From assembly GCA_902776975.1 (NCBI GenBank), contig CACYSI010000033.1, positions 1 through 36,672 on the forward strand: a stretch of 36,672 nt of DNA, written 5' to 3'. This stretch comes from an uncultured Ruminococcus sp. (lineage in GTDB: Bacteria; Bacillota; Clostridia; Oscillospirales; Acutalibacteraceae). The notes beneath the pieces are model-generated. The model had not been told where the DNA came from. It did not search any database and was given only the letters and a program-made list of their open reading frames with translations. Numbering within the stretch: position 1 is the first letter of the stretch; every line of letters starts with the position of its first letter. Below, piece by piece: positions 1 to 36,672 of this stretch. The translations under genes and the position numbers were made by a program.

Positions 1-126
1 ACCGATCTGTCTTTCCTTTCCTTCGTTTATGTTGCTTCTATTGCTATTTTGTTGAAATGATACAAATGACTTCGATTTATTAAACAAGCCCTAGTATAAA
101 AGGCTTGCCCGACGGCAAGCCTTTTG

Positions 127-1014
127 TTATGCTTCTGAGGGAGAGAGGGAGAGCCTCATCTGCTCCAGGAATCTCTCCGCGATAGGGGTGAAAGTCTGGT
201 ACTTGTTCCATATCAGATAGAGCTTGGTCTCGAGTCTCGGTGACAGGGGTCTGAAGGTGAGCTCGCTGTCTTGTGATGTGTTGACCAGCTTATCGAAGGT
301 CAGCTGATAGCCTAATCCTTCCAGCACGAAGACAGATGCGTTGTAGGCGAGACGGAACGAGCCGTCGAGGTTGAGCTCGGCCATGCGCTCGCCGCACCAC
401 TTGGGGATATCGTTCTTCCACGACTGCTCCGATGTGATAAGAGGCAGCCCGATGAGATCGTCCGCGCGGACGGTCTTTTTCTTTGCCAAAGGACAGTCGC
501 GCGGCATCACCACTCCCCAGACGTCAGCCTCGGGAAACTCGATCGAATTGTACTTTTTAGGGTCGGGAGTATCGCACAGCACCGCAAAGTCGAGCAGACC
601 CTTGTCGAGCTTTTCGGTCACCTGCTCGGTATCGCCGCTGGTGATGTGATAGCTGATCTTAGGGTACAGATCCTTGAGCGCCCGTATGGCGCGCGCGAGG
701 TAGCGTATCTGATATGATTCGCCCAGTCCTAAGTACAGGTCGCCGCCCGTGATATCGTCGAGCATCAAAAACTCGCGCTCGATCTTGTCAGCCATCTCGA
801 GCAGATCCTCGGCTCTCTCTCTGAGCAGTATGCCCTCGTCGGTCAGAGAGATGCTGAAGCTGTGCCGTTCAAAGAGCTTGCAGCCCAGCTCCTCTTCTAA
901 GGAGCGCAGAGCCTTGGACAGCGTGGGCTGGGTAACGTGCAGCAGCTCTGCCGCTCTGGTCATGTTCTCTTCTCTCGCTACGGCGAGAAAATATCTCAGA
1001 TTGCGGATCTCCAT
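127..1014 (-). CDS. LysR-family transcriptional regulator
   Basis: This is a 295-residue LysR-type regulator of full family length. Residues 4-62 form the winged helix-turn-helix, including AAELLHVTQPTLSKALRSLE followed by LFERHSFSISLTDEG, which matches the LysR DNA-binding signature closely. Residues about 90-290 form the periplasmic-binding-protein-like effector domain. The ATG at 1014 has a GGAGG about 6 nt upstream, which supports this start. The gene is divergent from the cluster starting at 1120, and the promoters interlock over a palindrome at 1038-1064. The usual LysR logic therefore fits: it represses itself and activates its neighbours with a small co-inducer. The ligand cannot be read from the sequence. 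Family assignment is very secure; the regulon is inferred from position. Confidence 0.95.
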   Translation of the reverse strand: MEIRNLRYFLAVAREENMTRAAELLHVTQPTLSKALRSLEEELGCKLFERHSFSISLTDEGILLRERAEDLLEMADKIEREFLMLDDITGGDLYLGLGESYQIRYLARAIRALKDLYPKISYHITSGDTEQVTEKLDKGLLDFAVLCDTPDPKKYNSIEFPEADVWGVVMPRDCPLAKKKTVRADDLIGLPLITSEQSWKNDIPKWCGERMAELNLDGSFRLAYNASVFVLEGLGYQLTFDKLVNTSQDSELTFRPLSPRLETKLYLIWNKYQTFTPIAERFLEQMRLSLSPSEA

Positions 1015-1037
1015 ATATGCCTCCTGTTATGCGTAAA

Positions 1038-1064
1038 AGTTATAACATGATATTCATTATAACT
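1038..1064. promoter_or_regulatory. Putative LysR operator
   Basis: A perfect 8-bp inverted repeat, AGTTATAA and TTATAACT, is separated by 11 bp. It lies between the divergent LysR gene and the hydrolase cluster. The spacing and the T-N11-A core are what LysR-type regulators usually bind. The right arm covers the -10 box of the LysR promoter and ends just upstream of the -35 box of the rightward promoter, which suits autorepression plus activation. Binding itself is inferred. Confidence 0.65.
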
Positions 1065-1084
1065 ATTTGCGAAGCAAAAATCAA
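1056..1084 (-). promoter_or_regulatory. Promoter of the LysR gene
   Basis: Read leftward, TTGATT (1079-1084) and a perfect TATAAT (1056-1061) are separated by 17 bp. The -10 box lies inside the operator-like dyad, and the -35 box overlaps the spacer of the opposing promoter. Confidence 0.6.
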
Positions 1085-1095
1085 TATGTTACTAT
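1067..1095 (+). promoter_or_regulatory. Promoter of the hydrolase cluster
   Basis: TTGCGA (1067-1072), a 17-bp spacer and TACTAT (1090-1095) preceded by TGT form an extended -10 promoter with a poor -35 box. This suits an activator-dependent promoter. Transcription would begin near 1102, leaving a leader of about 20 nt. Confidence 0.55.
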
Positions 1096-1119
1096 TAAGT
1101 TGCAAAGAAAAAAAGGACG

Positions 1120-1347
1120 GTGATCCGTTTGAACGAGACACTCACTGCTATACTATCCGACATCGGACTCAGCGAGGATGAGATCACGGTAGCTCAGCGG
1201 CTGGATAAAGCCGGCAGAAGCGACGATCTGCAAAAGTACCTCAGGCTGTGTCGGTGCGACCTTATGGATGATCTGCACCGCAGTCAAAAGAAGGTAGACA
1301 ACCTCGATTATCTTATCAGAACCATCAAAGGAGGACATACGGCATGA
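1120..1347 (+). CDS. Small helical protein of unknown function
   Basis: This is a 75-residue predicted cytoplasmic protein, probably helical. The C-terminal part (residues about 35-70, with CRCDLMDDLHRSQKKVDNLD) has the heptad-like pattern of a short coiled coil and resembles the dimerisation helices that follow the DNA-binding domain in MerR-like proteins. No DNA-binding domain is present. The GTG at 1120 lies only 2 nt behind the AAGGA at 1113-1117, so the TTG at 1129 (11 nt away) is an equally plausible start. Its stop overlaps the next start (ATGA at 1344-1347), indicating translational coupling to the hydrolase. Function is not known; a role as partner or small regulator of the hydrolase is only a guess. 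Confidence 0.65.
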   Translation: MIRLNETLTAILSDIGLSEDEITVAQRLDKAGRSDDLQKYLRLCRCDLMDDLHRSQKKVDNLDYLIRTIKGGHTA

Positions 1348-2333
1348 TGAAAACAGCAGAACTTAAACTTACACAGGATTGGGACAAGACCTTTGAGAAG
1401 AGCGACAAGGTCGATCACCGCAAGGTGACCTTTATCAACCGATACGGTATCACTCTGGCGGCGGATATGTACACGCCTAAGGGCATGGACGGTAAGCTGC
1501 CGGCCATAGCTGTGTGCGGACCCTTCGGAGCTGTCAAGGAGCAGTGCTCGGGACTGTACGCTCAGACTATGGCTGAGAGAGGTTTTGTGACCATAGCCTT
1601 TGACCCGAGCTTTACGGGTGAGAGCGGCGGCGAGCCGAGATATATGGCGTCGCCCGACATCAACACAGAGGACTTTCAGGCGGCGGTAGACTTTTTGGCG
1701 ACAAATGAGCTTGTCGACCCCGAGCGCATAGGTATCATCGGCATCTGCGGCTGGGGCGGCATGGCGCTCAATACAGCGGCTTTGGATACGCGTATCAAGG
1801 CGACCGTTGCCTCAACTATGTACGATATGACCAGAGTCAACGCAAACGGCTACTTTGACTCTGAAGACAGCGAGGAGCAGAGATATAATAAAAAGGTGAC
1901 GCTCAACAATCTGAGGACAGAGGAGTATAAGAAAGGCTCATACTCGAGAGGCGGAGGCTGTCTGCCGCTGCCCGTGCCCGAGGATGTACCGTTCTTCGTC
2001 AAGGACTACAGCGAGTACTATAAGGGCAGAGCCTATCATCCGCGCTCGCTCAACTCCAACGATGGCTGGAACACCATAGGATGCCTGTCGTTCATGAATC
2101 AGCCGATACTCAGGTATACCAACGAGATTCGCTCCTCTGTGCTGGTGATCCACGGCGACAAGGCGCACTCTTGCTACTTTGGCAAGGACGCGTACGAAAA
2201 TATGGTCAAGGACAGCAAGTACGCCGATAACAAGGAGCTTATGCTGATACCGGGCGCTGTGCATACAGATCTGTATGACAACACCGACGTGATACCCTTT
2301 GATAAGCTGGAAGAGTTCTTCGGTAAGATGTAA
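1344..2333 (+). CDS. Alpha/beta hydrolase, dienelactone hydrolase-like, Cys nucleophile
   Basis: This 329-residue alpha/beta hydrolase has no signal peptide, so it is probably cytoplasmic. The nucleophile elbow reads GICGWGG, which puts Cys135 where most family members have Ser. Asp272 (IHGDKAH) and His307 (PGAVHTDLYD) are placed to complete a Cys-Asp-His triad, as in dienelactone hydrolases. The family cleaves esters, lactones or other activated carbonyls; the substrate here is unknown. The start at 1344 follows AGGAGG and overlaps the preceding stop by 4 nt. A methionine one codon later is an alternative start. The gene leads a cluster that ends in an alcohol dehydrogenase, so an ester or aldehyde-releasing pathway is a reasonable inference. 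Confidence 0.88.
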   Translation: MMKTAELKLTQDWDKTFEKSDKVDHRKVTFINRYGITLAADMYTPKGMDGKLPAIAVCGPFGAVKEQCSGLYAQTMAERGFVTIAFDPSFTGESGGEPRYMASPDINTEDFQAAVDFLATNELVDPERIGIIGICGWGGMALNTAALDTRIKATVASTMYDMTRVNANGYFDSEDSEEQRYNKKVTLNNLRTEEYKKGSYSRGGGCLPLPVPEDVPFFVKDYSEYYKGRAYHPRSLNSNDGWNTIGCLSFMNQPILRYTNEIRSSVLVIHGDKAHSCYFGKDAYENMVKDSKYADNKELMLIPGAVHTDLYDNTDVIPFDKLEEFFGKM

Positions 2334-2360
2334 TAAATGTGATAACGGAAGGATGAAAAA

Positions 2361-3398
2361 ATGATGAAAAAGCTCGTTTTACTGCTTTTATGCGTCCTGA
2401 TGATAACTGCTTCTGCTTGCTCGGGCAGCACGGATAAGGCGACTTCGGATACTGCCGCCCCGGCTGAGACTGAGTCGGTAACTACAGCCGCTGCTACCGC
2501 GGCATCCGAGTCATCGGCGACCGTGGCTGAGACCGGCGGCGCTGCCGCTGCGACTCAGGGAGTTACCTACGACCCATACGCGACCGAGAACCGTTATGAC
2601 ATCCCCGCTTCGATGTTTGAGAAGCGCGGAGGCGTAGATTACGGCAGACTCGAAAAGGATGTGACCTACTACTCTCAGGCTGCCGGCGACAACAAGCAGG
2701 TCAATGTTCTCCTGCCTGCCGGCTATGATAAGAGCGTCACATATCCCGTGATGTATGTGGTGCATGGCTTCGGCGGCGATCACAACAGTCATCTTGACAC
2801 TGACTCGTATCTGACTCTGCTGTACGGCAATATGCTCAGCGACGGTCTGACCGTGCCTATGATACTCGTGGGTGTGGATATGTATACCGATAAGCTCGCC
2901 GATAAGGACTCTAAGTCCGACGAGGAGCTGAGATTCATATACGACAAGGTGATAGAGGAGATACACTCCGATCTGATGCCGTTCATAGAGAGCAATTATC
3001 CCGTAAGCAAGGATCGCAGAGATACCGCCGTAGCGGGTATGTCCGAGGGCGGCGCCAAGTCGCTGTGCATCGGCTTTACATGGCTTGATGAGTTCGGCTG
3101 GATAGGCAGCTTCGCCCCCGATACCGGAGTCATACCGACAGAGTACTTCAAGGGTACCTTCTGGAACACGCCTTATATGCAGGAGTTCCCCAAGCCGAAT
3201 GAGAACAACACTCCGTACTACCTGTATATGACTGTGGGCACAGAGGATCCGTGGAACATCGACTGCACCTTATACTACCGCGATGTGCTCAGCGATATGG
3301 GCGTGAAGAGTCAGACTGATTATGTCAACGGCTACGGTCACGACAGCGACTTTTGGGGTCAGTGCTTCTATAATTTTTTGAATAAGGTGTTCAAATAA
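2361..3398 (+). CDS. Esterase lipoprotein (CE1/esterase D-like)
   Basis: This is a 345-residue exported lipoprotein. Residues 1-20 form a lipoprotein signal peptide ending in the lipobox ASAC (Cys20). A Thr/Ala/Ser-rich linker follows to about residue 70. The rest is an esterase D / CE1-like alpha/beta hydrolase: VMYVVHGFGG forms the oxyanion strand, Ser228 sits in GMSEGG, Asp296 in GTEDPW and His327 in NGYGHDSDFW. Relatives include feruloyl and acetyl-xylan esterases. The enzyme would act outside the membrane, perhaps on plant cell-wall or other dietary esters. The ATG at 2361 follows GGAAGGA by 8 nt. It lies 27 nt behind the cytoplasmic hydrolase gene in the same cluster. The substrate is not determined by what can be seen. 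Confidence 0.88.
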   Translation: MMKKLVLLLLCVLMITASACSGSTDKATSDTAAPAETESVTTAAATAASESSATVAETGGAAAATQGVTYDPYATENRYDIPASMFEKRGGVDYGRLEKDVTYYSQAAGDNKQVNVLLPAGYDKSVTYPVMYVVHGFGGDHNSHLDTDSYLTLLYGNMLSDGLTVPMILVGVDMYTDKLADKDSKSDEELRFIYDKVIEEIHSDLMPFIESNYPVSKDRRDTAVAGMSEGGAKSLCIGFTWLDEFGWIGSFAPDTGVIPTEYFKGTFWNTPYMQEFPKPNENNTPYYLYMTVGTEDPWNIDCTLYYRDVLSDMGVKSQTDYVNGYGHDSDFWGQCFYNFLNKVFK

Positions 3399-3439
3399 TA
3401 CAAATATCGTTTGAAAACCTCTTTGAGGAGGGTTATAAT

Positions 3440-4096
3440 ATGAAAAGAACAATATCTTTGGTTTTAGCTTTTATCTTGGCTGTGTCGATGCTGACGACGC
3501 TCGGCGTATCGGCTCAGACAGCCTTTGTATACGGTGACGCTGACGGCGACGGAGAGGTGACCGCGGTAGACGCTACGGTGGTCATAAGGCATACGGTACA
3601 TCTGCTGACGCTTACGGGCGACCGTCTGAGGGCGGCTACGGTCAGCGGCGACGATGAGCTGACTATAGTGGACGCTACATGGATACAGCGTAAGGTAGTG
3701 AGGATGATAGACAGATTTCCTGTCGAAGATTCCGAGCCGGAGGATAAGGTTATGAAGATGACGATAAACGGAACTCCCGTCAGTGTTGAGTGGGAGGATA
3801 ACGAGGCTGTGAAAGCTCTCAGAGAGGCTGTAAAGGACGCTCCTTTGACAGTGAACACCTCGGCATACGGCGGCTTTGAACAGGTAGGCTCGCTCGGTAT
3901 GAGTCTGCCGCGCAGCGATACCCGCATCACTACCTCGCCCGGAGATATCATACTGTACTCGGGCGATCAGATAGTCGTTTTCTACGGCTCCAACACCTGG
4001 GCGTATACAAGACTCGGCAGGATAACTGACAAGACCGATAAAGAACTCGCCGCTCTGCTCTCGGGCAGCGGCGCTGAGATAGTGATCTCACTGTGA
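3440..4096 (+). CDS. Secreted dockerin protein with cyclophilin-like domain
   Basis: This 218-residue secreted protein has a signal peptide (residues 1-25, cleavage after GVSA). A type I dockerin follows: the first calcium loop is DADGDGEVTAVDAT at about 33-46 and the second, degenerate, is SGDDELTIVDAT at about 70-81. Residues about 104-217 form a small beta-rich cyclophilin-like-fold domain (YGGFEQVGSLGMSLPRSD, then TSPGDIILYSGDQIVVFYGS and AYTRLGRI). A dockerin would attach the domain to a cohesin on the cell surface. The second loop lacks one canonical Asp. GAGGAGG lies 9 nt before the ATG. It sits next to a lipoprotein with the same domain. The activity of this fold in bacteria is not well defined; it need not be a prolyl isomerase. 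Confidence 0.88.
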   Translation: MKRTISLVLAFILAVSMLTTLGVSAQTAFVYGDADGDGEVTAVDATVVIRHTVHLLTLTGDRLRAATVSGDDELTIVDATWIQRKVVRMIDRFPVEDSEPEDKVMKMTINGTPVSVEWEDNEAVKALREAVKDAPLTVNTSAYGGFEQVGSLGMSLPRSDTRITTSPGDIILYSGDQIVVFYGSNTWAYTRLGRITDKTDKELAALLSGSGAEIVISL

Positions 4097-4097
4097 T

Positions 4098-4715
4098 ATG
4101 AATATGAAGAAGCTCATAGCAATATTATTATGCGCGATCGCGCTGACGGCTGTGTCAGCCTGCGGCGGACAGAGCTCCGCTCCTACAGAAGCTACGGTCG
4201 GCGCTACGGATCAGACTGAAGACAGGACAGAGGCGGAGACCAAAGCCGCTGTCACTAAGGCGACAGAAACCGCGGCTCCGACATCGGCGACATCTGCTCC
4301 CGAGTCTGAGAGAGCAGAGCCTGTGACCGAAGCGGCTTATATTCCGACTGAGGGCGACTCCGAACAGCTGCTCGTGATAGAAACAGGCGGCAGAGTGTTC
4401 TACGCTGACTTTGAGGACAATTCATCCGCTGAGGCTCTCAAAGAGAATCTGAAAGGCGGCAGTATCACTTTGAGCATGCGTGATTACGGCGGCTTTGAGA
4501 AGGTCGGCGACCTGCCCTTCTCGCTTGTGACGAACGATGAGGATATCACCACCTCCGCGGGCGATGTGATACTGTATCAAGGCAGTCAGCTGACCATATA
4601 CTATGACGTCAACACATGGCGATTCACCCGTGTAGCGAAGATACGCGGAGCGGACGGCTCGCTCAAAGAGCAGTTGGGCGAGGGAGATATCTCGGTGACT
4701 CTGTCTTTAGGATAA
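4098..4715 (+). CDS. Cyclophilin-like-fold lipoprotein
   Basis: This 205-residue lipoprotein has the lipobox VSAC with Cys22 and a Thr/Ala/Glu-rich spacer to about residue 85. Its C-terminal domain (86-204) is clearly paralogous to that of the preceding dockerin protein: DYGGFEKVGDLPFSL, TTSAGDVILYQGSQLTIYYD and FTRVAKIRG line up block for block. The two products may therefore place the same domain on two surfaces, one membrane-anchored and one dockerin-attached. The start lies 1 nt after the previous stop, so translation is probably coupled. An internal ATG two codons later is also possible. Function unknown beyond the fold. Confidence 0.87.
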   Translation: MNMKKLIAILLCAIALTAVSACGGQSSAPTEATVGATDQTEDRTEAETKAAVTKATETAAPTSATSAPESERAEPVTEAAYIPTEGDSEQLLVIETGGRVFYADFEDNSSAEALKENLKGGSITLSMRDYGGFEKVGDLPFSLVTNDEDITTSAGDVILYQGSQLTIYYDVNTWRFTRVAKIRGADGSLKEQLGEGDISVTLSLG

Positions 4716-4745
4716 ACATCAGACTATAATAACAGGAGGATAATC

Positions 4746-5912
4746 ATGTTAGGCAATTTCAGTTATAAGAACGCTACCAAGCTGTATTTCGGAGATGACT
4801 CTCTGAAGTATCTCAACGATGAGCTGCCTAAATACGGCAAGAACGTACAGCTGATCTACGGAGGCGGTTCTGTCAAGCGCAACGGCGTGTATGACGCGGT
4901 CATGCAGATACTCAAGGCTAACGGCAAGACCGTTGTAGAGGACGCTGGCGTTATGCCCAACCCGACTGCCGAAAAGCTGCGTGAGGGCGTCAGGATAGCA
5001 AGAGAGAATAATGTCGATCTGCTCCTCGCTGTAGGCGGCGGCTCCTGCTGTGACTACGCCAAGGCAGTATCTGTATCGGTACACTGCGACGACGATCCGT
5101 GGGATAAGTATTTCATCCGCTTTGAGGAGCCTGACTGCGAGATAGTGCCTGTAGGGTGCATCCTGACTATGGCGGGCACGGGCTCTGAGATGAACGCCGG
5201 CTCGGTCATCACCAATCATGAGCAGAAGCTTAAGATAGGTCATGTCTTCGGCGAGGAGGTCATGCCTAAGTTCTCGATACTTAACCCGACCTTCACCCTC
5301 TCTCTGCCCAAGCGCCAGATGGTAGCGGGTATCTACGATATATTCAACCATATCTGTGAGCAGTACTTCTCGGGCGAGGATGACAACACCTCCGACTATA
5401 TTGCCGAGGCGCTGATGAAGTCGGTCATCCACAGCTCTCTGATCGCGGTGGAGGATCCTCAGGACTATGAGGCGCGCTCCAACATTATGTGGTCGGCTAC
5501 ATGGGCGCTAAACACCCTTATCTCACGCGGTAAGACTACCGACTGGATGGTGCATATGCTCGGACAGGCTGTGGGCGCTATCACCGACGCTACCCACGGT
5601 ATGACTCTGGCGGCTGTATCTCTGCCGTACTACAGATTCATCATGCCTTACGGCGTCAAGAAGTTCGCGCGCTTCGCGGTGGAAGTATGGGGTGTAGATC
5701 CTACAGGCAAGACTGATACACAGACAGCCGAAGAGGGCCTTGCCGCTATGGAGGCATGGATGAAGAAGATCGGCACAGCCATGGATCTGAGCGAGCTCGG
5801 CGTTACCGAGGATATGATAGAGGCTATAGCCGACGCTACCATAATCCTCGACGGCGGATATAAGGCGCTCACACGCGACGATGTAGTCAGCGTGCTAAAG
5901 GCGAGCCTGTGA
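4746..5912 (+). CDS. Iron-containing alcohol dehydrogenase (BdhA/YqhD type)
   Basis: This 388-residue group III metal-dependent alcohol dehydrogenase is of full length. The nucleotide-binding GGGS lies at about 97-101 (AVGGGSCCDYAKAV). Metal ligands are visible as Asp198 and His202 (YDIFNHICEQYF), His270 and His284 (VHMLGQ...ATHGMTLA). The fourth conserved position in this block, usually a second His four residues after the first, is Gln274. The family reduces aldehydes to alcohols with NAD(P)H in the cytoplasm. AGGAGG precedes the ATG. The gene is last in the cluster, 30 nt after the lipoprotein and just before a strong terminator. It may detoxify or ferment an aldehyde released by the upstream hydrolases. 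Confidence 0.93.
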   Translation: MLGNFSYKNATKLYFGDDSLKYLNDELPKYGKNVQLIYGGGSVKRNGVYDAVMQILKANGKTVVEDAGVMPNPTAEKLREGVRIARENNVDLLLAVGGGSCCDYAKAVSVSVHCDDDPWDKYFIRFEEPDCEIVPVGCILTMAGTGSEMNAGSVITNHEQKLKIGHVFGEEVMPKFSILNPTFTLSLPKRQMVAGIYDIFNHICEQYFSGEDDNTSDYIAEALMKSVIHSSLIAVEDPQDYEARSNIMWSATWALNTLISRGKTTDWMVHMLGQAVGAITDATHGMTLAAVSLPYYRFIMPYGVKKFARFAVEVWGVDPTGKTDTQTAEEGLAAMEAWMKKIGTAMDLSELGVTEDMIEAIADATIILDGGYKALTRDDVVSVLKASL

Positions 5913-5940
5913 TGATCAAAATATTATAGGAACTTAATAA

Positions 5941-5987
5941 ACGCAGTCATTGTGAGAGTTTAGTATCACAATGACTGCGTTGTTTTT
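5941..5987 (+). terminator. Rho-independent terminator of the hydrolase/ADH cluster
   Basis: A perfect 15-bp stem (5941-5955 with 5966-5980) with a 10-nt loop is followed by TGTTTTTT. It marks the end of the cluster that began at 1120; no comparable structure lies earlier in it. Confidence 0.92.
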
Positions 5988-6125
5988 TACTTTATTGCGC
6001 GCAGAGGGCGACTATACAAAGGGCAGTGATGTATTTTTGAAAAATATATGCAAAATCTCCAAATATTACTGGATTTATTGAAAAAGATATGTTATAATCT
6101 ATGTAATATAAAGGAGGAAACTGAC

Positions 6126-6623
6126 ATGAAAAAAGCATTGATCAAAAAAGCCGTATGTATGATCCTTCTGCTCGCGGTATTATTGTCTACCGCGGCTCTC
6201 GCGGGCTGCGGCGCTAAAGAGGCGGCGATCCCCGATGTTGTCGGCATGGCTAAAGCTGACGCGGAGAAGGCTCTGACCGATGCGGGCTTCACGATGACGG
6301 TTCAGCGTGAGAGATTCTCTACCCGTAACCCTGTCGGTTCTGTAGACAAGATGATCACAGCCGCCGGTGAAAAGGCAGCCGCCGGCACAGAGGTCAAGGT
6401 CATACTCAGCTTAGGCGAGGGCATAAGCGTACCTAACCTCAGCGTACTGTCAGGCAAAGAGGCTGAGACTTACCTCAAGGCTCTGGATCTCAAGCCGATC
6501 ATCGAAGAAGAGTACAGCGACGAGGTAGAAGCAGGCAACGTCATAAGCTACACAGACGCGGGCAACACCATCGCCGTAGGCAGCGAGGTCACCGTAAAGG
6601 TCAGCAAGGGACCTAAGCCGTGA
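6126..6623 (+). CDS. PASTA-domain lipoprotein
   Basis: This 165-residue lipoprotein has a lipobox LAGC (Cys28). Two PASTA domains follow, at about 34-99 (IPDVVGMAKADAEKALTDAG ... VKVILSLG) and 101-164 (VPNLSVLSGKEAETYLKALD ... VTVKVSKGPKP). PASTA domains usually bind muropeptides or lipid II in PknB-type kinases and class B PBPs. Here there is no kinase or transpeptidase, so it may be an envelope-sensing or scaffold protein. The reading frame is open from 6048, but the ATG at 6126 follows AAAGGAGG at the right distance and begins a good signal peptide. A TATAAT at 6093-6098 would put transcription start just upstream. Single-gene unit bounded by terminators. Confidence 0.88.
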   Translation: MKKALIKKAVCMILLLAVLLSTAALAGCGAKEAAIPDVVGMAKADAEKALTDAGFTMTVQRERFSTRNPVGSVDKMITAAGEKAAAGTEVKVILSLGEGISVPNLSVLSGKEAETYLKALDLKPIIEEEYSDEVEAGNVISYTDAGNTIAVGSEVTVKVSKGPKP

Positions 6624-6660
6624 TTTTAGATCATAACTGATTTGTAAAACATATTAATAA

Positions 6661-6707
6661 ACGTGGCTGTTACAAAACCATGAGTTTTGTGACAGCCACG
6701 TTTTTTA
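6661..6707 (+). terminator. Rho-independent terminator of the PASTA gene
   Basis: A 17-bp stem (6661-6677 with 6685-6701, one G-U pair) with a 7-nt loop is followed by a run of T. Confidence 0.92.
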
Positions 6708-6726
6708 TTTGACAGGAAACTACAAC

Positions 6727-6971
6727 AAGCTGTATAATTGTTTGTTTACAAAGATAAATTATACAAACTGTATTATTGCGGCAACATCTGTCAAATAAAC
6801 CCCGCTCAGTAGCGCACTGCGTGCGCACGAGCGATGGGTAGACGAAATCGCGCGCTTGGTGCGCACGCTTTCTTGCCCTCCCGGTTTGTTGCTGCGCAAC
6901 AACGGGAGATTGCTATGCGAAATGCGCGCAGCGCGATTTCTTGCTCTACAAAAAAATAGATTATACAGCTT
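6727..6971. repeat. Palindrome-rich spacer bounded by 12-bp inverted repeats
   Basis: This 370-bp gene-free stretch contains several nested palindromes. The segment is bounded by AAGCTGTATAAT (6727-6738) and its exact reverse complement ATTATACAGCTT (6960-6971). Inside are a strong hairpin at 6878-6908 and a partly complementary pair, the GAAATCGCGCGCT block at 6844 and AGCGCGATTTC near 6930; TTTCTTGC occurs twice. No reading frame of note is present. It resembles a miniature inverted-repeat element, but no target duplication is visible. Confidence 0.5.
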
Positions 6972-6993
6972 CGATCATTATATGGGTGCTGTA

Positions 6994-7605
6994 CTATAAC
7001 CCTTTATGGATCAATCTTGAAAGAGGCTTGTAGATGATCGCGACGACCACCGATACTATTATTCCTTTGATGAGGTTGAAGGGCAATACGCAGAACAGAC
7101 AGAAGGTGAAGGTGCTGTTTACCCACGGTATGATAGCCTTGCCCGCTTCTACGATCTGCTCTATGGGCATGAAGGCTGAGTACATCGGTATCATCACATA
7201 GGCGTTGAGGAACACACCTACGACAGCCATAACGAGGGTAGATACGATCATGCCGATAACAGCGCTCTTCTTAGTCTTTTTGCGCTTATAGATAATGCCT
7301 GCGGGTATCACCATGGCGCAACCTATGATGAAGTTGGCGAGGTCTCCGACAAAGCCCGTTGAGGTACCCTTTAAGATCAGCTTGATGATGATCTTGACAG
7401 CTTCGATGACGACTCCCTGTATGGGGCCGAAGGCGAAGGTGCCTATCATGACGGGTATCTCCGACAGATCGAGCTTATAGAACGACGGCGCGATGAAACC
7501 GAGCGGAAATTCTATGAGCATGAGCAGTCCCGAGAGAGCCCCGAGCATGGCGGTGGTGGTCAGCATACGCGTACGGTAAGCGCTGCTTTTGTCGGCGGTT
7601 GACAT
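6994..7605 (-). CDS. ribU: Riboflavin ECF transporter substrate-binding subunit RibU
   Basis: This 203-residue integral membrane protein belongs to the ECF S-component family, with about six hydrophobic segments (from LTTTAMLGALSGLLMLIEFP onward). The conserved LDLSEIPVMIGTFAFGP block matches RibU. It captures riboflavin outside the cell and works with the shared EcfA-EcfA'-EcfT module, which is not in this window. The frame is open further upstream, but the start at 7605 has AAGGAG 6 nt ahead, and the longer version would run into the riboswitch. A hairpin (TTGCGGC/GCCGCAA, 7617-7636) sits directly beside the ribosome binding site. The FMN riboswitch upstream fixes the ligand class strongly. 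Confidence 0.93.
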   Translation of the reverse strand: MSTADKSSAYRTRMLTTTAMLGALSGLLMLIEFPLGFIAPSFYKLDLSEIPVMIGTFAFGPIQGVVIEAVKIIIKLILKGTSTGFVGDLANFIIGCAMVIPAGIIYKRKKTKKSAVIGMIVSTLVMAVVGVFLNAYVMIPMYSAFMPIEQIVEAGKAIIPWVNSTFTFCLFCVLPFNLIKGIIVSVVVAIIYKPLSRLIHKGL

Positions 7606-7780
7606 TTTTTTCTCCTTTGCGGCTGTATCGCCGCAAGACATGATTTGAATTTTGGATCTACTACTAATTTCAATTAAAACGCTTAAACAAGATATTTGCG
7701 GAAAATTTCGCAGAGCAAGGCGGAGATCGCAGGCAGGCTGGCGCCTGTCAAGATCGACAAACATTATAATATAGATATTC

Positions 7781-7813
7781 AAAAAGCTCCGCAGGTTCGG
7801 GTACCTACGGAGC
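7781..7813 (-). terminator. Riboswitch-controlled terminator upstream of ribU
   Basis: Read leftward, an 11-bp stem (7803-7813 with 7786-7796, one G-U pair) is followed by five T. It lies 16 nt after the FMN riboswitch and before ribU, so it is probably the expression platform that stops transcription when FMN is bound. Confidence 0.82.
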
Positions 7814-7828
7814 GTTTGATCCAATCAC

Positions 7829-7964
7829 ATCTTCTCTCATCCGGACTCAGCTCAGAAGGCTCTGAACAATACCGTCGGTTACGGAATCTCACCGTATCAT
7901 GCGGCGTTTGACCGCCGCTCGCAGACTCTACTGCCGGTTGGGAATCTCACCCTACCCCGAAGAT
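7829..7964 (-). promoter_or_regulatory. FMN riboswitch (RFN element)
   Basis: Read on the minus strand, the conserved RFN blocks appear in order: ATCTTCGGGG, AGGGTGAGATTCCC, CCGGC with AGTCTGCGAGC, the variable arm, GGTGAGATTCCG with CCGACGG, and AGTCCGGATGAGAGAAGAT. The P1 stem pairs 7959-7964 with 7829-7834. It lies upstream of ribU with a terminator between, so FMN should reduce riboflavin uptake. Confidence 0.96.
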
Positions 7965-7990
7965 CTATTCAATTGTCTTTCGACACTATT

Positions 7991-8019
7991 ATATTAGCAC
8001 CGAGTATGTCCCGTGTCAA
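7991..8019 (-). promoter_or_regulatory. Promoter of the riboswitch-ribU transcript
   Basis: Leftward, a perfect TTGACA (8014-8019), a 17-bp spacer and TAATAT (7991-7996) lie just upstream of the riboswitch. Confidence 0.7.
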
Positions 8020-8055
8020 TACGATTTACAAAAATGTTTGTCGGATCGGGAATTC

Positions 8056-10116
8056 TCACTGGTTATAGATCTTGAAGGAGGTCAGCGCCATGATCTCGGT
8101 CTCGTGCTCGATCTCAGGGAAGATGAATTTGAGATCCAGCTTTTTGTCCGAGCCGATCACATCGGCGGGTATCAGGAAGTTGAGCCCGTTCATACGGATA
8201 TCAGTGCCTAAACGGTCGTTGAACACTTCTTCACCGTTGGCGAGCACTACGCAGCCTGTCTCTTCGTATATATTCAGTACGTTGAAGTACGCGTGCAGGT
8301 CTTCTATGTTCTCGGGTATCTCGTCGATGGGTATCTCCATCTCGGCTGTCGGCCCGCTGACTATAGTGCGCCAGCCGTTTGTATGACCGAAGCCCTGTTT
8401 GCAGTACATGACGGCTGTCTCGTCTTCGGTAAAGGTCAGCTCCGTACCGAGCTTGTAGTTGTCTATCCTGCCGCCGTTGATGTAGTAGGTGTTGATCAGC
8501 TTGAGGTCTTTCTCTCCTATAGCTTTAGAGTTGGTCTTATACGCCTCTATGCGCGACTCGGCGTTTTCGCCCGTGTTGAGGTAGAACAGCCTGCGGCGGT
8601 TCCAAGGCTGTTTGGCGGCGTCCGTAAAGCTGATTCCGGTACCGATATCCTTGTAGTCGTCGGTCACTGCAGAGGCGAGGGTGGCGGGCAGATCGAAGAG
8701 GCTGACGAGTGAAGGATCCAGCTTGTAGCCCTCGGTATAGCCTCTTTCTTTATAAAGCAGCAGAGGCAGCTGACCGTACTCGAGCTCTCCGCAGTCGGCG
8801 GTGATGATGATGCGCGCGTTCTTGTACTTGCCGGCGTCCTTGAGGTTTTGCAGCATATTTAGCACACAGTGAAAGTCGCCCTCGACCTGCTCCTTGAGCG
8901 AGGTGCCGTCGGGATCCTTCTCTCCCTTAGAGGTGAGGCGGTACGGACTGTCGGCGCCCTGCAGGTCGTATATCCTCACGGCGCGGTCATAGCTGTCGGA
9001 GTAGCTGAAGCCGCCCGCTTTGTCAAAGTCGGAGAAGAACTTGCTGTCGTTGTCTGAGCTGTAGGTGTTGTTGCTCTCGAAAGACGAGTAGTCGGCAAGA
9101 CTCATCCAGAAAAACTTTTTGAGGTAGTGCGGCATGGCGTTATACAGCGTATATCGGTATATCGTGCTGCCTATGACGCGATAAGCCGCGGCGTCCTGAG
9201 CGCGGTTGACGATATTGTCTACCTTGCGGACAGCGGCGTCGCCGAAGTACTTGTCGTCGGCAAAGATCCTTGTGTCTGTCTCGCTGCGTTTGAGTACGTC
9301 GAATACGTTATAGTTGTTCCAGGCTTTGTTTATGAACTCGGTGTATTTTGTATCCTTTTTGTATACATCGCCCGTCATCATGGACGGCAGAGACACCAGC
9401 GAGTCGGAGCCTGCCGCCAGGACGTTGGTGTACTCGGTAAAGCCGTTGAGGTAGCCTATCTCTTCGGCGTGCTCCTTTTTGTACTCTTTGTAGTATGAGG
9501 CGTCCATCTTGCCTAAGATGAAGACGAGTGTGTTGTCGTCCTCCGACAACTCATACATGCCGTCTACGGTCACCTCATGGCTGAGCTTTTCGAGAGTGTT
9601 CTGGTTTTGGTAGATGTTGAGCGAGAGGCTGCCTATCTGCATTATTACGATGAACGCCGCCGCGATCATCAGGATATGCCTCCACGAGTGCTTGAACACC
9701 ATGTACAGCGCGAAGGGGAGAGCTATGCAAGCCGCCCACATCGCCGAGTCGATGGCGCCGTAGGTGGTATAGTCCTTCCACGCTATCTGCGAGCCATCGA
9801 GCACACCCGAGCCGTAGCTGATGTTGAAAAAGCCGCACTGTATATACAGCCCAAGCGTCACGCCGAAGGTAAGACAGCACAGTATCTTGTGCACACCGCC
9901 TTTGACAAGCGATAATACCGTCGTAGCTATCAAGAAACCTGTTGCCGCGACAAGGGTAACGGGCAGCAGCAGCGAGTGAAAGCTGAACCACATTTCATCA
10001 TTACCGGTGATATACAGCGACAGGGGGCTGTAGACCAACAGAGTAAAGCACAAAAAAGCGCTCATGGTCGCGCCGAACGCTAAGCGGTGTTTGAATTCCA
10101 GATGTTTATCTTCCAT
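8056..10116 (-). CDS. Membrane sulfatase-fold protein, probably catalytically altered
   Basis: This 686-residue protein has about five N-terminal membrane segments (residues about 12-170) and an extracellular alkaline-phosphatase/sulfatase-fold domain, an architecture like that of lipoteichoic-acid synthases and phosphoglycerol or phosphoethanolamine transferases. The fold is recognised from DNTLVFILGKMDASYY (residues 195-209), LPSMMTG (about 245) and IIITADCGE (about 440). In active relatives the first block reads VD.FD and the last ADHGE. Here the first metal-binding Asp is replaced (Gly202) and the metal-binding His is Cys. The enzyme may have altered metal use or may be a non-catalytic envelope protein. 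The start has AGGAA ahead and a consensus promoter at 10172-10200. It is a single gene facing DUF951-prfA. Confidence 0.72.
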   Translation of the reverse strand: MEDKHLEFKHRLAFGATMSAFLCFTLLVYSPLSLYITGNDEMWFSFHSLLLPVTLVAATGFLIATTVLSLVKGGVHKILCCLTFGVTLGLYIQCGFFNISYGSGVLDGSQIAWKDYTTYGAIDSAMWAACIALPFALYMVFKHSWRHILMIAAAFIVIMQIGSLSLNIYQNQNTLEKLSHEVTVDGMYELSEDDNTLVFILGKMDASYYKEYKKEHAEEIGYLNGFTEYTNVLAAGSDSLVSLPSMMTGDVYKKDTKYTEFINKAWNNYNVFDVLKRSETDTRIFADDKYFGDAAVRKVDNIVNRAQDAAAYRVIGSTIYRYTLYNAMPHYLKKFFWMSLADYSSFESNNTYSSDNDSKFFSDFDKAGGFSYSDSYDRAVRIYDLQGADSPYRLTSKGEKDPDGTSLKEQVEGDFHCVLNMLQNLKDAGKYKNARIIITADCGELEYGQLPLLLYKERGYTEGYKLDPSLVSLFDLPATLASAVTDDYKDIGTGISFTDAAKQPWNRRRLFYLNTGENAESRIEAYKTNSKAIGEKDLKLINTYYINGGRIDNYKLGTELTFTEDETAVMYCKQGFGHTNGWRTIVSGPTAEMEIPIDEIPENIEDLHAYFNVLNIYEETGCVVLANGEEVFNDRLGTDIRMNGLNFLIPADVIGSDKKLDLKFIFPEIEHETEIMALTSFKIYNQ

Positions 10117-10171
10117 ATTATTCCTGCTTTATAAAATATGATATGATAATGTCTGCATTACATCACCCTAT

Positions 10172-10200
10172 ATTATAGCTCAAAAACTATATATAGTCAA
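10172..10200 (-). promoter_or_regulatory. Promoter of the sulfatase-fold gene
   Basis: Leftward, TTGACT (10195-10200) and a perfect TATAAT (10172-10177) are separated by 17 bp. Confidence 0.78.
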
Positions 10201-10247
10201 GAAAAACAGTAACTTCCGCAATATGTAGGATATCACCCCATAATAGA

Positions 10248-10276
10248 TTGCATTTTTTTCATATATGTGGTATAAT
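10248..10276 (+). promoter_or_regulatory. Extended -10 promoter for the DUF951-prfA unit
   Basis: TTGCAT (10248-10253), a 17-bp spacer and TATAAT (10271-10276), with TG one base upstream of the -10 box, form a strong promoter. Transcription should start near 10283. Confidence 0.75.
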
Positions 10277-10310
10277 AACCAAGATTATATGATCGCAAGA
10301 GGGGGAGCTA

Positions 10311-10511
10311 ATGGATATACAGGTCAATGATGAGCTTATCATGAAAAAGCCTCACCCCTGCGGCAACAACAGATTCATCGTAAAGAGAGTGGGTATGGAC
10401 TTTAAGATACACTGCGCAGGCTGCGGCAGAGAGGTTATGTTGCCCCGTAAAAAGGTCGAGCATAATATCCGACAGGTTTTAAGAGACGGTGAAGCATTAA
10501 TCAGCAAGTAA
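10311..10511 (+). CDS. DUF951 protein (small zinc-ribbon-like)
   Basis: This 66-residue protein matches the DUF951 family, which is common in Firmicutes. The pattern KKPHPCGNNRF, then HCAGCGREVMLPRKK, gives a Cys plus a CxxC that could hold a metal, surrounded by basic residues suited to nucleic-acid binding. In other genomes it is often found near translation or chromosome-partition genes; here prfA follows 20 nt later. GGGGGAG precedes the ATG, and a strong extended -10 promoter lies 35 nt upstream. The molecular function is not established. Confidence 0.88.
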   Translation: MDIQVNDELIMKKPHPCGNNRFIVKRVGMDFKIHCAGCGREVMLPRKKVEHNIRQVLRDGEALISK

Positions 10512-10531
10512 CAACTGACAAGGAATATACT

Positions 10532-11608
10532 ATGTTCAGCAGATTAGAGATATTTGACAAGAGATATAACGAGCTCGAAAAGCGGATGTATGAGCCCGAT
10601 GTGGTAGGCGATCCCGATACCTATCGCAAGGTGATGCAGGAGTACTCTGAGATAGAGCCCGTGGTCAAGAAGTACCGCGAGTACAAGGCGGCTCAGAGCG
10701 CCGTAGACGACTCGCTGGCTATTCTTGAAGACGCGTCCTCGGATGATGAGCTCAGAGAGCTTGCGTCCGCGGAGCTTGATGAAGCAAAGCGCTCTTTGCC
10801 TTTACTTGAAGAGGAGCTCAAGATACTGCTCCTGCCTAAGGACCCCAACGATGATCGTAACGTTATCGTAGAGATACGCGGCGGTACCGGGGGAGAGGAG
10901 AGCTCGCTGTTCGCCTATGATCTCTTCCGTATGTACAGCATGTACTCCGAGCGCAGAGGCTACAAGACAGAGGTAGTCAGCCTCAACGAGACGGGGCTGG
11001 GAGGCTGCAAGGAGGTATCCTTCATCGTCAGCGGAGACGGCGCGTACAGCCGCTTCAAGTTTGAGTCGGGCACTCACCGCGTACAGCGCGTACCCCAGAC
11101 CGAGAGCTCGGGCCGCATCCATACCTCGGCTGTCACCGTAGCGGTACTGCCCGAGGCGGATGACGTAGAGGTGGAGCTCAACCCTAACGATCTTGAGATA
11201 GATACCTTCCGCTCATCGGGAGCGGGCGGTCAGCACATCAACAAGACCTCGTCCGCTATCCGCATCACCCATAAGCCGACGGGCTTGGTGGTAGAGTGTC
11301 AGGACGAGCGATCTCAGTATAAAAATAAAGATAAGGCGATGAAGGTGCTCAAATCACGTCTGTTGAAGATGGAGCAGGATAAGCAGAACGAAGCTATAGC
11401 CTCCGACCGCAGGAGTCAGGTCGGCTCGGGCGACAGGAGCGAGAAGATACGCACCTACAACTTCCCTCAAAGCCGTGTCACCGATCACCGTATAGGGCTG
11501 ACGCTGTATAAGCTGAGTGAGATAATGAACGGCGACCTCGACGAGATCATCGACGCTCTCGTGACAGCTCAGCGAGCGGAACAGCTGAAAGAAACGATGA
11601 GGAGTTAG
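10532..11608 (+). CDS. prfA: Peptide chain release factor 1
   Basis: This 358-residue class I release factor is of usual length. The GGQ loop reads GAGGQHINKTSSAIR at about 230-244 and triggers peptidyl-tRNA hydrolysis. The codon-recognition loop is PQT (about 188-190, within VPQTESSGRIHTSAVTVAVL), which is the RF1 type (UAA/UAG) and not the SPF of RF2. It acts on the terminating ribosome. AAGGA lies 9 nt before the ATG. It shares a transcript with the DUF951 gene. Identification is secure. Confidence 0.98.
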   Translation: MFSRLEIFDKRYNELEKRMYEPDVVGDPDTYRKVMQEYSEIEPVVKKYREYKAAQSAVDDSLAILEDASSDDELRELASAELDEAKRSLPLLEEELKILLLPKDPNDDRNVIVEIRGGTGGEESSLFAYDLFRMYSMYSERRGYKTEVVSLNETGLGGCKEVSFIVSGDGAYSRFKFESGTHRVQRVPQTESSGRIHTSAVTVAVLPEADDVEVELNPNDLEIDTFRSSGAGGQHINKTSSAIRITHKPTGLVVECQDERSQYKNKDKAMKVLKSRLLKMEQDKQNEAIASDRRSQVGSGDRSEKIRTYNFPQSRVTDHRIGLTLYKLSEIMNGDLDEIIDALVTAQRAEQLKETMRS

Positions 11609-11808
11609 GGGCTATTTAGTTACCGAATACCGGTTACCGGTTGATGGCGGGCGCTGCCCGCACCCGTTTTTTCGGTTAACGGTTAACGGATACAGGATAC
11701 CGGATACCAGTTGATGGCGGGATACCCGCGCCCGATTTATATAAATCAAAAACGCGTCAGCTTTACCGATAACTACCAACCACCAACTACCAACTTTATT
11801 AAGATGTT
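11609..11808. repeat. Simple-sequence repeat spacer with GGCGGG/CCCGC palindromes
   Basis: The 200 bp between prfA and the fusion gene consist of iterated short words (variants of CGGTTACCGG, GGATACCGGATACC, CAACTACCAAC). Two copies of a GC-rich palindromic module occur at 11641-11666 and 11711-11734. The first (GCGGGC-GCT-GCCCGC, then ACCCGTTTTTT) could also end prfA transcription. A third copy of the module lies at 18561-18582 between serC and serA, again flanked by short iterated words. Confidence 0.7.
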
Positions 11809-13422
11809 ATGAATACTTTACACTTGACCGATACAACCGAAGATATACGGACAGCCGCCGATATACTGAGTAACGGCGGTTTGGTCGCTATGCCTACCGA
11901 GACGGTTTACGGTCTCGCCGCGGACGCTCTGAACGGCTCCGCGGTCAAACGTATCTTTGAGGCTAAGGGCAGACCTATGGACAATCCGCTGATCGTCCAT
12001 GTCGCCCGCTTTGAGGACATAAGCAGGCTCGGACTGGTCAGCGAGATACCCGAAAAGGCGCTTTTGCTGGCAGAAAGATTCTGGCCGGGACCCCTGACTA
12101 TCATCATGCCTAAGGGCAAAGTCATTCCCGATGAGGTCAGCGCGGGTCTTGATACCGTGGCTGTCCGCATTCCGTCGCATCCCGTCGCTCAGCGGCTTTT
12201 GAGGGTCAGCGGACTGGCTTTGGCTGCTCCCTCGGCTAATACCTCGGGCAAGCCCAGCCCTACTACGGCTGAGCATGTTGCCGATGATATGGATGGCAGG
12301 ATCGAGGCTATCCTCGACGGCGGAGCCTGCGGCGTGGGAGTAGAGAGCACCGTTCTGACGCTTGCGGACGGTACTCCGCGCATACTCAGACCGGGTATAA
12401 TCACCCGCGAGCAGATAGAAGAAGTCATCGGCGAGACTCTGGTAGATAAAGCCGTGCTAAGTCAGCTTGAGAGCGGCGAGAAGGTCGCTTCTCCCGGAAT
12501 GAAGTACAAGCATTACGCGCCCGAGGCGGAGGTCATCCTGATCAGAGGCGATGATGATAAGTATATAAACTATGTCAACCGCGCATACAGACGCGGCATG
12601 AGTGCAGCGGCGCTGTGCTATGACGAGGACGCGGCAAGCATACTCGCTCCGTGTGTGACTATGGGAGCTATGAGCGATGAAGAGTCTCAGGCTCAGGAGC
12701 TTTTTGACGCTCTCAGGGCTGTGGATGAACTCGGAGTCAAGACAGTGTACGCTCACTGCCCTTCGACTGAGGGCGTGGGCATGGCGCTGTATAACCGCAT
12801 GATCAGAGCGGCGGCGTTCAGGGTCATTGACCTGCCTACTAAGCGTATCATCGGGCTTACGGGTCAGACGGGCGCGGGCAAGAGCGAGGTCTCGCGTCTC
12901 CTTGAAAAGAAAGGTCTGCCTGTGGTCAGCGCCGATAAGGCGGCGAGAGAGGCGGTAGAGGATGAGAGTGTCCTGCGCGGGCTGTGCGAGGCGTTCGGAG
13001 ATATCCTGCTGCCCGACGGCAGTCTTGACCGCAGACGTACTGCTGAGATAGCTTTTTCGACTCCCGAGAACACCGCCCTTCTCAACTCGATCACACATCC
13101 GGTGATAAAGCGCCTTATGCTCGAAGAGGCTGAGTCCGCTCGGGGAGATACCGTAGTATTTGACGCTTCGCAGCTGTTTGAGTCGGGAGAGGACTTGATA
13201 TGCGATCTGATCATCGGCGTGGTCGCTGACAGAGAGACAAGGATACGTCGGCTCTTGGAGCGCGACGGGCTTGAACGCTCCGAGATAGAGCGCAGGATGT
13301 CGGCTCAGTACAGCGAAGAGTTCTTCGGGACTTGCTGTGATGATATAATAGTTAATGACGGTACCGCGGCAGAGCTTGCCGCCGCCGTAGATGAGCTGTA
13401 CGAAAGGTCGGTGAGCCGATGA
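11809..13422 (+). CDS. Fusion: threonylcarbamoyl-AMP synthase (TsaC/Sua5) + dephospho-CoA kinase (CoaE)
   Basis: This 537-residue protein joins two essential enzymes. Residues 1-205 are the YrdC/TsaC domain (GGLVAMPTETVYGLAADAL, KGRPMDNPLIVH, PSANTSGKPSPT), which makes threonylcarbamoyl-AMP for the tRNA t6A modification. The linker PGMKYKHYAPEAE at 230-242 and the following domain to about 335 are the Sua5-specific extension. Residues about 345-537 are CoaE: P-loop GQTGAGKS at 352-359, SADKAAREAVED, the DGSLDRRR block and ITHPVIKRLM. CoaE completes CoA synthesis. No stop or start signal separates the parts, and the frame is continuous. The ATG has only a weak ribosome binding site. It overlaps the transglycosylase gene by 4 nt. 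Confidence 0.93.
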   Translation: MNTLHLTDTTEDIRTAADILSNGGLVAMPTETVYGLAADALNGSAVKRIFEAKGRPMDNPLIVHVARFEDISRLGLVSEIPEKALLLAERFWPGPLTIIMPKGKVIPDEVSAGLDTVAVRIPSHPVAQRLLRVSGLALAAPSANTSGKPSPTTAEHVADDMDGRIEAILDGGACGVGVESTVLTLADGTPRILRPGIITREQIEEVIGETLVDKAVLSQLESGEKVASPGMKYKHYAPEAEVILIRGDDDKYINYVNRAYRRGMSAAALCYDEDAASILAPCVTMGAMSDEESQAQELFDALRAVDELGVKTVYAHCPSTEGVGMALYNRMIRAAAFRVIDLPTKRIIGLTGQTGAGKSEVSRLLEKKGLPVVSADKAAREAVEDESVLRGLCEAFGDILLPDGSLDRRRTAEIAFSTPENTALLNSITHPVIKRLMLEEAESARGDTVVFDASQLFESGEDLICDLIIGVVADRETRIRRLLERDGLERSEIERRMSAQYSEEFFGTCCDDIIVNDGTAAELAAAVDELYERSVSR

Positions 13423-14045
13423 GCAGACGCTACAGAGACAGGCGTGAGACCAAGGGTCACGGTGCGCTTGGGTTCTTCATCACACTGATACTGATACTTG
13501 CGGCGTTCGCTGTTTACTTTTTCTTCTTCACGGGCGACAATATGAGCGGTATCAAGGGCAAGGTATACGGAATTTTCTATCCGCAGAAGTACTCACAACA
13601 GGTAGTTAAAGAGTCTAAGGAGTTCGGAGTTGACGAGGCTCTGATATACTCCGTCATCCGCACCGAGAGCGGCTTTCGGCCCGAGGTAGAGAGCCACGCG
13701 GGAGCCGTGGGACTGATGCAGCTGATGCCCGAGACCTTCAACTGGCTGCAGGAGAAGCTCGACGGAGAGATAAAGCATGATGTCTCCGCGCTCAAAGACC
13801 CCGACGTCAATATACGCTACGGCACATATTTTCTGTCGATATTGATCGAGCGCTACGGCGGAGATATCCGCACCGTAGCCGCCGCCTATAACGCGGGTAC
13901 TACCACGGCGGACAACTGGCTGAGCGACTCTAAGTACTCTACGGACGGAGTTACTCTCAAGGTCATACCGTATGAAGAGACCTCACACTATGCCGATAAG
14001 GTCGCCGAGACCTATAATATGTATAAGAAGCTGTATTACAGCTGA
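13419..14045 (+). CDS. Membrane-anchored lytic transglycosylase (SLT domain)
   Basis: This 208-residue protein has a basic N-terminus, one membrane segment (about 20-42) and an extracellular SLT/lysozyme-fold domain from about 58. The catalytic Glu83 is in VIRTESGF, followed by GAVGLMQLMPETF, DPDVNIRYGTYFL and AAAYNAGTT, the standard motifs of family 1 transglycosylases. It cleaves the MurNAc-GlcNAc bond of peptidoglycan. Its ATG overlaps the stop of the TsaC-CoaE fusion (ATGA), so translation is coupled. Its length is normal for Gram-positive members, which often sit next to coaE. Confidence 0.94.
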   Translation: MSRRYRDRRETKGHGALGFFITLILILAAFAVYFFFFTGDNMSGIKGKVYGIFYPQKYSQQVVKESKEFGVDEALIYSVIRTESGFRPEVESHAGAVGLMQLMPETFNWLQEKLDGEIKHDVSALKDPDVNIRYGTYFLSILIERYGGDIRTVAAAYNAGTTTADNWLSDSKYSTDGVTLKVIPYEETSHYADKVAETYNMYKKLYYS

Positions 14046-14085
14046 AAATAATCTTAATAACCGTAAGTCGGTTGAGATTGCCGCG

Positions 14086-14148
14086 GGCAACCCTCAGTCA
14101 GCTACGCTGACAGCTCCCTTAGGAAAGGGAGCCTTCAGACTCCCGCAA
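14086..14148. repeat. Interspersed palindromic repeat
   Basis: Two adjacent small hairpins, TCAGC-TAC-GCTGA and CTCCCTT-AGGA-AAGGGAG, lie between ATTGC and GCAAT. From memory, very similar units (CAGTCAGC..GCTGACAGCTCCCT) recur between genes in Ruminococcaceae genomes. It fills most of the gap between the transglycosylase and aminopeptidase genes. Confidence 0.6.
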
Positions 14149-14176
14149 TGATGATTAATTAGGAGGTATATAAAAT

Positions 14177-15568
14177 ATGAAAGAAACAGCAAAGGAACTC
14201 AGAGAAAAGCTGATGATAAAGGAGCGCAAGGGCGCCGCGTCTTTCTCAGCTGAGGTATTGGAAGAGGCAGACCGCTTCTGTGCAGGCTATAAGGATTTTC
14301 TTGATAACTCCCGCACCGAGCGCGAGGCTGTGGCTTATGTAAAGGCTATGGCTGAGCAGAGAGGCTTTATCGAGTTTGAACCTGACAAAAAGTATGACCC
14401 CGGCGATAAGGTATATATCATCAACCGCGATAAGGCTATCGGACTGGCTGTCATCGGTAAAAACGGTACCGACAACGGCGTGCGTCTGTCTATAGCGCAC
14501 ATTGACTCTCCGCGTATAGATCTTAAGCCCAATCCGCTGTATCAGGACAACGGTATGGCTCTGTTCAAGACCCACTACTACGGCGGCATCAAGAAGTATC
14601 AGTGGACAGCCATTCCGCTGGCTATGCACGGCAGAGTTGTCAAAGCTGACGGCACAATGGTAGATATCCGCATCGGCGACGATCCCGAGGACGAGTGCTT
14701 CCTCATCACCGATCTTCTGCCGCATCTGGATAAGGATATGGCGACCAAGACCATGTCCAAGGCGTTCACCGGTGAGGACCTCAACATCCTCGTAGGCTCC
14801 AGACCCTATGACGACAGCGATGAGAAAGATCTCATAGCTCTTAACGTCATGAAGATACTCAACGACCGCTACGGTATCGCCGAGAGCGATTTTCTCTCGG
14901 CTGAGCTGAACTTCTGTCCCGCGTTCAAGACCCGCGATGTGGGCTTTGACCGCTCTATGATAGGAGGCTACGGTCACGATGACCGCTGCTGCGCGTATCC
15001 GTCCGTTATGGCGGCGTTTGATACAGAGCTGCCCGAGTGCACCTGCATCACATACCTCACCGATAAAGAGGAGACAGGCTCCGACGGCAATACCGGTATG
15101 CAGAGCGATTTCCTCAGATATTTCATCTATGATTTGGCTAAGGCGGACGGCAACGAGGGCTACCGCGTGCTCTCACTGAGCAAGTGCCTCTCTGCCGACG
15201 TCAACTCGGCGTTCGACCCCACCTTCCCCTCCGTATATGAGCCCAAGAACTGCTCCTTCATCAACGAGGGCGTAGTCATAAGCAAGTACACGGGTCACGG
15301 CGGCAAGTACGATACCTCCGATGCCTCTGCCGAGTTTATGGGCGAGATACGCTCCATGCTCGACAAGAACGGCGTCAAGTGGCAGATAGGCGAGCTGGGC
15401 AAGGTTGATATCGGCGGCGGCGGTACCATAGCCAAGTATGTCGCTAACATGAATGTTGACGTCGTAGATCTCGGCGTGCCGGTGCTGTGTATGCACGCGC
15501 CCTTTGAGGTCATCAGTAAGGCTGATATCTACATGGCGTACAAAGCGTTTTACGGTTTGTTCAACTGA
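14177..15568 (+). CDS. M18 family aminopeptidase
   Basis: This 463-residue zinc aminopeptidase is of full length. Visible ligand motifs are His108 in SIAHIDSPRIDLKP, Asp268 in GYGHDDRCC, Glu298/Glu299 in TDKEETGSDGNTGM and His374 in YTGHGGKYDTSDA. M18 enzymes are cytoplasmic dodecamers that remove acidic or other N-terminal residues from peptides, so it probably recycles peptides. AGGAGG lies 8 nt before the ATG. It stands alone after an intergenic repeat. Substrate preference (Asp/Glu or broader) cannot be read here. Confidence 0.95.
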   Translation: MKETAKELREKLMIKERKGAASFSAEVLEEADRFCAGYKDFLDNSRTEREAVAYVKAMAEQRGFIEFEPDKKYDPGDKVYIINRDKAIGLAVIGKNGTDNGVRLSIAHIDSPRIDLKPNPLYQDNGMALFKTHYYGGIKKYQWTAIPLAMHGRVVKADGTMVDIRIGDDPEDECFLITDLLPHLDKDMATKTMSKAFTGEDLNILVGSRPYDDSDEKDLIALNVMKILNDRYGIAESDFLSAELNFCPAFKTRDVGFDRSMIGGYGHDDRCCAYPSVMAAFDTELPECTCITYLTDKEETGSDGNTGMQSDFLRYFIYDLAKADGNEGYRVLSLSKCLSADVNSAFDPTFPSVYEPKNCSFINEGVVISKYTGHGGKYDTSDASAEFMGEIRSMLDKNGVKWQIGELGKVDIGGGGTIAKYVANMNVDVVDLGVPVLCMHAPFEVISKADIYMAYKAFYGLFN

Positions 15569-15651
15569 TAAACGTTTATCGTAGATCGGTATCAATAAGT
15601 GTTTTATCAAAAATCAGCATAAAACAAATATTACTCAAAGGAGGTGAAACT

Positions 15652-15990
15652 ATGTATTATTTCAGAAAAAAGAGAAACTACGCAGGCTACATCATCGGCG
15701 GTCTGATAATCGGAGCAGCCGCTCTTTATGTTGTACCCAAGATCGTTGAGAAGCTCTCTTCACAGGTATATAACAAGAGCCTTGACGATAACAAGGAGCT
15801 GAAAGTTGAGGCTGCCGAGGAGCCCGTGATCGAGAAGAAGGCTGACGCCGAGTGCGATCAGTGCCCCGAGACTGAGGTAAAGGCTGAGGCTGCTCCCGAA
15901 GCTGAGGAGAAGGCTGAGGCTGAGACTGAGCCCGAAACAGAGGATAAGGCTGAGCCGGTAAGTGAAGACGAAGGAGAAGCAAATGCATGA
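15652..15990 (+). CDS. Single-span membrane protein with acidic Ala/Glu/Lys tail
   Basis: This 112-residue protein has a basic N-terminus (RKKRNYAG), one membrane segment (about 13-31, YIIGGLIIGAAALYVVPKIV) and a long acidic, low-complexity tail from about 50 to the end, built of imperfect KAEAEPE-type units. GGAGG lies 7 nt before the ATG. Its 3' end overlaps the start of the GTPase gene by 8 nt, so the two are translated together. The tail may lie on the cytoplasmic side and recruit the GTPase. No known family is recognised; function unknown. Confidence 0.82.
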   Translation: MYYFRKKRNYAGYIIGGLIIGAAALYVVPKIVEKLSSQVYNKSLDDNKELKVEAAEEPVIEKKADAECDQCPETEVKAEAAPEAEEKAEAETEPETEDKAEPVSEDEGEANA

Positions 15991-17158
15991 TCTGAATCCT
16001 GCTGAGGTTGCACAGAGAATTATGAAAGAAGTCAAACAAAAGATACAGGGTCTCAATAAGCTCAACGTCATGGTGCTGGGCAAAACAGGCGTAGGTAAAA
16101 GCACGCTGATAAACAGTGTTTTTCAGGAGCCGATAGCTCAAACCGGCATAGGTAAGCCGGTGACGAGTCGGATCAAAAAGTATGAGAAAGAAGACTATCC
16201 TCTGTCTATTTATGATACTCCCGGCTTGGAGCTCGGCGGCGAGAACGCTGTGGACGAGCTGCTCAAAGAGATCAATACGATATTGAAGAAGAGCGTAGAG
16301 AAGAACGATATAAACGAAGCTATACACTGCGTTTGGTATTGTATCAGCTCGACCTCTCATCGCTTTGAGGAGTCTGAAAAGAGCTTCATCAATTCGTTTA
16401 TCACCGAGGCTAAGCAGTATCAGATCCCCGTTATCGTTGTATTGACTCAGTCATATGCCAAGAAGGATACAGCTCAGCTGAAGGCTGAGATCGAGAAAGA
16501 GGAGCTCGGCATAGCCGAGGTCGTCCCGGTCTTGGCTCAGGATTATGAGATCGACGAGGATTATGTCGCGAGAGCTTTCGGTCTCACCAGACTGGTAGAC
16601 GTTATGTACGAGGTCATACCCGAGTCGGTGCAAAACGCGCTGATAGCTGTACAAAAGGTCAACCGTCAGATGAAGAACACCAAGGCTCAGGCGATAGTCG
16701 TTTCGTCCGCTTCTTTAGCCGCGGCTACAGGCGCTACCCCTATACCCTTCGCGGATTCGTTCCTGCTTGTACCAGAGCAGATATCCATGCTCGCGGGCAT
16801 AACCGCCGTGTACGGACTGCCTGTCGATCAGGCGACCATGACCGCGGTGATTTCGGCTACCATAGGTACGTCCGGCACCACGGTACTCGGCAAGACTCTA
16901 GTATCGGGACTCTTCAAGCTGATACCCGGCGCGGGTTCTTTTGTGGGCGGAGCTATATCGGCGAGCATCGCCGCCGCTCTGACAGCGGCGCTCGGCGAGG
17001 CGTACATAGGCGTCATGAATATGATCTGCGACGGCAAGATGAAAGCCGACGATCTCAAGACGAACGAAGGTAAGCAGACCCTCACCGCTATGTTCAGGCA
17101 AAAGCTCGGACGCAAGAGAGATAAGTTAGGCAAGCCCGTGGACGCGGAACAGTTTTAA
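15983..17158 (+). CDS. Dynamin/Era-type GTPase with DUF697-like C-terminal domain
   Basis: This 391-residue GTPase has a P-loop GKTGVGKS at 33-40, a switch I Thr in GKPVTSR, and the G3 motif DTPG at 78-81. G4 appears as TQSYAKKD, which departs from the usual NKxD, so guanine specificity may be looser. Residues about 225-370 are hydrophobic and Gly/Ala-rich with PIPFADSFLLVPEQISML, as in DUF697/YcjF-type membrane-associated domains. The frame is open from 15962, but the ATG at 15983 has AAGGAG 6 nt ahead. It overlaps the upstream membrane-anchor gene and ends before a terminator. A role in membrane or envelope stress is likely but unproven. Confidence 0.86.
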   Translation: MHDLNPAEVAQRIMKEVKQKIQGLNKLNVMVLGKTGVGKSTLINSVFQEPIAQTGIGKPVTSRIKKYEKEDYPLSIYDTPGLELGGENAVDELLKEINTILKKSVEKNDINEAIHCVWYCISSTSHRFEESEKSFINSFITEAKQYQIPVIVVLTQSYAKKDTAQLKAEIEKEELGIAEVVPVLAQDYEIDEDYVARAFGLTRLVDVMYEVIPESVQNALIAVQKVNRQMKNTKAQAIVVSSASLAAATGATPIPFADSFLLVPEQISMLAGITAVYGLPVDQATMTAVISATIGTSGTTVLGKTLVSGLFKLIPGAGSFVGGAISASIAAALTAALGEAYIGVMNMICDGKMKADDLKTNEGKQTLTAMFRQKLGRKRDKLGKPVDAEQF

Positions 17159-17176
17159 AGAGAATATCACAAGACT

Positions 17177-17205
17177 AAGCTGTCGGTATATCCGGCAGCT
17201 TTTTT
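17177..17205 (+). terminator. Rho-independent terminator of the GTPase unit
   Basis: An 11-bp stem (AAGCTGTCGG.., with one G-U pair) is followed by six T. The remaining 230 bp before serC hold only its promoter and leader. Confidence 0.87.
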
Positions 17206-17325
17206 CTGCCAAAAAAACTGACATATGATATTACAAATTGTCAGAAAAAGCATTATTTTTTGCAAAATGTATAAAATTAGAGGGGAATTTTTGCAAAATT
17301 ACTATGCCGTGATCACGGTTTGTTA

Positions 17326-17354
17326 TTGAATTAACGAGTGTTTTGTCATATAAT
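17326..17354 (+). promoter_or_regulatory. serC promoter
   Basis: TTGAAT (17326-17331), a 17-bp spacer and a perfect TATAAT (17349-17354). Transcription starting near 17361 gives a leader of about 80 nt, with small hairpins (for example CCGCTGTAGCGG) but no riboswitch class that I recognise. Confidence 0.75.
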
Positions 17355-17439
17355 TGTAACAGATAGGGTTTCTGTCTATTCTTATGACCGCGTCAGCCGC
17401 TGTAGCGGAAGCGCTGTTCAAATTTAGGAGGTATATATT

Positions 17440-18525
17440 ATGGCAAGAGTTTACAATTTTTCCGCAGGTCCCTCGATGCTGCCCGAAAGCGTGCTTAAGA
17501 CAGCTGCCGCCGAGATGCTCGATTACAAGGGCACAGGCGAATCCGTAATGGAGATGTCACACCGCTCTAAGGAGTACGGCGCTATCATCACCGAGGCTGA
17601 GGCTCTCCTGCGCGAGATCATGAACATCCCCGACAACTACAAGGTACTGTTCCTGCAGGGCGGCGCTTCGACTCAGTTTGCCGCTATCCCGCTCAACTTT
17701 ATGAACGGCTCAGGCAAGGCTGACTATGTCGTTACCGGTCAGTGGGCTAAGAAGGCTGCCGCTGAGGCTTCTCGCTACGGCGAGGTCAACATCGTGGCTT
17801 CATCCGCAGACAAGACCTTCTCTTATATCCCCAAGCTCGACAAGAGCACCTTTACCAAGGATGCCGATTACTTCTACATCTGCATGAACAACACTATCTA
17901 CGGTACAGTATATCACGAGCTGCCCGATACAGGTGATGTTCCGCTGATCGCCGATATCTCTTCATGCTTCCTCAGTGAGCCGCTGGACGTCAGCAAGTTC
18001 GGTATGCTTTACGGCGGCGCTCAGAAGAACGTAGCTCCCGCGGGCGTTACCATCTGCATCATCCGCGAGGATCTGCTGGGTAAGGCGAGAGACATCTGCC
18101 CGACCATGCTCAACTATCAGATCCATGCCGACAACGGCTCTATGTACAACACTCCTCCCTGCTACACCATCTACATCATGAAGCTCGTGCTTGAGTGGAT
18201 CAAGAACGAGGTAGGCGGTCTCGAGAAGATGAAGGAGCTCAACGAGAAGAAGGCTAAGATCCTGTATGACTTCCTCGATTCATCCGAGCTGTTCAAGGGC
18301 ACTGTAGTTCCCGAGGATCGTTCTCTGATGAACGTACCTTTCGTAACAGGCGACGCCGATCTCGACGCTAAGTTTGTAGCCGCTGCTAAGGACGCCGGCT
18401 TCATCAACATCAAGGGTCACCGCACAGTAGGCGGTATGCGCGCTTCTATCTACAACGCTATGCCTATCGAGGGCGTAGAGAAGCTCGTAGCCTTCATGAA
18501 GAAGTTTGAAGAAGAAAACAAATAA
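17440..18525 (+). CDS. serC: Phosphoserine aminotransferase
   Basis: This 361-residue class V PLP aminotransferase starts with the diagnostic VYNFSAGPSMLPE. The PLP lysine is Lys196 in YGGAQKNVAPAG, and HRTVGGMRASIYNAMP near the C-terminus binds the phosphate of the substrate. It converts 3-phosphohydroxypyruvate and glutamate to phosphoserine in serine synthesis. AGGAGG precedes the ATG. serA follows 175 bp later on the same strand across a repeat element, so the two steps may share a transcript. Confidence 0.98.
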   Translation: MARVYNFSAGPSMLPESVLKTAAAEMLDYKGTGESVMEMSHRSKEYGAIITEAEALLREIMNIPDNYKVLFLQGGASTQFAAIPLNFMNGSGKADYVVTGQWAKKAAAEASRYGEVNIVASSADKTFSYIPKLDKSTFTKDADYFYICMNNTIYGTVYHELPDTGDVPLIADISSCFLSEPLDVSKFGMLYGGAQKNVAPAGVTICIIREDLLGKARDICPTMLNYQIHADNGSMYNTPPCYTIYIMKLVLEWIKNEVGGLEKMKELNEKKAKILYDFLDSSELFKGTVVPEDRSLMNVPFVTGDADLDAKFVAAAKDAGFINIKGHRTVGGMRASIYNAMPIEGVEKLVAFMKKFEEENK

Positions 18526-18690
18526 GAATTAGGAATGAGGAATGAGGAATGAGGAATGAACGGCGGGCATACCCGCACCCGGATCTATAACAGTCCGGCA
18601 ACCTTTCCTCTTCTTCATATAGGAATCAAAAGCATAAAGTGCTACCCTTAATTCCTAATTCCTAAATCCTAATTCCTCATTATTAACAGG
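18526..18690. repeat. Iterated-word stem-loop element between serC and serA
   Basis: The left half iterates GGAATGA (18535-18560). The right half carries its complement as repeats of AATTCCTAA (18650-18685). Together the halves could fold into an imperfect stem of about 35 bp, with the GC palindrome CGGCGGGCATACCCGCACCC (18561-18580) inside. The palindrome is the same module seen twice after prfA. Confidence 0.72.
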
Positions 18691-18700
18691 GGAGATAATC

Positions 18701-19843
18701 ATGTATAATATTCTTAAGTTAAACAAGATCGCCGCTATCGGTACAGACCGTCTCGGCGAGAACTATAACTGTGTAGACGAGTGCGACGCTCCCGAGGGCA
18801 TCCTCGTGCGCTCAGCCTCCATGCACGATATGGAGCTGCCCGAGAGCCTTCTGGCTGTAGCCAGAGCAGGCGCGGGTGTAAACAACATCCCGCTTGACAA
18901 GTGCGCCGAACTGGGTATCTGTGTATTCAACACTCCCGGCGCTAACGCCAATGCCGTCAAGGAGCTGGTCATCTGCGGTCTGCTTCTCGCGTCCCGTAAG
19001 GTAGCTCAGGGCATCGAGTGGGCTAACACCCTCAAGGACGATCCCAACAATCTTAAAACCGTTGAGAAAGGCAAGAGCAAATTTGTAGGTCCCGAGATCA
19101 AGGGCAAGACCCTCGGCGTAGTGGGACTCGGCGCTATCGGCGTGCTGGTAGCCAACGCCGCCCGCGCGCTGGGTATGCAGGTCATCGGTTATGATCCCTA
19201 TCTTAGCGTCAACGCCGCGCTCAACCTTTCGCGTCATGTGGTCACCGTCAACAGTCTTGACGAGCTGTACGCTAAGTCCGATTATGTATCCCTGCATCTG
19301 CCGCTCAACGACGGCACCCGCGGCATGGTAAACGCAGAGACTCTCGCTAAGATGAAGGACGGCGTGCGTATACTGAACTTCGCCCGTGACGGTCTGGTAG
19401 TATCCTCCGATATCATAGCTGCTCTCGAGAGCGGCAAGATGGCGGCTTATGTGACCGACTTCGCGACAAATGATCTGCTCGGCGTAGACGGCGTTGTAGC
19501 TATCCCTCATCTGGGTGCTTCTACTCCCGAGAGCGAGGACAACTGCGCTGTGATGGCTGCCGATCAGATCAAGGATTATCTCGAGAACGGCAATATCAAG
19601 AACAGCGTGAACTTCCCGAATATCTCTATGCCCAGATCCGGCGACGTCCGCTTCTGCGTATATCACAAGAACGCTCCCAACATGATCTCAAGCCTGCTCG
19701 CTATCATAGGCGGCAACGTCGAGAACATGGAGAACAAGAGCCGCGGCGACTATGCCTATACTATCATAGACGTAACAAAGCCTGTCGGCAGCGCCGACGC
19801 CCTTGAGGCTGTCGACGGCGTTATCCGCGTAAGAGAGCTGTAA
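18701..19843 (+). CDS. serA: D-3-phosphoglycerate dehydrogenase
   Basis: This 380-residue 2-hydroxyacid dehydrogenase catalyses the first step of serine synthesis. The NAD-binding motif GVVGLGAIG lies at about 138-146 with the acidic residue in GYDPYL. The catalytic Arg is in LNFARDG (about 228) and the catalytic His in IPHLGAST (about 270). The active-site Glu region reads DFATNDLLG, so an Asp probably stands in for Glu. The C-terminal 70 residues are a short ACT-like domain, as in compact clostridial enzymes, which suggests feedback by serine. The ribosome binding site is GGGGAG. It is preceded by serC and followed by a terminator. Confidence 0.95.
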   Translation: MYNILKLNKIAAIGTDRLGENYNCVDECDAPEGILVRSASMHDMELPESLLAVARAGAGVNNIPLDKCAELGICVFNTPGANANAVKELVICGLLLASRKVAQGIEWANTLKDDPNNLKTVEKGKSKFVGPEIKGKTLGVVGLGAIGVLVANAARALGMQVIGYDPYLSVNAALNLSRHVVTVNSLDELYAKSDYVSLHLPLNDGTRGMVNAETLAKMKDGVRILNFARDGLVVSSDIIAALESGKMAAYVTDFATNDLLGVDGVVAIPHLGASTPESEDNCAVMAADQIKDYLENGNIKNSVNFPNISMPRSGDVRFCVYHKNAPNMISSLLAIIGGNVENMENKSRGDYAYTIIDVTKPVGSADALEAVDGVIRVREL

Positions 19844-19871
19844 TCGAATCGGAATATCATAGTATATGAAT

Positions 19872-19902
19872 ACGCCCGCAGTTTAAATCTGCGGGCGTTT
19901 TT
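19872..19902 (+). terminator. serA terminator
   Basis: A perfect 10-bp GC-rich stem (ACGCCCGCAG with CTGCGGGCGT) with a 7-nt loop is followed by T4. Confidence 0.9.
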
Positions 19903-19967
19903 ACGTTCGAAAATAAGAGCTGTTATTTGTATGGAGCGGGTCGACACGCGTGTATCGCGCTGTTTAG

Positions 19968-20114
19968 CGCCGAAGACGATCTCCTGCGTCCTTCCTGCGT
20001 CATTATCCGTCGTATAAAGCAGGCAGGATTAATCTGTCGGAGTTAGCGAGGATTTGCGATTTGAGCAGAACAACGGCTTATAAGTATATTGCTATTCTTG
20101 AAGTATCAAACTAA
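19968..20114 (+). pseudogene. C-terminal remnant of a serine recombinase
   Basis: A 48-codon open frame ends in TAA at 20112-20114 and has no start. It encodes YPSYKAGRINLSELARICD followed by LSRTTAYKYIAIL. This is the C-terminal helix-turn-helix of resolvase/invertase-type serine recombinases, whose consensus has S/T-x-ELA, then SR-T-x-Y-x-YI. The catalytic Ser domain is absent: a TAG lies directly upstream in frame and nothing similar is found before it. The remnant sits at the boundary to AT-rich DNA and probably marks an old mobile element. Its last bases overlap the end of the convergent gene. Confidence 0.65.
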
Positions 20115-20506
20115 CCGACGAGACTAATATTGTCTTTAACAGCTTGTAGATTTTCCTTGGCTTTGTGTTCGGGAACTATACCTTCTTTTGCTAACTTGAG
20201 CGTTGAATATTCAAATACCTTTAGATATTCTTCTCCTTCAAAGCTCAGCACCCCTCTGTAAGCACACACTTTTCCTGATTCAAGAATATCTCCACTAAAA
20301 TTTGAAGCAAAAGTGATAGCCCATATTCTTGGAGTGTAGGGATAATTCTCAAAGAAAGATACTGCTTTATCTCCCTGCTTTTTCACCAAGTTATTAGCAG
20401 TTGAAGCGATTTTTTCCCAAACAGAAGATGAACATTCATTTTTCATTTCAATAAAGGAAGCGTCAATTTGTTTAAATAAGTCTTTTTTCTTGGATTGAAA
20501 GAACAC
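20111..20506 (-). CDS. AT-rich orphan protein, 131 residues
   Basis: This predicted soluble protein has no signal peptide or membrane segment. The sequence is mixed alpha/beta: a Lys-rich N-terminus (QSKKKDLFKQI), a central WAITFASNFSGDIL strand-like block, then YLKVFEYSTLKLAKEGIVPE. I recognise no family. The start is GTG at 20506 with GGAGG 7 nt ahead, which supports a real gene. Base composition is much more AT-rich than the flanking serA or ClC genes, and a recombinase remnant adjoins it. It may be acquired cargo, for example an immunity-type protein, but that is only context. Confidence 0.6.
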   Translation of the reverse strand: MFFQSKKKDLFKQIDASFIEMKNECSSSVWEKIASTANNLVKKQGDKAVSFFENYPYTPRIWAITFASNFSGDILESGKVCAYRGVLSFEGEEYLKVFEYSTLKLAKEGIVPEHKAKENLQAVKDNISLVG

Positions 20507-20599
20507 AGCTTAACCTCCATAATTATTTATAATATAATAATATCATATCAATTATCCGTTTTCAATCCTAAACTCTATGAATCCGCTTTAGATTATCTA

Positions 20600-21436
20600 T
20601 TAATACTCATAGAAATCAATCGAGCTTACAGTATTATCCTCATATCTACCATAATAAGATTTCGATAATTGATTATCTTTATTATACTCAAATTTCTCGT
20701 AACTGAAAGGCTTTTCTTCACCAGCAATATAATGCTCAGTTTTAGTCAACAGATTATTCGAATCATATAAATAGTCATCATAATAGTAATTAAGGTGAAC
20801 AGAATCAAAAACTTCTTCATCAGCTAAATCTTCTGAAAAATCTGAACCGCTAAATGCATTTTTCCAGTCTATATCATAATAATCAATTTCAATATGTGTT
20901 TCTCTTGAAATCTTGCCATCTGAACGATAACTATACTGATATAACTCCGAAGAACTTAAAAACTCAGTTATAACTCTACCTTGATCGTCATATAAACAAT
21001 CTCCATCATATTTCGAAAAAGGCTTACGATATATCATAGTATCTCCATTAGTGTTTTCACTAGGCAGTGATTCGCTTTGATAATCGTCAGTATAGATGTA
21101 TCTTTTAGTGGTATCGTTATTATTCAAAAGCTCCTCTATAACTTGATCATTATTATTATACCAAATAATATCTGGTTTTTCGTTTTTGTATAAGAATCGA
21201 TAAACAACATAGCTTACATTTTTAGCTATGATTTCACTTGGTTTAACTTTTCTTGCTTCTTTTAAACAGTCCTCAAAATAATCACCGTTGCTTAAATCAT
21301 CAACTGTGAAATGGATGATATTGTTATTTTTATCTATTGAAGCCATATCGTTTGATTTAGAGGGAGACGATACATTACACCCGGATAGAGATATTATTAC
21401 AAAAAGAATAATTAATACTTTTACTGCCGTTTTCAT
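20600..21436 (-). CDS. AT-rich lipoprotein with YD-like strands
   Basis: This 278-residue lipoprotein has a signal peptide and the lipobox LSGC (Cys20). The mature part is rich in Tyr, Asp, Asn and Ser and contains several strands resembling YD repeats: CLYDDQGRVITEF, YSYRSDGKISRE, YDSNNLLTKTEHY and FEYNKDNQLSKSYY. Such strands occur in RHS/YD proteins and in some immunity or surface lipoproteins. It is exported and membrane-anchored; the function is unknown. AGGAGG lies upstream of the ATG, and a promoter with an overlapping palindrome is at 21480-21529. It is strongly AT-rich like its downstream neighbour and may be cotranscribed with it (94 bp gap). Confidence 0.72.
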   Translation of the reverse strand: MKTAVKVLIILFVIISLSGCNVSSPSKSNDMASIDKNNNIIHFTVDDLSNGDYFEDCLKEARKVKPSEIIAKNVSYVVYRFLYKNEKPDIIWYNNNDQVIEELLNNNDTTKRYIYTDDYQSESLPSENTNGDTMIYRKPFSKYDGDCLYDDQGRVITEFLSSSELYQYSYRSDGKISRETHIEIDYYDIDWKNAFSGSDFSEDLADEEVFDSVHLNYYYDDYLYDSNNLLTKTEHYIAGEEKPFSYEKFEYNKDNQLSKSYYGRYEDNTVSSIDFYEY

Positions 21437-21479
21437 TATGATTTCTCCTCCTTATAATCCAAAAGAGTACATTACTGTT

Positions 21480-21529
21480 ATAATACCACAGAGAATAAGT
21501 ATAATCAATTCCAGAAACTACTTATTCTC
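21480..21529 (-). promoter_or_regulatory. Promoter with overlapping palindrome for the orphan lipoprotein
   Basis: Leftward, TTGATT (21503-21508) and TATTAT (21480-21485), preceded by TGG, are spaced 17 bp apart. A perfect 11-bp inverted repeat, GAGAATAAGTA (21491-21501) and TACTTATTCTC (21519-21529), covers the spacer and flanks the -35 box, as a repressor operator would. Confidence 0.5.
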
Positions 21530-21584
21530 TTCTTTTCTGCCTTATGGTATGCTGTAATAAGAAAACCGTAGCGGATGTATGACG

Positions 21585-21764
21585 ATGAACAGGAACAACG
21601 GAGTTTACATTGCAATCGAGTTATTAGCCCTGCGGGAGTTTCTCTATCGTAACGCAGACCAAACGCACGCGGTCAACGTTGAAGTCTCCGCTTTACTTGA
21701 ATGTACGAAGAAACAGAGAGTACCTTTCGGCGCTCTCTGTTTATTTATGGTGGAGACTGCTTAA
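21585..21764 (+). pseudogene. Possible N-terminal fragment of a transcriptional regulator
   Basis: A 59-codon frame begins with ATG. Its first half (NNGVYIAIELLALREFLYRN, then HAVNVEVSALLE) has the helix pattern of the N-terminal winged helix of WYL-type regulators. The second half runs into a perfect 10-bp hairpin (21711-21742) and loses the pattern. No clear ribosome binding site is seen. It may be the stump of the regulator for the divergent lipoprotein, or a chance frame. Confidence 0.25.
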
Positions 21765-22013
21765 GTATCATATGTCGGTGACGGCTGCCTCGTCTTCGGA
21801 TCGTCACCTCCTGACATACCGCCTATCTGCGCTCTCCCTAAAAACAGTCCGCAGGACTGTTTTTACCTTCAGTTTTTCGCGCGGCTCGAACCTCGGCACG
21901 GTCGCCTTCAAGTCCCGCAGTTTCCACGTTGTCTGTATGATATGATAACAGAGGGAGTACCCATGGGCACTCCCTCTGTTAACAATGCTGATTGCGAAGA
22001 AAAAGCATATTGC
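21765..22013. other. Non-coding spacer with hairpin at 21947-21980
   Basis: No supported gene. Near the end of the convergent ClC gene is a perfect 12-bp inverted repeat (AACAGAGGGAGT with ACTCCCTCTGTT). It lacks a T run on either side, so it is a weak candidate terminator. A smaller hairpin, AAAACAGTCC/GGACTGTTTT, is at 21840-21864. Confidence 0.45.
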
Positions 22014-23228
22014 TCATTCGGAAATCAGCTTTTTTGCGGTCGGGATCAGCTTGGCGATCACCGCCGCGAAGAGCATGATCGGCAACAGCTTTACCGGAAA
22101 TACGATCATCAGCAGCAGTACGGTCGCGAGCGGCTTTTTGAGCGTGTGACCCACAAGCGCGGTGGTGACGACAGCGGTACAATACACCATGCTGACGCCG
22201 AGCAGGATACTCATAGAGCAGCCGATACAGATACCGCAGAAGATGATGGGGAAGAAGTGCCCGCCTTTCAGCCCCGAATCAATACAGATATTCGTCAGCA
22301 GCAGCTTTGCGACCGCGATCACCAGCAGCATCACCGCGCCGATCGTTGTCATTTTTTCCGTGACTTCGCCGATTTGATGCTCGCCCGAAAACATGGTCAG
22401 CGGTAATAACGTTCCCGATATTCCCAGCAGCAATCCGCCTCCGGCAGCGCGGAGAACCGTAAATCGCTCCAGCTTTTCCTTGATCAGTGAGGTAAGCTTC
22501 TTGAATATAAAGAACAGATAACCCGCCGCGACTCCGATCAGCGTAAGGGGCACGGCGTAGAGTAGGTTGTGCCAGTCGAATTCTTCCGCTTCCAACCCTT
22601 CCATACCCACGCTTATCCCGCACAGCTTGTTCAGCAGGATAAAAACGCCGAAGGAGCTCAGGATAGCGGCAAAATACAGAACGATCTTTGAGGCCTTCGG
22701 CAATACGGTATCTTCGTCTGATTCGATCGGCTCCATAAATCCGAACATAGGGGAGCGAAAGATCGTACCCAGCGTAGCGCTCAATCCGATCGCAGTCAGC
22801 TCCTCCGTCTCTTTCCGAAATCTTTTCAGCTTGTCGCCGACCCATGTGCACAAGCCCGCGATCACGCCGGTAAGACCTGCCTCGGGACCTACGCTCGCGC
22901 CGATCAAAAGCGGAAACAGCGCAGAACCGATCGTAGAAAAAACATTGTTATACGGATACCGCCCGGTTTTCTTCACCTTGCCCAAAACGACGTTCAGCTC
23001 TTCGAGATAATCGCCGAACTTACGCTTCCATAAGCCGATCAGAATACCGCCCGCCGTGCATACGCACAGTGTATAAAGCGGGAAATTGATTTTTGACGGG
23101 ATATAACTCCACAGCAATTCGATCCCGAGATTCATCAGGCGCAGAAAGCACCAGATGATAGAGCCGACAACAGCGCCGAGCATCACGGTATATAACAAAA
23201 ACAAAAGATTGTTTTTTACGTTCTTCAT
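22014..23228 (-). CDS. ClC-family chloride channel/transporter
   Basis: This 404-residue integral membrane protein has about ten or more hydrophobic helices. Family motifs are recognisable in modified form: GASVGPEAGLTG corresponds to the GREGP filter block and GLKGGHFFPIIFCG to the GxFxP block. ClC proteins move chloride or fluoride, either as channels or proton antiporters. The classic GSGIP motif is not evident, so this is a divergent, short member. The frame is open to 23279, but the ATG at 23228 follows GGAGGC at 8 nt and begins a plausible membrane protein. Its own promoter lies at 23248-23275. No cytoplasmic CBS domains. Confidence 0.87.
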   Translation of the reverse strand: MKNVKNNLLFLLYTVMLGAVVGSIIWCFLRLMNLGIELLWSYIPSKINFPLYTLCVCTAGGILIGLWKRKFGDYLEELNVVLGKVKKTGRYPYNNVFSTIGSALFPLLIGASVGPEAGLTGVIAGLCTWVGDKLKRFRKETEELTAIGLSATLGTIFRSPMFGFMEPIESDEDTVLPKASKIVLYFAAILSSFGVFILLNKLCGISVGMEGLEAEEFDWHNLLYAVPLTLIGVAAGYLFFIFKKLTSLIKEKLERFTVLRAAGGGLLLGISGTLLPLTMFSGEHQIGEVTEKMTTIGAVMLLVIAVAKLLLTNICIDSGLKGGHFFPIIFCGICIGCSMSILLGVSMVYCTAVVTTALVGHTLKKPLATVLLLMIVFPVKLLPIMLFAAVIAKLIPTAKKLISE

Positions 23229-23247
23229 ATTGTTCGCCTCCGATACT

Positions 23248-23275
23248 ATTATACATAAAAATCGACCTGATTCAA
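23248..23275 (-). promoter_or_regulatory. ClC gene promoter
   Basis: Leftward, TTGAAT (23270-23275) and TATAAT (23248-23253) with a 16-bp spacer. The leader is about 15 nt. Confidence 0.6.
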
Positions 23276-23396
23276 TCAAAAAATCTGAAATCGCGTCCGG
23301 AATTTATGTGCCGGAAACGACGGGAACACCCGATGCGGGAACTGCGGAAGCGAGCTGCGGCTGTGTGTCTGCTGTTCTTGATGTACATATGCAAGG

Positions 23397-23429
23397 GGCT
23401 GCCGCAAAACAAGAAGTCTTGCGGCAGCC
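23397..23429 (-). terminator. Hairpin after the GH3 gene
   Basis: A perfect 11-bp GC-rich stem (GGCTGCCGCAA with TTGCGGCAGCC) with an 11-nt loop lies 27 bp beyond the GH3 stop. No T run follows, so termination is only probable. Confidence 0.5.
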
Positions 23430-23455
23430 TCTGTTCTGTCCGCGGCAGGCGCGAG

Positions 23456-25591
23456 TTATACATTCAGCTTTCCTATTCCCTGAGGCGCCTTCATACCGAG
23501 CTCCCAGCGCTGTATCCATGTCGCGTCAATAACGGATACGCAGCCGTCGGAATCTACGTCAGAAAGCTCCAATGCCGCCTCGCCTAAGCTGATCAGGCAC
23601 ACGTCATATCTTTGGATCGTCGTTGCGTCGACGACGTCGACCGAGCCGTCAAGGTTTGCGTCGCCGAGCAGGGTTCCGTACGTCAGGCCGAAGCCCCTCT
23701 CATACAGGATCGTATCGGTAAAGTTGAACTCCGCGTCGAGCTTGGGGATATTGATCGGGAGCTTTGCCTTGGGAGCATCCTCGGCGCTGAACATCATATA
23801 CAGAGCTGCCGGCATATTGGGACCGTACTGGGTGATCTCTTTGACCTTATCGCCCGGATCAACGGGCATCGAACGCGGCAGATACGCGATCATTACGGCG
23901 TCCGCCTTTGTAAAGCGAGCCGCGTCATAGGGAAGGCTGACTGACATCACGATGAACTTGCCGCCCTTAGCGTGGATATAATCAGCAAGCGAGTCCGCTG
24001 CCGACGCCACCGCGTTTTTCAGTCCCGAGGCGCTGTAGATCTCTGACATGAACACGACGTTATCCGCGTCCTGGATCTTTGGCAGGACATAATCGACCGA
24101 CTTTTTATAATATGAGTACGCTTCGACGACGGCGCCCTGAGGAAGCTTTCCTTCCTCGGTCAGCTTTCTGACGGCATAATTCATCGGTATCGTCTCGTCG
24201 TCATACGGTACAAGTACGACGGTCTTTTGATTCGGCTTTGTGAGGGGGAGCGTGTTCCTGCTGTTTTTGACAAGGGTGATTGCGTCCTTGGCGATCTCCC
24301 ATTCTCTGTCGTGGCTCGCCTTGGTACCTACGGTATCGATCGCGTTTTGTACGCGCTGCTCGATATCCGAGCCGTCGTAAGCTTCAAATAACCCGTTGTT
24401 CAGCTTGAGCTTGAGGATTCGGAGAACGGCGGCGTCGATCTTCGCTGTTGATATCTCGCCGCTGTTCGCCATACGCACCAGCTCGGCAATATACTCGTCC
24501 AACTCGCGGAACCCTTCATAATCGTCATCCAACGAGGGCGTGTTGACCGGAGCAAGAAGGATATCGACGCCTGCTTCGATCGCGAGCTTCGCTGCGTCAA
24601 ACTTGTCAAAGTGCTTAGCGATCGCGTCCATCTCCATCGCGTCGGTGATAACTACGCCGTCATAGTCCATATCGTTACGAAGGATATCTGTGATGACCTT
24701 TTTGCTGAGCGTCGCGGGGATGAAGATACTCTCGCCTGTCTCTTTGGAAATATAGGTAGACTTTTCTATTTTCGGAAAGACGATATGAGCCGTCATGATC
24801 ATCTGAGCGCCCGCGTCTATGCACGCCTCAAAGGGGATCAGCTCATTCTGCTTGAGCTCATCATAGGTCTTGTTGATAGACGGCAGACCGGAATGGCTGT
24901 CTATGTCGGTGTCTCCGTGACCCGGAAAATGCTTCAGCGTAGAGATAACGCCGGTTTGATTCAGCGCTTCAACAAATACCTTGCTGTGCTGTGCTACGAT
25001 ATTTGCATCGTCGGAGAAGGAACGAACGCCGATAACGGGATTCGCGGGATTGTTATTGACGTCGACGTCGGGGGCAAAATCAGCATTGACGCCGACAGCC
25101 TTCAGCTCGTTTCCGAGCGTAGTCGCGACCTCCGCAGTCACGCTCGGTTCATTGATCGCGCCGAGCGCCATGTTGCCGGGCGTCATGGTGCCCTGACCTA
25201 AACGAGTGACGTTACCGCCCTCCTGATCGATCGTGATCAAAAGCTGCGGGCGATCTCCGCCTGCGACGTTAGCCTTTTGTAAGGCGTCGGTCAAGCGCGC
25301 GGCGCCCTCGTTGGTCAGCGCATTCTGTCCCATCATTATCACGCCGCTCAGGCTGTACTTTCTTAACGCGGCTTCAATATCGGCGGTAATCTCTGCCACG
25401 TTTGATCTGTTTCCGGCGGCGTCATAGCTGTAGCGAAACACCGGCATGAGCATCATGCTGATCTTATCCTCGGTCGACATAGAGGCTAAATACCGCTCAG
25501 CCTTGCTCTCCGCCGCGCCGACAGGTATTACCACCGCGGACATCATCAGAATCAGCACGCTCAGCATTATTGCTATCATTCTTTTTTTCAT
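23456..25591 (-). CDS. Secreted GH3 beta-N-acetylhexosaminidase (NagZ-like) with dockerin
   Basis: This 711-residue exported enzyme has a signal peptide (residues 1-27), then a GH3 catalytic barrel. KHFPGHGDTDIDSH at about 219-232 is the NagZ-type loop that supplies the His-Asp acid/base pair, and the nucleophile Asp is in VVITDAMEMDA at about 313. A GH3 C-terminal sandwich follows (about 435-630), as in Bacillus NagZ. Residues about 641-705 are a type I dockerin with two loops, DANLDGSVDVVDAT and DVDSDGCVSVIDAT. The frame opens at 25654, but the ATG at 25591 has GAGGAG ahead and starts the signal peptide. It probably removes N-acetylglucosamine from peptidoglycan or amino-sugar glycans as part of a cohesin-bound complex. 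Confidence 0.94.
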   Translation of the reverse strand: MKKRMIAIMLSVLILMMSAVVIPVGAAESKAERYLASMSTEDKISMMLMPVFRYSYDAAGNRSNVAEITADIEAALRKYSLSGVIMMGQNALTNEGAARLTDALQKANVAGGDRPQLLITIDQEGGNVTRLGQGTMTPGNMALGAINEPSVTAEVATTLGNELKAVGVNADFAPDVDVNNNPANPVIGVRSFSDDANIVAQHSKVFVEALNQTGVISTLKHFPGHGDTDIDSHSGLPSINKTYDELKQNELIPFEACIDAGAQMIMTAHIVFPKIEKSTYISKETGESIFIPATLSKKVITDILRNDMDYDGVVITDAMEMDAIAKHFDKFDAAKLAIEAGVDILLAPVNTPSLDDDYEGFRELDEYIAELVRMANSGEISTAKIDAAVLRILKLKLNNGLFEAYDGSDIEQRVQNAIDTVGTKASHDREWEIAKDAITLVKNSRNTLPLTKPNQKTVVLVPYDDETIPMNYAVRKLTEEGKLPQGAVVEAYSYYKKSVDYVLPKIQDADNVVFMSEIYSASGLKNAVASAADSLADYIHAKGGKFIVMSVSLPYDAARFTKADAVMIAYLPRSMPVDPGDKVKEITQYGPNMPAALYMMFSAEDAPKAKLPINIPKLDAEFNFTDTILYERGFGLTYGTLLGDANLDGSVDVVDATTIQRYDVCLISLGEAALELSDVDSDGCVSVIDATWIQRWELGMKAPQGIGKLNV

Positions 25592-25713
25592 TTCAGACTC
25601 CTCTTCATGGTATGATTCTGCCGTATAACGGCTTTTGATGCGAACCGCAGGCACACGATCGGCATATCCCCGCGATCCTTTCGACAGTCTGTGCTGTCAC
25701 ACCTCGTATTATT

Positions 25714-25742
25714 ATCATATCACAGCAGCATAAAAAAGTCGA
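25714..25742 (-). promoter_or_regulatory. GH3 gene promoter
   Basis: Leftward, TCGACT, a 17-bp spacer and TATGAT preceded by TGA (extended -10). The leader is about 115 nt with no recognised riboswitch. Confidence 0.45.
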
Positions 25743-25794
25743 TACCTATTTTATACGCCCGCATCTTTGTGTATACCTGATTGTCATATAATGA

Positions 25795-25965
25795 CCTCCT
25801 TTAAATTTCGTATATCCGGCAAAATACCGTCGGGTAATCTTTACGGACGTGGTGGATAAAGCGCTCGCGCAAATATGTGAGGGAATAGAGCTAAGGTATG
25901 AGTGGATAAGATTCTTAGAAATAGGAACAGATATGTTCTGCGTGCAAAAAGAAAACCGGAGATAG
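25795..25965 (+). pseudogene. IS200/IS605-type transposase (TnpA) remnant
   Basis: A 56-codon frame without a start encodes FVYPAKYRRVIFTDVVDKAL, followed by ICEGIELRYEWIRFLEIGTD. This matches the central part of IS200-type Y1 transposases (P-KYRR-VF, then RYE-FLEIGTD), where DHVHFL, the HUH metal motif, should follow directly. Here that motif is destroyed (MFCVQ), and the N-terminal part and catalytic Tyr are missing. It is inactive debris in the 490-bp gap between the GH3 gene and the chimeric gene. Confidence 0.65.
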
Positions 25966-26038
25966 GGGAGTGACAGCATTAGGCATTCTCGGATTAATCG
26001 GAGGCGGTATTTGGACAGTAGTAAAAATCTTTACTTGA
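25925..26038 (+). pseudogene. Tail of a small zinc-ribbon membrane protein
   Basis: In another frame, overlapping the end of the transposase remnant, 37 codons encode ICSACKKKTGDRGVTALGIL followed by a Gly-rich hydrophobic segment (GLIGGGIWTVVKIFT) and TGA. A CxxC knuckle next to KKTGD and one membrane segment is typical of the end of short zinc-ribbon/transmembrane proteins. The first knuckle is missing. A GTG at 25970 could start a 22-residue hydrophobic peptide. Probably debris. Confidence 0.35.
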
Positions 26039-26080
26039 GTATATCAGTGAAATGGTAAAAGTCGAGATTAGGTGATAGTT

Positions 26081-27340
26081 ATGTATAGCGTTGATCAGAA
26101 GCAGTTTAGCCATGGTCTTGAAATTTTTATTGAAAAAGCTATTTCAGAACAACAGAAAAAATTTGGTACATCGGAACTGTCTTTTTCAAAAGGCTATTTG
26201 TATGAGCAAGAAGGATACAAGTATCAATTGTTCAATAAAGCACATATTCTTCTCGATGCCGAGTCATGGAAGAGAAGCGATGTCGGAACTGGCAGAATCA
26301 TTGAAAAAGTGATAGCGACTTTCCATGTCAAAGCTGGAGATCAAGTACAAAATATAATTGACTGGCGTGACGTTGAGAGAGCAGAAGAAATCTTCTCGAA
26401 ACGACTCAAAGAATCGGAGATTATGTTATTCAATCTGTTTTGCGAAGGAGATGAAGAAGAGTCGTTCGGTTCTGCAATTGAGTTACTTGGGCAGTGCTAT
26501 GCAGTTATTACATACTTGTTCTTTCTAAAAGACTGTGAAAAATATGTACCTGTAAGAACGCGTCACTTTAAAGAGCAGTTCGCAAAGCTCGGGATATCTA
26601 CTGCCGCCCTTGATGAATGTACATGGAGAAACTATCAGGAATTTAATGAGATTGTAACCTGGGTAAAAAATGCAATAGCATCATACTTCCCAAAAGTAAG
26701 CCTTCTCGATGCACATTCCTTTATATGGATGATGTGGTTGTTTGATGAAGAATCTGTTTTGTTATCGCCAAAGATTGGTAGCCCAAAGTGGTTTTATGAT
26801 AAAGCACAAAATGTGACGATATACTGTTACTTCGGCTCAGCGGCTCATATGTACGCTAAGGCTAAAGAGATCCCGTATGAGCTGTTTGACAAAAGAAACA
26901 TAGCCGAAGCCTCCGCCGTGCCGGAATATACTGTGACGGGATTCAACAGAAAAGCACATACTCCCTCCGTCAGCATAACCTACGGCGAAGATGTGCTGCC
27001 GGAAAACACGGATTTTACGCTGGAGTATACAAACAACACCGAGGCCGGTACGGCAACGATCACTGTCACGGGATGCGGCGATTATAAAGGCGCTCAGATC
27101 TTAGAGTTCGCGATCAAAAACATCCTCGGCGACGCTGACGGCGACGGATCGGTCGACGCCGTCGACGTTACCGTTATCCTGCGGTATCTGGTAAGGATCA
27201 AAGTGAACGATCCCGATAGGGTGGCTCTCGCTGGTAATGTAACGCGCAGCGGTGTGTTGGATATTACAGACGCTACCTTCGTCCGGCGCTGGATAGTCGG
27301 CGTCGATATACCTTATATGATAGACGTCTTCATGGACTGA
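26081..27340 (+). CDS. Chimeric protein: intracellular-type N-terminus fused to Ig-like/dockerin C-terminus
   Basis: This is a 419-residue frame from ATG 26081 (AGGTG ahead; GTG 26072 is an alternative). Residues 1 to about 230 form a soluble alpha-helical domain without signal peptide, ending in SLLDAHSFIWMMWLFDEE. That type of block occurs before the nuclease domain in some HNH or McrB-like defence proteins. From about residue 240 the content changes: NVTIYCYFGSAAHMYAKAKE resembles the end of BspA-like leucine-rich surface proteins, TLEYTNNTEAGTATITVTGC an Ig-like bacterial repeat, and residues about 346-412 a dockerin (DADGDGSVDAVDVT, SGVLDITDAT). Codon use shifts from AT-rich to GC-rich at about 26.78-26.85 kb. 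A secreted dockerin without a signal peptide should not function outside the cell, so the gene looks like an accidental in-frame fusion. Confidence 0.7.
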   Translation: MYSVDQKQFSHGLEIFIEKAISEQQKKFGTSELSFSKGYLYEQEGYKYQLFNKAHILLDAESWKRSDVGTGRIIEKVIATFHVKAGDQVQNIIDWRDVERAEEIFSKRLKESEIMLFNLFCEGDEEESFGSAIELLGQCYAVITYLFFLKDCEKYVPVRTRHFKEQFAKLGISTAALDECTWRNYQEFNEIVTWVKNAIASYFPKVSLLDAHSFIWMMWLFDEESVLLSPKIGSPKWFYDKAQNVTIYCYFGSAAHMYAKAKEIPYELFDKRNIAEASAVPEYTVTGFNRKAHTPSVSITYGEDVLPENTDFTLEYTNNTEAGTATITVTGCGDYKGAQILEFAIKNILGDADGDGSVDAVDVTVILRYLVRIKVNDPDRVALAGNVTRSGVLDITDATFVRRWIVGVDIPYMIDVFMD

Positions 27341-27414
27341 TATACCGGTATAGAACAACAACCGGGGATGCTCAGGCATAGCTTAGGCTGAACTAACGAA
27401 AAAACTCCCTGAAT

Positions 27415-27458
27415 AAAACGGGCATGGATTTCTCGATCTTGAGAGCTATGCCCGTTTT
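27415..27458 (+). terminator. Terminator after the chimeric dockerin gene
   Basis: An 11-bp stem, AAAACGGGCAT with ATGCCCGTTTT, has an inner TCTCGATCTTGAGA palindrome in its loop. The T tract is part of the stem. The rest of the 330-bp gap contains the next promoter and a 100-nt leader. Confidence 0.72.
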
Positions 27459-27539
27459 GCTTATCAAGGCGTCACGTTCAGGCGTTCTGTACCGACGGTA
27501 TATGTTAATACAAATATTTATTTTGTTTAGCTGAAACAC

Positions 27540-27567
27540 TTGAAATAACAAGCATAATCTGTATAAT
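27540..27567 (+). promoter_or_regulatory. Promoter of the VTT-PlsC/ABC operon
   Basis: TTGAAA (27540-27545), a 16-bp spacer and a perfect TATAAT (27562-27567). It lies about 107 bp before the first gene of a run of four tightly packed genes. Confidence 0.68.
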
Positions 27568-27673
27568 TATTCTATACAGATTTCCTATTAAGCGCTAAAA
27601 AAAGCCGACGGAATCCTTATGACAGATCGGAAAGAGTTTATATGAATTGATTTCAAGAACAGGAGCCTGAGCT

Positions 27674-29512
27674 ATGAAAAAGAGATGGATCGAAAAAGCC
27701 GTTTTACTGCTCTCCTTAGCGGGGGCGTTGTTCCTGTTCGCGTTTTTTCTGAAAGATATCTTGATCCCTCTGTTCACCCTGCAGCTGAAAAACGATGTCG
27801 AGGGAGCCAAGGCGCTGCTGACCTCCAAGGGCATCGCGGGAGGAGCGGCAGTATCGCTGATTGAGGCGCTGCAAATGATCGTCGTATTTATACCGGCTGA
27901 GTTCATCCAGGTAGCGAGCGGTCTGAGCTATCCTTTCTATATCTCGCTGATCCTGTGCGATCTCGGCGTATGTCTCGGCGCGAGCATCATCTTTATCCTT
28001 GTGAGAACATTCCGCTTTGACACAAAAAAATCGAGAGAATCAAAAGAACAGATCGAGCAAATGGCCTTGGATAACAAAGAAAAGAAGGTATGGATGCTGA
28101 TGTATCTTCTGTTCATAACGCCGATAATCCCCTTCGGCGCGATCTGCTATTTCGGCAGCAGCACCGACATCCGCTACCGCAGATATATCCTGACGGTTGC
28201 AACGGGCGTGATCCCCTCCATCGTCACCTCCAACCTGATCGGAGCCGGCGCGAGGGCGTTCATCATGAACGCGCTTCCGCTGTGGGTTCTGATTCTGATA
28301 ATACTGCTGATGATGGCTCTTCTGTTCGTGCTTCTGTGGCTGTTCCTCGACAAGGTATATTTCAGAGGAAAAGACGGTACACCCGACTCAGCCGCTTACT
28401 TCGTCGCGATAAAGCTCATCGCTCTCTGGCGAAAGCACAGCCAGAAGCTGGTAGTGGACGGCGAAAAGCTGAAAGGACTTGATCCGCCGTTCGTCGTACT
28501 GTGCAACCATGTGTCGTTTTATGACTTCTACTATATGACGGAGCTTATGAAGAACTATAAGCCCGCCTATATCATCAACCACCACATAACATCCGCTCCT
28601 GTGCTCAGACACCTGTCAAAAAAAGCGGGTATGATCCCCAAGAAGATGTTTTATCCCGACACAGCTGCCGTCAAAATGCTCCGGACGCTCAGAGCCGGAT
28701 ATCCCGTCGTAGTATTCCCCGAGGGCAGGCTCAGCATCGACGGACGCCCCGGCGAGATCGTGGAGAGTGCCGCCGCGGCGTATAAGAAATTCGGCTATCC
28801 GCTGGTGCTGGCAAAGATCACGGGCGGATACTTCACCTATCCTAAATGGCGCGGAAAATTCTACAGAGGCAACGTGCGGATCGCGGTCGAAAGAGTTTTG
28901 ACGCCAGAGGATCTGAAGCGTATGTCGGTCGGCGAGATCGAGCGGGTGATCGAAGCTACGCTGTCATATAACGCCTCGGCGGATCCCGTCAACCGTTTTC
29001 GTCAGAAGGACAAGGCGCGCGGACTGGAGAAGATGCTGTACCGCTGCGCGGACTGCGGAGCGCTGTATACAACGCAGTCGAAGGCAAGCGACCTGTACTG
29101 TACCGCCTGCGGAAAGATACATCATCTTGATGATAGCTACCTATTTACTGATGAGATCGGGAGCATCCCCGCCTATTACGACCGCATCAAAGAGACGGAG
29201 CGGGCGCAGCTCGACGATCTTGAGCTGAGAACAGAGGTAAACGTCAAGGTGTTCCCTGACAAGAACGGACGCGTCAGAAAAGAAACCGGCGTCTGCACAC
29301 TGACCAAAGAGTCGTTCACCTACCGCTCGGACAAAACGGAATTCACCGTACCTACCGAGAAGATACCGGCTCTCGCATTCTCCTGCGGCAAGGAATTTGA
29401 GATCTACCACGATAACGATCAATACTATTTTTATCCGACCGAAAACAGACAGCAGGTCGCGCGCTGGTCGCTGATCGTCGACTTAATCAGAGAGGAGCGT
29501 AATCACAGATGA
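27674..29512 (+). CDS. Fusion: VTT (DedA-like) membrane domain + PlsC acyltransferase + zinc ribbon
   Basis: This 612-residue protein combines three parts. Residues 1 to about 235 are a multi-span VTT/SNARE-associated domain (FIPAEFIQVASGLSYPF and ITPIIPFGAICYFGSSTDI), a fold linked to lipid scrambling in DedA and TMEM41B relatives. Residues about 255-450 are a PlsC acyltransferase with NHVSFYD (His279-Asp284, the HX4D motif) and FPEG at 348-351. It would acylate lysophosphatidic acid or a related lipid. Residues about 457-485 are a zinc ribbon (CADCGALYT...CTACGKIHH), followed by a 125-residue beta-rich tail. AGGAG precedes the ATG. It overlaps the transporter gene by 4 nt. The fusion suggests coupled synthesis and movement of phospholipid. 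Confidence 0.9.
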   Translation: MKKRWIEKAVLLLSLAGALFLFAFFLKDILIPLFTLQLKNDVEGAKALLTSKGIAGGAAVSLIEALQMIVVFIPAEFIQVASGLSYPFYISLILCDLGVCLGASIIFILVRTFRFDTKKSRESKEQIEQMALDNKEKKVWMLMYLLFITPIIPFGAICYFGSSTDIRYRRYILTVATGVIPSIVTSNLIGAGARAFIMNALPLWVLILIILLMMALLFVLLWLFLDKVYFRGKDGTPDSAAYFVAIKLIALWRKHSQKLVVDGEKLKGLDPPFVVLCNHVSFYDFYYMTELMKNYKPAYIINHHITSAPVLRHLSKKAGMIPKKMFYPDTAAVKMLRTLRAGYPVVVFPEGRLSIDGRPGEIVESAAAAYKKFGYPLVLAKITGGYFTYPKWRGKFYRGNVRIAVERVLTPEDLKRMSVGEIERVIEATLSYNASADPVNRFRQKDKARGLEKMLYRCADCGALYTTQSKASDLYCTACGKIHHLDDSYLFTDEIGSIPAYYDRIKETERAQLDDLELRTEVNVKVFPDKNGRVRKETGVCTLTKESFTYRSDKTEFTVPTEKIPALAFSCGKEFEIYHDNDQYYFYPTENRQQVARWSLIVDLIREERNHR

Positions 29513-30939
29513 ATAAAGAAAAATCACTGATCAATATCTCCAAAAAGACCTTTATACAGGTGACGGCGCTGCTGCTCGGACTGTTGATCGTCTCGATCGT
29601 ACTGACCTACTTCATCCCTGCGGGGAGCTTTGGCGTGAACGCCGACGGCAGCACCGATTACAGCGTCTATCATACGCTCGACGGCGTAAAGGGCATCCCT
29701 GTCTGGAAGGGGATCCTCGCGCCGATATTGGTCTTCGGCTCCTCCGACGGAGTGACTCTTATCATGCTGTCTGTGTTTCTGCTGGTGATCTCGGCAGCGT
29801 TTCAGGTGATGAACGACGCGGGAGGCATAGGCGCGATAGTAAGCGCGGTGTCCGATCGCTTCAAAAGCAGACGAAAACTGATGGTCGCGCTGATCTCACT
29901 GCTGTTCATGTGCTTCGGAGCGTTTCTCGGACTGTTTGAAGAAATGCTGACCATGCTGCCGATCATCACGATGCTGTGCTTAGCGATAGGATATGATTCT
30001 TTCACCGGCTTTCTGATCTGCATAGTATCCTGCGGCTTCGGCTTCGCGAGCGCCGTGACCAATCCCTTTACCGTACTGCTCGCCTCTGAGATCATCGGAG
30101 CTAATCCGATGGATAAGATATGGTTCCGTATAATCATTTTCATCGTGATGTATATGCTCCTGCTGGCGTTCATCTTCCTCTATCTCAGAAAGCTCGGCAA
30201 AAGCCCCGAGAACAGCTTGACCTATGAACACGATCTGAGGATCAAGTCTACCGTGAACGTTCGGGACAGCGTCGCGGAAAAGTCGCCCTCTCGTGAGAAG
30301 AAACTGCGCGTGATCTATGGGATATTCCTAAGCGTCAGTCTTATTCTGATTGCGGTATGCTCCTCTGTCGAGGCGTTCAGAAGCTACACCGTAGTCATCC
30401 TCATCGCCTACTTCCTGATCTTCGGACTGCTCGCCGGGATCCTCTGCACATCCTCCGCCAAAACGGTATTCAAGAGCTTTCTGAAGGGTTTGACCGGAGC
30501 TTTGCCGACGATCGTTTTCATCGGACTGTCGGCGTCGATCAAATATGTTTTCGACGAGGGTCACATAATGCCGACGATCGCCAACCAGATCAACCTGTTG
30601 ACAAAGGGCAAAAGCCTCTTCCTGATCGTGCTGATCATCTATGCGATCGTGCTCGTGCTGGAGTTCTTCATCTCTTCTTCCACTGCCAAGGCGATCCTCG
30701 TCATGGGACTGCTCTCGACCGTGAGCTTAGGTCTGAGCGACCGCATGATGGTGCTGATATATACCTTCGCGGACGGCTACACCAACGTGCTGTTCCCGAC
30801 CTCTCCCGTCCTTCTTATCGCGCTCTCAATGATAGGTATGGAGTACTTCAAATGGGTGAAGAAGAGCCTGCCGCTGTTTGCGGTAAACTTCCTGCTGGTG
30901 ATAGGCTTTCTCGCGCTGGGAATCGTCATCGGCTATTGA
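29509..30939 (+). CDS. YfcC-family secondary transporter
   Basis: This 476-residue integral membrane protein has about 11-12 hydrophobic segments. YIPAGSF-like LTYFIPAGSFGV at the N-terminus, FLGLFEEMLTMLPI and CGFGFASAVTNPFTVLLASE are typical of the YfcC/C4-dicarboxylate family, related to arginine/ornithine antiporters and AbgT-like carriers. It probably moves an amino acid or dicarboxylate across the membrane with ion coupling. The start overlaps the upstream stop (ATGA). The next gene follows after 27 nt. The substrate cannot be inferred from the sequence. Confidence 0.87.
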   Translation: MNKEKSLINISKKTFIQVTALLLGLLIVSIVLTYFIPAGSFGVNADGSTDYSVYHTLDGVKGIPVWKGILAPILVFGSSDGVTLIMLSVFLLVISAAFQVMNDAGGIGAIVSAVSDRFKSRRKLMVALISLLFMCFGAFLGLFEEMLTMLPIITMLCLAIGYDSFTGFLICIVSCGFGFASAVTNPFTVLLASEIIGANPMDKIWFRIIIFIVMYMLLLAFIFLYLRKLGKSPENSLTYEHDLRIKSTVNVRDSVAEKSPSREKKLRVIYGIFLSVSLILIAVCSSVEAFRSYTVVILIAYFLIFGLLAGILCTSSAKTVFKSFLKGLTGALPTIVFIGLSASIKYVFDEGHIMPTIANQINLLTKGKSLFLIVLIIYAIVLVLEFFISSSTAKAILVMGLLSTVSLGLSDRMMVLIYTFADGYTNVLFPTSPVLLIALSMIGMEYFKWVKKSLPLFAVNFLLVIGFLALGIVIGY

Positions 30940-30966
30940 TATATCCTCTCAAATACGGAGACCTCT

Positions 30967-31680
30967 ATGGAAAAACATACAGAATACATCCTGACAGTCA
31001 AAGAACTCTGCAAATACTACGGAGACGGCAACAGCCGCGTCTGCGCGCTGGATCACCTGAGCTTTGAAGTAGGCAGTTCACAGCTTGTCGCGGTGCTGGG
31101 TAACTCCGGCAGCGGAAAGAGCACACTGCTGAATATGCTCGGAGGTATGGATCGCTTTGACAGCGGCTCCGTATGCTTCGACGGCGTCGAGCTCGGTCGG
31201 ATGAGCGACAGAGAGCTGACGGCGTACCGCCGAAATACGGTAGGCTTTGTCTTTCAATCCTTCAACCTCATCTCCGGGCTGACAGCTATAGAGAACGTGA
31301 AGCTGACTGCCGACCCCGAAAGCCACGGCGCAGCCGAGGACGCTCTGTGTCTTGTAGGACTGTCGGACAAAATGCGGCGTTATCCGTCTCAGCTCTCCGG
31401 CGGTCAGCAGCAGCGTGTTTCCATCGCGCGCGCCATCGCCAAAAATCCTAAGTTTTTTCTCTGTGACGAACCGACCGGCGCACTGGACTCAGAGACCGGC
31501 AAAACGGTGCTCAAATGTCTTGAGCGTTTAGTGCGCGAGTACTCAAAGACGATGATCATCGTCACCCATAACGCTGAGATCGCGAAAATCGCCGACAGAG
31601 TCATACGCATGAAAAACGGTAAGATCATTTCCGATGAAACCAATACAAACATATTATCGTCAAACGAGATAGAATGGTAA
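30967..31680 (+). CDS. ABC transporter ATP-binding protein (MacB/LolD type)
   Basis: This 237-residue ATPase is complete. Walker A is GNSGSGKST (about 43-51), the Q-loop FVFQSFNLI, the signature LSGGQQQR, Walker B FFLCDEPTGALD and the switch His in IIVTHNAEIA. The TGALDS context and length are typical of the ATPases that pair with FtsX/MacB permeases, which act as mechanotransmission machines in peptide resistance, toxin export or lipoprotein release. The permease gene follows after 6 nt. CGGAG lies before the ATG. Confidence 0.96.
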   Translation: MEKHTEYILTVKELCKYYGDGNSRVCALDHLSFEVGSSQLVAVLGNSGSGKSTLLNMLGGMDRFDSGSVCFDGVELGRMSDRELTAYRRNTVGFVFQSFNLISGLTAIENVKLTADPESHGAAEDALCLVGLSDKMRRYPSQLSGGQQQRVSIARAIAKNPKFFLCDEPTGALDSETGKTVLKCLERLVREYSKTMIIVTHNAEIAKIADRVIRMKNGKIISDETNTNILSSNEIEW

Positions 31681-31686
31681 CAGCCG

Positions 31687-34600
31687 ATGAAGACTATGCT
31701 GCGCGCAGTTATAAAAAAGCATATCAAGCTGTTGATATCGGTCACGCTGATCGCGTCACTCGGCTTTTCGCTCTCATGGGGTCTGTCCGGCGGATACGTC
31801 TCCCTTGAGAGATCTCTGCGCGACTACGTGGAGAAATATCACTATCCCGACGTCTGTATCACGACCGAGATCACCACGTCCGACGACGCGGACAGCCTGC
31901 TCGCTATAGACGGAGTCCAAGGCTGTGATACCCGGCTTTTCGCCGATACGCTGATGAAAACCTCCGACGAGGATTACTTTTCCGTAAGAGTATTCTCCTA
32001 CACCGACAGCGAGAGGCAGACCTTCTGCCGTTGGTCAGAGTCGGACGGCGGCGACGGCGTGTTGATCGAGTATAATTTTGCCGAGAACAACGGTATAAGC
32101 GCCGGTGATACGGTATCGTTCAGAGTGCGTGACGAATACCGCGACTACACGGTAAGCGCTGTCATCTCGCGTCCCGAGACCCTCTCAGCGAAGGTCTCCG
32201 ATAACGCGTGGGGTCTGAACTATGATTTCGGCTATATCTACGCCCCCGCCGTCCTGCTCGCCGAAGAGTTTGAGAAGGACTATCGCGATAACAAGGCACA
32301 GCTGGACGAGAAGTCCGACGAGCTTTCGGCGCAGAAAAATTCCGCGCAAAAGCTGCTGGATGAAAAAGAAGATCAGCTCATGCAGGCTAAAAAACTGCTG
32401 AGCGAAATGCGCGAGGAATATCTCAGCTCCTCAGTCGAAGCAGAGAGCGCGATCGAAGAGCTCAACAAAACGAAAGATGAGCTTCTCTCGTCCGAACAGG
32501 AGTTGGAAGAAAAAAAGGCCGAGCTCGCCGCCGCTTATGAAACGGCGGCTTCGACCGTTGAGGAGCTGAGCTCTAAGCTCGATCTGCTCACCCGCGCAAA
32601 AGAAGGTCTCGATGAGATCAACGCAGCCGAAAAAGAGCTGAAGTCCGCCGGGGACAGACTGCGCTCCGACAGCGTACAGCGACTTATCAGTCTGCTGTCC
32701 GATCTGCCTGACAGCGCAAAAATGTCAGAGCTGATCAGCGGCGCCGAGGAACTCTCGGACTACCTTGATCAGATGGATAAGATCGGCTTTCACTATGATC
32801 TATCCGCGCCGATCGGCTTTCTGGAAAAGACGCTTAATGACTTTGAGGCGCAGATGGATGCCGACTACGCGTATCTCAGTTCACATAAGGTCGAAGCTAT
32901 GATCGCATCGTCGGAGGCGTTCTCCCCCACCGATGCGGGCTACAGCGAACTTAATGCTGTTCTCAGACGGTACAGCGCCGTGAGCGTCACTGACGCGGCG
33001 AGTCTCAAGTCGGCGTATCAGACGGCATTGTCCCGCCTGACCGCGCTGCGAGACCTGGCGCGTAGGCCGAGTATACGGCAGACTCTGGATCTGCTCAAAA
33101 GCATAGAGACCGACCGCTCCGCGAAAGAACTGCTGAACAGTGTCCTGAGCGCAGAAAACGAGCTGCGCGGTCTGTCGGAGGGCGCCTCCCTTGAACAGAT
33201 GACAGCCAAAGACGTGAAGCAGCTGTACACTCAGGCGCTGGAACAAACAGACGAAGCGCTCGATACGCTGAGCAAGAGCAGAGGATCCGTCATCAAAGAG
33301 CTGAGCGCGAACGGTATCGGCGAGAGCGATCTGCCCGGAACGCTTACACAGTTGAGCGACGGTATCGCCTCCGCCCGGAGCGCTTACGCCGAACTTAAAG
33401 ACGCAAGCGTGGAGTTAGACGAGGGCATAACCGATATCAAGGACGGGATCGCCGAGATAGACGATGGGATCAGCGAGATAGAAGGCAAGCTCAGCGACGG
33501 ACAGTCACAGCTCAACTCAGTCGAAAATGAGATCGCCGGCGGTGAGAGCAAGCTCTCAGAGTCCGCAAAAGAAATGCGGGTCTTCACCGATTTGGAAGAC
33601 GAGCTTGAACGCGCCTATAAAAAGCTCGGAGACAGCGAGGGCTACGACCGCCTTTGCAACCAATTTCTGTTGTATCTCGAAGATGACGCTGACGCTGACA
33701 GAGTTTTGGAGCAAGCTCGCGCTGCGCTGAGCGACTCCGCTGTAAAAAGCGGTTATACCTACCGACAATCACCCGTCAAAAAAAGGATCGACAACAACCT
33801 CAACCCTATGTCCGCCATGATGTCGATGCTGCCGGCTATCTTCTTCGGGATCGTGCTTATCGTCGTTTTTCTTTTCATGTCGATGATCATCAGGCAGAGC
33901 CGCAGAGACATCGGGATACTGATGGCTCTGGGTATCGGCAAGGCTTCTGTCCGCGGGATGTTCTGCGTTGTCGCCGCGGGCGTAGCGCTCGGCGGTATCA
34001 TCCTCGGCAGCGGGATCGGACTTGCTGTTCGGGGATATGTCGGCGGCTATTTCAAGAGCTTCTTCCCACTGCCTGAATTCACCTATCTCCCGGATATCGG
34101 CGGATTTGCCGTCGGAGCACTCGCTACCTTCGGAGTGTGTGTAACGGCTACGCTGATAGGTACGGTAATGATCGAGCGCATAACGCCGAAAGAAGCGATG
34201 TCGCGCCCCGTACAGGCGGATATCAGCGTCCCCGCTTTCTTGAACCGCTTATTGAGCAAAGCCTCTCCGATGCTGAAATTCAACCTTACTTCTCTTTTTC
34301 GAAACAAGGGCAGATTTCTCTTTTCCACGATATGCGTCTCAACGTCCGTGATGATGATCTTCACCTCAGTCTCCTTCATCGCTTCAAAAAACCATGTGAT
34401 ACACCAAACCTTTGATGAAAGGATACGTTACGACTGTCAGATATTCTTCGAGAATGATCCATCGGACGATCTGCTCAGTGAGATAGAAGCGATAGAGGGC
34501 GTGAGCGAAGCCGAAAAGGTGCTGATATATGATATCGCTGTTTCATCTGACAAAGGCTCTGAGCAAACGACCGTATATGCGATCGCTCCCGAAAACAGGA

Positions 34601-35355
34601 TGATAGGTATCAACAGCATGAACGGTGAATCCCTCGCGCCGGAGCGCGGCACGATCATCGTCGATCGTCACCTCGCGGATGCGCTGGGAGGCGTCGAAGT
34701 CGGCGACAGCCTGACTGTCGCGTCAAACAGATTCACCGTCAGCGGTATGACCGACCAGTGCGTCAACCGCGCTCAGTATATCACGCAGGAAAACGTCTCC
34801 GGGACGGGCAAGCCTGAGCTGTACAGCGTGCTGTGCCGATTTGACGGCGAACCGCGGCGTCGGCTGCTTGCCTTCCTGACGGAGCACGACGACTATCTGT
34901 ATACCGTGTTCACCGAAGCTCTCTACAACATCAACCATCAGCTCTATGCAACCTATGATCTCGCTGCGTGGATCCTGATCGCTTTCGGAGTTCTGATCGG
35001 ATTCATCATCGTCCTCAATACAGCTATCACCAATCTCCAGGACAACAAACGCGAGCTGTGCGTTCTCAGAACGTTAGGCTTTCAGCACACGGAGATATCA
35101 CGCAGCAGGTTCACACAGTCGCTGCTGCAATTCATAACGGCTTGCGTGATCGGTTTGATCTCCGGCACATTTCTTGCACGATTCACTCTTCTGCGTATCA
35201 GCACGCCTACAGAAGAATTCGCCTATGCCTGCGGCGTCAAGGAAGCGCTGATCGTTTCACTGATCGTGTTCCTTTATATTCTGTTCAGTCACCTTGCTGC
35301 CATGCGCACTATGAAGAAGTGGAACCACGCCGAGGTCGTGAAGGATAAGGAATAG
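31687..35355 (+). CDS. Giant FtsX-type ABC permease with extracellular coiled coil
   Basis: This 1222-residue permease pairs with the ATPase 6 nt upstream. A first membrane helix at about 14-34 leads to an extracellular region of about 660 residues. Residues about 197-300 and 560-660 are strongly heptad-patterned, rich in Glu, Lys, Leu and Ser (for example ELEEKKAELAAAYETA), and predict long coiled coils. Membrane helices follow at about 712-736, 757-783 and 804-828 (first FtsX domain), 876-898, then 1092-1118, 1145-1166 and 1187-1206 (second FtsX domain). The coiled coil resembles that of FtsX-like exporters with a built-in adaptor. No obvious terminator, only a weak palindrome at 35399-35425. 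It is probably an envelope-stress or peptide-defence machine. Confidence 0.92.
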   Translation: MKTMLRAVIKKHIKLLISVTLIASLGFSLSWGLSGGYVSLERSLRDYVEKYHYPDVCITTEITTSDDADSLLAIDGVQGCDTRLFADTLMKTSDEDYFSVRVFSYTDSERQTFCRWSESDGGDGVLIEYNFAENNGISAGDTVSFRVRDEYRDYTVSAVISRPETLSAKVSDNAWGLNYDFGYIYAPAVLLAEEFEKDYRDNKAQLDEKSDELSAQKNSAQKLLDEKEDQLMQAKKLLSEMREEYLSSSVEAESAIEELNKTKDELLSSEQELEEKKAELAAAYETAASTVEELSSKLDLLTRAKEGLDEINAAEKELKSAGDRLRSDSVQRLISLLSDLPDSAKMSELISGAEELSDYLDQMDKIGFHYDLSAPIGFLEKTLNDFEAQMDADYAYLSSHKVEAMIASSEAFSPTDAGYSELNAVLRRYSAVSVTDAASLKSAYQTALSRLTALRDLARRPSIRQTLDLLKSIETDRSAKELLNSVLSAENELRGLSEGASLEQMTAKDVKQLYTQALEQTDEALDTLSKSRGSVIKELSANGIGESDLPGTLTQLSDGIASARSAYAELKDASVELDEGITDIKDGIAEIDDGISEIEGKLSDGQSQLNSVENEIAGGESKLSESAKEMRVFTDLEDELERAYKKLGDSEGYDRLCNQFLLYLEDDADADRVLEQARAALSDSAVKSGYTYRQSPVKKRIDNNLNPMSAMMSMLPAIFFGIVLIVVFLFMSMIIRQSRRDIGILMALGIGKASVRGMFCVVAAGVALGGIILGSGIGLAVRGYVGGYFKSFFPLPEFTYLPDIGGFAVGALATFGVCVTATLIGTVMIERITPKEAMSRPVQADISVPAFLNRLLSKASPMLKFNLTSLFRNKGRFLFSTICVSTSVMMIFTSVSFIASKNHVIHQTFDERIRYDCQIFFENDPSDDLLSEIEAIEGVSEAEKVLIYDIAVSSDKGSEQTTVYAIAPENRMIGINSMNGESLAPERGTIIVDRHLADALGGVEVGDSLTVASNRFTVSGMTDQCVNRAQYITQENVSGTGKPELYSVLCRFDGEPRRRLLAFLTEHDDYLYTVFTEALYNINHQLYATYDLAAWILIAFGVLIGFIIVLNTAITNLQDNKRELCVLRTLGFQHTEISRSRFTQSLLQFITACVIGLISGTFLARFTLLRISTPTEEFAYACGVKEALIVSLIVFLYILFSHLAAMRTMKKWNHAEVVKDKE

Positions 35356-35523
35356 CCCGCAAAATCGCATAATACCCCGAAAGCTCCGCATAAAAGCGTT
35401 TTTGCGAATCGGCTCTCCGCAAAAAGTCGGTGTTGACCCGGATAAAACAGAACAAGAAAACGCTTTTGCTTGTTCAGCGTAGCTCGGATCATATACGGTA
35501 TCATACGATTACACAATTTATAA
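35356..35523. other. Spacer after the permease gene
   Basis: No gene is seen. It contains an 8-bp inverted repeat, TTTTTGCG/CGCAAAAA (35399-35425), and a 7-bp one, GAACAAG/CTTGTTC (35450-35475); either might weakly end the operon. Confidence 0.4.
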
Positions 35524-35820
35524 TATACAAGAGGCGTTTCTTGTGGTATAGCGAGTCATATAAAACCGTGGAGCGTATGCGAGCCAGAGGAACGACTTGA
35601 TGAGAATAACGGATTTTTGCTATGTCCTAACCATGACAAACTCTTTGATAGTAGATTGATTTCCTTTGAGGATACCGGCGAGATAATCATTTCTAATGAG
35701 CTAAGTGAATTCGATAAGCTTTTTATGAATATTAAACCCAGTATGAGAATTAAGAATCTGAATGTGGATCAGAGAAAATTCTTAAACTACCACCGAATAA
35801 ATGTTTTCAGAGGCGGTTAA
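35524..35820 (+). pseudogene. C-terminal half of an HNH endonuclease
   Basis: The frame is open from the TAA at 35521 to the stop at 35818-35820 and encodes 98 residues. GIASHIKPWS (with the metal His), ERLDENNGFLLCPNHDKLFD and SRLISFEDTGEIIISNEL match the HNH nuclease signature A-SHIKPW, ERLD--NGLLL-PN-D-LFD-G-ISF almost position by position, and the end (KFLNYHRINVFRGG) is the normal C-terminus of such proteins. The N-terminal part is missing; a TTG at 35617 could only start a 67-residue stub lacking the metal His. Composition is AT-rich. It may be the separated end of the gene whose N-terminal half lies at 26081-26800. Confidence 0.75.
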
Positions 35821-35829
35821 TGTAACAAT

Positions 35830-35969
35830 CAAACGATAACTCCATGAGGCAAACTTTTGTATCAAAAGGCAAACTTTAGCCCCATAAGACAAACGATAAC
35901 CCTATAAGGCAAACGATATCCCCATAAGCCAAACTTTAGCCTAAAATTCAAACGATAGCCGTATTTTGG
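35830..35969. repeat. Seven 20-bp direct repeats (iteron-like)
   Basis: Units begin at 35830, 35850, 35870, 35890, 35910, 35930 and 35949, so spacing is 20 bp with one 19-bp step. Each starts CAAAC. Two core types alternate: CAAACGATA (units 1, 4, 5, 7) and CAAACTTT (units 2, 3, 6). Most end in CCCATAAGG or a variant. The length and head-to-tail order resemble plasmid iterons or a cooperative protein-binding array. There are no spacers as in CRISPR. Confidence 0.85.
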
Positions 35970-35977
35970 AAAGAAAA

Positions 35978-36032
35978 AATGCCCCGCTGGTGAAATCAAA
36001 GATGTATACTCTTGATTCTCCCGCAGGGCATT
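35978..36032. repeat. Imperfect hairpin next to the 20-bp repeats
   Basis: AATGCCC (35978-35984) pairs with GGGCATT (36026-36032), and AATCAA pairs with TTGATT inside, with small bulges between. It lies 9 bp after the direct-repeat array and may serve as a terminator or structural site. Confidence 0.55.
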
Positions 36033-36107
36033 ATTGCGCCAATATTGTTAAGAAACGGCTTAACTCAGCGGTTTTGTTGGGTGTCTCAAAAAAGAACAAG
36101 ACTCCCG

Positions 36108-36238
36108 ATTGTATCAAATCGAGAGCCTTAGTTTGGCATTAGACTCAATGATTGATACAATGCACCTTGATGCACCCTCAAAGGCGAAAAATGCACCCCG
36201 ATGCACCCTCCAATATCGAATGTCAATTCATTGGTGCA
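36108..36238. repeat. Inverted repeat and phased ATGCACC boxes
   Basis: ATTGTATCAA (36108-36117) and TTGATACAAT (36152-36161) form a perfect 10-bp inverted repeat. ATGCACC occurs at 36160, 36170, 36191 and 36201, that is at steps of 10, 21 and 10 bp, with an inverted GGTGCA at 36233. All four boxes therefore lie on one face of the helix. Bases 36239-36314 show nothing further. Confidence 0.6.
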
Positions 36239-36314
36239 GTTAACATTACAATTTTGAATGAATCAAGAACATAGGGATTTACGTTCGAAGCCGTTTTCTG
36301 CTATGGTCGATATA

Positions 36315-36672
36315 TCAGTGCTTCGGCAGAATGCAGATGATTTGCAGTATATCGTTATCAACAATCTTCGCCTTGATGGTTCCGTTGTGCTTTTCGGTGA
36401 TCGCGCGCGCTACGGAGAGCCCGATGCCGAAGCCGCTGTTCTCTTCCTTGGAGCGGGATTCGTCGCCGCGGTAGAAGCGGTCGAACAGGTGCGTCAGCGC
36501 CTCTTCGCTCAACGGCTCTTTCATGGTGTTTTCTGTTTGGAAAATAATGTTCTTTCCCGATTGACGAAGCAACACATGGATATCGCTGTCCTCGGGTGCG
36601 TATTTGACGGCATTGTCGCACAGGATACCGATGAGCCTTCTGACAGCAGCCTCGTCGCCGTTGAATATCAGT
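36315..36672 (-). CDS. Sensor histidine kinase, C-terminal ATPase part (cut by window edge)
   Basis: The last 118 residues of a HATPase_c domain are visible; the gene continues beyond 36672. The N box is CDNAVKYAPED (36593-36625) and the G2 box GFGIGLSVARAI, with the F-box-like LFDRFYRGDES between them. The G1 box is weak (NTMKEPLSEEAL). The kinase would autophosphorylate and pass phosphate to a response regulator, probably encoded further right. Its convergent position 1 kb from the FtsX-type transporter recalls transporter-linked two-component systems, but the link is only positional. Confidence 0.9.
   Translation of the reverse strand, partial: LIFNGDEAAVRRLIGILCDNAVKYAPEDSDIHVLLRQSGKNIIFQTENTMKEPLSEEALTHLFDRFYRGDESRSKEENSGFGIGLSVARAITEKHNGTIKAKIVDNDILQIICILPKH

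Follow-up and report, generated by a model that had tools for sequence, protein, structure and literature searches.

The reading frame at positions 26081–27340 of an uncultured Ruminococcus sp. is a gene chimera, in which the N-terminal domain of an intracellular, restriction-type protein is joined in frame to the end of a secreted protein with a leucine-rich repeat cap and a dockerin. Most probably, it is the relic of a rearrangement whose frame remained open by accident. The window, i.e., the whole stretch of DNA analyzed (36,672 nucleotides), is C33 (CACYSI010000033.1), one of the 65 contigs that make up a 2.14-Mb draft genome. A chimera of a defence-type N-terminus with a secreted dockerin C-terminus had been proposed in an earlier sequence-only reading of the window, and the two-part frame described there was confirmed in nearly every detail.

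The two-part frame and its joint

The chimeric frame runs on the plus strand from an ATG at 26081 to a TGA at 27340 and encodes 419 amino acids without internal stops. The features of the frame and its surroundings are listed below, where L042 and L046 are two relatives of the tail from the same genus.

25805–25933, plus strand: transposase gene scrap with both ends missing, 91–93% DNA identity to longer copies; in-frame read PAKYRRVIFTDVVDKALAQICEGIELRYEWIRFLEIGTD
25928–26038, plus strand: 3′ end of a small gene (CSAC and a hydrophobic stretch), directly after the transposase scrap
26070–26075, plus strand: Shine–Dalgarno-like AGGTGA, 5 bases ahead of the ATG at 26081, as judged from the sequence
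26081–26740, plus strand: restriction-associated N-terminal domain, residues 1–220, defined by homologues; homology ends at residue 220 and the model is all helical
26741–26791, plus strand: joint or linker of uncertain parentage, residues 221–237; family identity 0.05–0.06, pLDDT below 50 from residue 225, GC3 0.389
26792–26890, plus strand: cap that closes a BspA-type leucine-rich repeat, residues 238–270, aligned with L042 and L046; NVTI.C...SAA motif
26891–27124, plus strand: putative Ig-like-repeat region
27125–27289, plus strand: type I dockerin, PF00404 at 25.9 bits; changed in the second calcium loop and at both Q positions
27290–27340, plus strand: last residues and stop codon of the chimera, lined up with the C-termini of L042 and L046
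27458, no strand: left edge of a shared segment 3′ of the chimera; the match starts at 27458 for L030 and at 27506 for L029 and L031, with 99.2–99.5% identity

Identity to the family of N-domain relatives falls from 0.54 at residues 211–220 to 0.05 at residues 221–230, and the tail aligns with its relatives from residue 238 on or, by a stricter view, from the NVTI motif at residue 244. The joint is thus placed within 26741–26810. The sequence-only reading had put it at 26.78–26.85 kb; the frame is indeed open through the joint. GC3, followed along the gene as that reading had proposed, is 0.361 for the N-terminal part (26081–26737), 0.389 for 26738–26791 and 0.599 for the tail (26792–27337), in agreement with an AT-rich first part and a GC-rich rest. 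The best single change-point lies at 26813 (2-unit support, 26804–26963) and was equalled in none of 2000 permutations. Since 23 of the 25 other window frames taken as genes have GC3 of 0.55–0.74 (two are at 0.23–0.30), the tail falls inside the range of its neighbors and the N-terminal part outside it. The two low values belong to AT-rich frames at 20111–21436 on the minus strand (GC 0.30–0.35, GC3 0.23–0.30 versus a median of 0.67 for the 25 frames), which are likely foreign.

Past position 26738, the joined frame is open for 200 codons, whereas the other two frames stop after 25 codons and 1 codon; an open chimera therefore needs only the right register. A close donor of either half was not found in the own genome.

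A signal-peptide-like start is absent from the window protein, as had been noted from the sequence: by hydropathy only, the maximal 12-residue mean in the first 45 residues is 0.55. The same measure gave 2.95 and 2.69 for the two tail relatives and 2.98 for the neighboring GH3-dockerin gene. Thus, compared with three secreted-type proteins at 2.69–2.98, no secretion signal was found on the window's dockerin protein.

The N-terminal domain and its relatives

HNH and other nuclease-type proteins carry a homologue of residues 1–220 at their N-terminus, which bears out the resemblance to intracellular nuclease or defence proteins suggested earlier. Relatives found by tblastn with the window as the sole query were 31–36% identical, and the nearest intact relative, L076 (Oscillospiraceae HAN075), is 41% identical and has an HNH-type end. 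The window domain keeps 29 of the 31 near-invariant positions, i.e., those conserved in at least 95% of the other alignment rows. Its AlphaFold2 model has a pLDDT of 92.9 and a pTM of 0.88; the last helix ends at residue 221, and pLDDT is below 50 at residues 225–237. To judge from the alignment and the model, the domain shows no sign of decay.

No above-cut-off match to residues 1–220 was obtained in Pfam, NCBIfam or PADLOC; DUF58, with an E-value of 0.043 in Pfam, did not reach the cut-off. The fold matched no PDB or viral structure at E ≤ 0.001, and the sequence retrieved nothing better than E 0.23 from the PDB. DNA glycosylases were among the weak best folds, with TM of about 0.3, and were not usable.

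Pfam analysis of 28 proteins (the window protein and 27 relatives) revealed HNH_2 in nine, NOV_C in six and HNH in four, the sets overlapping in two HNH proteins that match HNH_2 too. It follows that 8 or more of the 27 relatives lack a named nuclease-type family at the C-terminus. The partner of the N-domain varies between HNH, HNH_2, NOV_C and unclassified ends. In the whole window protein, neither HNH nor NOV_C was detected in Pfam, NCBIfam or PADLOC, i.e., the nuclease-type C-terminal domain is absent. In the five relatives for which PADLOC hits came with positions, the matches fell on the C-terminal domains with two exceptions, a weak ZorE model with its best stretch at 165–212 of L012 and an HNH model starting from residue 206 of L078.

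The 48 relative loci correspond to 47 distinct ones (L010 and L097 are the same protein), and 42 loci are from named genomes. Within the genus, the N-domain is present in 1 of 161 genomes, the own genome being the one. Among 97 other near genomes, G074 alone has a relative; the counts are 4 of 394 for genomes of the order (including the own genome and G074, hence two further ones) and 1 of 397 for other genomes of a phylum sample, and these samples overlap. A further relative is encoded on a Paracoccus seriniphilus plasmid (WP_218822628.1). A viral origin was rejected, as pattern scans and an alignment-based scan of viral contigs yielded no relative. One record named Bacteriophage sp. (L012, MT836682.1) does carry an N-domain relative; its flanks read as bacterial, with frames that we take to be a ClpB end, a LysR-type regulator, a HAD hydrolase, DegV and a glycogen branching enzyme.

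Type I/III restriction or DNA methylase genes were detected by tblastn (E ≤ 1e-10) at 19 of the 48 relative loci and at 17 of the 35 loci of at least 7 kb. Because the query proteins were taken from 6 of the 19 positive loci, the corresponding figure for the remaining loci is 13 of 42. The same search found none in three control loci of ~12 kb and none in the window. According to Pfam, HsdR, HsdM and HsdS domains are encoded upstream of the N-domain gene in L101 (with one further frame in between), a type III-like gene is located near it in L079 and a DNA methylase in L111. The N-domain gene of the Paracoccus plasmid comes after annotated type I R, M and S genes. In L076, the N-domain/HNH gene is directly followed by a NACHT-type gene (7129–10233), with PF22729 (NCH3) above cut-off and PF05729 (NACHT) just below; the surrounding frames are presumably resolvase- and relaxase-like.

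The N-domain is thus a candidate for a new restriction-associated family of ~220 residues, helical and as yet without a name. By record titles, it precedes several nuclease-type domains near restriction genes in widely separated phyla, and it is a more useful by-product of this work than the chimera itself. A separate observation concerns L075 of genome G896, an N-domain frame that stops right after a DTHSLLW block and is followed by short repeats and then by a frame that we assume to be integrase-like; from its sequence, this is perhaps an independent truncation at the same boundary as in the window.

Full-length homologues with the two-part architecture in unrelated species, which according to the sequence-only reading would indicate an established family, were looked for and not found. 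None of the 27 relatives scanned with Pfam carries a dockerin. Among the other 20 distinct relatives, none was seen in the 19 tails read (up to the first 170 residues), and L117 runs off its contig. An established two-part family was accordingly rejected, there being no second N-domain-dockerin case among the 47 distinct loci. A limited paper collection contained neither an HNH endonuclease-dockerin gene chimera nor a paper on BspA-type leucine-rich repeats with a dockerin in Ruminococcus.

The tail and its surroundings

Residues 238–419 align with small proteins of the genus and are 44% identical to L042; the extracellular character of this part (a BspA-like end and a dockerin) had been recognized from the sequence alone and is upheld by this alignment. 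L042 (a 309-residue frame) and L046 (385 residues) consist of a hydrophobic start, BspA-type repeats (LRR_5), an Ig-like region and a dockerin, whose Pfam score is 18.3 bits (below cut-off) in L042 and 24.2 in L046. Four more open frames of 309–349 residues, known as matches only, match the tail similarly. Pfam found no LRR_5 repeats in the window protein, and the cap that follows the last repeat is their sole remnant. The stretch 26891–27124, which we take to be Ig-like, gave weak sub-cut-off Pfam matches only (Flavodoxin_1, Lipoprotein_17, Rib). Of 150 genomes of the genus, 46 have matches to the region 26786–27124 at E ≤ 1e-6, the own genome counted. In the full-length model, the tail is of low confidence; the alignment held no tail relatives, so the model is uninformative on this part. 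In an account of Ruminococcus flavefaciens FD-1 (PMC2930009), a "SIGN-LRR-Doc" type is listed and most proteins with complete dockerins are said to have a signal peptide.

The own genome contains 37 BspA-type repeat matches (several per gene) and 67 dockerin matches, including that of the window; ordered by Pfam score, the latter comes 58th, with weaker ones below it. It scores 22.1 bits on the whole chimera and 24.5 on the tail alone, with a cut-off of 22.9. The first calcium loop is canonical; the second has N, T and S at positions 1, 3 and 5, and L and R stand where Q is usual in the two repeats. For comparison, 65 of the 66 other matches were taken, one short partial match being left out; the best rows of L161 and L172 were neighboring dockerins already counted, leaving 62 distinct rows, 3 of them without a repeat. 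N at position 1 and T at position 3 of the second loop occur in none of the 62. At six key positions, which were picked after the alignment was viewed, the window dockerin deviates four times, and the 59 other complete dockerins deviate at none (35), one (15) or two (9). D at position 1 of the second loop is also missing in L176, L179, L195 and L198.

Both pieces of debris that the sequence-only reading had pointed out just upstream of the chimera are present. The transposase scrap at 25805–25933, presumably of the IS200/IS605 type, is 91–93% identical to parts of longer copies located near contig ends in three other genus genomes, one of these copies being itself cut by the contig end. The gene end at 25928–26038, a putative zinc-ribbon scrap, comprises about 36–37 residues with one CxxC and a hydrophobic stretch; its match, found in 1 of 149 other genus genomes, is a 64-aa frame with 59% identity over 32 residues.

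On the other side, DNA from 27458 to at least 33370 is 99.2–99.5% identical to that of three other species of the genus (G037, G044, G058). The comparison covered 4.1–5.9 kb and ended with the compared stretches, the far end at 33370 coming from G058 alone. To the left of the chimera, the GH3 gene (23.5–25.6 kb) was searched against five relatives and has counterparts of 72–76% identity in three of them, and two of these three genomes also carry the near-identical right segment. Upstream of the shared segment, G037 and G044 have DNA that differs from the window (in G044, we take the frames there to be relaxase- and recombinase-like), and the G058 contig starts 79 bases before the shared stretch. 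The segment beginning at 27458 points to a recent exchange between species; mis-binning is less likely. Thus, the chimera is surrounded by truncated pieces, lies between intact genes and borders on a segment that was probably exchanged.

Origin of the chimera and comparison with known systems

One parent would be a horizontally acquired restriction-type gene composed of the N-domain and a C-terminal nuclease-type domain, and the other a host-kind gene for a small secreted LRR/Ig-like/dockerin protein. An illegitimate rearrangement in the variable interval between two intact genes would have cut and joined them within 26741–26810, by the simplest route through one deletion that took the nuclease domain from one side and the signal peptide and repeats from the other. 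The join fell in the tail's register, a one-in-three chance, the two other registers leading to an early stop; in that register, the frame is open to the dockerin's own stop. If made, the product would stay in the cytoplasm, its N-domain able to fold and its dockerin idle, and would probably have no function.

Such a relic is favored by several facts. Each parent lacks an essential part (the nuclease domain, or the signal peptide and repeats); homology to both ends, and GC3 shifts, at the joint; the dockerin has drifted at 4 of 6 positions, against 0–2 in 59 others; the transposase scrap, the gene-end scrap and the shared-segment edge at 27458 surround the chimera; and the N-domain occurs in 1 of 161 genus genomes, with no dockerin-bearing N-domain found elsewhere. 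Counted against it are the undecayed N-domain (29 of 31 positions) with its confident model, the stop-free 419-codon frame and the good ribosome-binding sequence. In the dockerin, the first loop is canonical, the 22.1 bits are no worse than the 18.3 of L042, the rank is 58th of 67 and the missing D at position 1 of the second loop is shared with four other own-genome dockerins. All this would be compatible with a join of young age or with a tail that had begun to drift before the N-domain came in, and none of it proves function. Of the "fresh in-frame recombination product" proposed earlier, the in-frame joining is supported and "fresh" is not shown: the dockerin has drifted beyond the 59 compared, and neither half yielded a close relative by which to date the join.

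The conserved N-domain and its confident model, together with the ribosome-binding sequence, could also be expected of a working cytoplasmic protein, in which the N-domain still acts (e.g., by binding to a restriction complex or to DNA), with a tail that does no harm or is even of use. The change of partner domains between relatives and the stand-alone frame L075 in G896 would suit such a protein as well. We nevertheless regard it as unlikely, because a second dockerin-bearing case was not found, tblastn revealed no restriction gene in the window, the dockerin has drifted and L075 looks truncated as well. It is very unlikely that the N-domain moves about and repeatedly acquires other C-terminal partners, of which the dockerin tail would be a new one expressed inside the cell.

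There is a small chance that assembly or binning merged unrelated sequences at about 26.8 kb or made the contig a mosaic at 27458: the draft genome comprises 65 contigs, there is a jump in composition at the joint and other species share the right flank at 99% identity, which mis-binning can give. An artefact would, however, have had to hit the correct frame, with a chance of one in three, as well as the vicinity of a domain boundary, and no repeated DNA was found over the joint in 100 genus genomes, with three candidates scored per genome. The second possibility raised by the sequence-only reading, a real new use in which the dockerin brings a defence-type domain to an intracellular cohesin-like partner, is hardly credible. 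Beyond the open frame and a still recognizable dockerin nothing speaks for it; the second calcium loop and both Q positions are altered, no recurrence was found, the setting is one of gene scraps and free calcium is scarce in the cytoplasm.

If the chimera is a rearrangement relic, as we think, it shows how two broken genes that meet by chance would be annotated automatically as an intracellular "dockerin protein", and tallies of odd dockerin architectures should allow for such joins.

Among known proteins, the HNH-type ones with the N-domain (L076, L012, L097/L010 and WP_218822628.1) share residues 1–220 with the window at up to 41% identity (L076). They continue into a nuclease-type or other domain, whereas the window continues into the LRR cap, the Ig-like region and the dockerin. 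Restriction-modification neighbors are frequent but not universal among N-domain relatives (19 of 48 loci), and the window has none. Residues 238–419 are shared with the small secreted LRR-dockerin proteins of the genus, L042 and L046; the SIGN-LRR-Doc type is listed for Ruminococcus flavefaciens FD-1 (PMC2930009). Compared with L042 and L046, the window protein is without the hydrophobic start and the repeats, and its second calcium loop is more altered.

Gene fragments fused at deletion joints are ordinary in bacterial genomes. The window resembles such fusions in that two truncated genes stand in line, open by chance and near transposase scraps. It differs from them in being cut at a domain boundary, and therefore looks like a designed two-part protein.
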